DNA of 64,000 nt from Cymodocea nodosa. Lineage: Eukaryota > Streptophyta > Magnoliopsida > Alismatales > Cymodoceaceae. Both the position numbers and the translations under genes were made by a program. The notes under the pieces are model-generated. The model was not told the origin of the DNA. It did not search any database and saw only the letters and a program-made list of their open reading frames with translations. The stretch is taken from NCBI GenBank assembly GCA_036874045.1, contig CM072336.1, positions 27,045,501-27,109,500 of the forward strand. Direction: 5' to 3'. Of the stretch, positions 1-64,000 are shown one piece after another; the stretch's first letter is position 1; every line of letters begins with the position of its first letter.

Positions 1-199
1 CGAGAGTAGAAATTTTGTCCCATTTAAGCCAATGAAAATTTTTTTGGTTGCTATCTCCAGACCAGAAAAAACGTGCACAAATGTTATTGATCTTCTAAAT
101 GATTCCAAAAGAAAGGGGCAAGACCGATAGAGTGTGTATACACACCTTATTAATTGAGATGAATGTACTTAAGTACTTATGATCTGATGTAGTTGTCAC

Positions 200-2335
200 C
201 ACCTCTTTTTTGATCTATCAAATGTCTTCATCTCCTTTAAGAGGCTATATTCCTTTTCAATGACTTTCTTCCGATAGGAAATTATTTCCTCTTCTACCTA
301 AGGGTTTTAGATGTATAGTTTTTGTAAAAAATCTTACTCTTAACCTAGATAAATTATCTCCATGATCCTTTAATCATGTCTTTGTTGATTACCCTAGAAA
401 TCAAAAAGGGTATCAATGTTTTCACCCTCATATATAATGTTACTTCATCTCTGTTGATGTTGTTTTTCAAGAAAATATTCCATATTTCACTACTTTAATC
501 CCACCTTCGATACTATTTCTATACCTCCTTTTGTTTCAACACCACCTCCCTTGCCATTTCCTATTCCATTATCCATTTTCGACAATTCTACACCACCATC
601 ACCACCATCTCTAAGGCCACCACAACAACTATTACAGGTATATCAAAGATGGTCTCACCTTGATTCTCAGGTAATGGTGAATCATTCCTCTTCCTCCAAT
701 GTAACTCCAATTGATCTTGATTTACCTATTGACTTTTACAAAGGTACACATACTTCCATTGCCTATCTTATTTCCAATTATGTGTTATTTGATTCTCTCT
801 CTCTTGATTATAAACACTTTGTTATTACCCTTCAGAATCTATACTTAAGGATTATCAAGGTGTACTTACCAATCCTTCTTAGAAGGAAACTATGGATGTT
901 GAAATGCAGACCTTATAGGAACTTAGAATGTGGGAGTTAGTTTTTCATCCAGCCAACACTCCTATGATTAGCTATCGATGGATCTTCACTATCAAATATA
1001 AGACGGATGACTCTATTAATCACCACAAAACTTGCCTTGTAGCGCATGGTTTCACATAGAAACATAACATTGACTATTTTGACACCTTTTCTCCAATATC
1101 AAGGCTCAATTTTATTCGAGTCTTTTTAGCTCTTGTTGTATGTCACTTAGAGAACTTTCATAAATCGACGTTTACAATGCTTTTCTTTATAGAGATTTAT
1201 AGGAGGAAGTCTTCGAAGAGCAACCTCTAGATTATGTTACTCAAGAGGAGAATCAAGTTTGTCATTACGAAAATCTCTCTATAGTCTCAAACAAAATCTT
1301 TGTGCATGGTTTGGGAAACTTAGTTCCATCTTGATCTCACAAGAATTTCAAAAGTGTGTGGCTGGCAACTCTATATTTATTCACAAGAGCTCATTTGGAC
1401 ATACTATACTAGCTATTTATGTGGATAATATTCTTCTAACCAATAATGATCCATCCAACATTCAAGCAACTAAATAGTTCCTGGCAACAAACTTCAAGCT
1501 TCAAGATATGGGGAAGTCTCGATATTTTCTTGGAATTAAGTTTACCTACTTCAAAAGTAAGCTAGCACCCTCTCAAAGGAAATATACTATGGACTTATTA
1601 AAGGAGACTAGATTACTAGGATGCAAGCCTAAGTCAACCCTTATTAATCCTAATCCGCCCCTTTAGGATATGACTATGAAGTTCTTTAACAATATAAGTC
1701 AGTATACAAGATTGATTGAGAAGCTCATTTATCTTATAGTAACTCATCTTGATATATCATTTACAGTTAGTCTCCTTAGTCAATTTAAGCAAAATCTAAG
1801 ATTAGTTCATTAGCAACCAATTCTAAAAGTAGTTGCATATATTAAGGGAAGTCTAGGCAAAAGACTTTATTCAAACTAGGGACACTTAAATGTAACAATC
1901 TACTCAGATTCTAGCTATGCAGGAGATAAAAGAGATCGACGTTCAACCTCTGGATATTGCATATATGTTAGAAGAAATCTAATCACATGGAGAAGTAAAA
2001 AAGAAAATGTTGTTTCTAAATCTAGTATTGAAGATGAATTTAAAGGCATGTCTTAAATCGGTAAAGAGTTCATTTGGATCCAATCTTTACTAACTTAGTT
2101 TGGTGTTGATGTTGAGACTCCTATGAAAATGTTACAATATATATTGTAAACAATGATACTTTCCACAAACATAGCAAACATATAGAAGTTGATTGCTACC
2201 ATATAAGGGAACTTATTGAAAAAAGGATCATTACTACTCCTTTCTTGCCTTCCATAGAACAAATGGCTGATATCTTTACCAAGGGTCTTCATGTGGCTCA
2301 TTTTCCAAGATTTTGTAGCAAGTAAGGACTTATAG
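200..2335 (+). mobile_element. Decayed Ty1/copia retrotransposon pol (integrase end, reverse transcriptase, RNase H)
   Basis: Conceptual translation across frames gives a copia polyprotein in the usual order. Around 210-480 lies the integrase C-terminal part, with phrases resembling VDYPRNQKGYQC. From about 930 to 1480 lies reverse transcriptase, with YRWIFTIKYKTD, DTFSPISR, SLYSLKQNLCAWFGKL and the active-site region as YVDN instead of the usual YVDD. From about 1480 to 2330 lies the connection and RNase H part, with YFLGIKF, STSGYCIYV and ADIFTKGL. Many in-frame stops and shifts break it, so no intact protein remains. The 5' part (gag, protease, 5' LTR) is not in the window. The first 200 bases are probably more of the same element but give no clear match. 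Confidence 0.9.
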
Positions 2336-2354
2336 ACATGTACTCTCCATGTCT

Positions 2355-2520
2355 AGCTTGAGGGGTTAATATTGAGTTGTATTTCCATAATAATTGCATT
2401 TCCTTATTATAGAGATTTACTATTAATCATGTTATTATCATCTTTGTAATGCTCTTCATCTATATAAGATGGAGAAGTTTTTCATTATAATAACAACAAT
2501 TATTTGATTTTCATATTGTG
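2355..2520 (+). repeat. 3' LTR remnant of the copia element, with polypurine tract
   Basis: Directly after the RNase H end comes a polypurine-like tract (CTTGAGGGG at about 2358), as seen just upstream of copia 3' LTRs. Next is an AT-rich stretch with a TATA-like CTATATAAG near 2460 and a run of TAATAACAAC. These fit an LTR promoter and R/U5 region. The exact LTR end is uncertain because the 5' LTR is not visible for comparison. Confidence 0.6.
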
Positions 2521-2529
2521 CTTAATTAA

Positions 2530-4136
2530 CTACATTACCCTGCCTTCTCCAACATTCCACTATCATTGGCACCTTCCTTCCCTTACTACCACCACTATCA
2601 CCCTTTAAGGAAACCAACTTTGATTTTGTATCGGACTTCAATCTAACAAATAAAGGAAATATGACAAACTTCAATGGAAGTTTGGTAAAATTACAAAAGT
2701 CCCAATAAGTGTCTAAAAAAAATGCAAATTTCAAGACAAACTAAAGTATCAAAAAATACATAACTGAGAATAATAAAAATAAATTTAAGACATTATATTA
2801 CCTATTTAGAGTCTTAGAACAATTTAAAAATACATATACTATCAAAGAAAGTGTTTTTAATATTCAAAAAAAAATACAAACCTCACTGCATCTCAATTCC
2901 AACTAGAATGCCTAACTAGTTCAAAACAGGATTCTATTGTTTGAATTCACATAAAAATATGTTGAAATATAATAAATAAACTTTAAATTGGCTTAAAACA
3001 GCAAAAAATAGGAAATTTCATTTCAAAGTCATTCAACTTTAGATCTACACAAATCATCAATTGTATGATTAATTATACCTTAAATCTAACTTAAAATATG
3101 ATGAAAACTAACAAATCGGTAAAATAATCGAAAAAAATTAAATCAAGGAACTTAGGAAACATTCAAACTTGGAAAAAACATTCAGAAAAATTTAAATAGC
3201 TTTATATCCAAATATTCCAACTTAGAAAACATCCTTTGTAGAAAAAATATCTTAGATCTTTAATAGTGATGAAAAAATATATTGTATCAACTAAAAATAG
3301 CTGTTGTGAGTTGTTCTAAAGAATCTAGTGGTTGCTTGGAGTTCTTTGGCAAGAGATGGAGGCAGATCTGACGAAGCAAGTGCAACTCCAGCGACAATTC
3401 AACAACTCTGAGAATATTTTATGCTCAAAAAAAGAAAGAGAAGAGGAAGACTTATATGGTTAAGAGAATAGGAGAAACCAAAATATATAAAGAAAAGAGG
3501 CCACAGCAATCACATGCGTCAACCGTAGATATCAAACTGAAGTTGAAAAACTTCGCCAACATGGGGTCCCACCTATATAAAAAATGTAGGATTTCATTCA
3601 ATGTTGCTAAAATATAAGTTGATGTCATTTTCATCAACTGAGATATCAACATCAACATGTGTCACTGAAATTTCAACATGTGTCAAAGTTTGACACTATG
3701 CCACCTTCTTCCTCCACCGCCATACCAAATCACCACCATCCCTTCTCTTCCTCTCCTACCCCCAATCATTGGATTGACTTCCTACAGTTTTCCTAGATAA
3801 ACACTAGGAAAGTTTCCTGGTGATGATCCCAAGAATCATGGACTGTTCTAGATATAAAATATAGATACCAAACAGATAGATGGTAAGATCAACATCCTCA
3901 CTAGTAATATCAACTTAGTCAAATTTGCTCCCTATTCATTTGGTATTGGCTTAACGTGATTATTATTTTGTCTCCATTAGTTCAATTTATGGTTTATATA
4001 CATCCATCAGATGCTAAAATAGATATTCAAACATAGATGAATGTCTAGACAGGAAGAACGGGGAAGAAATATATTACCTCTTTTGTTAGAGGATGTGAGA
4101 AATATTGTCAGCAGTTGAAGAATTTTTGGCGCTACT
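2530..4136. other. AT-rich intergenic spacer and 3' flank of the DHHC gene
   Basis: I see no convincing coding region here; the short open frames lack family features and codon structure. The last 150 bases or so, next to the stop codon at 4137, should hold the 3' UTR of the minus-strand palmitoyltransferase gene. Confidence 0.5.
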
Positions 4137-7100
4137 TCAAGACTGTATTGCCTTTTTAGCTACTGTCACATCTCTATTGCCTAGATCACATATTTGTAAT
4201 TCTTGCTCAGAAGACTTGTGATTTACATGAAAAGACAATGGATCAACAGCACATTCTGAACTGTCACTGGAATCATCACTAGTGGAATAACTGTCCAGTC
4301 TCTGTGGCACATGTACGATGGGATCACCATTGTCTATGCCAGCTTCCAAGTTCTCTTTTTGGTGGATCTTACTCCCAACACTAGATATATCCGACCAAAC
4401 CTCAACAGACTCTTCGACGACCCATGATCTGAACTTGCACATTGGAGGTGGGATTTTGGAGAAGAATATCTCCTTGACATTTTTCAATATGCCTCTGTTG
4501 TATGGATTTTCCCTCTTGTCATAATTATATCGGAAGTTCTCATATGTTGTCTGCATCATAGGAAAAACACACGAGTTATCCACTGTGGATACAATCTCTG
4601 TGGCCTTTTTTATTTTTAAAATTTTTCCCTTGAAGTTGCATGTGAAATTATCACGGCAATTACATCGTCAAGGGTTTGGTAAATTTTTAGAATTTTCGGA
4701 GTTAATTAAAAACATCAGTTGAAAAAAATGCAACGGTCATTTTACTGTATCATGTAACAGTGAAACTGGTCACAACCATTGCACTAGACATCCATAATTA
4801 TCTGAGCAATGCAAAAAACACATCAATATTGCAGATTGTATTAACTGTGGTGTGAATTGATCATTGATGGTTTTGGAATTGGATCTTGTTTTGCATGTAC
4901 TAATTAATGTAAGGCACCTTGCTTTTCTCTTGTAGTTATCAATGCAAGGACCATGCTGTGATGCTGTGTTAGATTTGATCAAAACAAGCTGATTATCATC
5001 AATGAATTTGAGTGTAGTTATCAAAGGGAACATCAAATACATGGTTTAATATCATTCTGTAGATCAGCAGATTAGGAAGATGTAATCACCTGATTGGTGC
5101 ATATTAGGTACAGATGGAAAAGTGTGAGTCCACCAACAAACCAGATTGCTATGAAAGTATACATGATGAGGACAACCGATAGTATCTCCCTTCTTACTGC
5201 TCTAAGGAAGGATCCATAAAGCCTTCTCGAACTAATTATGTTCAACCATGAAAGTATGAACACGTATAGGCAAAGACAGCTTGAAGACGAAATAAAAAGG
5301 AAGAAGAAACGGTAGTTACGCTGCAATCAGATTCAATGCATCGATGTCACAATATGATTCCGAATGTAACTCATAAAACTTAAATAGCCAAGAAGCTGAG
5401 ATATAGTATGGCAGTGAAAGGGATGCAAATACTGAGTTTAAAAATATCAGGAAAAAGCATCTAGTGAATGGAATGGAGTTCACACTATGTTGGAGAGTGT
5501 TAAAGGATTTTCCTGGATTGAATAATCAAATTGAATGAAGCATTATATTATTATATATAATATAAAATAAGTTTCATCATCATTATAAAGTGTAAATTTC
5601 TATTAACATGTTACCACATTCTTCTATTTCTTTACCTATAACCATCACATTTTTTCCAATAACTTTATATTTCTCTCAAAACTTTATGTATTTACATTGA
5701 ATTCTTTGATAACTTATACATATTTGTAAAGTTATTTTACATTTTTAAAGCCTACTATGCTAAGAAAGGAATTAAAAAAGAAAATAAAAGCACAAGGTGC
5801 GACATTGGTGACTGGAGTAGAGGTGTCTTGTTGGGGATAACTTATTAACTTAATACCAAGAATAATTATTACAATTTTGTATATTCACTTTATTCTTAAA
5901 TATAGATATTAAAGAGCCCTTCCTCCATTCATTTAGCATTTTCTTTGTTTTTAAAGTCCATATTAAAAAACTTAGTTAACTTTAGCTTGTCTTATTTTTA
6001 TATTGAAATTTGTAGTTTTTAGGCCCTGTTTTTAATCTTTCAATGGTGTTTCTACACAAATTTGATGATACATGTAAGTTTTTTGGACAAAATGAAGTCA
6101 ATCATGAAAATGGCATTGAAGTCCTTGATCTAAATGAGAAAATATACAATTTATTTGAGGATCTCTTAGTTTTAAATTGCTACAAGCTTGAAAGCTATTT
6201 TAGTTTTGAATGGAATTATTTTTAGATATGAAAAAAGGACCCCAAATAAATCAGTTATAGAAAATTAGTCCAACAAAATAGGAATGTTGCTGCTGAGCAT
6301 ACTCAAACACAAGCAAGTGGTATGGATAACAAAAGTAAGAGAAAACGAAGTATATCTGTAATTCTATATTAAGTTTTACCTGGTCTAAATTTTTGATGAT
6401 ATATTCTTAATGAAAAGGATGTTTGGGAAAAAGATTCATAATCAGATAAAAAAGCAAACCAGGCACTTAGGTACCAACAAGAGAAACCAACAATGTGATC
6501 AAATTATGCACATTAAGCTTGGGCCAGGGTTGTGATTAATCTCTTGATTTAGTAGTAATAATAATAATCTTAAGCTGACTTCAATGAGGAGTTTCATTTC
6601 TAGATTGTGAACATCTTCTAATTGTGATTAAGTTCAGCAAGAACATAAAATTCTTACCAAGTTACATTCAAACCTAGGAATTGAGGAGCATGTATCATGC
6701 AGGAAACATTATAAACCGTATAAAAACACTTCATGGGAATGTTTGCAACTTAAATTTCCCTTTATTGTAACCATTGTTTTGCCTTATTCTCAAACCCCAC
6801 ATGCCCTTGAAACTTTCAAATAAAGATAACCATTAAAGGGAAAAGCAACTATTTAGATCCGAAGATAACAACCAAAGAACAAAACAGTTCTTGAAAATAT
6901 CCAAAGATTACAAAATATGGTAATGAATAACTGCAAAATGAAAATCAAGGAAAAAATATCTAATACAGGAAATTAACGACACATATGCAACATGGTAAAT
7001 AATACTTTCAAAAAACTTACTAGTCCAATACATTGACCAACCCACGGGCAGTGATGATCAAATCTTTGAACACAGTTATCACAGATGGAGCAGTGGGAAG

Positions 7101-9349
7101 CACGTGGTAGACGATAAAGCAAGCAAGTCTCACACAATTTTACTTTCACAGAAATTCCATTTACTTTAGCATCTTTTGCTCGTGGTAGAACAACATGGGT
7201 TCTCCCACTTTCCCACTCCACATGTGAAATATTGTCGTCAACTGATTCTTCAAGATCTGGTGGCCTTGCATTTCTTGGCATTATCCCAGGATCTCTACCA
7301 GATGTCAGGAAGAGGAAAATCAGATTCTGCAGTGTTCAAAGTTCCAACAAATAAACCATTATGCTTTGCAGTAGTTAATTATAAATTAATGTCAAATAAT
7401 TATTTAATGTTATACTAAATCAGCTAACCAATGCGGTGATAATTACAGCCACAATCAAGACAGGCAAACAAAGTATACTGTTGTTTTCCTGTACAGCCGC
7501 AATTTTGTGATACTTGTGATGGTTGATCTTCAAAATAACTTGGAAGCAAAATGCTAATGATGGACCTGATATTAGAAATGCTGTTAAGAACACTGAAGCT
7601 GCATCTGGACCAAATATCAACCTCCCACAACAGAAAAATACCTGATAATCATACAACAAGAAATAGAAATCTAAGTATAATTACCAGAAAATGCCAGCAA
7701 ACTACAGGTTCTTTCAAAGTGTCAGAAATTAAGTCATCAGATAATGTGCCAAAATTAATTTTCATTAGTACAAATATATTAAGTCAACTCTAAACCAAAA
7801 AGAATCATCTTGGAAGAAATTAGAAAAAGAAAGAACATGATCTTGTGATCATTAAGTAGCAGTCCAGAAGGATACCTTCTGTTGTAATAAAAAACAATAA
7901 GCAAAAATCTCAGTCATGAACGGGCCACACGGATTCTGTCTGCTTCCTTATTATGACAAACAGTCAATTCCCAAAAAATTGTATGTGTGGAATTGGATGT
8001 AACCTTCTCAGACATGAATCTAAAGGATATAAAAGAAATTTAACCATGCCTTTCACTAAAAATTTTTAGATAATTTAAGCAAAGGAAGTCCGTGTTATTG
8101 ATATGTATTTGTTACAAACATGAAAAGAGGGATGTCAAGAAGCTTGTATTCGCAATGACCAAATTGGAATATGAAATATTGAACCTATCATGTGCAAGCC
8201 TCAAATGAAAAACATGCAGAACTTATACTGTTCATTGGATTCCCAAGACAATTAAATTCATTTAGATTTATTGTCAGGTTCCACCTATGCCATCTAGCAA
8301 CTAATTGTATGCCAAACATTCTAGCTTACAACAATCACATCCCTTCTGCATCCTACTTCTCTTAAATTGTATTGTGTGATTATACAAATTGTGATTGCAT
8401 ATGTCATTACTTTATGAGCTATGAAATTATTGAAGTGGCAATTGTCACCAAATAAAAAATGTTGCTTCCTCCAACAAGAAATGGTGGATACCGAAATGAT
8501 ACCAGGCTAACACTTCCTCACAACAATGGTTAGAACAACTTGGATTAGTCTTAGACTGTAAGTTGCCATATGTTCAGAATATCATGGTTGCAATATATAA
8601 ACCTGAAGGAAAAGGAAAAAGTCAAGTATAGAGCGAAGAGTATGAAGTAGTGTAGCAATGACTGTGGCACCATACAAGGTACCTCTGTAAGTAAGTCCTC
8701 CGAGTAAGATGTATCAACGAATTTTTTTTACCAAATATTGATTGGGCATGCAGTGGTAGAAAATACATTCGTAAGGCGTGTCATTTGGAATGAAGATATT
8801 GTCATAGGAGTTACCGATCAATTCTTGAGCACAACTAATATATATTTGAATGCTCTTACATCTTAGATCTGTGAAATACGTTATAGACAGGGGAAGTCAT
8901 AGGGGGGAAATGGGATCCAAGTACCTCGAGTGTCCTATCACAGCCAACCATAAATAACAAATACATCCTGATTATGCGACACATCCTTTGCCAAGGGACA
9001 TGAGCTCGGGCTCAGGTCTCACGCTTTTTTGAATGTCATGAAATTAATAACAAACAAGGAAAGACAACTAGATTCCATGTACCTCAAAATACATGCATTG
9101 AGAAAGCCAATAAATGACAGTCAGAAGCACAATAAGAAAGAAGAATCAAACATCTCCAACATACACCTTTTCCCTTTTCCCCAGTATCTATAATTCCTTC
9201 AGTGTAAAAAAAGGAAAGAAAAAAAATTAAAAACAGGTCGTCCCAAAAGAAACCAAGCCATCACAAGCTTTTCACAGGAAAAGGCAACGGGAACCTACGT
9301 TTCGTCCCTTCCATGCTTGATACAGCCTCTTGCGAGCAGGTTCTGCCAT
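4137..9349 (-). CDS. DHHC-type protein S-acyltransferase (palmitoyltransferase)
   Basis: This is a multi-pass membrane enzyme that transfers palmitate from acyl-CoA to cysteines of target proteins, as known for plant PATs. Coding exons, in order: 9349-9299, 7641-7429, 7326-7021, 5320-5090 and 4550-4137. All introns are GT-AG, all junctions are phase 0, and they give 404 residues, normal for the family. The start is the ATG before [14 protein letters not shown], matching the conserved YQxWKG N-terminus. Exon 2 carries RLIFGPDA and the first two membrane helices. Exon 3 has the cysteine-rich domain with DHHC at residues 178-181 (C181 catalytic). Exon 4 has two further helices. Exon 5 starts with the TTxE motif (TTYE, 268-271) and NPYNRG. 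The tail from about 300 is serine/aspartate-rich and variable. The subcellular membrane cannot be read from the sequence. Confidence 0.93.
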
Positions 9350-9760
9350 GAACACCCCTGAAACACCAAGGAAGATGAAAACTTGGAGGTATCGATCGCA
9401 ATCCCTGTACGATAAGCAGCCTTTTCTATTTGAAGGAGGCGACAAACAACAACCTTTGTTGTCGAGAAACGGTGGAGGCAGAGGAAGAGTTGCAGTGCCC
9501 CCCTCCCCCTCCCCTCTCTCTCTCTCTCTTCCTCTCCCAAATTCCACTCCTTCGTTGTGGGTTGGTTCTGGACCAAGCCCTTGGCCCCGTTTTCCTCCCG
9601 GATCAGGCGCTGCCCGAGGGCTGCCACCTTTCCACCTCTCATTCTCGCTCCCCTGTTTTTCCCCCCCCCCTTTTCCTCGGCCGCTGGGAGTTGGGGTACG
9701 GTCTGGTCTTTTGGATTTCCCGCGGACTTACAGCTGGAATATTTCAAATAAATATTGAAT
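9350..9760 (-). promoter_or_regulatory. 5' UTR and proximal promoter of the DHHC gene
   Basis: This block is GC-rich compared with its surroundings. It holds a short CT microsatellite at about 9513-9530, so the minus-strand transcript leader would carry a GA repeat, a feature common in plant 5' UTRs. Several overlapping open frames exist on both strands, but none shows a domain, and they reflect the base composition. No clear TATA box was found. Confidence 0.45.
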
Positions 9761-12100
9761 ATGCTTTATTAATTTTCTTTGTATCTTTTCTTTTTATTTT
9801 TTTAAAAAAATACTAAATATATTATAATCAGAAGAAAAGTAAGTCGGGCATAATTTGAATGAAAGGTTCGTTACACACAAATGAGCATAAATACTTCATA
9901 GTTAAGTGATGATGAGGAAACGTTTGATCTTAATCATCCATCATAAGTGTATACATGTCAATTGCATTAGGTCGAATTTTAAAATTTTTTATTTATTTAT
10001 AATAATTTTATTTTAATAAAATTAATTCTTTTAATTTTATTTAATATCATTAAATTCAATATCCTTATGTTATAGGCTAGTTCATCTTGACCTGTAACTC
10101 AAACAAGCTGATTCTTTTCGAGCTGAACTAACCTATAACCCAACCCATTGACATCTCTACATAAATGTATGTAATTATATTTTTCATTTTTTTGTAATAA
10201 GTCTAATGTTGATGTACTTGAATTAATGTTTATATTTTCTTATTAGTTTCAAAAAACTTAGCATGATATTAGATTTATGTTAAAAAAAATTGTATTGCTT
10301 GAGATATATAAATATGTGATTTATATCTATCTATATCCATTTGATAAACAGGCGCACATGCATTTGTGGGTACAAACTTATAAAAAAATAATTTCTTTTT
10401 TTGTTTCCTAATTTATGAGAACATTACAAGGGCACCACAAGGATTGTCCTGCTAAAATCAAAATAAGTTGTGAGGAAGTTCTTGTGAATGTTATTATATA
10501 AGGTTTCTGAGTGTTTATTGAGAATGTTGGTGTAGGACTAGTGAAGTCATCATGAGGACTTTGTAAGAAAAGGTACCTTTGCAATGTCCCTGCACAATAT
10601 TTAGCATCTAAATAACAAACATATTTGCTCATAAATTTGATTTATTGTGATGATTGTATAGTCACACAATGTCATGTCCTCACAAATTATCTTTGCAAGG
10701 ATATTGAGAGGACAGTAAATTCCTGTATTTCTTGTAGTGCAACAATCACTTCTGACCATTGCTCTTAATTTTAGATTTGTTTTAGTTTAATTCTAAAGTT
10801 ATTTCATGGCATTGATTGTGCAGTACATCATAATTATGGTTGTAATACCTCATAAATAAAAACTATTGTTTTTGTTCACCTTATTATAATATTAAAATAG
10901 AGTTTGATGGCATTACAAATATAGGTTGGATGGTGATTTCATGTGATTTAAGATGTATATATGTGTGTATGGTAAAGAGTGGCTTGAGTACATCATATAC
11001 ATAAAGGAGGACTTACTAGTGGTAACATTAGGTAAATTTTCTAATAGCATTTTAATTTTTTTTCTTCTTATAAATACATAGGAAGGTAAAAGTAACCATA
11101 TATATTTTATAATTGAATGAATATAAATATATGGCAAAAATTTTATATAAATTAAATAAGTATCAATCTTTATAAAAATTCAACAAAATTTTGTTAAATT
11201 TCAACCAGAGATTTTCTATTACACTTCACCTTATTTCATCAACAGTGAAGTCACATCCATAATACACACAAATGAAGGCGTCTGATTCACTTTACCATTT
11301 TATAAAATAGTCATAATTTTACAATCTTCTATGTTTTTGTCCCATGATTTTATGTTTTATTAGTTTCAGTATTATGATTTTTCAATCTTTATCTCTCACT
11401 CTTGCACACTTTAAACATGATCTCAAGTAGTCATGTAGGATTTGTGATCCCATTTAGGGTTTGGTCCCCATCTACTGATATGTGATCCAATGATAGCAAC
11501 AGCAACACCTACAAGTGGGTGGCCAGCACATATCTTAGAAGTACAGGTGGTGGATTCAAATAGGAGGTTAAAATCATTAAATAGATGGACTTGTGTATAA
11601 ACAGTTATCTTTAGATTTTAACCAAGATGGCATAATGGTCTTCCATAACTTTAGTTTAAAATAACATTTTGAGGTAAACCTGTCCCCTGTCTAATCAAGT
11701 GAGACTTCCTTTTTGCAATATCTGGTAAATATAAGCCTAAGAAATGTTGTTTTACATGTGGTCCATGTTTTTTGAAGTCCATTCAGATATGAAATTATAC
11801 ATACTAATTCAAGGGGAGATATCTATACAAGTTTATGAGAAGGCATTGCTGAATTTGTGGTTAACTGGCACTAATAAGCTGGAATAACTTCATCATTCAT
11901 TCATTCCTGCACTTTTCTTTTACAAAGTTAACAATAAAGTACAATACCTCGGATTAAATTATTGTTGCATTGGAATTTGCAATTGAAACTTGAGCAATGC
12001 CATCTTACACATCAAGAACAACAGCCCTCAAAATGACTACTAACATGAAGCCATCAACCTCTTTTCACAGGCACAACAATTCATTTGCCTCAACTTTGAT
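9761..12100. other. AT-rich intergenic spacer
   Basis: No gene, RNA or recognisable transposon domain is seen. The sequence is low-complexity AT-rich DNA with many stops in all frames. The final part next to 12103 should include the 3' UTR of the arabinofuranosidase gene. Confidence 0.5.
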
Positions 12101-12102
12101 TC

Positions 12103-15100
12103 CTACAGCGCAGAAATCTGCGCTGTTGAAACAAGTGATAAATCAAATGATGTCAGCGAATATGGGGAGATTGTGATTTCCATATCTTCTCCTGCATTAT
12201 GAAGCGAGCTTGATGTCGGAACCACCTAATAAAATAACACGGTACTCATATTATCACCAAGCATATGCTAAATCAGCTTTTCTGATATAACTCTTCAATA
12301 AGAAACTTTTGATGAAGAGAAGCCACTTACCAGGATAAATGTGATCAACAAGAAAAAAAGACTACTGACAAAGTATTTCTTCTTACCTTACCAGGATTGC
12401 TGAAGGAATTCTCATCCATCAAGTTTCCAGTAAGTACGGTCATCGTTGATCCAAAGGAATTGATGACATCTGGTAATCCAAACACTGATATCTTGAGATG
12501 CACATTGTCGCTTCCGAAATTTACGATCTGCGGATACAACAATGTGTAATTCAATCTCCTTTCAATTCCATCAACCAATATAAAATGCACCAAGCAGAAA
12601 AAACAGACACCAACTCAAGCAACAAAAAAGAAATCAAATAATGCATTTACCGTGAATAGTAATTTTGATGGTTTAACTGTATGTATTCAATATCCTGGTG
12701 GAAAATTGAACACAACAGAATGTTTTTGTGGTCTAATCCACTTCAAATTCAATAAATGTATTGCTTGTGAATTATGTGTTCATGTGTGTCTGATGGATTT
12801 ACCCATTGTTGATTGGCAATTGAAAACAGATATTAAAAATAAATTGCTTAATTATATATATATTATTGTCTCCCGCTTTGACTATAGGGTTTTCTGTAAG
12901 TTATATATTATTAAAAAACTGCAAAAAATCTCCATGTTTAACCTCATTGATCCCTATATAATGACATTAAGGCAGCGATTGACTCATTGTATTTGCTTTA
13001 TTTACATGTTTAAGCTGGATGATTTTTTCGAAGCAGTATTTAAGCCAGACGTGTGGACCACCTACAATTCAATTTGACCAATCATATAGCTAGGCCATGC
13101 ATTTCTACAGTTGATAACATATACAGATAAACTGATATACTGAAAACATGAAAAAAACAGTTCTCGTGGATTGAGAGTTCCAATTAAAAAGTGAAAGCCA
13201 GAATCTTCAACGAGATGTTGCTACTTATTCAAAAAATTCTCATCATAAAGTAAAATTATAGCTGATCAAAATTTTCAATAGAAGCTCCACTGGAATGACT
13301 GCATGAGCATGATAAGAGTGTGTTACATTATGAGGTTATCATATGAATTAAAAATCAGATCGAAGTTCCAGACCTTTATTTTTAAAAAAGCATTGCCATC
13401 TTCTGGTCTTCTCCAAGTGATTGCTGAAGCCATCAAAAAAGGATTGGAAGAATTCGATCTGATGTTGACAGGATGATTGACTGCACCACTTGATTCTTTG
13501 AAAAACTGTTGCATCCAGTAGCTAGGTGTTCCATAGTGTTTCCATGAATTGAAGACAATGGCGTCTGGGTTCCACCTTTACAACAGGGGATAGAAGTTCC
13601 ATTTTAAGTGCATAAAATAATGAAAAGAAATATCATAAAACCAAATTCCAGTTAAGAAAACTAGAATAAATATAAGCAAATCAGAAAGCATGTAATATGT
13701 TACCTGCGGTCATTGGCATTGACAAAAAGAGGAGCATAGCTTGCCATCTCAACAAGATCACTGCAATGAAGTAGATGCACAAATCCATATTATGAGGCTG
13801 TCAGACATCAATGGGGAATGACAAATGTAAATAAATAGCATCTGCTTCTATTGGAACTTTATAGGTAAATAACCAGCTTGTTGCTTTGACAGAAAATTTT
13901 GTAATTTTAAGTCAACAAATATTCCAGAACTAAAAATACAAGTAATATTGTCAAAATTCATTGAAAACACACATAGTACTGGTGATTGGTGACCCTTTTA
14001 GAACGTGAGATAATCATGACCCCATAATTGAGGATAGATTCTCGACAAATATTACATGAAATGCCATGGATAGACTATTGGATGCCCTTCATTTCAATGT
14101 TTTATCTAAGCAGTGAACGTCATAATATATTGAATAACTTAAAAAGCATAGCATTACATTGTTATATTCCCTAAACTCCATTTTATCGGGATATTGAATT
14201 AATTGTACATATCAATTTTATATTGTCAAATCATTTCAATTATACTTGACAAGATAAATTAGTCAGATCAACTTTAACATGCAAAGAAGGGAATTTATGC
14301 AGTCCAGCTAGTGCTACAAAACTTGTACTCAGTTTCTTGGTGTTTAGAAGTTAAATCCAGACCTATTTCTTTCTAGCCCCATAACAAATCCAGCTTCTGC
14401 AAGTGCTGCAAGCAGAGTACCAGTGCCGGCATCCTTTCCAGTAACAGCATACTCACTAACAAAAGCCTGAATTGAAAGAAAAATTGATTTTTCTTGGTCT
14501 TCATATTTATGCTAAAACTTCTAAGGCGGATACCTTTGGACCACTTCGTAGTGCATGGTCAAATTGGTGAGCCATGGAGAACATGGAGTTAGCACTTGTA
14601 TAAATCTGGACAAGACACAAGCATCATGCAAAAATACAAGCGTATGCATTCTGGACAATCACAACAAGAGTCCCAAATTTTGATTTATCCTCACAGACTC
14701 ACATGATAATCATACATATCCGCAGGATGATCAAGAGCACCAAATGAACCATCACAATTTGAGATAATTTTGATATCAGGATAGGCATCCTTTATCACAT
14801 GGTAGAATCTAATGTAGTTACCTGGTAAAAAATTAAGTTATCATACATTATGTAAATAAAGTTAAATGCACACTAAACAATCTGATTGAAAAATAAAAAT
14901 TCAAAAGGGTGCTTGTCCAACTATACAAACGAGGCAAACTAAAGGTCAACCTTGACATGTGCTCTGTTATATCCATATCTGATACCAACATGGAAAATAT
15001 GCATTTTAAGATAAACTACAATCTACCAACTAACAAAAACCATTAAAAAAACATGGCATAGTCACTTTCCCAAGTTCGATACATGCAACTAGTACTTTTA

Positions 15101-18100
15101 ATAAAATAAATATTTATTATTAAGTAATATACTATAAAAAATAGAAAGACTTGTGCAGACCTCGATAATTCTTTTTCCAGCAATCCTCATTTCCAATTGC
15201 AACATACTCCAAAATAAAAGGTTCAGGATGCCCCATAGATGCTCTAATGGAGCCCCACTTCGATGCATGATCCCCTCTAGCAAATTCAATACCATCTAAA
15301 ACATCCTGCTCTGAATTTGGAAAATCAGAATATGCTTTTGAAAAAATCTTAATAAAATGTTGCATTTATAAGCCTTATACGGATAATTTTCCAGAATGTT
15401 GAAAAATGAAAGGAGTTAATATTCATGGATCACAAAATTATTGGAGCATAACATAGATGACAAGGTGTAGTATTATATTATAGTACTGAATATATTAAGT
15501 CATAAGATGCTTATGAAAAGAATATATTATCTTGAGAGGTGTGCAAAGAGACTATGATATTCATTTTTGGAGAAGCTGTTTATTAAAAGGTCAACATTTA
15601 GGATCACGTATCTGAGAATTTGAAGCTATAAAATTATAAGTTAGTTATTTAGAACAAATAAATTTAAGATGCACTTAAACATGGAGCACCACTAACGTTA
15701 AAAGAATATTTAAGAAAATTTTAGAATAAGAGTGAAATCATGTATAAAGGCATGTTGGAATTCAGCAGCAATTTCATAGGCATAAATTAAGATGTGTAGC
15801 AAAGTGAAGAAAATCAACCGATAGAGATAATTACATACATTCACAAAAGGTAATATGCTGGAAGGATCAACCTCGTCATTGTGGCTAATTCCTGGGAAAT
15901 CAGTAAATAAATAAATAGGCAAAAATAACATGAGTAACTAGTGATATGCAAAAAAGCAAAAATTTTATTTTAAATACAGTAAAATGTGAAACATCCAACT
16001 CAAAATCAAGTAATTATGAGTGGAGAGGTATCTTATCCTATAAGTGTGCAAGTCATATTTCCATTTTCAATATGAAATAATTCTAACGCTCCTGTAGAAT
16101 TATAACCCTGTTAGATTCTATGTGTCTTTATTTTCAAATCAAATTGATGTATAGGAACTTGACAAAAAAAAGATTATATTTAACTTTAATATCATGTGAA
16201 AATGTAAGACATCCAACTCAAAAATAAATTGATCATTAGTGGAGAGATCTATCATATTACATAAATGTGTAAGTTTTGTTTCCACTTCAATATGGGACAA
16301 TTCTAGTAAGTACCATTATTGAACACCCATACTGGTGCAGCACCAAGGTCCTCTGCAAGCTGCACAACAAAACTGAAAAATACTTAAATATGTAATAATA
16401 TAAGAATTCACAAAAACATAAAAAAGATAGAAATGCTACTTGAAGAAATTCATAATATCCAAGGCCATCATCGGTCCAATACTTCCAAACATCACCAAAG
16501 TGTCCAGGCCTTTCTTCCCATGGTCCAATAGTCTCTCTCCAACGGAATGCATTTCTCAACCACTCCCCTTCAACAAAACAACCACCTAAAAAGGCACATC
16601 AGAAAAAAATGTAGTTGAGTCAGGCAACCAAGAAAGGAAGCAAACAGAAAGATCCTACCAAGAAACTTCCATAGCAATCTATCATTAGGAAACCAATGAC
16701 CAGTAGGGAATGGAATATTGCCAATATACGAAACAAGTGGAGTTACATTAAAAATGAAGAGTTCATTTAAAAATGTTGTTTATCATATTGCACAATGGAA
16801 TATATATATATATTCTTAAACTTGACAAAACTGTAGTGTTGGAATTGGTTGTGGACAAAAACCTGGTACAACTTTGACATGCGTGCAACAAACAAGCTTG
16901 AATTTACCATCATTCTTTAAGCGTTTTAAATGCCAGATACAACAGGACACTTGTTAGGCATGGCAGACCACTTCCAATGGAGTCCTTTATAAAAGGATCA
17001 TTATATTTGCCAGACAAATAAACTTTATTGTTGGTTTTTTTAGGCACTTATCAAATATTTTTGGAATCAGTATTTGAAAACTAAAGAAAGGCTTTTGTTA
17101 GAGTAAATAATATATTAGGATTATACATATAGTGGGTTTAGTTCCACGTTGTTGGAATTATGTTGATTGGATCTTTGTGATCTCTATATATAGAGACATT
17201 ATCTTTGTTAATGTGAATTTACTACCACATTTCTTGTATTTTTAGATAATATTAAAGCTTAGATTTTGAGAGTTGCTTAGAGAAAAAGGTAAAGGGGGAG
17301 GAGATAAACACTAGCTGCTATCTTCTCCCTTTCACCACCATTATCTTCTTTTTCAGTCTATTGTGGTCTTGTTATTAGGCCCCCACCCCATTGTTAGGGC
17401 AAATACAAGCCTAGGTCACCACCACTATTGATATGACCCCCCCACCCCTCAATTTTGAACCCTTCAAATGCCCTATCATTGATGCCACTCCAAGACCACC
17501 CAAGTAGACTCTCATGGACCTCTATCGATATGACCATCTGCCTTTGGTCTATCTCCAACCTCACACTCTGCATAGCTTCATTTTCATCCTCTTCCACCAG
17601 TCTCCCATCATTGACACCACTCCAATACTACACAAGCAAACTCTCACGGTACCCTCTATCAACAAGACCATCTGCCTTTGGTCTATCTCCAACTTTACAC
17701 TATGGGTAACTTCATTTTCATCCTCTTCCACCAGTCTTCCTCGATAGAACATTGGAAGGAGGCATTAACTTTACATGCCTGAAGAAGAGAAGAAAGAAAT
17801 GATGGCAATGTAACCAATAACAATTGTAACTCCCATGTAAATAGCAAGTGCTAGGGAAAAAATGGTCCTAATCTGGAATTTCCCAAAATATGTGTCCACA
17901 TGTGCGTTAAAATCCTCAGTACCACCTTGAGGTCAGGAGGCCCTCCTCTTGTGTTACTAGGCAGATCACCACAGAAATTTTCTTCACTGACACCAAAATA
18001 GGGCGAAAATGTAGCAAATGTCAACCACTGTCCTTCATACGTTGTTCACTCTGTCTCCAAGCATGCATCACTTGCTTTTCTTCTTGCGTAGACAATCTAG

Positions 18101-21100
18101 ATGAGAGAGCAGTCCTAAAAATTTTGTGTAGGAGAGAAGGAGAGACAGAGAAGGGTTGATGTGTGACTCTTCATAAAAAAAAGTAAATGAAGAAAAAGAA
18201 GAGAAAGAAAAGTAAAAAAGAAGAAAGAAAAGAAAAAGGAGAGAGAAAAGAGAAAAAAGGAGAAAAAATTGTGTGAAAAAAGGGTCAAAATGGTGAAAGT
18301 TTATAAAGGAAAAAATCATAAAAAAATCAATTTTACAAAAAATTCTAAAGGTAGAACACATCTATGTACTTGTCATTTGCTTTCTAAAAATAGATCACAT
18401 TTATCTCTCTATTTCATTATCTTGAATTATATCATGTGATGGTTATTTACCATTGTTAAGAATACAATTCTTCCTAAACTCATCTTAGAGTATTCATGTT
18501 GTTACTTTTGTTATAGCAACTACTACTACTATAGTAATTAGCTTTTATGTTCCTCTATATATTTGTTGTTTTCTATTATATTTAAATATGTTGAGTTGTT
18601 ATTGAATCTATTATAAGCTAGATGTTCCAACTTGAGGAGTGTTAGAGTAAATAATATATTATGATTATGTGTATAGTGAGTTTAGTATTACATTATTAGA
18701 ATTGTGTTGATTGTGTCTTTCTAGTCTCTATATAGACAAATATTGTCTTTGCTAATGTACATTTACTTTCACCCATTTCTTATGTTTTCACAATTTTCTT
18801 ATTCTAACAAAATTCAGCCTATCTTTTCTAGAAAACTCCAGAAAGACAAGCTATATAAATGCACTTCCATGGAGTATTAATTGCAGTTACTGATTCAACT
18901 AATGCCATATTTATGTTCTTCATTAGAGACTTGTTTTATGATGTCCTTTCTATTGTTGTCCTTTTCCTGTCTTTAAGTAGTTATTTTCCATTTCTCTTTA
19001 CAATGATTCTATCCACATTCATACTTCTTTGATTAAGGTCATATTTGCTATGGAATATATTTCACTTATTGAAATAAATTACAGTACGATCAAGAAAATT
19101 GTGCCTAATACCTGGGAATCTTAGAAAACGGGGATTTAGATTAGCGATCATTGAATAAAGATCTTTCCTGAAGCCATGTCCCTGAATAAGGAGAGAAAAA
19201 TATCAAAGAAAATGCATTTTGTACTCATTTATTCTTGGATTATGACTATAAAAGATCACAATGAGAACGCAAAGAATGAAATAACCTCTGTGATGGACAA
19301 AAAGCTAGTTTCTTGCAAGGCAGTAGTACTGGATAAGACACACAGTCAAGCAATAATAATTGTATCACCAAAATCTCTCCATAAAAAATGAGATCCATAT
19401 CAAGCCAAAATTTGAGGTTCTTTTGACCACCATCATTAACACCATATTTTGACAAACATAAGGTGCAACTTAAAACAAAAGACAAATCCACAAAACATTG
19501 TCAATCTAAAAAATGTGTTATAAAAGATGCTTGAAATGAGGATATTTCTTCTACAAGGAACATAAAAACACAAATGAATGATCTAGTTTATGACATTCAT
19601 TTAAAAAAACTCAAATTTAATAAATAGAGAGAGAAGAGAGAAATTGAGCAATGCTTTTTGTACTAGGTTATTGTGGCCCTTTCCCTTAAAGCCTCTGAGC
19701 ACTTTTCCAAATCTGATAAATGATTTCATTTCAACAAATAACAAGGCCTTCTTTTGTTGCAGTATGACTCAGAATTGTTACACTAGGGAGGGACATATGA
19801 TAATTATTCAACCCATATTAGGCAAGTCTAGTATTTGTGCTTATTAAAAACAGAATTAACTCTAGAAAAAGCAGTTAATTGTCATAAGATACGAATAAAG
19901 GAGAAACAGTACCTTGTAAGTGTCCAAAGGCATGACGGATACTTGGTCAAACCACAAAACTCCTTTATTTTTAGTTGTCAATTGAAGTCTAGCATTCAGG
20001 TTGGTCTCTTTGGATGTCAGCATAAGCTCCACTTTGTTCCAGTCCGACATGTTAGAAGTAGCTACCCTGTGGAAAAATTAAGAAAGAAGAGCCAAATTTT
20101 AAGAATCAATGATGTGAGGATTCTCCAACTTTTGTTCACCAAAACAAAGGACTCACATGAAGTTAGAAGCGGCCAAAACATGCAATCCATCTGAACTTGT
20201 CAATGACACTGATATATTTGCTGATTGCAATGACTTCACATAAATGGTAACTTTATAGGACTTCCCTTGTTCAATATTCTGGAATACAGTAGGAAGTTGG
20301 CACTTGAAGATTGACAAACAGAAATGAACTACAATATGAAGATATGAATTTAGTGGAACAAAAGATGGCAATAATTTTTATTGAAGAAATTAAAGAATTA
20401 GCTCTACCTATAGAGGCTTATCCTTTCATAAATGGACCCAAAATAAGATAAAGGAGAAGAGTTAGCCTTAGGTAGATAGCCATCTATAAAAACTTGTAAA
20501 CCTACATAAATCCTAAAGATAATTTATTAGGTGTAATCCTTTTAACAATGCATTGCACCAGACTTCAAATGTAAAGAAAAGAAAACATGAGGGAAGCGTT
20601 GCACACCCTAGGTAAAACATTCTTAAGCTAAAAAGTTTACACTGACATATGAATGCAAATGAAAATAAACAAGGATTCTCACAACTTAATGGATAAGTAT
20701 AGACAAAGAAGTTAATCCAAAACACCAAAATTAAGCTAGAAACATAAAAATAGACTCCTAATTGGTAAGAGTATGAAATTAATGGATTAAATAATAAGAA
20801 AAATAATTAAAATATTATTCTTGCAAGGAACTAAATGAGTGTAAGAAAAATCTAGGTTAATTGAGGATAGTTAATATAATTAGTGTATATGTTCCATAAA
20901 TAGGTTTAAGAGAAGTTATTAAACAAAAATTTTAGGAGAATTTGGATACTTGTTTATAGTTTACCTACTAGTGAAAAGTTGTTTATTAAAAGAGAACTAA
21001 ATGACTATGTAGAAGAGAAAAATATAGGATATGAAAAAATTATGAAGGTTTTAAGTTTTGTAATAGAAATGAAGAGGAAAATTCAATTTTGGACTTCAAC

Positions 21101-22890
21101 ATAGCTTGTGACCTTTTAGTAACTAACACTTATTTTATGAAAGGAGGAGTATTTAATTACATTTACTAGTGGTTGAAAATTGAAATGCTAGTCAAATACA
21201 TGGAAGAAAAAGATTCATATGGCCAAACCCATGTAGTAGAATTATAACTTAGATTATTATTATTTAATTGTTGTTTCCTATAATCAACTTAACCTATTAT
21301 TCCACATATTTGCCCTATCTTTGCTGAGTCTATTTCAAGTAAGTACTTGGAAGCTATTGAAACACCACACTAGAAATTTGTTATGGATAAGGAAATATGG
21401 GCTAAAGTTACAAACCATGATATTTCATTGTTAATTATATTATGAGGAGATTAACTGCATACCAGCAATACAGAAAAACTCAAATTTATGTTTCTTCTTT
21501 GGTAAAAAGGGAAAAACCAATACACAGAGCGTCCACCAATATGACATTTTGGAGGATCCAAAAGGCCTTTGAGAAGTGAGAACACAATAAAACTCATACT
21601 TCCCAAGAAAAGGGTAAGAAAGCACAAAAAACAATGTAATAGGACGTGGAGAGAATTTTTCCTAGGATTTTTTTAAAGCAGCAATGATTCCTAGAATTAT
21701 ATGGTGAGTGAAAAATTGAAATGGAATTTTATCAAAATAATTATTCATTCAGAAATGTATATCAATTAAATTGCATGCTTTCTTTGAATCAATGAATATT
21801 TTATAGTCACAGAAATAATATTAAATGTTACATGATTAGTTTATCAAGTGAAAGAAAATTCACTGTATTATCATTCATAATCTCGTACCATTCCCCAGAA
21901 GCCAGGATTGTAAATTCCAACACCATCATTTGGGCATATATCAGATTCTACACTGTCAGCATCACACAGTACTTCCATTCGAAGTGCAACTTTATTACGC
22001 TCAAAGCATGATGATCTATCTGTTGACACAATTATGTTTGTTGTGTTGCCAATGATAGACCAAGGATCAATATTTGAAGGAGTATTAGGACCTCCTGCTT
22101 CAAAACCTGGAATTGAACAATACATGACTTCATGAATGCCTACAAGTGTTGAGAACCAAAATTGTGGCTATGCTTAGGTAAGAATCAGACGTGCTAAGCA
22201 ATTAAAACATTATGAGAATTGAATAATTCTTAATATTAAAAACTTGAGTACAGGAACTTAATTGAGGCTACTATTTGACAACAAATAATATAAATGAGAC
22301 AATTGATGTGGAATTAAGGATTCAGGTTGCCAACCTCACATAATAGGATTAAAGTGTTTGACTGATTGATTGTTATAGACATGAAACAAAATTTAAATTT
22401 CTCTATAATGTCATAGCTTTCTTAGTAGAAATATCAACCATGAGTTAACATACCCCTGTTGCTAACAAGTTCTGCCCACAATCCACCGGCACCAGCATGG
22501 TTGATCTCCTGCAGAAATAATCAGTTAACATTATTTCTTAATGTTTCTAAGGATCATTCCTAAATCATTGATTCAAGTGTCTCTTCACATATGTCAGGTA
22601 TGATATTTTTACTCATTTATCTCCACTTTCTAGGGGTTGTTAGTAGCGTCGGAAAGTTTAAGAAAGAAAGTTCAAGAAAATGAGAGAAACAGAAATCTGG
22701 AGAAAGTCTGAGAAATTTAAAAAATTTGAAAATGTTAGTATATGTACAGAAAGTTCAGGAAATATTGAAAATTTTAAAAATTTAAAAGTGTTAGTGCACA
22801 TTCAAAAAATGAAGAAAAGTAAAGTAATACAAATTATAAATAAATAATTTTTATACTTTAAATTAATTTTTGAGATAATAATAAAAGACA

Positions 22891-22929
<39 letters not shown>

Positions 22930-24907
22930 TAATTATTAATCAATTTATAAAAATTTCACGATATTTTTGAAAATTCAATAATTTTATTCAAACCAAATAT
23001 TGTGACAGATAATTATTATTAACCAAATATTATGTCTTCATAATTTTCAAATGAAGACATTGCAATGTTTATAAAAAATTGTGACACCCATATGTATTGA
23101 CAAAAGGCCTGGCTAAAACATAAATCTTTAAATTATTGGTAGCTAAGATGAATCTTGAAATATACAAGCACAGACATGAGGGCAAGACAAGCGACACAAG
23201 GGTGAGAGCACACAAAGGTCGCTCTTGCATGTGCGAGTTTTGAACAAGACAAGCGACGCAAGGGCGGGTGGGCCGAGTGAAGGTCACTCTTGCATATGTG
23301 AGTTTCCAATGAGACAGGCGACTTGAGGGTTGGCACGCAAGTGAGGGTGAGAGTATGCACTAAAGGGGATTTTTTTCTAGAGCTTTTTCACCTCTGAGGT
23401 GAGAAAATTTTTTCATTGAGGGTTTAAATAGTTGGAAACCAAGTTTCCCACAGCCATCTAACACAATTAAAAAAAAAAATTTCCCTAGATTTCATTTTCC
23501 CCAAATTTCTCTCGTTTTCAGGCCTACACTAACCCCCACCTAATATCTATTTCATATCAAAAATTAATGGTTGATTATCTCATATTTCTAGAGAAGGTTT
23601 GTGTAGGCATTTTCCCAACTTATATTAGAAAAAAATGCTATAGGTGCATGACTTTGCTATTAATTTTCTTTCTTTTGGTGTCATTAAAAGTAATTGCTTT
23701 CTTATGTGACATTTTCAAAGAAACTGACAAATCTATTTTCCAATTGAAATATTAGTTATTACTTCTTTTCAAAATGTGAATATCTATTTCAAATTCAAAA
23801 TTAATTGATTATAAATGAAGAGATTCTTCCATAAGTTAAAGTTTTTTTTATTTTAATGTAGAGCTATTCCAATGTTCTTCCTTAATTGCACCCTTTTCTA
23901 TTCCTACAATGTTTCACTTTAGATTGAACAAATGCATGTGATTTAGAGCACAATTGGACCATTTTTGAGTTCTAATACTATGTCAAAATGTGTACATTTA
24001 ATTAAAAGCATTTGACTATGAATGGAGAGATCATTCCATATGAAAGTTAAGTCTTGGCCTCTCTTTTCCAACATAAAACTCAAAATAAATATGTTGTTAA
24101 CTGAATGAGATCTTATTCTATATTGAATTAAACATATTCCTGAAACTGAAGGTGGAGTTCGATAATGATTTTAAGGAATCCAGACTGCTCATTGAAAGGA
24201 GACCAGCTCAATTAATGGAAGGAATGTAACCAAGAATGAGCACAGTGAATACTCTTGCAATTTTGAGTTTAAATAAATTACCTGCACAACTTTTACAGTC
24301 CAAAATCAAAAAATGCTAATATGGTACAGGAAATAATCCATTGCAGTTGCTAATGTTGGTCTAAATGCAGCTGAATTTCGGTCTAAATCCATTGCATTGC
24401 ATGTTCATATGAATGATACACCTTGTCCTGTTAGAAAACAAGACATGTCCTAACATGGGCCTCCAGATCATCTCTCATCTGAAGCCAATAATAACTTTAT
24501 ACCAAGAGCAAAATTAAAATAAAAGAATGTTTCTCATCATCATCAATGAATGATGAAGTGCAAGCTCAAACTGTATGATTATGAATTGCCTTTTGGAGAC
24601 CAAGATTCACCATGACAAACAATCATCAGAAGGAAATAAGATGGAGTACAGTGAATATAGATATTTGATATTTGTGGGCATACAAAAAATGACGATTATT
24701 TGTTAATGTTCAAATTTATCTATGCTCAGGACTAACCTCAAAGAATATACCGAATAATGTTTCAGGAATCCTTTGCTCTGCCTGTGGTGAGGCATTCACA
24801 GCCAAGAATGCCTTACTGATTTCCAAATCAAAAGCAAACCCTTGACAGAAAGCAGAAAGTGTAGCAAGCACATGTATGATTAAGCTGGCTGTTACTCTAA
24901 CCTCCAT
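12103..24907 (-). CDS. ASD1: Alpha-L-arabinofuranosidase, glycoside hydrolase family 51
   Basis: This apoplastic enzyme removes terminal arabinofuranosyl residues from arabinans and arabinoxylans. The 17 coding exons are 24907-24737, 22508-22454, 22106-21889, 20278-20157, 20066-19913, 19181-19112, 16585-16440, 16359-16314, 15891-15839, 15305-15161, 14821-14703, 14605-14534, 14466-14363, 13760-13704, 13575-13374, 12527-12387 and 12225-12103. All introns are GT-AG and the frame stays open for 665 residues, close to plant ASD1 proteins (about 675). Residues 1-25 look like a signal peptide. Next come [18 protein letters not shown], a carbohydrate-binding-like region (about 75-240) and the GH51 core with FLRFPGGCFVEG. 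The acid/base Glu is E385 in AIGNED, the nucleophile E462 in VSEYAV. The C-terminal beta domain follows. The ATG lies six bases after a good acceptor (GTCACAG), implying an intron in the 5' UTR. The symbol is by family resemblance. Confidence 0.94.
17096..18809 (+). mobile_element. Short non-autonomous LTR retrotransposon inside an arabinofuranosidase intron
   Basis: Two similar blocks both begin TGTTAGAGTAAATAATATATTA, at 17096 and 18640, and run in parallel for about 150 bases. The downstream copy ends at 18809 with TTCTAACA, the inverse of its TGTTAGA start. CTTGAGGAG lies just before the second copy and fits a copia polypurine tract, so the element reads on the plus strand, antisense to the host gene. 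The internal part is about 1.4 kb and holds no recognisable gag or pol. I could not find matching target-site duplications, so the 5' copy may be truncated. Confidence 0.75.
17477..17740. repeat. Two-copy tandem repeat, 132 bp unit, inside the LTR element
   Basis: Copy 1 (17477-17608) and copy 2 (17609-17740) share long stretches, including ACCATCTGCCTTTGGTCTAT and CATTTTCATCCTCTTCCACC, with scattered substitutions. They lie in the internal region of the short LTR element and are not coding. Confidence 0.85.
22891..22930. repeat. ATT/TTA microsatellite
   Basis: About 13 units of a perfect ATT trinucleotide repeat lie in the second intron of the arabinofuranosidase coding region. Confidence 0.95.
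23187..23360. repeat. Three diverged tandem repeats of 62-65 bp, relatively GC-rich
   Basis: The phrase ACAAGCGAC or ACAGGCGAC recurs at 23187, 23249 and 23314. The first two copies are each followed by a GGTCGCTCTTGCATGTGCGAG-like segment; the third breaks off before it. The block lies in an intron of the arabinofuranosidase gene and stands out from the AT-rich surroundings. No long coding potential is shared by the copies. Confidence 0.75.
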
Positions 24908-26140
24908 AGTTGCCTGTGACACCCAGATCTAAAACCACAAATTATATAACGAAAACCAAAAAAATGTGCAAACACTAATTGCATATGTAGCACTATAAGA
25001 AAAAAGGTACATGCTAAAGTGAAGGTTTGATATGTTACATACTTATAGATCATAAGTGAATTAAAATTTTCTCTATGCTATATGGTGTCAAGTTGTCAAC
25101 GTTAAGCATTATGGTATAACTTTTAAAGGTAACATAAAAGGACGTGTCCAAATAGTGAAGTATGCCGAACTTTAAGACAATCCTAGAGACAACAAAAGAT
25201 ACAGCTGCATTAACTCAGAATACTTACAGAGATAGAAGCATGACATAATTTTACTGAAAGATCTATCTTTTGTATCTTCTTAACCAGGAAAAGACACTTA
25301 ATTTCAAAAACTCATATCATGGGTGAAAGAGATCAGAACAGTGAGGTGTTCATTACTGGACCAAACTTTAATCACTTGACCAGAGTATCCACGTCGTAGA
25401 AAACAAGGTACCGTTTCCCTGGAGTTTAATATTCTAACAGTGATACACAAATATAAAAGATCATCTATGATAAAACAACCATGGCAATGGATCCGGTTTG
25501 GTTCCATGGTTCCGCAACTTGATTCGTTCTCACATCATTCAGCAAAGGAGAAAAAAAGGTCGTAGACACTCATAACAAAAAATATTTTAAGTACTCGTCC
25601 TATAATTTACATATATCAACTTAAAATTTATCAATGGTAAAAATTACATATGAAACAAATAAATACCTCTCTTTTATAAACATTTGTTTTAAATACAATT
25701 TTCACCGTTGATATAGATTTAAGTTAATGTATTTAAATCATAGGATTAGCACTCATATCATTTATAAGTGGGAGTATCTACGTTAACATTGAAGTATTCA
25801 GCAAATATATAGAAATATGGAACAAGTAAAAAAGGAATCAAGTTCGATTCCAATTTCAAGCATTTGCAGGAAGAACAAAGGGACAACAAAATCCCATCTT
25901 TACACAGAAAAAAGGTACCATGTTGTACTTCAAGAAAAAAAGGCAATGTAAATCAACCGAAGGTCAGCTACAATTATCAAATTCCCAAACACATTGCAAA
26001 GTAGAAAACATTAAAAAACAGTAAGAGTCCGAATCCCTGGCGATCAAATTGAAAGCCAAAAATTCACGAAATCGCGCCACCTTATGCAGCTCCAGGCTCC
26101 AAGAGGAAGTGGCACGCAACAGTCTCGCTGAAGGTGTGGG

Positions 26141-26150
26141 GTTTTTATAG
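26141..26150 (-). promoter_or_regulatory. TATA box of the arabinofuranosidase gene
   Basis: On the minus strand this reads CTATAAAAAC, followed at normal distance by a GC-richer leader (about 26115 downward). The transcript would then carry a long 5' UTR intron ending at the acceptor six bases before the ATG at 24907. The donor of that intron was not settled; AAG/GTGGCG near 26085 is one candidate. Confidence 0.6.
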
Positions 26151-26179
26151 GCAGGCCGTTCTGATCATGTCAAGCAGCC

Positions 26180-27660
26180 GTGACGGGAAGAGTCCAATGC
26201 CGGGAAGACACGGATCCGCGGGGTGGTCGCCTGTGTTCGAAATGCAGCCTTGGATGCGGATCTGACGAGGACGGGGGAGGGCTTTGGTCCCCGCGATGTC
26301 ATGGAAAAATCCGCACTCCACGCCTTGTTTGCTTGCACATCAACGAGAGAACCAGAAGACGTGGAGGATGGCCTGCTCTGAGCTCACGTCATCGAGTGGG
26401 TCCCGCGGCGCTTATCGATGTTCGTGTTTATCCAACAGTTTGCGCACCCAAAATTTGTTTTTTTATATCGAAGGAATAAATTTAATCGTAAGCACAAGTT
26501 ATAGCGAAAGATACATAACGCACTCAAAATTTGTCAAAAATAATTTTATAAATATTTATATTTAAAGCTAAATTTTAAATTAATATATGATAAATATATT
26601 TTCTTTAATAAGAATAATAAAATGTTCAATCATCTGATCTTGATTGATAAAGAAACTTAAATAAAATTACGTATTTTACCTAATATAATTAATAAAATTA
26701 GGTACCACCTGGCATATTGGAATTGAATGGCTAAAAAAACAATTGATGGTTTAAGAATTTTAAACTTAATAATATTCTCTTTTGTCGTAGAAGAAAGATT
26801 ATGAAGTCTTCTCGAAATAATAAGAAACTTCTTTAGCGTGACATTTAATCAAGGTCATTTATTTGAAAAATATAAACTTTCATATCCTTTTTAACAAATT
26901 CACTGTCGTTCTTAGATTAATCAAATATCCTTTCCTTTTGTTTCAAATTCATGTTCCTTTCAAGCAGAGGATGGCAATATCTAGTTTGAAAATAAATAAA
27001 TTAATTAAAGATAGATTTCAATGTTAATCTTTAGAATCAGAATCTTTTACTAAGATCGTATCTTCTTGCTTTAACAGAAAGATGTAAATACTGATGATCA
27101 ATGTTTTGTTGTTAAACTTTTAGATATCTTGAAGTCAATACAAATTACTGATAGATTTGTTTCCACATCTTACTACAAAATCATATTATGTTTTCCTTAT
27201 TGTTCGAGGCATCAAATTTGACTTTCATGTAAAGGCAAAAATTTTAACTTAGTTGATTGTTCACAATAAAATTCTTATTAAAAGAGAATAACAAAGAAAT
27301 ACTTTTTACTATTATTGTAACGTTAGAAATGAAAATATCAAAAAAAAAATACTATAATTATTTATTTATTTAAAACTTAGAATTTTATTTTAAAAAATAG
27401 TCGTGATATTCTTCACCATGACTTTATTAAATAAAATTTCCTATATTCATTAAGCATAAATTCTCAGTGCCTATCTTCATTTTTTTTCGGAGATTAATTG
27501 ATTTAATAGAAATAATATTATTTTGATCATAAAGCTGAGAATATCTTTAATAATTTTTTTTCCTAATTTTATCTTTTATTTTCTTCAGACTTTTTGAATT
27601 ATTTTTAAACTTTAATCCTTGATTCTTGTTATTTTTAAATTTTATTTATCCACCTCTTTT
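26180..27660. other. Divergent intergenic region between arabinofuranosidase and NYN genes
   Basis: The first 280 bases are GC-rich and probably belong to the upstream promoter of the minus-strand gene. The rest is strongly AT-rich and shows no gene or transposon domain. Confidence 0.5.
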
Positions 27661-27665
27661 GGCGA

Positions 27666-27680
27666 AAATATATAATAAAG
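27666..27680 (+). promoter_or_regulatory. TATA-like element of the NYN-domain gene
   Basis: AAATATATAATAAAG lies about 75-85 bases upstream of the ATG at 27751, in a suitable place for a plant TATA box with a short 5' UTR. It is assigned by position and composition only. Confidence 0.5.
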
Positions 27681-27750
27681 CAATCCTACCGCCACATTTT
27701 GGTGACCGGAGATAATTCGACTAACAGGCACAAGCTCATCGTCTTCTTCC

Positions 27751-29028
27751 ATGAACTCTACCATAATCATCAATCCTCTCGCCGCCGCCGCCAATGACGC
27801 CGCCTTCAAATTCTCTCTTCTTCCGCCAAAACACCAGAACCTATTATTTCAGCACCGCCGGGACTTCTCCCAGCCTCTTGTCCCCTCCAACCCTATACCA
27901 GCCTGCTCTTTCTCCCGCAGAAGCACGATCCGCGCACAGTCACCAGCTTCGTCCGCGGAGGTTGACATGGTCCAGAACCGCGACGGGGTCTGGTCGGCGA
28001 AGGCGGAGGAGAAAGTAGTGATTCTCTGGGATCTCGACAACAAGCCCCCCCGCGGCCCGCCGTACGATGCCGCCAAGGCCCTCCGCCGCCTCGCCTCCCT
28101 CTTCGGCAACGTTGTCGACGTTTCCGCCTACGCCAACCGTCACGCCTTCATACACGTTCCTCGATGGATAGTCAATCAACGTCGGCAGCGTCGGGAGCTC
28201 GACATCCTTGAGCGCCGAGGTGTGAGCGTTCCGTCCGAACCCTACGTCTGCGGGGTGTGTGGTCGAAAGTGTCGCACGAACTTCGATCTCAAGAAGCACT
28301 TCCGACAGCTCCACGAGCGGGAGCGGAACAAAAAGATCACGAGGATGAGGTCGCTTAAAGGGAAGAAGCGGCAGAGGTACAAGAAGAGGTTCGTCTCAGG
28401 GAATACGAAGTACGAACAAACGGAGAGGGAGCTGATTACGCCGAAGAGTGGGTACGGGCTGGCCAAGGAGTTGAGCAGGGCGGGAGTCTTCGTGAAGACA
28501 GTGGCCGACAAGCCTCAGGCGGCAGACGCGGCACTGAAACGCCAGATGCAGCATTCCATGAGCAATGGGGTTGATTGGTTGTTCTTGGTGTCCGATGATT
28601 CCGACTTCACGCAGATGATCTGGAGGGCAAGGGAATCAAATTTGAGGACTGTGGTGGTAGGGGATTGGAGGACCGCGCTGGGGCGCCAGGCCGATCTCTG
28701 GTTACCGTGGAATAGTGTCGAGAGTGGGGAGGTTGGTGAGGAGATTTCCAGGTCCGGTTGTTGGCGGAATGGGATAGGAGTGGAAGGGTTGTTCTCGGTC
28801 GCCAACGGTGATTTGTCAGACGAAGACGATACTAGTGAGTTGGATGGTGTGGTGAACGAGATTCTTGCAGGAAAAACAGGATTAGGCAGAATCAGGATAT
28901 CGGAATTTTCTGAAGAGGATTGTGCAAATGGTATTAGTCTGAATGATGATGACCTCCGGTTGTATGGCTCGGCTTTCCCCGGGGAAGACTTTTTATGGGA
29001 CAGCGAGGAGGAGGAAGGGTACTCTTGA
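27751..29028 (+). CDS. NYN-domain protein with an internal C2H2 zinc finger, probably plastid-targeted
   Basis: A single exon encodes 425 residues. Residues 1 to about 65 are rich in Ser, Arg and Ala with few acids, like a chloroplast or mitochondrial transit peptide. The NYN (PIN-like nuclease) fold starts at about 88 with VVILWDLDN, which supplies D94 and D96. It resumes at about 235-320 with GVDWLFLVSDDSDF (D282, D283, D285), RTVVVGD and the end strand. Between these parts lies a classical C2H2 finger (C167, C170, H183, H188) followed by a very basic stretch (about 190-215). The tail from about 320 is acidic. NYN proteins are known or predicted RNases, so RNA cleavage or binding in an organelle is plausible but inferred. 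Arabidopsis has C2H2/NYN proteins of this kind. The gene is markedly more GC-rich than its flanks. No partner genes are adjacent. Confidence 0.9.
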   Translation: MNSTIIINPLAAAANDAAFKFSLLPPKHQNLLFQHRRDFSQPLVPSNPIPACSFSRRSTIRAQSPASSAEVDMVQNRDGVWSAKAEEKVVILWDLDNKPPRGPPYDAAKALRRLASLFGNVVDVSAYANRHAFIHVPRWIVNQRRQRRELDILERRGVSVPSEPYVCGVCGRKCRTNFDLKKHFRQLHERERNKKITRMRSLKGKKRQRYKKRFVSGNTKYEQTERELITPKSGYGLAKELSRAGVFVKTVADKPQAADAALKRQMQHSMSNGVDWLFLVSDDSDFTQMIWRARESNLRTVVVGDWRTALGRQADLWLPWNSVESGEVGEEISRSGCWRNGIGVEGLFSVANGDLSDEDDTSELDGVVNEILAGKTGLGRIRISEFSEEDCANGISLNDDDLRLYGSAFPGEDFLWDSEEEEGYS

Positions 29029-29860
29029 ATGATGCAATGAGGTAACAAGCTTCTGTTATATGAGCATTGCATAATTTTCTCCTTCTATGTTAAGTGCAAT
29101 TTATGAACTTGGAGAATCTGACTAGCTTATACACATTACAAATCTCCATTGATTTTACGGAGCTTTAGCAATCCACAAATCAGTAGTAAGCTTAGGCTTC
29201 TAAAATTTGCAATGGAATGGCATGGCTGTTGCTTCAATCTTCAAATACATTGATAACAAAATTTTAGAAAATCTTAAGTATATGGATCCTAGGTATAAGC
29301 ACAAAATAATAAGCAATACCATGTGAATTAAGAATGGTCCTGGATTTGTCATTTAAATCTTTCAACAAAGATCAATTTACAGTTAGGTATACTTGCTTAA
29401 TTCATTGGAGACTTCACTACCATAGTTTGACTTAGGATGCACGTGGTTCAATTTGTTTTATATTTTAGCCATTTTCAGGAACAAAATCAATACTTATCAA
29501 TCCCGAGAATATCTAAATTAAATCCAATTATGTTCTCTCACCAGTGTAAAATAATAGCCTCTGACCAAGTTCAAGAATCAGTTTGAAACTCGAAAATTGG
29601 AATAAATAGACTGGGGTGGTTGGATCCTAAAAACCCTTGTACATGATTCACTACGACTGGTTCTTTTTTGGATCCTTAACCAGATTCACCAAGATCCACC
29701 TAACTCAATAAGTTGATTGCCTAGGCTCAAGGTGGAGCTTGCCCGGGCAGCTGCCTAAGCACCCACCCCAACAACTTTGGTAAAAAAAATTATTAATTTT
29801 GGAAACTTTCGGAAGTTACAACTTGTAAGCTACGGTGTGCACCCTTGCATGATTTGAAGA
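29029..29860. other. 3' flank of the NYN gene and spacer
   Basis: The first few hundred bases should include the 3' UTR. No further gene or recognisable element is seen up to the gypsy fragment. Confidence 0.5.
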
Positions 29861-29869
29861 AGGCCATGA

Positions 29870-31025
29870 TACCAAGTGCTTGATTTGGGTTATCGATAAA
29901 TCACCATCAAATCTTGATGGTAAGTTTGGAGTTTGAGGTAGCCCCAATATCCTTTAGTGAAATGTTGTGTTCACTTTCTACCCTCCATTCTTTTCATGCA
30001 TCATTGAGCCTCGTTCAAATTATGTTGTAACAATCACAATGCTGCCTTGCAGGATTGTAACTCATTACAAAGATATCAATATTGTTATATTTAGGCTATA
30101 GGAAAGTAGAGTAGGAGGGCATTCATATAGAGCTTCAAATGGTGTAATTCCCAGTGTGCTATGCAAATTGGTGTTGTACTAGTATTCAACCCATGGAGGT
30201 TAATTTGACCATTCATGTTGCTACCGGTAGATATAGCAACATAAATAGGCTTATAAAACCTTGTTTACTGGCTCACTTTACATGTGATATGTTGAACCCA
30301 TGCACAATTAGATACCTTGCAACTTTATAAGTTCTTGCCCAAAGGAACTTGTAAAGAGGCAATCTCAATCACTGACAATTGTGTTATGAATAATATGAAG
30401 TTGCACAACCCAATGGAGAAAGATTCTAGCCAAATTCTTGGTATTGTATGTGTGTGCAACGCCATGGAATGAGTATATTTTGTGAATTGATCCACCTCTA
30501 CCAATATTACCATCTTTCCACAAGAGAGGGGTAATCCTTTATAAAATCCAAGTGCCAAGCCAATCATTCTTAGGTATTGATAATAGTAGTAAATGACCCA
30601 CTAGTTGATTAATTGTAATCGCACATTCTGGAATGTATTTCTTGACATCGTTAATTCCCCTTTCAAAATGCTGTTGATTTCATGCAAGTGATGGTTTTGT
30701 CAAATCCCTTGTGTCCTTGTGTTAGAGCATCATGAAATTCTCCGAAGTCCAATTGTCATAGATTGTTCACATTCGATATTAGCAATCTTCCCTTGTAGAA
30801 AGGCAAGCCATTCGCAAAATTGTACTTGAGTTTACTGTCTCCCATTTCTTCAACAAATACTGACATTCTTCAATAAAGACTGATATTCCATTTTCCCTTG
30901 AGTTTCCTCCACTCACTGAATTCACTCTAGCATCAACATGGTAAGCTCGGAGATGACTATTGGCAGTTGAGTTCTACCCTCTCTTTCAAGACAATGCATC
31001 TGCTATCTTATTTGAGTCCCAAGCT
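29870..31025 (-). mobile_element. Decayed Ty3/gypsy retrotransposon fragment (RNase H end to integrase)
   Basis: Read on the minus strand, the order matches a gypsy pol. Near 31010 is NKIADALS, the end of RNase H. At 30567-30330 is the integrase catalytic start, GLPLSCGKMVILVEVDQFTKYTH. Near 30210-30060 is the later integrase part, YNTNLHSTLGITPFEALYE. Stops and frame shifts interrupt it and no LTRs were recognised, so it is a dead fragment. Confidence 0.85.
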
Positions 31026-32060
31026 TATACTTAAGCTTGCAGTTGAAACCTGGTAATCCATCCAACCATTCCTAGCGGCCACCACTCACCGCCACGTTGC
31101 TGAGAGTGCCCCTCTTGGTCCGGTGTCTCTGACTCCACTCGCAAAGGAGAGGGCCGGGGGATTGAAGAGGAGTCGGTGAATGGCAATCGACGAAAATTGC
31201 GAAAGTAATAATGGTCACTAAAAAGCGTAACAAAGTCTTGTATATGTTTAGATTTAGATGTAGAGGTTAGATTCAAACTCTAAGATCCAAGTATCTTCTT
31301 CATTATATTATACTACTGAGATGCCTTAACTATGTGTACAATGATATGCTTTGACCAAATACCATTAAAAAATTGAATGTACCATTTTATTTATATAATT
31401 TGGTTTTATATGCTTAGAATTTCAAAAAGTTCTATTGTTAATGAAATATTAATTTTTTTCTTTTGAAGAGAGACCAAAAGCATGCGATTCAACCAAAACA
31501 CATAAAAATGCATGTGCAGTATTGCATTTAACATACAATTTAAAATTTATTTTAAATATTCATCAATTTCTTTGAATGTAGTCATTTTACATCGTACGGT
31601 ATTTCATGTGCATTACGCTCGTAGTATTAAAAACTAGTCTAAATGAGCACATGAAACATATATAACTAACCTTAACATGCCTCGTTGGTCTCTTATTTTG
31701 TGCAAATCCAATACTGTAACTACAACTCATGTATTAAAAAACAGCAAATATACAAGGAAAGAGGATCATGTGTAATTCCAAACAAAAACAACTACGGCTA
31801 CAAACATCATCTTTTTATTGCAATGTATATCTTTAATTTTACACTTGCTAGTACAACTTATTGGAGAATACAAAATACACCAACATATATAACGAATGCA
31901 AATTTTTGACATCATGAATCCCTCACCTCAAACCACTGCAGCATTACCATACTATTTCATCATGTACCGTACATTATGCAAAGTTCATTCTAATTCATGA
32001 AAGCATGGAGGCAAGGAAACATGCAACCTCCAACATCTGAAACACTGGATGTGGAAGAAG
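31026..32060. other. AT-rich spacer
   Basis: No gene or element could be supported. The last part probably contains the 3' UTR of the small minus-strand gene that ends at 32063. Confidence 0.45.
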
Positions 32061-32062
32061 AC

Positions 32063-32620
32063 CTACCGTCCACATCTCATCTCCTGTAATTAATCAACAC
32101 ATCAATCAAAGTAACAAATTATTAATAAACGGAAAGAAAAAAGTTAATGGACATAACAAGTGTGTATGTACGTACGTACCCAAGGGGTATAGCTTTGCAT
32201 TCCTTGAAGAGAAAACAGCTTGCTGACTTCTATCTCGTCAAAGCTCTTCAGCTTGGACATGTTCACAGTAGGAAGAACGGTCTTCTTCATGGTGTCCTCC
32301 TCTTCCTTCCTTTTAATCTTTACATTCTTGTGACGAATGGGTCCTTCCCTCTTCACCAGAGTAGTAGCTGGTTTCCCATCGACCAGCGTGCCCCTGCAGG
32401 AACCCCAGAGGAAGTTGACTCCTTCAAGGGGTTGCTTGTTCATGGTGCCTGCGTGCAGTATCTTCCGAAGGAGAAACGTCTTCCTTGCTTTGGTCGCATC
32501 ATCGGTTTGATCACTCTTGGCGTTGAACGGGTCTAGTGGAGCTCTCGTTCCATGATCATGGAATTCCCTGTGGCTTAGCTGCTGCTCTTTGACTGGAGAA
32601 GGATGAATTTTCTTTTTCAT
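32063..32620 (-). CDS. Hypothetical basic protein, 153 aa, two exons
   Basis: I do not recognise this family. Exon 1 is 32620-32180. Its donor TGG/GTACGT joins the acceptor at 32083 (TTACAG/GAG), adding six residues and a TAG at 32063; read-through of the intron would instead give 158 residues. The protein is hydrophilic and lysine-rich, with KIKRKEEED in the middle and a C-terminal part VNMSKLKSFDEIEVSKLF that could form a short helix. No signal peptide or membrane segment is seen. A TATA box sits about 140 bases upstream, so this is probably a separate transcription unit from the next small gene on the same strand. Function unknown. Confidence 0.6.
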
Positions 32621-32756
32621 TCCTTGGGAAGAGATTAGAGAAGAATAAATAAGATTAAATTTATATTAGCATTAGTAATTAGCAAGAGGGTGAATAGACA
32701 GTAAAAGTGAAGTTGCTCTATCGTAACCTGGTGATCATGGATTCAGAATAGCCCCT

Positions 32757-32768
32757 CCATTTATAAAG
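32757..32768 (-). promoter_or_regulatory. TATA box of the 153-aa hypothetical gene
   Basis: The minus strand reads CTTTATAAATGG, about 140 bases before the ATG at 32620. It supports this open frame as the first exon of its own gene. Confidence 0.55.
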
Positions 32769-32769
32769 G

Positions 32770-33977
32770 CAAACCTTAATACGATTAAACCCTCCACAAA
32801 TCCTTCACTAGTGGCGAACTTATATACTAGATTTCGGAAACATATATAAAAAACCCAAAATCTGTTCAAAAACAATGAATAAGACTCTGAGAGATTCATC
32901 TTTTTTCATTTCACTTACTAAAATCAATCTCATCATACCGTCTCCCTTCCATGGATCTTTTTCAAACACACGTAAACTACACAAGATTTAACTATTTTTT
33001 AGTAATTTTGTACACCGTGGAAGCAATGTCACACGTAACATGTGATTGTGTGATTTTATGTGATTGTGGTTCCATGTCTTGATTTTTCGACACATTCCTT
33101 TCCAAACATTCATTGTACAGATCATTAACTCAATACCTTGATAATTGTAATAATTTTAGAAGTCACATTTATTTTTAAGTGTAGGTATCAAAGTGTTCTT
33201 TCTCAATTCATTTTGCATCTTCCTAGTCTTTAAATTTTTAAGATTATATTAAAAAGTTAATCATTTAATCTCCACTTCAACCTGCACAAATTTCAAACTT
33301 TAATAAAGATACCATCAATCCAATACCTTTTTCACATTTGATTTTCAAATAGTTTCTTCATCTTAAATGTCCTAATTATTCTTTTAAAATAAATATACAT
33401 TTTGTTATTAGTGTGACTAAGCAAATTTTGTATATTAAAATTTTCTCACCAATCTTTAATAAGACTATCAAATTCATCCTATATACGATTTATTTGACTA
33501 AAATCAAATAAAGATAATATACACTATTCCCTTTCATATTGTAAACTTAATCATTATAATTCTATCTTTTATATTTTACATGAACAACTACATCTTTTAC
33601 ATTTTAATCGACTATTGCCCTGACCTACTCCCCATGTTTATCTTCTCTTGTGTATCATAATTTATAACTACTATTTTAAAATGATCTTGATTTTTCTCCC
33701 AACTATTTAGTCTCTTGCAAACACTTTATACTACTTTTTCTTATGTTACTTTTTCCTTTTAACATTGTGTCAACTATTTTTTAACTTGAAATATGAATTT
33801 GTATGTAATTTTTGGTATTTATTTAACCAAAAATGCATCCGCATGGGAAATCTTATAGAAGAAAATCCTGATGTATACATTGTTAACGTGTTGAATTGCA
33901 TGGGAAAATGTTTATAAAACATGCAACTAGATTGGGGAATTATAAACTTACCTTGATAATACTTTTTATGTTTTGGT
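32770..33977. other. AT-rich spacer between the two small genes
   Basis: No coding or RNA signal is seen. The stretch is AT-rich with pyrimidine-rich runs on the plus strand. Confidence 0.45.
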
Positions 33978-35125
33978 CTAATGCTCTTTTTCTTCACCTT
34001 CTTCTTTGCGTTCATCTCTTCCATCAACTGTTAAGCAAGGCAAGGTTTTCACAAGGCCATGGTCAGGCATCATAAAAGCCTGGGTAAAATTTTCTACCAT
34101 ATACATGCTTATTGACACAGATTTCCAATGGAAAGAAAAATGATACACCTTAAGAACATGTTGCTCAAGCCGATCTATACGGCTGAGGAGGTTGCCCTTG
34201 AGTTTTGTCTCCATCAAGGCCTCTTCCATGGTGAGCAAGCAATCCACAAGCCTCCTTGGCGAGGAGTCGCTAGAAGAGCTTTCAGTGGATCTACCAGACA
34301 CCATTGGAGTATTTGAACTCCAAGGGATGTCTTTGCTTCTCTTCATCTCCTCGAAGTGTTCAATCTACAGTCACAATTACAGCAACAAAGACCACTATCA
34401 TCTCTCTGTAATTGTTGGATGTGTTACTGTAGCTTGACACTACTTTGGAAGGTTGCCCATGACAATAAAGCCTGTTTTGATTTCCCTTTTTTGCATCTAG
34501 CATACATACGTAACACCCCTCCCAGGTTCTAATCAGTACCATATTTAGTCATTGGTAACATCCAGTCTGAAAGAAATCAAGGTCAAGAGACAATACATCT
34601 TATAAACCATGATTAAGAAATCATGATCTATGTACTGGTACCAAATTCTGGTTCAGTGATACTGTAATCAATTATTATTAGAATTGAGAGGCAATAGATC
34701 TTATAAATCATACACAAGTTAAAAATCATGATCTACGGTCTGGTACAAAATTCTGGGTCAGTGATACTATAATCACTATTACATAAATTCCAACAGTGGA
34801 TGAATATCACAATAGATTTTCCACTACATTGTAAGAATTAAAATATAAATATTGAGTTCAAACCCAAACAAAACAATAATAACGTCAAAAAAATACTACA
34901 TCAGTCCAACAAAGTAAGAAACTCCATCAATTCCTTTCACAAACTAATTAATTGATTAATTGGAAGAAAAGAGGCATCATATGCTATGAGATGGCATCAA
35001 TCAGCTTAACACCATATAAGGGAACGGAAGTGAACTAATTAATTCAATTGATCGCCGATTCTCACCATTATGCCCAGGAGGGAATGGATGCTGTGCGCCG
35101 CCACCGCGTCCGTGGCTGCCCCCAT
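33978..35125 (-). CDS. Hypothetical small Ser-rich/helical protein, 125 aa, three exons
   Basis: I do not recognise this family. The model is exon 1 35125-35066 (ATG/GTGAGA donor), exon 2 34364-34149 (TGTAG acceptor, AAG/GTGTAT donor) and exon 3 34079-33978 (CCCAG acceptor), all phase 0. Exon 1 encodes an alanine-rich helical start, MGAATDAVAAHSIHSLLGIM. Exon 2 has a serine cluster (SSSSDSSPRR), then a likely amphipathic or coiled-coil segment with LLSRIDRLEQHVL. Exon 3 ends in a charged Glu/Lys tail. Translation might instead begin at an ATG inside exon 2 (34346), giving about 99 residues. The GC-rich first exon and leader are typical of a real plant 5' end. Function unknown. Confidence 0.55.
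34587..34790. repeat. Two-copy tandem repeat, about 101 bp unit
   Basis: The two copies share AAATCATGATCTA and CAGTGATACT at a spacing of about 101 bases, with roughly 15-20 percent differences by eye. They lie in the first intron of the 125-aa hypothetical gene. Confidence 0.75.
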
Positions 35126-35310
35126 GATCCCTCCACCACCCTCCGGAAATCAGCGCCGGAGTGAATCAAGGCAGCAAGGCGCGATCTCGCTCATCTGCGG
35201 CGCGTGCGGTACCGTGCACGAACCGCAACGATACCACCGCCGCGGTGGAGATCGGTGATCTAGCAGCTGTAACCATGGATGGGTGCGTACGTGTCCGTGA
35301 GCCTTGAGAA

Positions 35311-35364
35311 GGTGGCGGCCGCCGACGACAGCAGGTGGCGGCCGCCGACGACAGCAGGTGGCGG
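35311..35364. repeat. 23-bp GC-rich tandem repeat, 2.3 copies
   Basis: Two exact copies of a 23-base unit starting GGTGGCGGCCGCCGACGACA lie at 35311-35333 and 35334-35356, followed by a partial copy. They lie about 190 bases upstream of the ATG of the minus-strand 125-aa gene, in its leader or promoter. Confidence 0.9.
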
Positions 35365-35566
35365 TCGCATGCACCGACCCACACACCCTTCGCGATGGCG
35401 ACGCCGATGGTGCCGTCGACTCCACTATTCCCTCTTCCATCCTTCCGACGGGTGTACCAAATGACAACCACGGCCTATTCCCTATTTCCCTTCTCCTCCG
35501 TGAAAATTTTATATTAATAAAATATAATATAAAGATTTATTTTAAAATATAAAATACTGTCCTTGA

Positions 35567-35592
35567 ATATATATATATATATATATATATAT
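35567..35592. repeat. AT microsatellite
   Basis: A perfect AT dinucleotide run of about 13 units in intergenic DNA. Confidence 0.95.
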
Positions 35593-35599
35593 TACTGAC

Positions 35600-36429
35600 A
35601 ATCTTCATATTTGAAAATGCATATACTTATTTGTTACCACGAAGGTTAAAAGAGTTAACGCAAGTTGGATCTATCTATTAATCAAAGGAAGTATTTTTGA
35701 TAATTTGATCTAAATAATCCTTAGAATTTTGGATTACAAGACACTTCATATTTAAATTTATTTGATATATTTATATCCAAGTCCTTAAAATTTCACATAT
35801 TTATATAAATATATTTATAAAGGATTTTTAAAAATTTTGGTGGGGACGATGACCCATGCTTGTGCCTATGTTGTATTGCCACTCTGAGTAACTTAAGTTA
35901 TTGCAATTAATTTTGACCACACCTTTGACTATAGCTTGTACATGAATAAGAGTACAACAAGAGGAATGGGTGACCATGAAAGATTGCCAAATACATGGCT
36001 CTCTAAATTGACAAAATATGCATACATAAGCAAGGACCTAACATGCTCATTCTAGGTACAAACTTACAAACCATAACACTAATCATAATCAAAGCATTAG
36101 AGAAATATAAGGCATGCAAAAACAAAGTAGGTGATGGTAACTTCAGATATATGTGGCCAAACTCTTAAGAAATTTTTGTTTAATGTAAACTTGATAGATT
36201 ATTAATCAGCCCCTCTTGGAATAGTAGATTCTCTAACACCATGTGAAAGGGTCTGATTAGAATTATCTTCGACCACATTCCTATTTTATTAGACACCAAC
36301 CCACTAAGAGTGTGCTGTCCCTTTCATGTTCTAAAAGCAATGGTTCTTGCAAGAAGATTGCATTGAGATGGGAAAGTGTGGGCCAAGGCAACAGCTCATG
36401 TTCATCCAATTGCCTTTTTTGCTAGCAAA
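35600..36429. other. AT-rich spacer upstream of the LINE remnant
   Basis: No gene is seen. Part of it may be the eroded 5' end of the LINE, but no endonuclease motif was recognised. Confidence 0.4.
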
Positions 36430-38580
36430 GCAGAGGCACTCAAAGAGGCTACAAAGGTCTGAAAAATGAGCATTTAGAAAAAAAAGAACTATGAAAAATT
36501 AAATGAAATTGAAAGACAAATTCTAGAAATAGAAAGAACAGCTGAAACTGAAACTGTAGGAGCAGGCAACCTACTAAAAAAAAATAAGAGCTTAGAAATG
36601 AGCATTATCAAGCTCTTCTTGAAAAAGAAATGTATTAAAACAAAATTCAAGAATCCATTGGTTAAAGGAAGGTGACCAAGACACAACCTTCTTTCATAAA
36701 GCAGCCAAGATTAGGAGGGCTAAGAAGAGCATTGTATCTTCTCTAGTAAACAGTGGAAAAAGAGTTGAAGATCAGACTTCCATAGCTAATAGCATAGTTG
36801 AACATTTTGCTAAGCTTTAGGATGAATTGGGCCTCTTTGAACATTTCAAGATTAGAAATTTCTAACTCAGTGGAAGGAATTTCTCCTTGAAAGAACTTGA
36901 AGGGAAATCTTCAGATCCAGATGGTTTTCCAACATTGTTAAGAGGTAGTAAAGGAAGATCTTAAAATATCAAATCACTTGCATCCCTAGCCTGAATCTAA
37001 TATCATTGCACTCATCTTAAAGAAGCCTACAATGGAAATGGTTACAGGTAGGCCGATAAGCCTCCTTAATAGTAGTTATAAATTATTTGTTTAGTCCTAG
37101 CCACACGTCTAAGTCTCATCTTAAATGATCTTCTTGATGATGATTCACAAAGCACTTTCTTGAACGGTTGAAGCAAACATGATTGCTTCCATTGTGCACG
37201 AGAAATTATACACCTAATGCAAACTACCAATTTAGAGGTATCATTGTGAAAATTTACTCTGAAAAAGTTTTTGATAATGTCGATTGAAATTTTCTTTTAA
37301 TACACTCAAAAACTATAGCTTTTTGTGATAAACATATATCCTAGATTAAAACATGTATATCTACCATATCCTTCTCCATTCTTGTGAATGGATCCTTGAA
37401 GGACCACTTCTAATCATTGAATGATTTAAGACAAAGTAACCCTTGTCTCCGTTACTATTTATACTTGTTACTTTATTTCAAACAAGATGTTGCTCTTAGA
37501 TAAAAGTAATTCCCTACTCTCTAAGGTATAAAATTTCCTGACAGAGGCCTAGAAATATTGAATATACAATATGCCAACGACACCCTTCTTTTCCTTGAAC
37601 CAAAAGAGGAGTATCTGATTAATTTGGAAAGAATACTTTGTTGTTTTAAAGTCACCTCTTGTCTTAAAATAAACTTTCACAAATCATCAATTACTAGTAT
37701 TGGGATTTCAAATGACTCCCTTACCAAATTCTACCTTATAATGAGTTGTTAGAATGCAACCTTTTCTATTAAATACCTTGACTTTCCTCTTGACTTCAGG
37801 CTGGCTAGCTTCCTAGAAGGATCAGCTGCCTATTACGGACGAAGTAAGCAGCACATGGAAATGCAAACATATCTGTCAATCAAAGGAATATAGACATTAG
37901 TAGACTCGATTTTTAGCTCTATACCCACATATCAACTCTTGATATTACATCTCTCAGCCAAGGTTAGGAAAAGATTGTTATGGAGGGAGTTCTTGCAATA
38001 TTAATAACCTCAAGATTCACCCTACTAAGATGAGCCAAACTTTTCAAAGCAAAGAACAAGGTGGACCAGTTATTATAAATTTAAGAAATTGCGATTCGGA
38101 CCTCAAATCAAAGCAAATCTGAAACATTCTCGACAATAACTCTTGCACATCGAGATGGAGTAAGCTTGTGAGAGCAAGATACCTTGGCAATGGCAGATTG
38201 GGTGCCATTTTAAACAGCTCAAGTGAAAATATCTCCCCACATGTGGAAAGCTGTCAAAAATTACGTACCGATTTGTTTGTAATTTCTGCAATTGCAGTTA
38301 TAAGAATAGCATCAACACTCTTTTTTTAAGAAAGTCACTGGTACTACAATGAACAACCTAAGCTTATATTTCTACAGCAGTTTAATTCTGTAAAGTGCAG
38401 GCAATCTATATTTAAAAGGGATGTTATTGCAGTCATTGCATTTCCTCCAAGGTCCTTTGGAACTTCCTCTTTGAAAATATGTATGTACCTTATTTTGTTT
38501 AGGAAGAATAAATACAAGTTTGAGATTACATCTGTTCGGTGGCCTTTGTCTTGTAGCAGTTGTATTCTTTAGGACTTATG
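36430..38580 (+). mobile_element. Decayed L1-type LINE (non-LTR) reverse transcriptase
   Basis: Across the three plus frames the typical plant LINE order appears. WLKEGDQDTTFFHKAAK lies near 36660. ILKKPTMEMVTGRPISLLNSSYK lies near 37020-37080. The polymerase active site appears as QYANDTLLFLEPKEE near 37570, where the usual FADD/YADD has become YAND. Near 37860-37930 is a segment resembling the post-RT motif ending IPTYQL. Numerous stops make it a pseudogene. No target-site duplication or poly-A tail was identified, so the ends are approximate. Confidence 0.85.
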
Positions 38581-39049
38581 ATTGAATCATAATAGCATTG
38601 CTTTCGGGAATCATATGGAGAACACAGCAATGCAAGTCATAATCCTATTATGGAGAACATCATCCCCTCAATAGAGTTTAATGTTTTGATTAATTATTTT
38701 AGCAAGCTTAAATATTAAAGTTAAAAGCAAATCTACCAACATTGAAGGTAATAGAACCAGATAACAAAGCACGGAATGAATCTACCTCACAAATAGGACT
38801 GGAATGACAAAATTGAAAGATCACATAAGAGACCGGTATATTAGGCTGGTTAAAAAGTTTCTCATTATTTCTTTGATCGTAATGTTGGAAAATTTTACTT
38901 TGAAAAAAAAGGAAAGGTGAAGGATGAAATTAATAATGCTCAGGTCTCCATTAAATTGCTGAATTGTAACTACCTCTTTTGTTCGCATATATATCAATGC
39001 GCGCGTTGATGTTTTCCGATTCTTTTTAAATATTAGATTTTTTTTATTT
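38581..39049. other. Spacer upstream of the PP2C gene
   Basis: No gene is seen. It may contain the LINE 3' end and the distal promoter of the phosphatase gene. Confidence 0.4.
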
Positions 39050-39592
39050 TTGAGATTCACGGGTAGATTTTAATATCAATGCGCACTTTGATCTGATTAT
39101 TATCATTATCATTTCTGCAGAATGCCTGTTTCGTTGGTACAGCTGTGCAGTCAAAATGCCAATCCGCACTTCCTTGGTCCCACCTCCACGTGGCCACGTC
39201 ATGCCACTTCCATGTCTACACAGCCTCGCACGTTCGTCTTTCTCCGACCCACCCTCACCGTCCGATCGCCATCCCACCGCCCGCCAAATCTGATGCCCCC
39301 CGCCTGTGATCCAAGGACCCTGTTGTTCGATATTACAACTTTGCCACCGCAATTCGCTCGATCCGCCAGGGCCATTTCCGTCGCCGATAAAACCTCACTC
39401 CACCCCTTGTCTTGTCTCCCCCATCGCCACCACCACCACCTCCTGGTCTCCTCTGCTCACTGCTTCGCCTCTTCTTTGTTCTCGTTGGAATCTGGGCGTT
39501 GGTCTCGTCATCCTGGGGTTTCGCATTGGGATGAGGAGGAGGAGGGAATGGTGATGGTGGGAGGAAGAGGTGAGGAACTTGGGTTGCAACAG
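39050..39592 (+). promoter_or_regulatory. GC-rich promoter and 5' UTR of the PP2C gene
   Basis: Composition changes sharply from AT-rich to GC-rich near 39110, with pyrimidine-rich patches (for example CTCCCCCATCGCC) typical of plant core promoters and leaders. An open frame continues upstream of the chosen start but has no family similarity. A second in-frame ATG at 39548 would add 15 residues. Confidence 0.45.
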
Positions 39593-42500
39593 ATGAGCGC
39601 GGTGCATCGGGACGGGGGAGGGAGGAGGCCCCCGCTGGTGCCGCTGGCGACGTTGATCGGAAGGGAGCTTCGGGGTGGCGGTGGGGTGGGTGGAGGTGGG
39701 GATAGGCCTTCTGTCAGGTACGGGCAGGCGGCGCTGGCGAAGAGAGGAGAGGATTACTTTCTTACAAAGCCCGATTGCTTTCGTGTCCACGGCGATCCCT
39801 CTTCCTCGTTCTCGGTCTTCGCGGTATTACGCCGTTTTTCCTTCTCTCGGATGGGTCTCTTCTTTTTTCTCTCTTTTTGGGGGAATGTGTGGATTTTCGT
39901 GTATGTATGTGTGTAGATCTTCGATGGGCACAACGGGATTTCCGCCGCCGTGTTCACCAAAGAACATCTTCTGGACCATGTGATGAGTGCCATGGAACCG
40001 AGGATCGGGAGAGAAGAGTGGCTTCAAGCACTCCCGAGGGCGCTTGTCGCTGGGTTCGTGAAGACTGACATCGAGTTCCAACGGAAAGGCAGGAAGTTGA
40101 TGCGTAATTTCGGTTTCCTTTACGATTGTATGGTCTTTATCTTTGGACTTAAAACCATTGTGATCTGTTTGTAACAGGGGAAGCTTCTGGGACTACGGCT
40201 ACGCTGGTGGTGATTGACGGATGGACGGTAACTGTTGCATCAGTTGGGGATTCCAGGTGCATATTGGATTCCCGAGGTGCAGTTACTCTTTTAACCGTGG
40301 ATCATAGGCTTGAAGAGAATGTTGAGGAGAGGGAGAGGGTTACGGCTAGCGGAGGAGAAGTTGGCAGACTTAATATTTGCGGTGGACAGGAGGTACGGAC
40401 TGCGGGATTACTAATTCGTGAAGATAATGTTAAGGATTTCAGATTCACCTTTCTGTTTCTAGGTGGGTCCTCTACGCTGCTGGCCTGGTGGTTTGTGTCT
40501 CTCAAGATCGATTGGAGATATGGATGTTGGGGAATTTATCGTCCCTATACCACATGTTAAGCAAGTCAAGGTTCATATTGCATTCTTAGTTCATGATGTT
40601 AAGTAAATATAATGCTGAGAAATTTTATTTTTTGTAAATCTTCTATATTTTTTCATTTTTGTTATGGTTCTAGCTTTCAAATGCTGGTGGAAGGTTAATT
40701 ATTGCTTCTGATGGCATATGGGATTCTCTGTCGTCTGAAGTGGCAGCAATGTGTTGCAGGGGTTTGCCTACTGAGCTTGCTGCTAAGCTAGTTGTTAAGG
40801 TATTTTTGAACGCTAACGTCCCCAAGCATTTCACTTGATTTCTTTTCCCATTGAGCCTTACTGATGTCATTGTTGGTCGACCTTACTGATTTAGGAAGCG
40901 TTGAGAACAACTGGCTTGAAAGATGACACTACCTGTCTAGTTGTTGATATTATTCCTTCTAACCATTCTTCCGCCCCAGCAACACCAAAGAACAATCAGA
41001 ATAAATTAAGATCTATTATTTTTGGGAAAAGGTCTCATAGTACTAACAAGCTATCTGATGGGGCTGTTGAGGAAATTTTTGAGGAAGGTTCGGCAATTCT
41101 TGCTGAGAGGTATATTTTTTTTCTTTACCTAAAGTACAGAAGCTATAGGCACTGGATAGATATTTATTAACTTTTCTTCGAGTACCATGTTCTTGTGGTT
41201 TATTATCTATCATTATTTATTGCATGTGTCTATGCACTTGTTATCTTCCTTTCGAACTAGCAAATGTTTTAGTAGTTTTTGCACTATTTTGTGGAATATA
41301 GTGGTTTTTGGAAAGGAGAGTTATAGTTGATTGAAGTTTTATTTGCTTATGAATACACTTAGTCTTGCTACTTAGTATCATATAAAACTATTTACAGTAG
41401 AAATGTCTGCTTTATAGTCTTGTATGATAGTAAAATTTTTAATGAATGTTGTAAAATATTGCTGTCTTATATTTGGAAAGTAATTTATATAAAATATTGT
41501 GCTAGTAGTGAATGGAAAAAGACAAGGATACACAAACATAGTTATAAAATGGTGTTATGGGAGCTTGCTTGCTTTTCTCTTAGCTTTGTTTCCTTCAATT
41601 CATTGAAATTGGGACTGATTGATACATAGATGATGAAATGCATCTGTTGTTAACCTTGTATGTTTGAATTCTTCGTAACAAAAGCTTGACTGGGCCTCTC
41701 TCTTCAGTTATGGGACTGATTCTTTCCTTTCTGTCTGTAAGATTTTGGAGTAAGACTGTCTTTCTTGTCAGATCATTTTAATCTTTAGCTGACATTTTCA
41801 TAAAACTTCAACCTATGTACGTGGGAACAACTCCTTGAGCAATTTGGAGACATCATACCAAAATAGGTGGTCATATGTCAACCATACCCTATCCTATTCC
41901 AAGAGGTATTATTGATTCAATTGATCATAATCTCCAAAGACAGTTAACTCCAATACATGCACTTCTTGAGGACCATGTTTTGCATGTGAGCCAAACAACT
42001 TGGAATAGAGGATGAACCTTTGTAAGGGACTTGCTCAAAGAAAAGTGATGATAGACAGATATTGGCTCAATGGTAGCAAATGCCTCGACATGGCTAAACC
42101 TAGCCTTCAGAGGGTCTAGCATTCATCATGTTGATTGATCCTTCATGATGCATAAGTACTTCTCCAAACCCAGCATTAAAATTTTGTAAGTGACTTTGAC
42201 TCTGTATCATTCCAATTTTATCAGATGTCACCGAAGAGACATACATAACCATGATTCATCCATAAACAAGGGAGGGGCAAACCACCCTGCTATCTTGAAC
42301 CATTATACGAAAATTTTGTGCATACCTCGGCTCATCCATAAACAAGGGAGGGGCAAACCACTTCACTATCTTGAACCATTACAGGACGAGATCAAGACAG
42401 GCATGTGTTTTTAGGTTATCTAGTTATACTCTCATTTTGAATACCTTCTACGTCAACCCTCCCTCACTACAAGTGAGTACCATCTAGAGAACTTGGCCCA

Positions 42501-43969
42501 ACAAACTAACAAACTCTGGTCATTGATAATCTTTACCATGACAACTTTTTAACTGACACAAAATTATATTGGAATAAGATTGCTAGTATACAAGGTGCAA
42601 TTGTCTAGCAGCTCGAGCAGAGACGCATGCAATAATCATCAATCTTGCCATTTTCTCTTTTGTTCAATTTGGGTGGGCACCTTTGGACTTCTCCAAACTG
42701 TGGTATGACAATCCAAGCATACTACTTTCATTCATACCCAAGTATATAACATCTGTCTGATATCAAACCCGTAAGACTGCAACTAGCATTATTGCAAAGG
42801 GAATCTTTCTACCTTTTAGTCTTTGATCACTTTCAGAGAGTGGCACCTCAACGCATTTTCTTATGGTCCTTTAAACAAGGTCGACTGTAATTGACCTTGC
42901 TTATAAAATGATATTTTTTTGGTGGTTCCTATATCATTATCTTTAGTTTCGACCTTGCTTATATGAGCTAAACGATAACAAACTTATATTATGATATTTT
43001 GTAACACTTTTATCTTCGAAGTTAGTTTCTACTTGACCTGGCTATAATTGTATTTTAAAAAGGATATTCTACTTTTCTTCATGATATGATGTTGAAAAGT
43101 TTTCCAGAAACAAATGTTTGTCAAAATTGCGTGATCCTCATCATGGGTTAACATAAGCCAGTATTTTATGAAAAACACTTGTAGTCTTCTAAGATGCAAA
43201 TGTAAAATGGTCTAAAGAGCTGTTAGTGTTGTAACGTAAACTTAACATAAATTGTCTGCTTAACAAGAAGAGGTTATCAAGTGAAATTTCTCTTGATCAA
43301 TCTATACGAATATAAACGCATTGCACGGCTGAAAATAGAATAAAAATGCATTGACATAAAAATGCACATCCAACACTGAGATACTAATGGAGTTGTATTT
43401 ATCAATATTTATGAAACTTGATGTCCACATTGATATTTAACATCTTGCAATAAAGTATATCTAATCTAATAAACCATCGTATAAACCAGATCCATACAAG
43501 AAGATGCTATAGATTGTGGTACTACCATCAATCTTCCAAGAGATCGAAAACATCCATCCTAATGCTATCTAAATTTTTTGCCGGCAACTTTAAATTAAAA
43601 AAGGGAATTATTGAAAAGATGGTTTTCCCCATTTTTGGCCCTTTAAATGTTTGTTTTTCCATTAAAAAATGGAACCATAAATCGACTGCTTGTTCGTATA
43701 ATAATTGGATTTGGATCATTACAACTTCAAAGCCCTTGTTTTACAGGTTGGGTGCTGAACATTCTGCAAGATCTAATTCTGGGCCAGTCAGGTGTGCAAT
43801 CTGTCAAGTTGATCAAACTCCAGATAATGGTTTATCGATTAACGGAGGAGGCTCATATATCTTGCACTCATCTAAACACTGGGAGGGCCCATTACTCTGT
43901 GCGGATTGCCAAAAGAAGAAGGATGCCATGGAAGGGAAACGATCCAATCGGCAGATGATAACCTCGTGA
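39593..43969 (+). CDS. Protein phosphatase 2C (PPM family) with a C-terminal Cys-pair module
   Basis: A Mg/Mn-dependent Ser/Thr phosphatase of the plant group that includes Arabidopsis At1g47380 and rice homologues. The exons are 39593-39823, 39917-40088, 40178-40392, 40463-40570, 40674-40799, 40895-41109 and 43747-43969, giving 429 residues. Metal-site motifs are GEDYF, DGHNG (80-84, the usual variant in this group), GDSR (158-161), SDGIWD (254-259) and DDTT (294-297). The tail has CAIC (372-375) and CADC (407-410), a likely zinc ribbon, then KKDAMEGKR, conserved in the group. Exon 2 is ended at AAAG/GC, because a GC donor keeps the family spacing; the alternative GT donor at 40104 inserts five residues. 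The start is the ATG that gives the family's short N-terminus. The last intron is 2.6 kb. No signal or membrane segment is seen. Confidence 0.92.
42256..42381. repeat. Two direct repeats of about 50 bp, 76-bp period
   Basis: The copies at 42256-42305 and 42332-42381 begin TCATCCATAAACAAGGGAGG and end CTATCTTGAACCATTA, nearly identical throughout. They lie in the large last intron of the PP2C gene. The surrounding 1 kb looks like inserted repetitive DNA, but I could not assign it to a class. Confidence 0.85.
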
Positions 43970-45662
43970 GACTGTTATTTGTGCCTTGTCTTAACTCAGT
44001 CCCATCCATGATGACTGGTTTAGTCAGTCTGCGTGTACAAAATTAACGGTGAATAAGGTGTTCTTGTCTCCTTGCTGGTTGCGTCCGTCATTCCCAAGTT
44101 TCTGTTGATTTCCTCGGCCAACTAACCGGGTTGCTCTTATCTCAGGTTGTGATAATTTTGGTTGCTAACCGCTTGAAATTTGTAATGAATGCTGTTGACA
44201 TAGTAACATTTTTCTAAAGTACGATCTGTTTGTACGACGTACATGTACCACTTGTACGACGGGTGCCGGATGTATGAAAACAATATGGTGTGATGGCTTT
44301 GCATTCGCTCTTGAATAGAGTTAGATCGAATTTGCATCATAAGCACTTGGTATCAACAGGACCCGGGACTTCTATATTTGATCTTTTTCTGTAAACTGTA
44401 GTTTTGAAAGCATCCATTGTAATGACGAACCATTGTAATTGACAAGCTTCCATTATATTAAACAAAACTTTTCTTTTGATGTCTTAAGTTATTCTTTTGG
44501 GATAATCTTCGACCCTCGTTCTTGAGACCACTGTTTTAAAAACGGACCTGAACTGGGTAGTTTAGCTGGATTAATAAATCGGAATCGGTATGGAATTCGG
44601 GTTTTCTAAATTGGTTGAGGCAGTGGCTCAATTTCCTCGGCTCGAATTGTCAATTCAAATGATATAAATTTCAAATAGGGTTCTTTTAATAAAATTTTTG
44701 AAAAATGATCTTGACAATATCATTAAAAGTTAAATGTTTAAATTTTAAAACTAAAAAAATTAAAGCTTAAAGCTCAAATTCAAAATTAAAAACTCAAAAT
44801 AATTGAGGAATTTTATAAGTATATAGGTTAATACATGCCAGTTTTATTTCAACTATTAAGCATTCTATTTTAATTCATTAGGCGTTAATCTATGCTTATT
44901 TCTTCAAGAAACTATCGAAATAATAATACATTTTTGATCGATTCAAAGTTTAAAATGGTTTAAACTATTTATAAATTTCAAAAGATGATCAAATTGATTT
45001 CTTGTCTGGTTACGTCTTTAAATTACCCGTTTGATCATATTTTGAACCGAAAACCAATGATCTTCTAATTTAATATCCGGTTCAATTTCAATGAGATTAC
45101 TTGAGGGCACAATTGCCGGTGTACGGGTGTAGATCCCACCAAATTCTCTCTCAACATGTAGCGGTCATCATCTTTTATATACGAGCACACTTACAAACCT
45201 TCAAACCAAATGTTCTAGTTTACAAGACATTATTATATGTATGTATGTATGGTTAAAAGGAAAATGATCATCAGATGGTCTATACGATACATTGTCCCAC
45301 AAGTCATTATTATTCTGGTACGAACTCGTTGAAATTGATTAAATGCCGTTGGCAAAAAGCAATAAAGAAAATAGGTTACATACTCTTGCAGACAAAGGAG
45401 CATTCTCAATGTTTTACAAGTTAAATATACAACACATTCTTCTACGCTTCCTTATTATTATAAATGCATTCCCCACACCAACACATACGATCACACAGCC
45501 CGTTAAAGAAGGGGATGATACTTTCCTTCGAGGAATAAAATAGAACGACCTCAGAAATATTCAGACGAAATGCTCTCAGCTTTTCGGTCTGATGGTTCAT
45601 CTAAAAGGTTCCTCCTCAACTGCCATTTTCTTCCTCAGTACCCGTGAAAGTTTTTATATTCT
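43970..45662. other. Convergent intergenic region between PP2C and Di19 genes
   Basis: This holds the 3' UTRs of both genes (PP2C from the left, Di19 from the right). No other gene is seen. The stretch 44530-45080 contains phrases such as GGACCTGAACTGGG and TTTGAACCGAAAACC that suggest an old repeat, not classified. Confidence 0.5.
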
Positions 45663-48600
45663 TCACAAGTTTTCAGGAAAAATCGTAGAGAACAGCAAAT
45701 GCCGAGCGAACTCAGACCTCTGAGCTCTCTCCTTCTGATCCTCGTCGGACAATGATGGTTGGGAGCTGCAAGTAAACAAATTCATCAGTCACATTGAGAG
45801 CAAGAGATGAGATCACGTAAGGCAGAAACATCGAGCTGATGTTCGAACAATGATATATGAAAAAAAATACAAGTTCGTCTCACCCGTGGGAAAATAACCG
45901 TTGAATACTTAAAAATGCCTAGTCAACAACGGAAGAAGTTTCAGTTTGTTAAATGGTTCACTGAATGATCGGTTGAATCATTTTAAACCAAAGCTAGTGA
46001 CCTTTCAAACTTCCAATTCGATTTCAAAAACCATATCCAAAATATTAAAATATTGCGAAATGAAATTAAAAACATGACAGATATCAACATAGTTAAACCG
46101 TCGTGCTTAACTAATACTTTCACTGTAGATGCCTAAGTACTCCAAGGCCATGGGCATTTGAATGTCCAGCCTTTTATTCTCTTTTAATCTGGATCCTGTT
46201 GGATCTGAATATGGATGAATCTATGCTATTTAAGAGCTGCTTTAGAGTTTCTTAAGTAGAAGATTTTTTGTTCTCTTCAATGTTGAAAAAAAAGAGGGAA
46301 AATGGACATTATACAGATTAGAAATTAAAACATTTTTTAAATGCCAGTTTAAACAAGCGTCATTTTAAAAATGGTATACATAAAAAATGAATAAATATAA
46401 TTATGCTTAAAAATAAACCAACATCACAATCGTCATAATAATTACATAAAATAAATTATAATTATATTACATGCAATAAATTTAAAAACGAACTTTTATA
46501 ATAGGCAAGTATTACTCAAGAATAAATACTTATTTAAAACGTAAATAAATATATATAACAAGTACAATCAAAGTTAAACAATAAAATAAGTATCAAAATA
46601 GCAAATTTATATCAATTAAAGTAACCCAAAAGATGAAATATAAAAAATAAAAAATGATCATTCAAACCATCCAAACGAGTACAAAGGTCATTTTTCTTAG
46701 AAAAATAGGAAAGGATTTTTTAAATGGAAAAAATGAGTATTTTTTCCAAACTTCCTTTCCTCTCTTTTTCCAAAAAGCAAAACGGATTGTGCTGAAAATA
46801 ATTTAAACTGCATTTAAATAGCCATTTTTCAAAATAATGGTTCTCTTCTTTCCAATTCCAAAACTCCAGCAATGGTGCCAACTTCAACAATACCTTAGGC
46901 AAGTTCTTCCATTTCTAATTCAACTTTAATGTTGTTTGATGCTTTAGTTATCGTCTTTTTAAATATTAATTATGTTTGGTGATTTTCATGTTTATTTAAA
47001 CTTAAATATTAAGTTTTTTATTTATGAAATGTGTGTATGCATGTATATATATATAATTATAAAAAAAAATAAAATAGTGCCTAAGTGGCCAGGTGCTCAA
47101 GTACCCAAGACCATCACCTTGGCATCTTGATAGCTGGTGCCTTAATAAGTGTAGGATGTACAGACTTGATTCATGATTATGGTAATTAATAGGAAGTCAA
47201 CTTCGACATTGGTTGGCGAGCTTTTATTTGCAGGCACTACTTTGGACTAGAATATCAGTGCATTATTACATCATTTTATTAAGATTCACATCTAACTCCC
47301 ACCAATAAACACAAACCATGCGCCCATTGAGAATGCATCTACTGTGATGACTTTCAGGATAGCAACCATTCAGCTATTTAAAGTGATTAAAAAAAGAACT
47401 ACTCATCCTTTTCTTCTCAGTAAGTTGAGCTACTCATCTATTATTATACCATTTTCATTTAAGATTCACAATCAACTTCTAGCAATCGCCACTAACCTCA
47501 GGTCCTTAGAAAACCATAATATGTACATCCACAGAAACTAATAGACACCTACCAGTTGGACGCCTAATATTGCATGCATGCAACTCTAAAACCAAGAGGT
47601 GATTCCACTACTAACCATTTCAAGAAAGTGAGCTTTGAATATTATGAGCTTCAACATATTAACCTTAAAGATCGTCTATTTACGAAGGTGTCATATTTAC
47701 TATTACTTGTGTCTTATGTGGTTTATGTGCTGTATGTTGCATGTGTATATACATAAGATGTACTGTAAATCTTCCCAGAAGTTTCTTCTTCTGGTACTAT
47801 AAAAGCAACTCTCTTCTCCCATGTCCAACAGGGAAGGGAGTATTACACAGTCTACCCATTTCCAAATGGTATTAGAGTCCATGTGGGCAACTCCCAGCAA
47901 TGGCCTCTCCTCCTACAGCCATCACCCTCCAGTTACCACCACCCTACACATTTCAAGCCCATATCAATACCCCAAACTCTGCTCGCAATGTCAGATCATT
48001 ACCATAATGTATACGTGCAAATGGGTCAGCACTCAAACCTCAATTGGCCTCTATGGGAGAAGAAAGAGAGGATCAAATATCAACTCCTTTCATGCTTTTC
48101 CATAGTGCTATAGAAATACTTGAATGACGAAATAAAAATCATGTAATAGAGAAAGTAACATGCGACCATGCAAACTTCATTTTGAAGCAAAAACCACGAA
48201 GAGTAGGAACAAAACTACCCAAAAGACATGCTAGGTGGACATGCTACACACTTTGAAATCATTCTTCATATATTGATGTGGTCCAATGGTCATGTATATA
48301 TTTGTCAAGAAAAAGGAAGGGTTTTCCGTAATATTTTGTAGAATTTGTTAAAGACCAAAGAGATGATCCAATATGAGAGAACAAAGAGAATAAAGAGATT
48401 ATCAAATATCAACTCTTTTCATGCCCTTTCATAGTGTTTTGGAAGAACTAGAATGACCAAACAGACAAATCATGCATCACAAAAAGTAATGTGGGACAAA
48501 TCTTCATCAATATCAATATCACTCCACAAGAGAACAAAGAAATAATCAAATATCAGCTCATTTCATGCCCTTTCATAGTGTTTTGGAAGAACTTGAATGA

Positions 48601-51600
48601 TCAAATGGACAAATCATACAACACAGGAAGTAAAATGGGACCACACATTCTTCATCTTGAAGTGAAGACCATGGATAGATGCATCAAAAACTAACTCTCA
48701 GTCACACTATGGGGGATGATACACATCTTTTGGAATCACTCTTCAGATGGGATTCAATGGTTGTTGATGATGTTAAGATATTTGTGAAGGAAAAGGTAGG
48801 TTTTTCATAATCATTTGTCGAATTTCTTATCCATTGTCTTTTTGGCACTTTGGACAATGTTAATTTGATTTTTCATAATATTCATTTTCCCTGTTCCTAG
48901 GAAGAATATTAATGTCAAAGGTCCTTGAAACATACAATTTTAACCTAAAAATACAATGAATTACAAAATAAAAACTAGTTGTATTACACATCCCAGATGA
49001 GGGTACATCTCATGGAATTAGAGGTTAAAGATAGCTAACACCTTGATGCTAAATAATACAAAATATCTGCAATTTGATGCTAGAGACAATAACAATATTT
49101 TTTTTTAAAAAGTCAGTCCATTGTGGCATACCTTTCTTGAGCATCTTGGACTACATTTTTGCTGTCTAAAGTTTCTTCATCAATCGGAAGGGACTCAACA
49201 TCCTTTGCTGAGTCAGTTGATGACGCATTGTAGATAAATGATGAGAGTAATGGATCTTGAATGGTACTTGAGGGAGGAGGCATGTAGGATGATCCACTAA
49301 GAAGGGATTGTAGATGTCCTTCTCTCAATTCCTTTTTCAGCAAGGAGAGTGCAGAGTAAGATCCTGACGAACCCCTGCGAAATTTTCTCCTACGTTGCAT
49401 GTAATCCTTAGTAAAGGAATTCAATGAATATTTTCCATAACACATTAAATAATGAAATCAACAACAAAAGAAAGTGAACATTACGGGTCTGTTCAATAAC
49501 GATTTTTTAAACCATCACATTAAAAAAAACTGCCATTTTAAAAATAGTTTCATAACTCAGTTTTTTTCATTTAACAATTTTAGTTTAAATTGGAACTTTG
49601 TTTCCAAAAACAATTGGGCATATAAATAATACATCTTGTAACAAATATTGAAAAACAGTAGTGCATTTCCATACACTAGTTGAAATAATCATTGACAAAT
49701 ACCCCTTAAGTAGTTTAATTGACCAAGACTGCAAAGTTTCATACTCAATACTAAGGGTTTATTTGTGTATCAGGAAAATGATTGAAAAGAAAATTAAGGA
49801 AAATGTGGAAAACAAAGAAAATAGAAAATAACGAAAATTAATTTCAATTTCGTCATTTCCTGGTGTTTATGCACTTAATGAAAAATGAAGAAAATTAAAA
49901 TTTGGGTATTTGTACACTAGATAAAAATTAAAATTTTGATATTTGGACGTGGTGCAAAATGACAAAAATTTAAACCTTACATATTAAAACTAGTCATATT
50001 AAAAAATAAAACTACAAATTATAACATTCATCTTTTCATATAATTTATTTTTTATTTTATTTATATCATTTTTTCCACAATCTCTCTCTTTTTTTTTAAT
50101 CTATTCATTCACCATTTTTTTCTTCTTCTTTCTTCATCAATCTTCTTCGTCCACTACAGTCAGCAACTCTTCCTGGAAGATCTCTGGCAAGGTTGTGTGA
50201 AGATGCATCACTGCTCCAACAGGTGGCTATGGAGGAAGAAATATGATGTATAGGTGAGGTGGAAGGAGCTCAAGGGGCTATGCAACGATGTTGCTACAGT
50301 TGAGATTTGAAGGATCAACAAGAGAGAGCAACGTGCAAGAATGCCGTGCAAGTGAGGAGAGTAGCACAAAGAGGAGACACATACAATGGCGATGCTAGAA
50401 GTATCGTTTGTGGCAAGCACAAGAGGGTGGAGAGGCATGGACAAAAAATGATTCCTTGGGTTGTGAGGTGGGAAAATTAAGAAAATCATCCTTTTATATG
50501 CTAGCAAATGCCAAATAAAAATTTCCCAATTTCTAAAGGCACAAATGCTAGGAAAATCTAAAAAACAAATTTCAAATTTTCCTTTTCAACATTTTCTGCA
50601 AGCACAAACCCCCCTTAAGGTTCAAATCCTAGTGACAATATTCTCTTACCAATTTCAAAAAACAATAAAACATAATGAATTTGATCAAAAATTAGACCAC
50701 AGCACAAGGCTTTTGGTCAGTGTAACAAAGTGTGTAAACAAGACACCATCTACCATGAAATAGATATCTTCTACCATAAGAAAAGCTTTCTTTAGATAGA
50801 TACAAATAAGGATCATTATGAACGTGATTCATACTCTTGAATAAGGTTCAAATCTTGATATTAGCATATCACCACAAAACAAGATAATGACTATCATCAT
50901 GATACCCAAAATAAGCAAGCAACAAAAGGATATCTTGAAGAAATTGCCATGTTGTGTTGTTATATGTCCTACCAAGTCCATCCCAATTCTGGCTGCACAC
51001 ACAGGACATACCTGCAAAAGTATAAACATCAAAGCAGTGAGAATGGACAATAGCATATAGGGAAAATTTACCAATGAAAGTTCCAATAGTACACAGCAAT
51101 ACTTCCATAAATAGCAAAATTATTTCCTAAGATTCAAGCTCATCAACTTTAAGCCAAAATGGAGCAACTTTACCATTGTATCAATCTTCACCCCCACCAT
51201 GATAAAAAGAAGAAACAAGATACAAAGAAACAACATGATAAGATCATAAGAAAAGATTTTCAAAGTTAACATTCTCATCAATACTAATTAAATGTTAACT
51301 TACTCATAGAAAGAAAGGACAAATCAACTGACTAGCATCAAAATATGACAGTAAATAGCCCTAGACATATTTTGCATACGTGTTGAGTCCATCAGACCAT
51401 TGGAGAAAACAAAAAACAATACAAAATAGACACTTACAGACCATAAACAATAAACATGGCATCTACAAAACTAGATGCATGCACAGATATATGAAGTGAA
51501 AGCGGGGTTCCAGTGAAACAATCTTAAACATCTTTTATAAAAAAGATACAAATTTCAATGCAAAAAAAATTAGAAAATGCATAATCTAAATGAGTCTATG

Positions 51601-53214
51601 TTTTTTTGAACAGGTGCAGTTCTGAAGTGTATTACCTGAAACCAGAAAAAAGCATACTCCAACTGAAACCCAAAAAAACTGAGAATAGGCTCCAAAAACC
51701 CGATGAATCAAATGGAAAACACCAAGGGCATGATTGGTTGCACATAATCCACATATAATGTAACGTAATGCAATTGAATTATATGTCTTAATTAGATTAC
51801 AATAATTGAGTTTTTATTATTATAAGCTTTGGAATTTATTATAAGAAATTAAGTCCATTGAGACACTACTCAATTAACTACATATGAGTTTAAAATGTAA
51901 AATTGATTCTTTATATAATGTTATAATCAATTTATGTATGATTGTTAAACATTGTAATTTGACTTTATCCTATAATTTAATTACAATACATTAAGATTAC
52001 GATTGACCAAATGAAACCTAAAAGTAAGTTGTTCTTTCTCTAAGGGTGTTGGATTTTAGAACCCATCCACATCCCCCACTACAAAAATCCAAAACAAATG
52101 ACTCAAAACAATAGAAATTTCTTACGATTTACAAGAATTCACCCCAAAAGGTCAACAAAGCGTGTCTATGCTATTATATAGAAAAAAAATGTGATTCTTC
52201 CTTTTTCATTTTTCCTAATTGCCTTTTACTAAAAGTCATATCATATCATATATTATAGACATTTATGAGTCCTTTTATACTTTCGTTTATATTAATTTAA
52301 CAATATTACCATATTATTTTTACAAATTTTTATTACAAATCTACCTATATTACTTTCACGACTTATTTGTACTTTTTATGGATATGAATTTTTCCTATTT
52401 ATTTCTATGTTTTCTTATGTTATTTTGTATTTTGTAATTACAAATTTGCTATATCTTTTTTATCAAAATGTTCATACTACTTTTATATATCACCAGTGCT
52501 TAGTACAGAAGTTTAGGCTAGTTAGGGAAAAAAATGCCTAGACCATACTATGCACATGAAGTATTAGTGTACCTGTTGTGAGACTATCAACCTCTCATAT
52601 AACCAATAATCCGATAAGAAGAAACTGGTCAGACACGAGCGGGAATCACCCATACGAAGGGTAAACAATTCCTTTGTCGCATCAGAAGTAAAAATAGCAA
52701 ATGATTTGAAAAAGCCAACGGGAACAGGACCCGAACACTTAAAAGATCCACACTTTACAAGGTTCCCGAAACAATCTCCAAACAAAAAACGCCATCTTTT
52801 GAATAGATATTGCACACAAAAATCCTATAAAAAATGAACTTTTGTCTAATTGTCAAAGTAAAACCTTTCATCCAGACAAAAGCAAGGAGAAAGTTACAGT
52901 ACCCCGTTCTTCGCCTCCAGCGGGTGCTCATCGTCGATATGGCAGCAGAGGCCAACAACATCGAAATCCTCCGTACAAAACGGGCAAGGGAACTCGATCC
53001 TTGAATCGTCATCCCCAATCTCCATCTCCTCAAATCCAAGATACAGATCTACGCAAAATAAAGACAAAAATCACATTTACAACAGAAAACCAGAGAGAGA
53101 GAGAGAGAGGAAGCGCGATCACAACCAATCCATACCGAATTGATTCTGAAGGGAGTTCTGGTGGCGCTTGGACGCGGTGGCGGCAATACGGCTCCACGAA
53201 TCCGACGACGCCAT
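45663..53214 (-). CDS. Di19-type (drought-induced 19) zinc-finger protein
   Basis: Plant Di19 proteins are small nuclear factors linked to drought, salt and light responses and often targeted by calcium-dependent kinases; this is family knowledge. The exons are 53214-53136, 53048-52903, 51011-50934, 49400-49132 and 45765-45663, giving 224 residues, normal for Di19. The N-terminus MASSDSWSRIAAT and YLGFEEME match monocot members. Two atypical Cys2/His2 fingers follow: C48, C51, H63, H68 in FPCPFCTEDFDVVGLCCH, and C77, C80, H91, H96 in VCPVCAARIG...HITTQH. The basic RRRKFRRG stretch is a likely nuclear signal. The conserved C-terminal part runs from ALSLLKKEL to DPLLSSFIYN and ends RSEFARHLLFSTI. 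Introns 1, 2 and 4 are GT-AG, while intron 3 is AT-AC. Introns 3 and 4 are large and contain repeats. Confidence 0.93.
47540..48110 (+). mobile_element. 5' end of a copia-like retrotransposon in a Di19 intron
   Basis: A TATAAAAG at 47798 is followed by a short transcribed leader. A primer-binding-site-like TGGTATTAGAGTCC then lies at 47867-47880, close to the usual TGGTATCAGAGC of copia elements. An open proline/serine/histidine-rich stretch starts at 47881, like the beginning of a gag. The rest of the element is missing. It runs antisense to the Di19 gene; the 5' limit is approximate. Confidence 0.5.
48061..48645. repeat. Three diverged direct repeats of about 115-120 bp
   Basis: Copies lie at about 48061-48177, 48378-48497 and 48530-48645. 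Shared phrases are ATCAAATATCA, TTTCATGCCCTTTCATAGTG, GAATGA and a final AAGTAA-TG-GACC. Copies 2 and 3 are closest. They lie in the last intron of the Di19 gene, just after the copia-like leader, and may be eroded internal repeats of that element. Confidence 0.8.
49401..50933 (-). other. U12-type AT-AC intron of the Di19 gene
   Basis: The 5' splice site on the minus strand reads AAG/ATATCCTTTT, an exact match to the U12 consensus ATATCCTT. The intron ends GGATTAC/ATG. A branch-site element TTCCTTTAC lies with its presumed branch A at 49412, 11 bases from the 3' end, inside the narrow window required by the minor spliceosome. Joining here restores the frame between GNFFK and MQRRRKF, as in other Di19 proteins. 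No GT-AG alternative gives this junction. Length 1,533 bases. Confidence 0.93.
53095..53111. repeat. GA microsatellite
   Basis: A short AG run within the 87-base first intron of the Di19 gene; on the coding strand it forms a CT tract near the 5' end of that intron, just after the exon 1 donor. Confidence 0.85.
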
Positions 53215-55200
53215 TGCTGAAGACCTCACCGCCGAACACGAAAACACGTGCTTCGATCGACTAAAAGAAATCGGATATCGGAGTTCTCGGAGCGACGATG
53301 GAGCCCTGGCGGTGGAAGGAAGACGTAGGTAGGCGGTTCCGAGAAATTGCAGGTAACGGGGGGAGTGAGAGAGACAACCGAACCTCCGCCGTGTTTGTTC
53401 TGATCTCTGGTGGCATTCCTTTGGAGTTCGCGGGAAAACGAATTGCCCCTGAAATTCGTTTTAATTTACGAAAACAACCTTGCCAATCGCCATTTCCAGA
53501 CAGGACAAGTGGGACGGGAATCTTTCGAGAAAAATATGAACCGTTTGTCAATGAAATTTTGATCGATTTTAGTCGTAGTTATATAATATTATTAAGTCAT
53601 AAATCTTGTATTAACGAAAACATACTTACATTGTCAGTTTACTACGATCTAGGAAAATTCATCGCAAATGACTTATATAATAGGTAAAGAATTCATCTTA
53701 TATCAAGAAAACTACGTCAATGTCTCCTATCAGTGATGTAAGATTATCTGTTCTCATGTCCAAATAATCTATATCAATTTCAGATTATTTAGATATGAGA
53801 TCAAATAATCTTGTATCGATAATATAAAATATTAACGTAGTCTTCATAAGAGATAAACTCTTACTACCAAACTAATTTTTTACGATGGACTGTTCCTTAA
53901 GTATTTTTTTATAATTGTATTTAAGAGTATTTATTCTATATTTTTAAGATAAACACTGTACGTGTTATTTGGTTTTTCACACACACACATATATATATTT
54001 TTTTTTTTTAAGAAAAATGGTTCTATATACACCTATAGTATTTTGCTGTAAATATCTATAATCTATCTTTCAGATTATTCTAAATAATGTAAATTACACC
54101 CAAAATTTAAAAAATATAGAAATGTAATTCATTTATTCGGCCTATCTGTACTTATATAGAAAATGCACCTGTTTCTGTCTCTTTTTTTAACTTTTAAAAG
54201 ATTAGCAAAATATAAAAGTATTATCTAAATATTTTAAAATTTCAAAAAAAATGATCCTGACATATAATCTTTTAAAAGTAGTAGCAGTTAGATATATTTT
54301 TCTTAATTTAAAGAATTTAAAATTGAATATTTTTATGTTTACATTCGATCATGGATTTTTAACCAAAAAATAATAAATATAACTTAAATTAATATTATAA
54401 TTTATATATAGAAGACAATAATAAAATAAACAAACAAATTTTGGGTCCTGACATTTTGATTTGCTGAAAATTTTTATTTTTCTTGTTTAAAAATAATAAA
54501 TAGTAATAAAGTTAAAAGTAATGACAATAATAAAATAAACAAACAAATAATAATAATAATAATCAAGATGACATTCATGCATTAATCAACAACAAAAATA
54601 CAACAATCAATAAAACACAAATTTTGGAGCAATAAATTGAAAAACCTACAAAAATAATAAACTGACAATTTTTTGGATTTAATTTTTAATTAATTTATTG
54701 AAATTTCTAGATGAAGGGATTGGTTTAACAAATAAAGCAAAATTTCTTTCGAAATTCTGGATGACCGGAAATTTTTTTCTTTTTTGATTGATTCCTACAT
54801 TCAGAATTTTCAAAAAAATAACGAAAATTTCGATACCATTCATCGAAATTTTTTATTCACTCATCAAAAATTCTGATTAATAGTATAGAAAGAATTTGAT
54901 TGACATCCATGCTAATAATAATAATAATAATAAATAAACAAAAAAAATAATGTTATAAAATTCCTAATGTTAGCCCACGGGCTAACGTTTTGCATCTTTT
55001 GCGTCGGCCCGTAGGCTAACGACGTGTCATTATTCTTTATATAAGATAATAAAATAAGTCACATGGCGTGTCATTATTCTTTATATATATTTATCATCAC
55101 ACCTTTTATTTATTTATATTAATATTTTCATATTTATTTATTATTTTTTAAAGCGATATTTCCAATGATTCCATTATCATCAGCAAGACATTAAAGATGT
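53215..55200. other. Di19 promoter side and AT-rich spacer
   Basis: The first 300 bases are GC-rich and should contain the Di19 leader and core promoter. A plus-strand open frame of 129 codons there (53298-53687) has no domain and seems to be by-product. The rest is AT-rich with simple repeats. Confidence 0.5.
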
Positions 55201-55219
55201 AATGATAAAAAATAATAAT

Positions 55220-55870
55220 AATTTCACCTGAATAAAGGAGGACACTGTGACGTCTGAGTTGACCGACCCCAAACAGAGAGGAGGATACCACTCCAAGAAC
55301 CCAACGGACGCTCGTCGCCAAATGGAGCTTTCGTTCTCTTGCTGTCTTTTCCTGTTCTCCTCTCCAAGCTTTTCGTTCAACCACAACCCATCGTCGGCAG
55401 CCGAAGGTGTTTCCACACTTCCTGGTTCTGTCACAACCAAGAAGAATGCACCACCACAGTCGGAGGTGTTTCCAGCTCCTTACGGACGGAAGAAGACACG
55501 CAGTCTCCAGCCGCTACAGTACTCCATAGCTACCAACGCTTGACCCCACTTCTGTTTTAAAATCGTTCGTCGAACATCACGCAAGTGATCGGAAGAAAAG
55601 AGATGCAGGAACGAGCGAAGGACAGGAAGGACGTTCACAGGCGGAACAGGGGATGCCTGATGAATCGTGCGGCAGAGGAAGGCTGAGATTCTGCCGAGAA
55701 GAAGAAGGAAGAGAGATGGGGCTTGAATGCTTGATGACTCTATTGGATTTGAAGGGGAAGGGAAGAAATGGTGGGTGTGTTGGTTTAATAAAACTCCTCG
55801 ACTTCTGCCTTACGGGGTGTTTCGAAGAAAATAACGGAGGTATGCACTTGCAGCTGTAATTTCTGGCGCC
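55220..55870. other. GC-richer island, possible transcribed remnant
   Basis: Open frames occur on both strands but lack ATG starts in the longest parts and show no known domain. On the minus strand a strong donor CAG/GTGAAA lies at 55228 after an open stretch with EENRKRQQENESSIWRR. It could be the first exon of an untraced gene, a non-coding RNA or a gene relic. Confidence 0.25.
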
Positions 55871-57362
55871 ACCAACGGTCCCACTGTCTTCTATATATAT
55901 ACATATCTTATAATATCACTAATAAAATACCTATTTATCGATATATTCACTTAAATATAATGTCGTTAAAATATTTAACATAACGCGAGTAATGGTCTTA
56001 CCTCAAATATGAAATTACTAAATCATCGTGATGTGATATGTCGCCCATGCCCCTTCGGAAGTTGCTACGTCCAACTATAAAATATATTTCTCCTTGAATT
56101 TTATTACTTATTTTATCTATAGTCAAGATGAATAAATATAGATTTTACAAAGAACGCTTCGTGAAAATTTATTTCTGTATGAACCACATATAATTTTAAT
56201 ATGATAATATTAACAAAAAAATTGCGCCCACGTCATTTTCCACTGCCAACGTGGTTGAAATTTCACCTCAGCGTTTCAACAACGGCAGACGCAGACGTGC
56301 TGCCGTACAATCAAACTACACGTGGAAAATTTGTCCACGTGTTCACCTTTTTCGAGTCTAATTGTTCAATTAATTTTTTTGGTGCCTTTTTTTTCGTGAA
56401 AAGTTTCGCGAAAAAGAAGAAATAAGCAAGTGGACTTTAAAATATTATTGGACGAGAGACGCAGAGGACGCTCGCGAACGCCGTCCGTCGAATATATGCA
56501 CATATAAGATAACAAAATATGGACCGAGCACGTGACTACCTACGTATGCATGGAAGGCATAAGCACTTAAAGCGTTTTTTTTTTTTTTTTTTTTGCGAAT
56601 TAATTGAAGAAGCATGTCATTAAATACAGCTGGGGAAAAAAAAAATTCTATTATTGAGGGGGTATTGCACTGTAAGCACTTGATACATAGATGATAATTT
56701 GTAGTTTTCATTGTCAAAGAGAACGATTTTTGATAATGTTCAGGTTTATTACTGTTCACGTTGTAAAATTCATTAATAATATATCAAGTCGTAAATTTAA
56801 AAATTGAATTTATCATAAATCTAAATATTCCTTCGTTTCAGGGTTGGCAATCATATCTATGTACTACCCTTTGATCATGGATCTGTTTTGAAAGTTGGGC
56901 CCATCGGCTTAACTCAACAAACTGGGCCGTATCACGTTCTCCGGTGGGAAGTTTGGGTCATGTAAGCAGGGCCCGATTTAGCCGTAGGCGGCCCAGTATG
57001 GCCCGTAATTTCTTTAGGTCGGCCTTTATGGTTGTGGACCATTTTATTTAAAAAATAATTTATTAGCGCAGTTGCAGGACTCGCGCCCACAACCTTCCAC
57101 CTGCAACCTTTAAATTATGCGACTGCTCTGCAACCGCTGGTGCAGGCAAACATTTTAAATTCGCGCTACCTGACAACAGACCAAATTTTCTGTTTGAAGA
57201 TTTCCTAAGTATTTATTTATCTTTTCAGTACCAACAAAAAACTATTCTAATTTGTTTACAAGTAAAAGTAAATAAAAGTGACGTAAAGAAAAGTAACAAA
57301 AAAATATAACATATTTGTATCTAGTGGAAAATGACAAAAAATGTCTGTCACTTTCTAGAGAA

Positions 57363-57592
57363 AGTAAAGTCATATTTTTTCTCAAATTAGAAGGTCTAAA
57401 AGTGAGAGAAAAAAGGAATAGAAGGAAAAAAATAAAAAAATATAATTTATTAAATTCGTATGTTAAAAAAATGAAACAGTAAAGTCATACTTTTTCTCAA
57501 ATTAGAAGGTCTAAAAGTGAGAGAAAAAAGGAATAGGAGGAAAAAAAATATAATTTATTAAATTCTTATGTTAAAAAATGAAATAATAATAA
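57363..57592. repeat. Tandem duplication, 115-bp unit
   Basis: Copies at 57363-57477 and 57478-57592 share CTCAAATTAGAAGGTCTAAA and GTGAGAGAAAAAAGGAATAG with only a few differences, so the duplication is recent. It is not coding. Confidence 0.9.
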
Positions 57593-58259
57593 TTAATTAA
57601 TACTTATAATAATAATATATTAAATTTATATTAACCTCATAATGTATAATGTATTTTTATAAAGAATAAAAATATTTTTAATTTTTCTATAAACTTGAGA
57701 TGTTTAAAAATATTTTTATGTTATTTATCTATATTTTATTACATTTTATTATTTTATTACTAAACATCATTTTTTTGACACTTTCTTTTCTATTATTTTC
57801 TATGACTTTCTAGACAAACGAACACAAGCCTTCAAGATAAGTTAAGAAGAAATAACTCTCTATTTTCTAAAGATATAATCTTTCTTTCTTGTGTGTATTT
57901 GTAATTTTTTAACGAGTTTTGAAATTTGAACTCTAGTGAAATAAAAGTTGAATTTTTTTTTGTAATTTAATTTTAAAAATAAAATACTCTTTTTAATTTA
58001 TTTTTTTGTTTGTAATATGATATTATAGTGATGTTTGACACCACCGAAAAAAGCGGTGGTACCAAAAACGACAGGATTTATTGGTGTGAGTTAACACGGC
58101 ATGGCGCAATTAAGTCGTAGACCATGTCGACATATGTTGTGTTGCGTTATTAGATGTTTGAGCTAACACGACACGAAACAAGCGCATCACAATTGACAAC
58201 CGTAGATTTCGATCTATTATTCTGATTCACTTGCTATTGTGTAATTCGCGAGATAAAAA

Positions 58260-58262
<3 letters not shown>

Positions 58263-58292
<30 letters not shown>
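58263..58292. repeat. AT microsatellite
   Basis: A perfect AT dinucleotide run of 15 units in the spacer. Confidence 0.95.
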
Positions 58293-58294
<2 letters not shown>

Positions 58295-59309
58295 AGAAGG
58301 AGGAGGAGACCGCCGTAAATATCGAGAACATTATTTTTACTGTGGATATCTTTATACAAAATGGAAATGAAGGGTGATGATAACAAATTACATGAGTGTG
58401 ACATTTATTTCAATTTTGCAGATGTTATTTAATTTGCACGTAACTCCCGCTCTACTCGCGTGGTCCACTTTCACTCACTCTTGTTTTATTTTATAGATTG
58501 TGAATTCTATTTGTTGCTCGTCATTGTTATAAATGGTACGACTGATCAAGACAATTTCACAGATGTTATTTGAATGATAAAGACAGGTTTATGTCTTAAA
58601 ATGGAATTAAAAATGACTTTTTGTCGACAATATTAAAGACTTTTAATTACGAAGGCGAGTACAAACATCCGAGTGGAAGTATACTTTAGATGTGGAAGAT
58701 TCTCAAACGTCGCCCATGCCAACGGACGAGGTGGTGGCTGGATCTCTCGATTACTTGTTGGTATTAGATGATAAACATGTAGCTGGAATCTCTTAAGATT
58801 AGCGTTAAGGAAATTCTACAGTTTTTCCTTAACATACAAGCTTGTAATTATCCTATTAATTGATGATATTATAAGGTTTAACATTGATCGAAGGAATTAT
58901 TAAAATTCTCTCAATCCTTGTAAAATAACTCTTCGTTTGTTGGGAGATGATCGGGTGAAAGTTTTCGGGTACGCCTAGACTTGTTTATTATTATATGATT
59001 ACTTTGTGGGATTTGCTTTTCTCATGATAATTAATTATGTTTTCGTGTACCCATTAACAACTCTGCAGGGTTCAAGCAACAGGTACGGAAGGCGTAATCA
59101 AGAAGGAAGCAGGAAAGAAATTAATCTTTATTGCTTGGACATCGATCTGGGCATTGAAAAAATGTTCGTTCTTTTTTTACATACTCCCAACCCGTTTCTC
59201 CATCAAGAATACCACCACACTGCTGCAACCTTCAACCTTGAACTCTATCATCCATGTTAATGAATATCCTTTTCTTCTCTTGGGTTACGTTACCGTGCGC
59301 TGTACCCTT

Positions 59310-61781
59310 TCAAAACAAAGAACCCATAAGGAAATCTGGCATGTCCAAGACGTCCAAGTTCTGGGCTTCCCATTCCCACGGCTGCGCCACCGTCGGCGGG
59401 AACACGCCGCTGGGGCTGGGCAGAGTAATACAGTCCCAGAAACTCTCGTCCGTCAGAAGCCCTTCCAAGTCCAGCTGCTCTCCCATCCCAAACCCATCCT
59501 GCTCGCCTTCCCCGGCGCCACCACTACGGCTCACTCCGCTCACCTTGCCTGTTGTTGCGTTAACCCCATCGGCTTCTTCTTCTTCTTTTTCTTTATCACG
59601 TAATGCCGCAGTCTGTGCCTCCTCCCTGGACTTGTCCACGGCCTTCCCTGCCTTGTTCTGTCTTTGCTTCACTTTCTTCGGCCCCCCGGGGCGCGGCTTC
59701 CTCCCGCGCTTCTTCCTCACCTGGATGATGCCATCGTCGCCGACGGCCGCAGCATATATTCTTCTCTTGAGATGAGAGTTCCAGTGGTTCTTGATCTCAT
59801 TATCTGTTCGACCAGGAAGATGACGGGCTACCAGGGACCACCTGCACATGTGGTACAGAAAATATAAAATGGAAACTTTAGTCATCGGGTTAGCTTGTGA
59901 CCATTTGATAAATATTAATTGTCTCACCAGCCTGATACTTTTACCGAGCGTACTTCCAAATTATTTATATTTGCATGCTAATAAAATAAATCTTTCCATG
60001 AATTTACATTTGAAAATCTAATTCCAAATTAATTAATGAAATTATATATCAAATTATTTTTATACATTAAATTAAAAATCTATAATATAAATTATATAAA
60101 AATGAAAAAAGGAAGAATTTGTAACTCTACAATGTTTTTTTGGATTCGTTGGGGTAATAAATTAAATCTAAATAGTTATTACCGTGTGGACCCTTTACTT
60201 CTTATCATTTTCCATGTTTTTTTTTTTGCGTGAAGAGAATATCGCAGTGGTTAGTGGAGAACCTCACGTTAAGATTTCAGAATCTGTGCGTGTAAAGGCG
60301 AGAATATTCCTTGAATTAGAGTTGTGAAGCATCACTTTCAGTTTAATCAATACAAATTCAATTCCGTAAATTAAGTTTCTATGATATGTACATCAATTTG
60401 AACTTGATATGAGGGAATGGCAAGGTATGTGTAAGTACTTCCACAAATCACCTTATTTTGGGGGAACCATCGTTATGAAGTGAAGTGATGATGATGTACG
60501 GGTATGGGGACATTCTTGACTTCAAAATTTTTACCTTCATTGAAATACAAACTTAATAGAGAGATGATATTAAAAAAAACTATAGGCGCTAATAGCACAA
60601 TTAAGTTATAGTTGTCTATCTTACTACATAAGATACATGATTTAATAAAATCAAACAATTACAACTTAAAATTGGCTGTATAAGTAACCATTCAAAATTA
60701 GATGTTATTAAGTTGTTATATGTTGTTCTATATTGTAAGATGAAACCTCACAATCAGTATGCATATACAAATATATTTAATGGGAATCACGTCACTTAAC
60801 ATGTTATAGGAGGTGAACAAATGAATAAAACAAGCGACAGTCGAGACGTACTGAGATATTGGTGCTTCTAAATTGACTAAGAAAATATTCAAATCCACCA
60901 CATGTTTGTAAATAAAATAAAAGTGGTGCACGTAATGGAACAGCGAGCGAAGTTTTGCCTACCGATTTCCAAGCATCGATTGAAGCTTGACGATGGCATC
61001 CTCCTCTTCTGCAGTGATGTTCCCTCTCTTCAGATCATCTTTGAGATAGTTTACCCATCTCAGTCTGCAACTCTTGCCGCATCTCAGCAAACCTTTGGTT
61101 CACAATTCACAGAACAGGAAAAGCAACAATTATTAGAGATCATCGGAAAGAATTAAAATCTACTGAGATGAAAACGAGTAAACATGTGCCAAAAATTCCA
61201 CTTCTTAGCCGGCAGTCAATGTGACCGCCCAGCACTGATACGAACATTCATGAGAGAAGAAAACCCTAGGGCGCAGGATCTCAGAATCAAGCCGAGAAGA
61301 AGAGCATCCGAACGACAACAATTAACTAACATTCCCGAAACGTCATACTAAAAAAGTTCGTATTCCCAGTGGAAAGCAGCCAATGACGGAGTAATTGGGA
61401 TCTTAAGTACCGAATCAAGTAAAAACGCAACTAGTATCGGAAAAAGATCCACCACTCATGGCGGACAACCAGCTCCACCGGAAGGACGGCGAGATATGGC
61501 CGAAGATGAGATACCGAAAGCAGCTAGAACAGCATATCTGACGGAACCGAGTGAATCGGACGAGTGTGGCCGGAGCAGTACTGGTGATCGATATATGATC
61601 GGAAATCAAGTGTTAGTGAGTGAAATCAGTAGGATGGAAGAGACATACCGGCTTTCTTGGGCAAGGATCGCCAGGAGCCCTCGCCATTGGCCCTGATGTA
61701 GGACACGAGCTTTTCGTCCTCCTCCGGCGTCCACTTGCCCTTCTTCAGCCCCACCTTCTCGCAACATGGCGCCCTCCCCAT
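59310..61781 (-). CDS. R2R3-MYB transcription factor, P1/subgroup 7-like
   Basis: A DNA-binding regulator with exons 61781-61649, 61092-60963 and 59841-59310, giving 264 residues. The exon lengths of 133 and 130 bases and their phases are the standard R2R3-MYB pattern. The start [15 protein letters not shown] is typical. R2 has tryptophans at 17, 37 and 57; R3 has I70, W89 and W108. Both recognition helices are intact ([15 protein letters not shown] and [15 protein letters not shown]). R3 lacks the bHLH-binding signature: the key Leu after the acidic residue is Ala77. After the repeats comes a basic [11 protein letters not shown] stretch (about 131-141), loosely like the GRTSR motif of flavonol regulators. 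The acidic, Trp-containing C-terminus ([13 protein letters not shown]) could activate transcription. Flavonoid control is possible but inferred from the repeats only. Confidence 0.92.
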
Positions 61782-64000
61782 CCTCCTCCTCCTTGTCCTC
61801 GTCTTCCTCCTCCACCACACAAATTTAGTTCTTCTCGATCGTTGGATTCGTCTTCCTTCTCAACGTAGGGGTCCGTTCATACTTAAGGACCGTCAGGGCG
61901 GCGTGTAAGCAAGCGACGACGATAAAATATTGACAAATAATATAATGTCGTAAGTTTTAAATTTTAGTTTTACTGCTGTACATCGGTTTATAGTCAAATT
62001 CAAGGCAAATTAATTAAATATTATTGTCACATATGACGTCTCTATTACACTTTATCAAGCGACCGACGTCTCTTCAATGTACGGTTACATAATTTGCTTC
62101 ATTTTTCGATAATAATAATTTTTCCCATCGACATTTGAATTCTAAAGATAAATAAATCTTTAAGATCCATCGTTGTCGTCTAAAAAATTAATAAATAGAA
62201 AGTTAAAAAAATTAAAAATCAAAAAGTTAAACAAATTAGAAATCGAAAAGTCAAATTTGTACAATGGACAAAAAAAATTAAGAAAATTATATTGTTCATG
62301 AAATTATAATATTATATAATAAAATTATATTAATTAAATAAAAATAATTTTTTTGATTTTAATATTATAAAATAAATTTAAAATAATATTAACAATAATA
62401 AAATAATTAATATTTTATTATTAATATAAATAATATTAAAATACTTAATTAAATAAAACAATATTAGCAATATATACTTTAATTATATTAACAATAATAA
62501 AAAATGTATTATATTAATATACTTTAATTATATTAAAGTATATACAAAGTAATTTTAATTAAAACAATAATATATTATACAAAGTAATAATTAAAATAAT
62601 ATCTTTAATTAAATAACACAATATATTATATTAATATGTTATACTTTAATTATATTAACAATATATACTTTAATTATAGTTAATTTTAAAGAATTAAATT
62701 AAGATAATTTTTACATTTTTTTCCTGACTTTTGAAGTTGGTTCACATAATCTAATTTGTTGACTAATATAGCAGTCTGTTCGTGTTCGTCAACCACACGT
62801 GCCTGTAGTAGTCGACTAGTTGAATCTTACTATAAAATATTGATGTAACAACTGTGGTGGAAAAAACGTTGCAATAATATGGTTCGTACCATTATCTTTC
62901 GTTCTCAATCATTGCTGTAAATTTCAGAAAATTCCTAAATATGAGAAAAAAAACATAGATTTTTTTTTTTTTTAAATTGTTGCTTACAAACCAACGGTTA
63001 ATAATTGTTGATCAAGCATTGTTCCCATCAAACCATTTGATAATACTGGTAACCTTGAAAAAAAAGAAAATTTATAAGTATCATTGTTTTAATATTAACC
63101 GTCCATTTGAGCTAATACACGATTGTCATTATCAATTGATTGCATATATATATATATATATATTGGTGAGGCGGTGATGGGAGGACGCATCACGTGCCGA
63201 TCTGTGAAATGTTTCTGACGTGTGATTTTTATCTCTAAGCATGCAGGACCCGGAGCCGGCAAACATTACTGTAGATGTTCCAATATTATTTTGATTATAA
63301 TCTTAAGCACAAGCTTTTGGAATTATCTTAAGCTAAAGTATTTTCCATCTCACCTTCATAATATTATTATCTTATGTTTTATTTTTCGAAATCTAACCAT
63401 CGACAGTGGAAATGGATGACTGGGGCCTCGGCCGCCTCTATGCCGCGGACTCGACGACAGTCTAGCGAAATAATTGATGATGCTGCTGCCGCACACATAC
63501 ATATAATTAAAATGTCTAATTTATTTGTGAAATAGAAGTAAAAAAGAAAAGTTGAAGTTACGAAGAGAAAGGGCCCACGTGGCATTGACACATTTACACC
63601 GAACAAGCAGTCACGTTTCGCTCTCCTGTGATGGTGGCTGAGATTTCGTCCTGGACATTTGGATACAGCAGCGTCCACTAGATTTCTTGTGGCCATGGTT
63701 TTTTCCTGCGTAAGGTATTAAATAATTTCGAACTGAGATTCGAATTTGTAATAAAAAACGGAGAAGACCTTGCAACCATTTTAATACACGATCGTATGTT
63801 TTATCGAGGCCATGGTTTCCAAAGGTATTTCTTTAGGGAGAATTTTAATCGAAAATCTAATTTGAAATAATTGATTGTAAGGGAAGGAAATTAACACACA
63901 CCAGTTCAGAAATTCTCTCTTTTTATCTGAAATAAAACTTCTTCTGATATACTAGTTTTATTTTACATTCCTACAAATATATACAAGCGAAATATATTTA
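61782..64000. other. MYB promoter and AT-rich spacer to the window end
   Basis: About 110 bases upstream of the MYB ATG look like a 5' leader. Most of 61960-62700 is extremely AT-rich, alternating TTAATTAAAATAAT-like DNA. An AT microsatellite lies at 63144-63163. A minus-strand frame from an ATG at 63696 (MATRNLVDAAVSKCPG) has no known domain, but might be a first exon of something I could not trace. Confidence 0.45.

Follow-up and report, generated by a model that had tools for sequence, protein, structure and literature searches.

Does the third intron of a Di19 gene in Cymodocea nodosa, which begins with AT and ends with AC, belong to the rare class removed by the minor spliceosome, or are these ends a coincidence lying close to ordinary GT-AG splice sites? 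The gene lies in a stretch of 64,000 nucleotides from contig CM072336.1 (the window; unless another contig is named, positions below are counted from its first letter), and the genome searched for its relatives comprised 374.6 Mb in 28 contigs. AT-AC introns make up 4.8% of Arabidopsis U12 introns, as quoted in PMC5932401, and introns with such ends are described as difficult for ab initio gene finders (PMC5716242). For the Di19 family, defective splicing of the U12 intron of Arabidopsis Di19-2 has been reported in u11-48k plants (PMC4892727), and Di19 has been named among the genes requiring U11/U12-31K, with Di19-2 among the transcripts assayed (PMC3422263). In a later report on U11/U12-31K knock-down, Di19-2 splicing was not significantly altered (PMC5853960). 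A U12-class intron in Di19 is thus already published for Arabidopsis, and the window intron is a well-formed further example.

Results

Structure of the window Di19 gene

The window contains a complete Di19 gene on the minus strand, running from 53214 to 45663, and its spliced model has five exons and a product of 224 amino acids. All five exons are open and the spliced reading frame has no internal stops. Its four introns are the typical Di19 structure, reported for 31 of 36 genes (PMC8954995); introns 1, 2, and 4 have GT-AG ends and intron 3 has AT-AC ends. The product belongs to the Di19 family, as both Pfam domains exceed their cut-offs: zf-Di19 at residues 45-97 (4e-25; 88.2 bits against a cut-off of 27.5) and Di19_C at residues 119-219 (3.8e-27; 95.2 bits against a cut-off of 29). 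The last exon (45765-45663), which carries a conserved C-terminal motif, was missing from the initial annotation of this locus. The features are listed below with the evidence for each.

53136..53214, minus strand: Di19 exon 1, coding part, with the ATG at 53214 (spliced model)
52903..53048, minus strand: Di19 exon 2, first zinc finger (spliced model and PF05605 match)
50934..51011, minus strand: Di19 exon 3, second zinc finger, terminating in TTCTTCAAG (spliced model and genome zf-Di19 search)
49401..50933, minus strand: Di19 intron 3, AT-AC, U12-type, 1533 nt, phase 0 (spliced model, joint enumeration, paralogue introns)
50926..50933, minus strand: U12-type 5' splice site ATATCCTT (8 of 8 consensus positions; same in paralogues C3 and C1)
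49755..50617, no strand assigned: dispersed repeat in intron 3, approximate ends placed by eye (absent from the C3 intron; genome matches)
49411..49419, minus strand: U12-type branch site TTCCTTTAC, with position 49412 as the putative branch A (sequence; this A lies 11 nt from the final base of the intron)
49401..49402, minus strand: 3' splice site AC of intron 3 (spliced model and motif scan)
49132..49400, minus strand: Di19 exon 4, encoding the basic region and the larger part of Di19_C (spliced model and Pfam)
45766..49131, minus strand: Di19 intron 4, GT-AG, 3366 nt (spliced model)
45663..45765, minus strand: Di19 exon 5 with the stop, C-terminal motif ERAQRSEFARHLLFSTIF (tblastn with the end of the C9 paralogue as query; spliced model)
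C9:10275681-10276923, minus strand: the remaining Di19 gene of the four, whose intron at this place is GT-AG (genome zf-Di19 search)

Splice signals of intron 3

Read along the minus strand (50933-49401), intron 3 starts with ATATCCTT and finishes with TTCCTTTAC-TAAGGATTAC, and its junctions are CAAG/ATATCCTTTT at the donor and AATTCCTTTACTAAGGATTAC/ATGCAACG at the acceptor. The sequence ATATCCTT is the consensus 5' splice site of U12-type AT-AC introns. The branch site agrees with the plant U12 consensus TTCCTTRAY (PMC5932401) at eight of nine positions, with T replacing R. The initial annotation had placed the intron at 49401..50933, and these coordinates and its motifs proved exact to the base, including a branch site 11 bases before the intron end (A49412, with the T deviating from the purine of the consensus) and a terminal AC (49402-49401). 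Also borne out was its proposal that removal of the intron rebuilds the Di19 protein between the second zinc finger and the basic region, yielding the 224 residues with both Pfam domains. The spliced joint reads ...HITTQHGNFFK/MQRRRKFRR..., and the DI19 chain of PDB entry 9qt9 (Arabidopsis) spans it without a gap at HGSLFK-LQRKRK.

Searches for U12 and U6atac, which with U11 and U4atac make up the four minor snRNAs considered, each found a gene in the genome (91 bits for U12 and 88 bits for U6atac). A segment of this U12, GAGTAAGGAA, is complementary to the window branch site with a single mismatch, the T in the purine place, and by eye a segment of U6atac, AAAAAAGGA, complements TCCTTTT within the donor. 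In the established mechanism, U11 and then U6atac would pair with the donor ATATCCTTTT, U12 would pair with TTCCTT and bulge A49412, and the AC lying 11 nt downstream of that adenosine would serve as the 3' splice site.

The same intron in paralogous genes

A genome search with the zf-Di19 profile returned 16 matches. Eight exceeded the cut-off and formed four two-exon pairs, by which we define four Di19 genes (the window gene and three sisters, designated C3, C1, and C9); the other eight were weak. Three neighboring weak matches under the cut-off, at C22:726598-727833, perhaps represent another zinc-finger gene. All four Di19 genes have an intron at the same codon boundary and in the same phase, and in three of them it is AT-AC and in one GT-AG. 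Intron 3 measures 356 nt in C3 (C3:1624869) and 124 nt in C1 (C1:25747134), in phase 0 in both, and both have the junctions AAG/ATATCCTT and TTAC/ATGCA, with the eight donor bases identical to those of the window. Their branch sites are TTCCTTGAC in C3 and TTCTTTAAT in C1, and both introns resemble that of the window in having the putative branch A at a distance of 11 nt from the intron end. Opposite U12, the C3 branch site has a G-U pair at the purine place and a mismatch at the last compared position, and the C1 branch site has an A-U pair at the purine place with two wobbles and one mismatch elsewhere.

The intron of the fourth gene (C9:10276923) occupies the same place and phase and has the form GTATTGTT...TTGCTAACG...GTTAG, which reads as U2-type, with GT-AG ends and U2-like signals. 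No first exon of this gene was found in the stretch of C9 that was read. The initial annotation had held that an orthologue with a GT-AG intron at this position would refute a U12-type reading. Such an intron does exist in the paralogue C9; because C9 has a GT and an AG of its own with U2-like signals, while in the window none of the eight frame-keeping GT-AG pairs described below gives the conserved protein, it represents a difference of type inside the family, and the reading of the window intron stands. The AT-AC intron was inherited within the Di19 family, and the C9 copy most likely turned into a U2-type GT-AG intron. We infer the direction of this change, from U12 to U2, from the general rule given in PMC2831892, which counts 5 AT-AC cases among 79 single-subtype clusters containing both types.

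The window gene and C3 are similar beyond their coding sequence. Between window 39135-53285 and C3:1624000-1633900, the Di19 gene and downstream stretches are collinear in 9 of 12 blastn rows (for example, window 41200-39473 at 78% and 44216-43711 at 77%), with three short rows elsewhere; because the matches keep the same order, the two loci resemble copies of one duplicated segment.

Length and condition of the window copy

The window intron exceeds that of C3 by 1177 nt, and the dispersed repeat accounts for most of the growth from ∼0.36 kb, the size in the closest paralogue, to 1.5 kb. With window 49750-50620 (871 bases) as the query, at least 51 matches were obtained in the genome, the query included, when 40 of 99 candidates were scored. 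Apart from the query, the matches (at least 50) are partial and 66-82% identical, except for three short pieces whose identities are 90, 95, and 100%. By eye, the repeat (49755-50617) bears imperfect inverted ends. A separate part of the intron, window 49483-49740, is mostly missing from C3, opens with GGGTCTGTTCAATAACG on the plus strand, and may be a second inserted element. The AT content of intron 3 is 68.9% in the window, 70.5% in C3, 70.2% in C1, and 69.2% in C9.

These features raise the possibility that the AT-AC intron is real and that the window copy is nevertheless poorly spliced and decaying, with C3 as the working copy. In addition to carrying the repeat, the window intron has a T in the branch-site purine place, where an A is reported to aid plant U12 splicing (PMC5932401, citing Lewandowska 2004), and the Arabidopsis U12DB contains few U12 introns longer than 1000 bp, with 6 described (PMC5932401). 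However, work with CBP20 mini-genes found splicing to be more rather than less efficient when the U12 introns were longer (PMC5932401), so length alone may not harm splicing. The CBP20 intron resembles that of Di19 in being AT-AC, in a position conserved between a domain core and an NLS-bearing tail, and in varying widely in length (76 to 2733 nt across plant CBP20 introns), although the genes are unrelated and nearly all CBP20 branch sites have an A at the upstream purine (PMC5932401). Furthermore, the window gene keeps all five exons open, and its protein is identical to that of C3 at 195 of 224 aligned residues with dN well below dS (dN 0.059 and dS 0.44 by NG86; dN 0.067 and dS 0.285 by YN00), so that both genes look constrained. 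We therefore consider a failing window copy improbable.

Uniqueness of the coding joint

Alternatively, the major spliceosome could remove the intron through shifted GT-AG sites, with the AT-AC signals being coincidental. The motifs by themselves do not argue against coincidence: the two strands of the window together hold 10 copies of ATATCCTT, and when 200 dinucleotide shuffles of the window were scanned for ATATCCTT with TTCCTTNAY, 6-11 further bases, and AC following it at the distance of an intron, at least one such pair was present in 56. Because so many shuffles contain it, the motif pair alone is within chance and not significant, and the case therefore rests on the unique coding joint and on recurrence in two of the three paralogues.

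To define that joint, all frame-keeping pairs of five dinucleotide types were enumerated across a donor range and an acceptor range of 180 bases each. There were 100 such pairs (40 AT-AC, 29 AT-AG, 15 GT-AC, 8 GC-AG, and 8 GT-AG), and the only one to yield the HGNFFK-MQRR joint was 50933/49401. Although eight GT-AG pairs around the joint thus preserve the frame, and C9 has a GT-AG intron in the equivalent position, all eight either lose conserved residues or gain intron-coded residues absent from the paralogues; with the conserved protein given by 0 of 8, shifted GT-AG splicing was rejected. Both the ATATCCTT donor and the AC acceptor are, moreover, repeated in C3 and C1. A fallback on GT-AG sites when the minor spliceosome fails is conceivable, as the U12 intron of fly Kcmf1-a is reported to be partly spliced in minor-spliceosome mutants (PMC7644725), but as the normal route of removal we regard shifted GT-AG sites as very unlikely. 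Removal of these AT-AC ends by the major spliceosome, as in sodium-channel introns, has precedents that have G at +5 (PMC2831892), and it scarcely merits consideration for an intron that has C at +5 inside a complete U12 donor and whose U12-type branch site lies 11 nt from its end.

On the evidence of sequence, then, intron 3 of the window Di19 gene is almost certainly a genuine AT-AC intron that would be taken out by the minor spliceosome. This was the central proposal of the initial annotation, and it remains the best reading, with stronger support from the paralogues than from the motifs on which it was first made.

Discussion

Our study adds an example to the record of U12 introns in Di19. 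Arabidopsis Di19-2 belongs to the same family, has a U12-type intron, and has been studied in minor-spliceosome mutants, whereas the intron described here comes from another plant, is 1.5 kb long, and bears a repeat. The terminal dinucleotides and position of the Di19-2 intron were not found in the accessible portions of PMC3422263, PMC4892727, and PMC5853960, nor did the accessible open-licence literature yield a family-wide description of the AT-AC subtype in Di19 genes.

The likely outcome of failed splicing can be read from the four genes. Translation into a retained intron would meet a stop after 34 codons in the window gene, after 16 in C3, 11 in C1, and 4 in C9. A transcript retaining intron 3 would encode a product with both zinc fingers but without the basic region or the C-terminal motif, and would probably be subject to nonsense-mediated decay. 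At-Di19-5 has been listed among genes under alternative splicing coupled to decay (PMC3591102), and Di19 among alternatively spliced genes conserved in cereals (PMC4578763), with the intron unnamed in the available text of either source. The sequence itself shows the signals, their position, the frame, the conservation in paralogues, and the U12 and U6atac genes; the actual splicing of the window intron, its rate, any decay, and any effect on expression are inferred, and so the suggestion of the initial annotation that splicing efficiency could limit expression may or may not hold.

The initial annotation described Di19 as a stress-response regulator, which is incomplete, as DI19 was also reported in 2025 to be the plant counterpart of KCMF1 in the UBR4/BIG ubiquitin E4 ligase (PMC7618180). 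According to that report, the plant UBR4 complex contains DI19, which is strongly homologous to human KCMF1 in the C-terminal pin. Among PDB chains, the window protein matches DI19 (9qt9_C) with an E value of 1.4e-54 and KCMF1 (9qws_C) with an E value of 9.7e-6. Its C-terminal motif corresponds to the KCMF1 pin; the match of this motif to the KCMF1 end in the PDB search is weak, a second stretch of 5.1 bits that is not significant alone. By analogy with the Arabidopsis complex (PMC7618180), the window DI19 would be expected to bind BIG.

The KCMF1 gene itself has an AT-AC U12 intron in fly (CG11984), with a U12 orthologue in human; Table 2 of PMC2831892 numbers it 3 of 6. The animal counterpart of DI19 (PMC7618180) thus also has an AT-AC U12-type intron, although KCMF1 has a ZZ domain, which DI19 lacks, and the intron is the third of six in KCMF1 and the third of four in DI19. 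The codon interrupted in KCMF1 was not found in the accessible portions of PMC2426677, PMC2831892, PMC2952598, and PMC7644725, and no link between the Di19 and KCMF1 introns was found in the accessible open-licence literature. That the KCMF1 intron is number 3 of 6 makes a position shared with DI19 likelier. It is tempting to speculate that the two descend from a single intron that was already present before plants and animals diverged and has been retained in the gene of this UBR4/BIG ligase cofactor, coupling the supply of the cofactor to minor-spliceosome output in both kingdoms; we hold this as a tentative idea that is rather less likely to be right than wrong.

Within a single genome, four sister genes offer the AT-AC intron in three lengths (124, 356, and 1533 nt), each with a branch site of its own, together with a GT-AG version, a set with which the factors limiting minor splicing in plants can be tested directly. 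Should the DI19 and KCMF1 introns share a codon position, the intron would date to the common ancestor of plants and animals, and if the link is true, it would be an independent mark of the relation between KCMF1 and DI19 reported in 2025.
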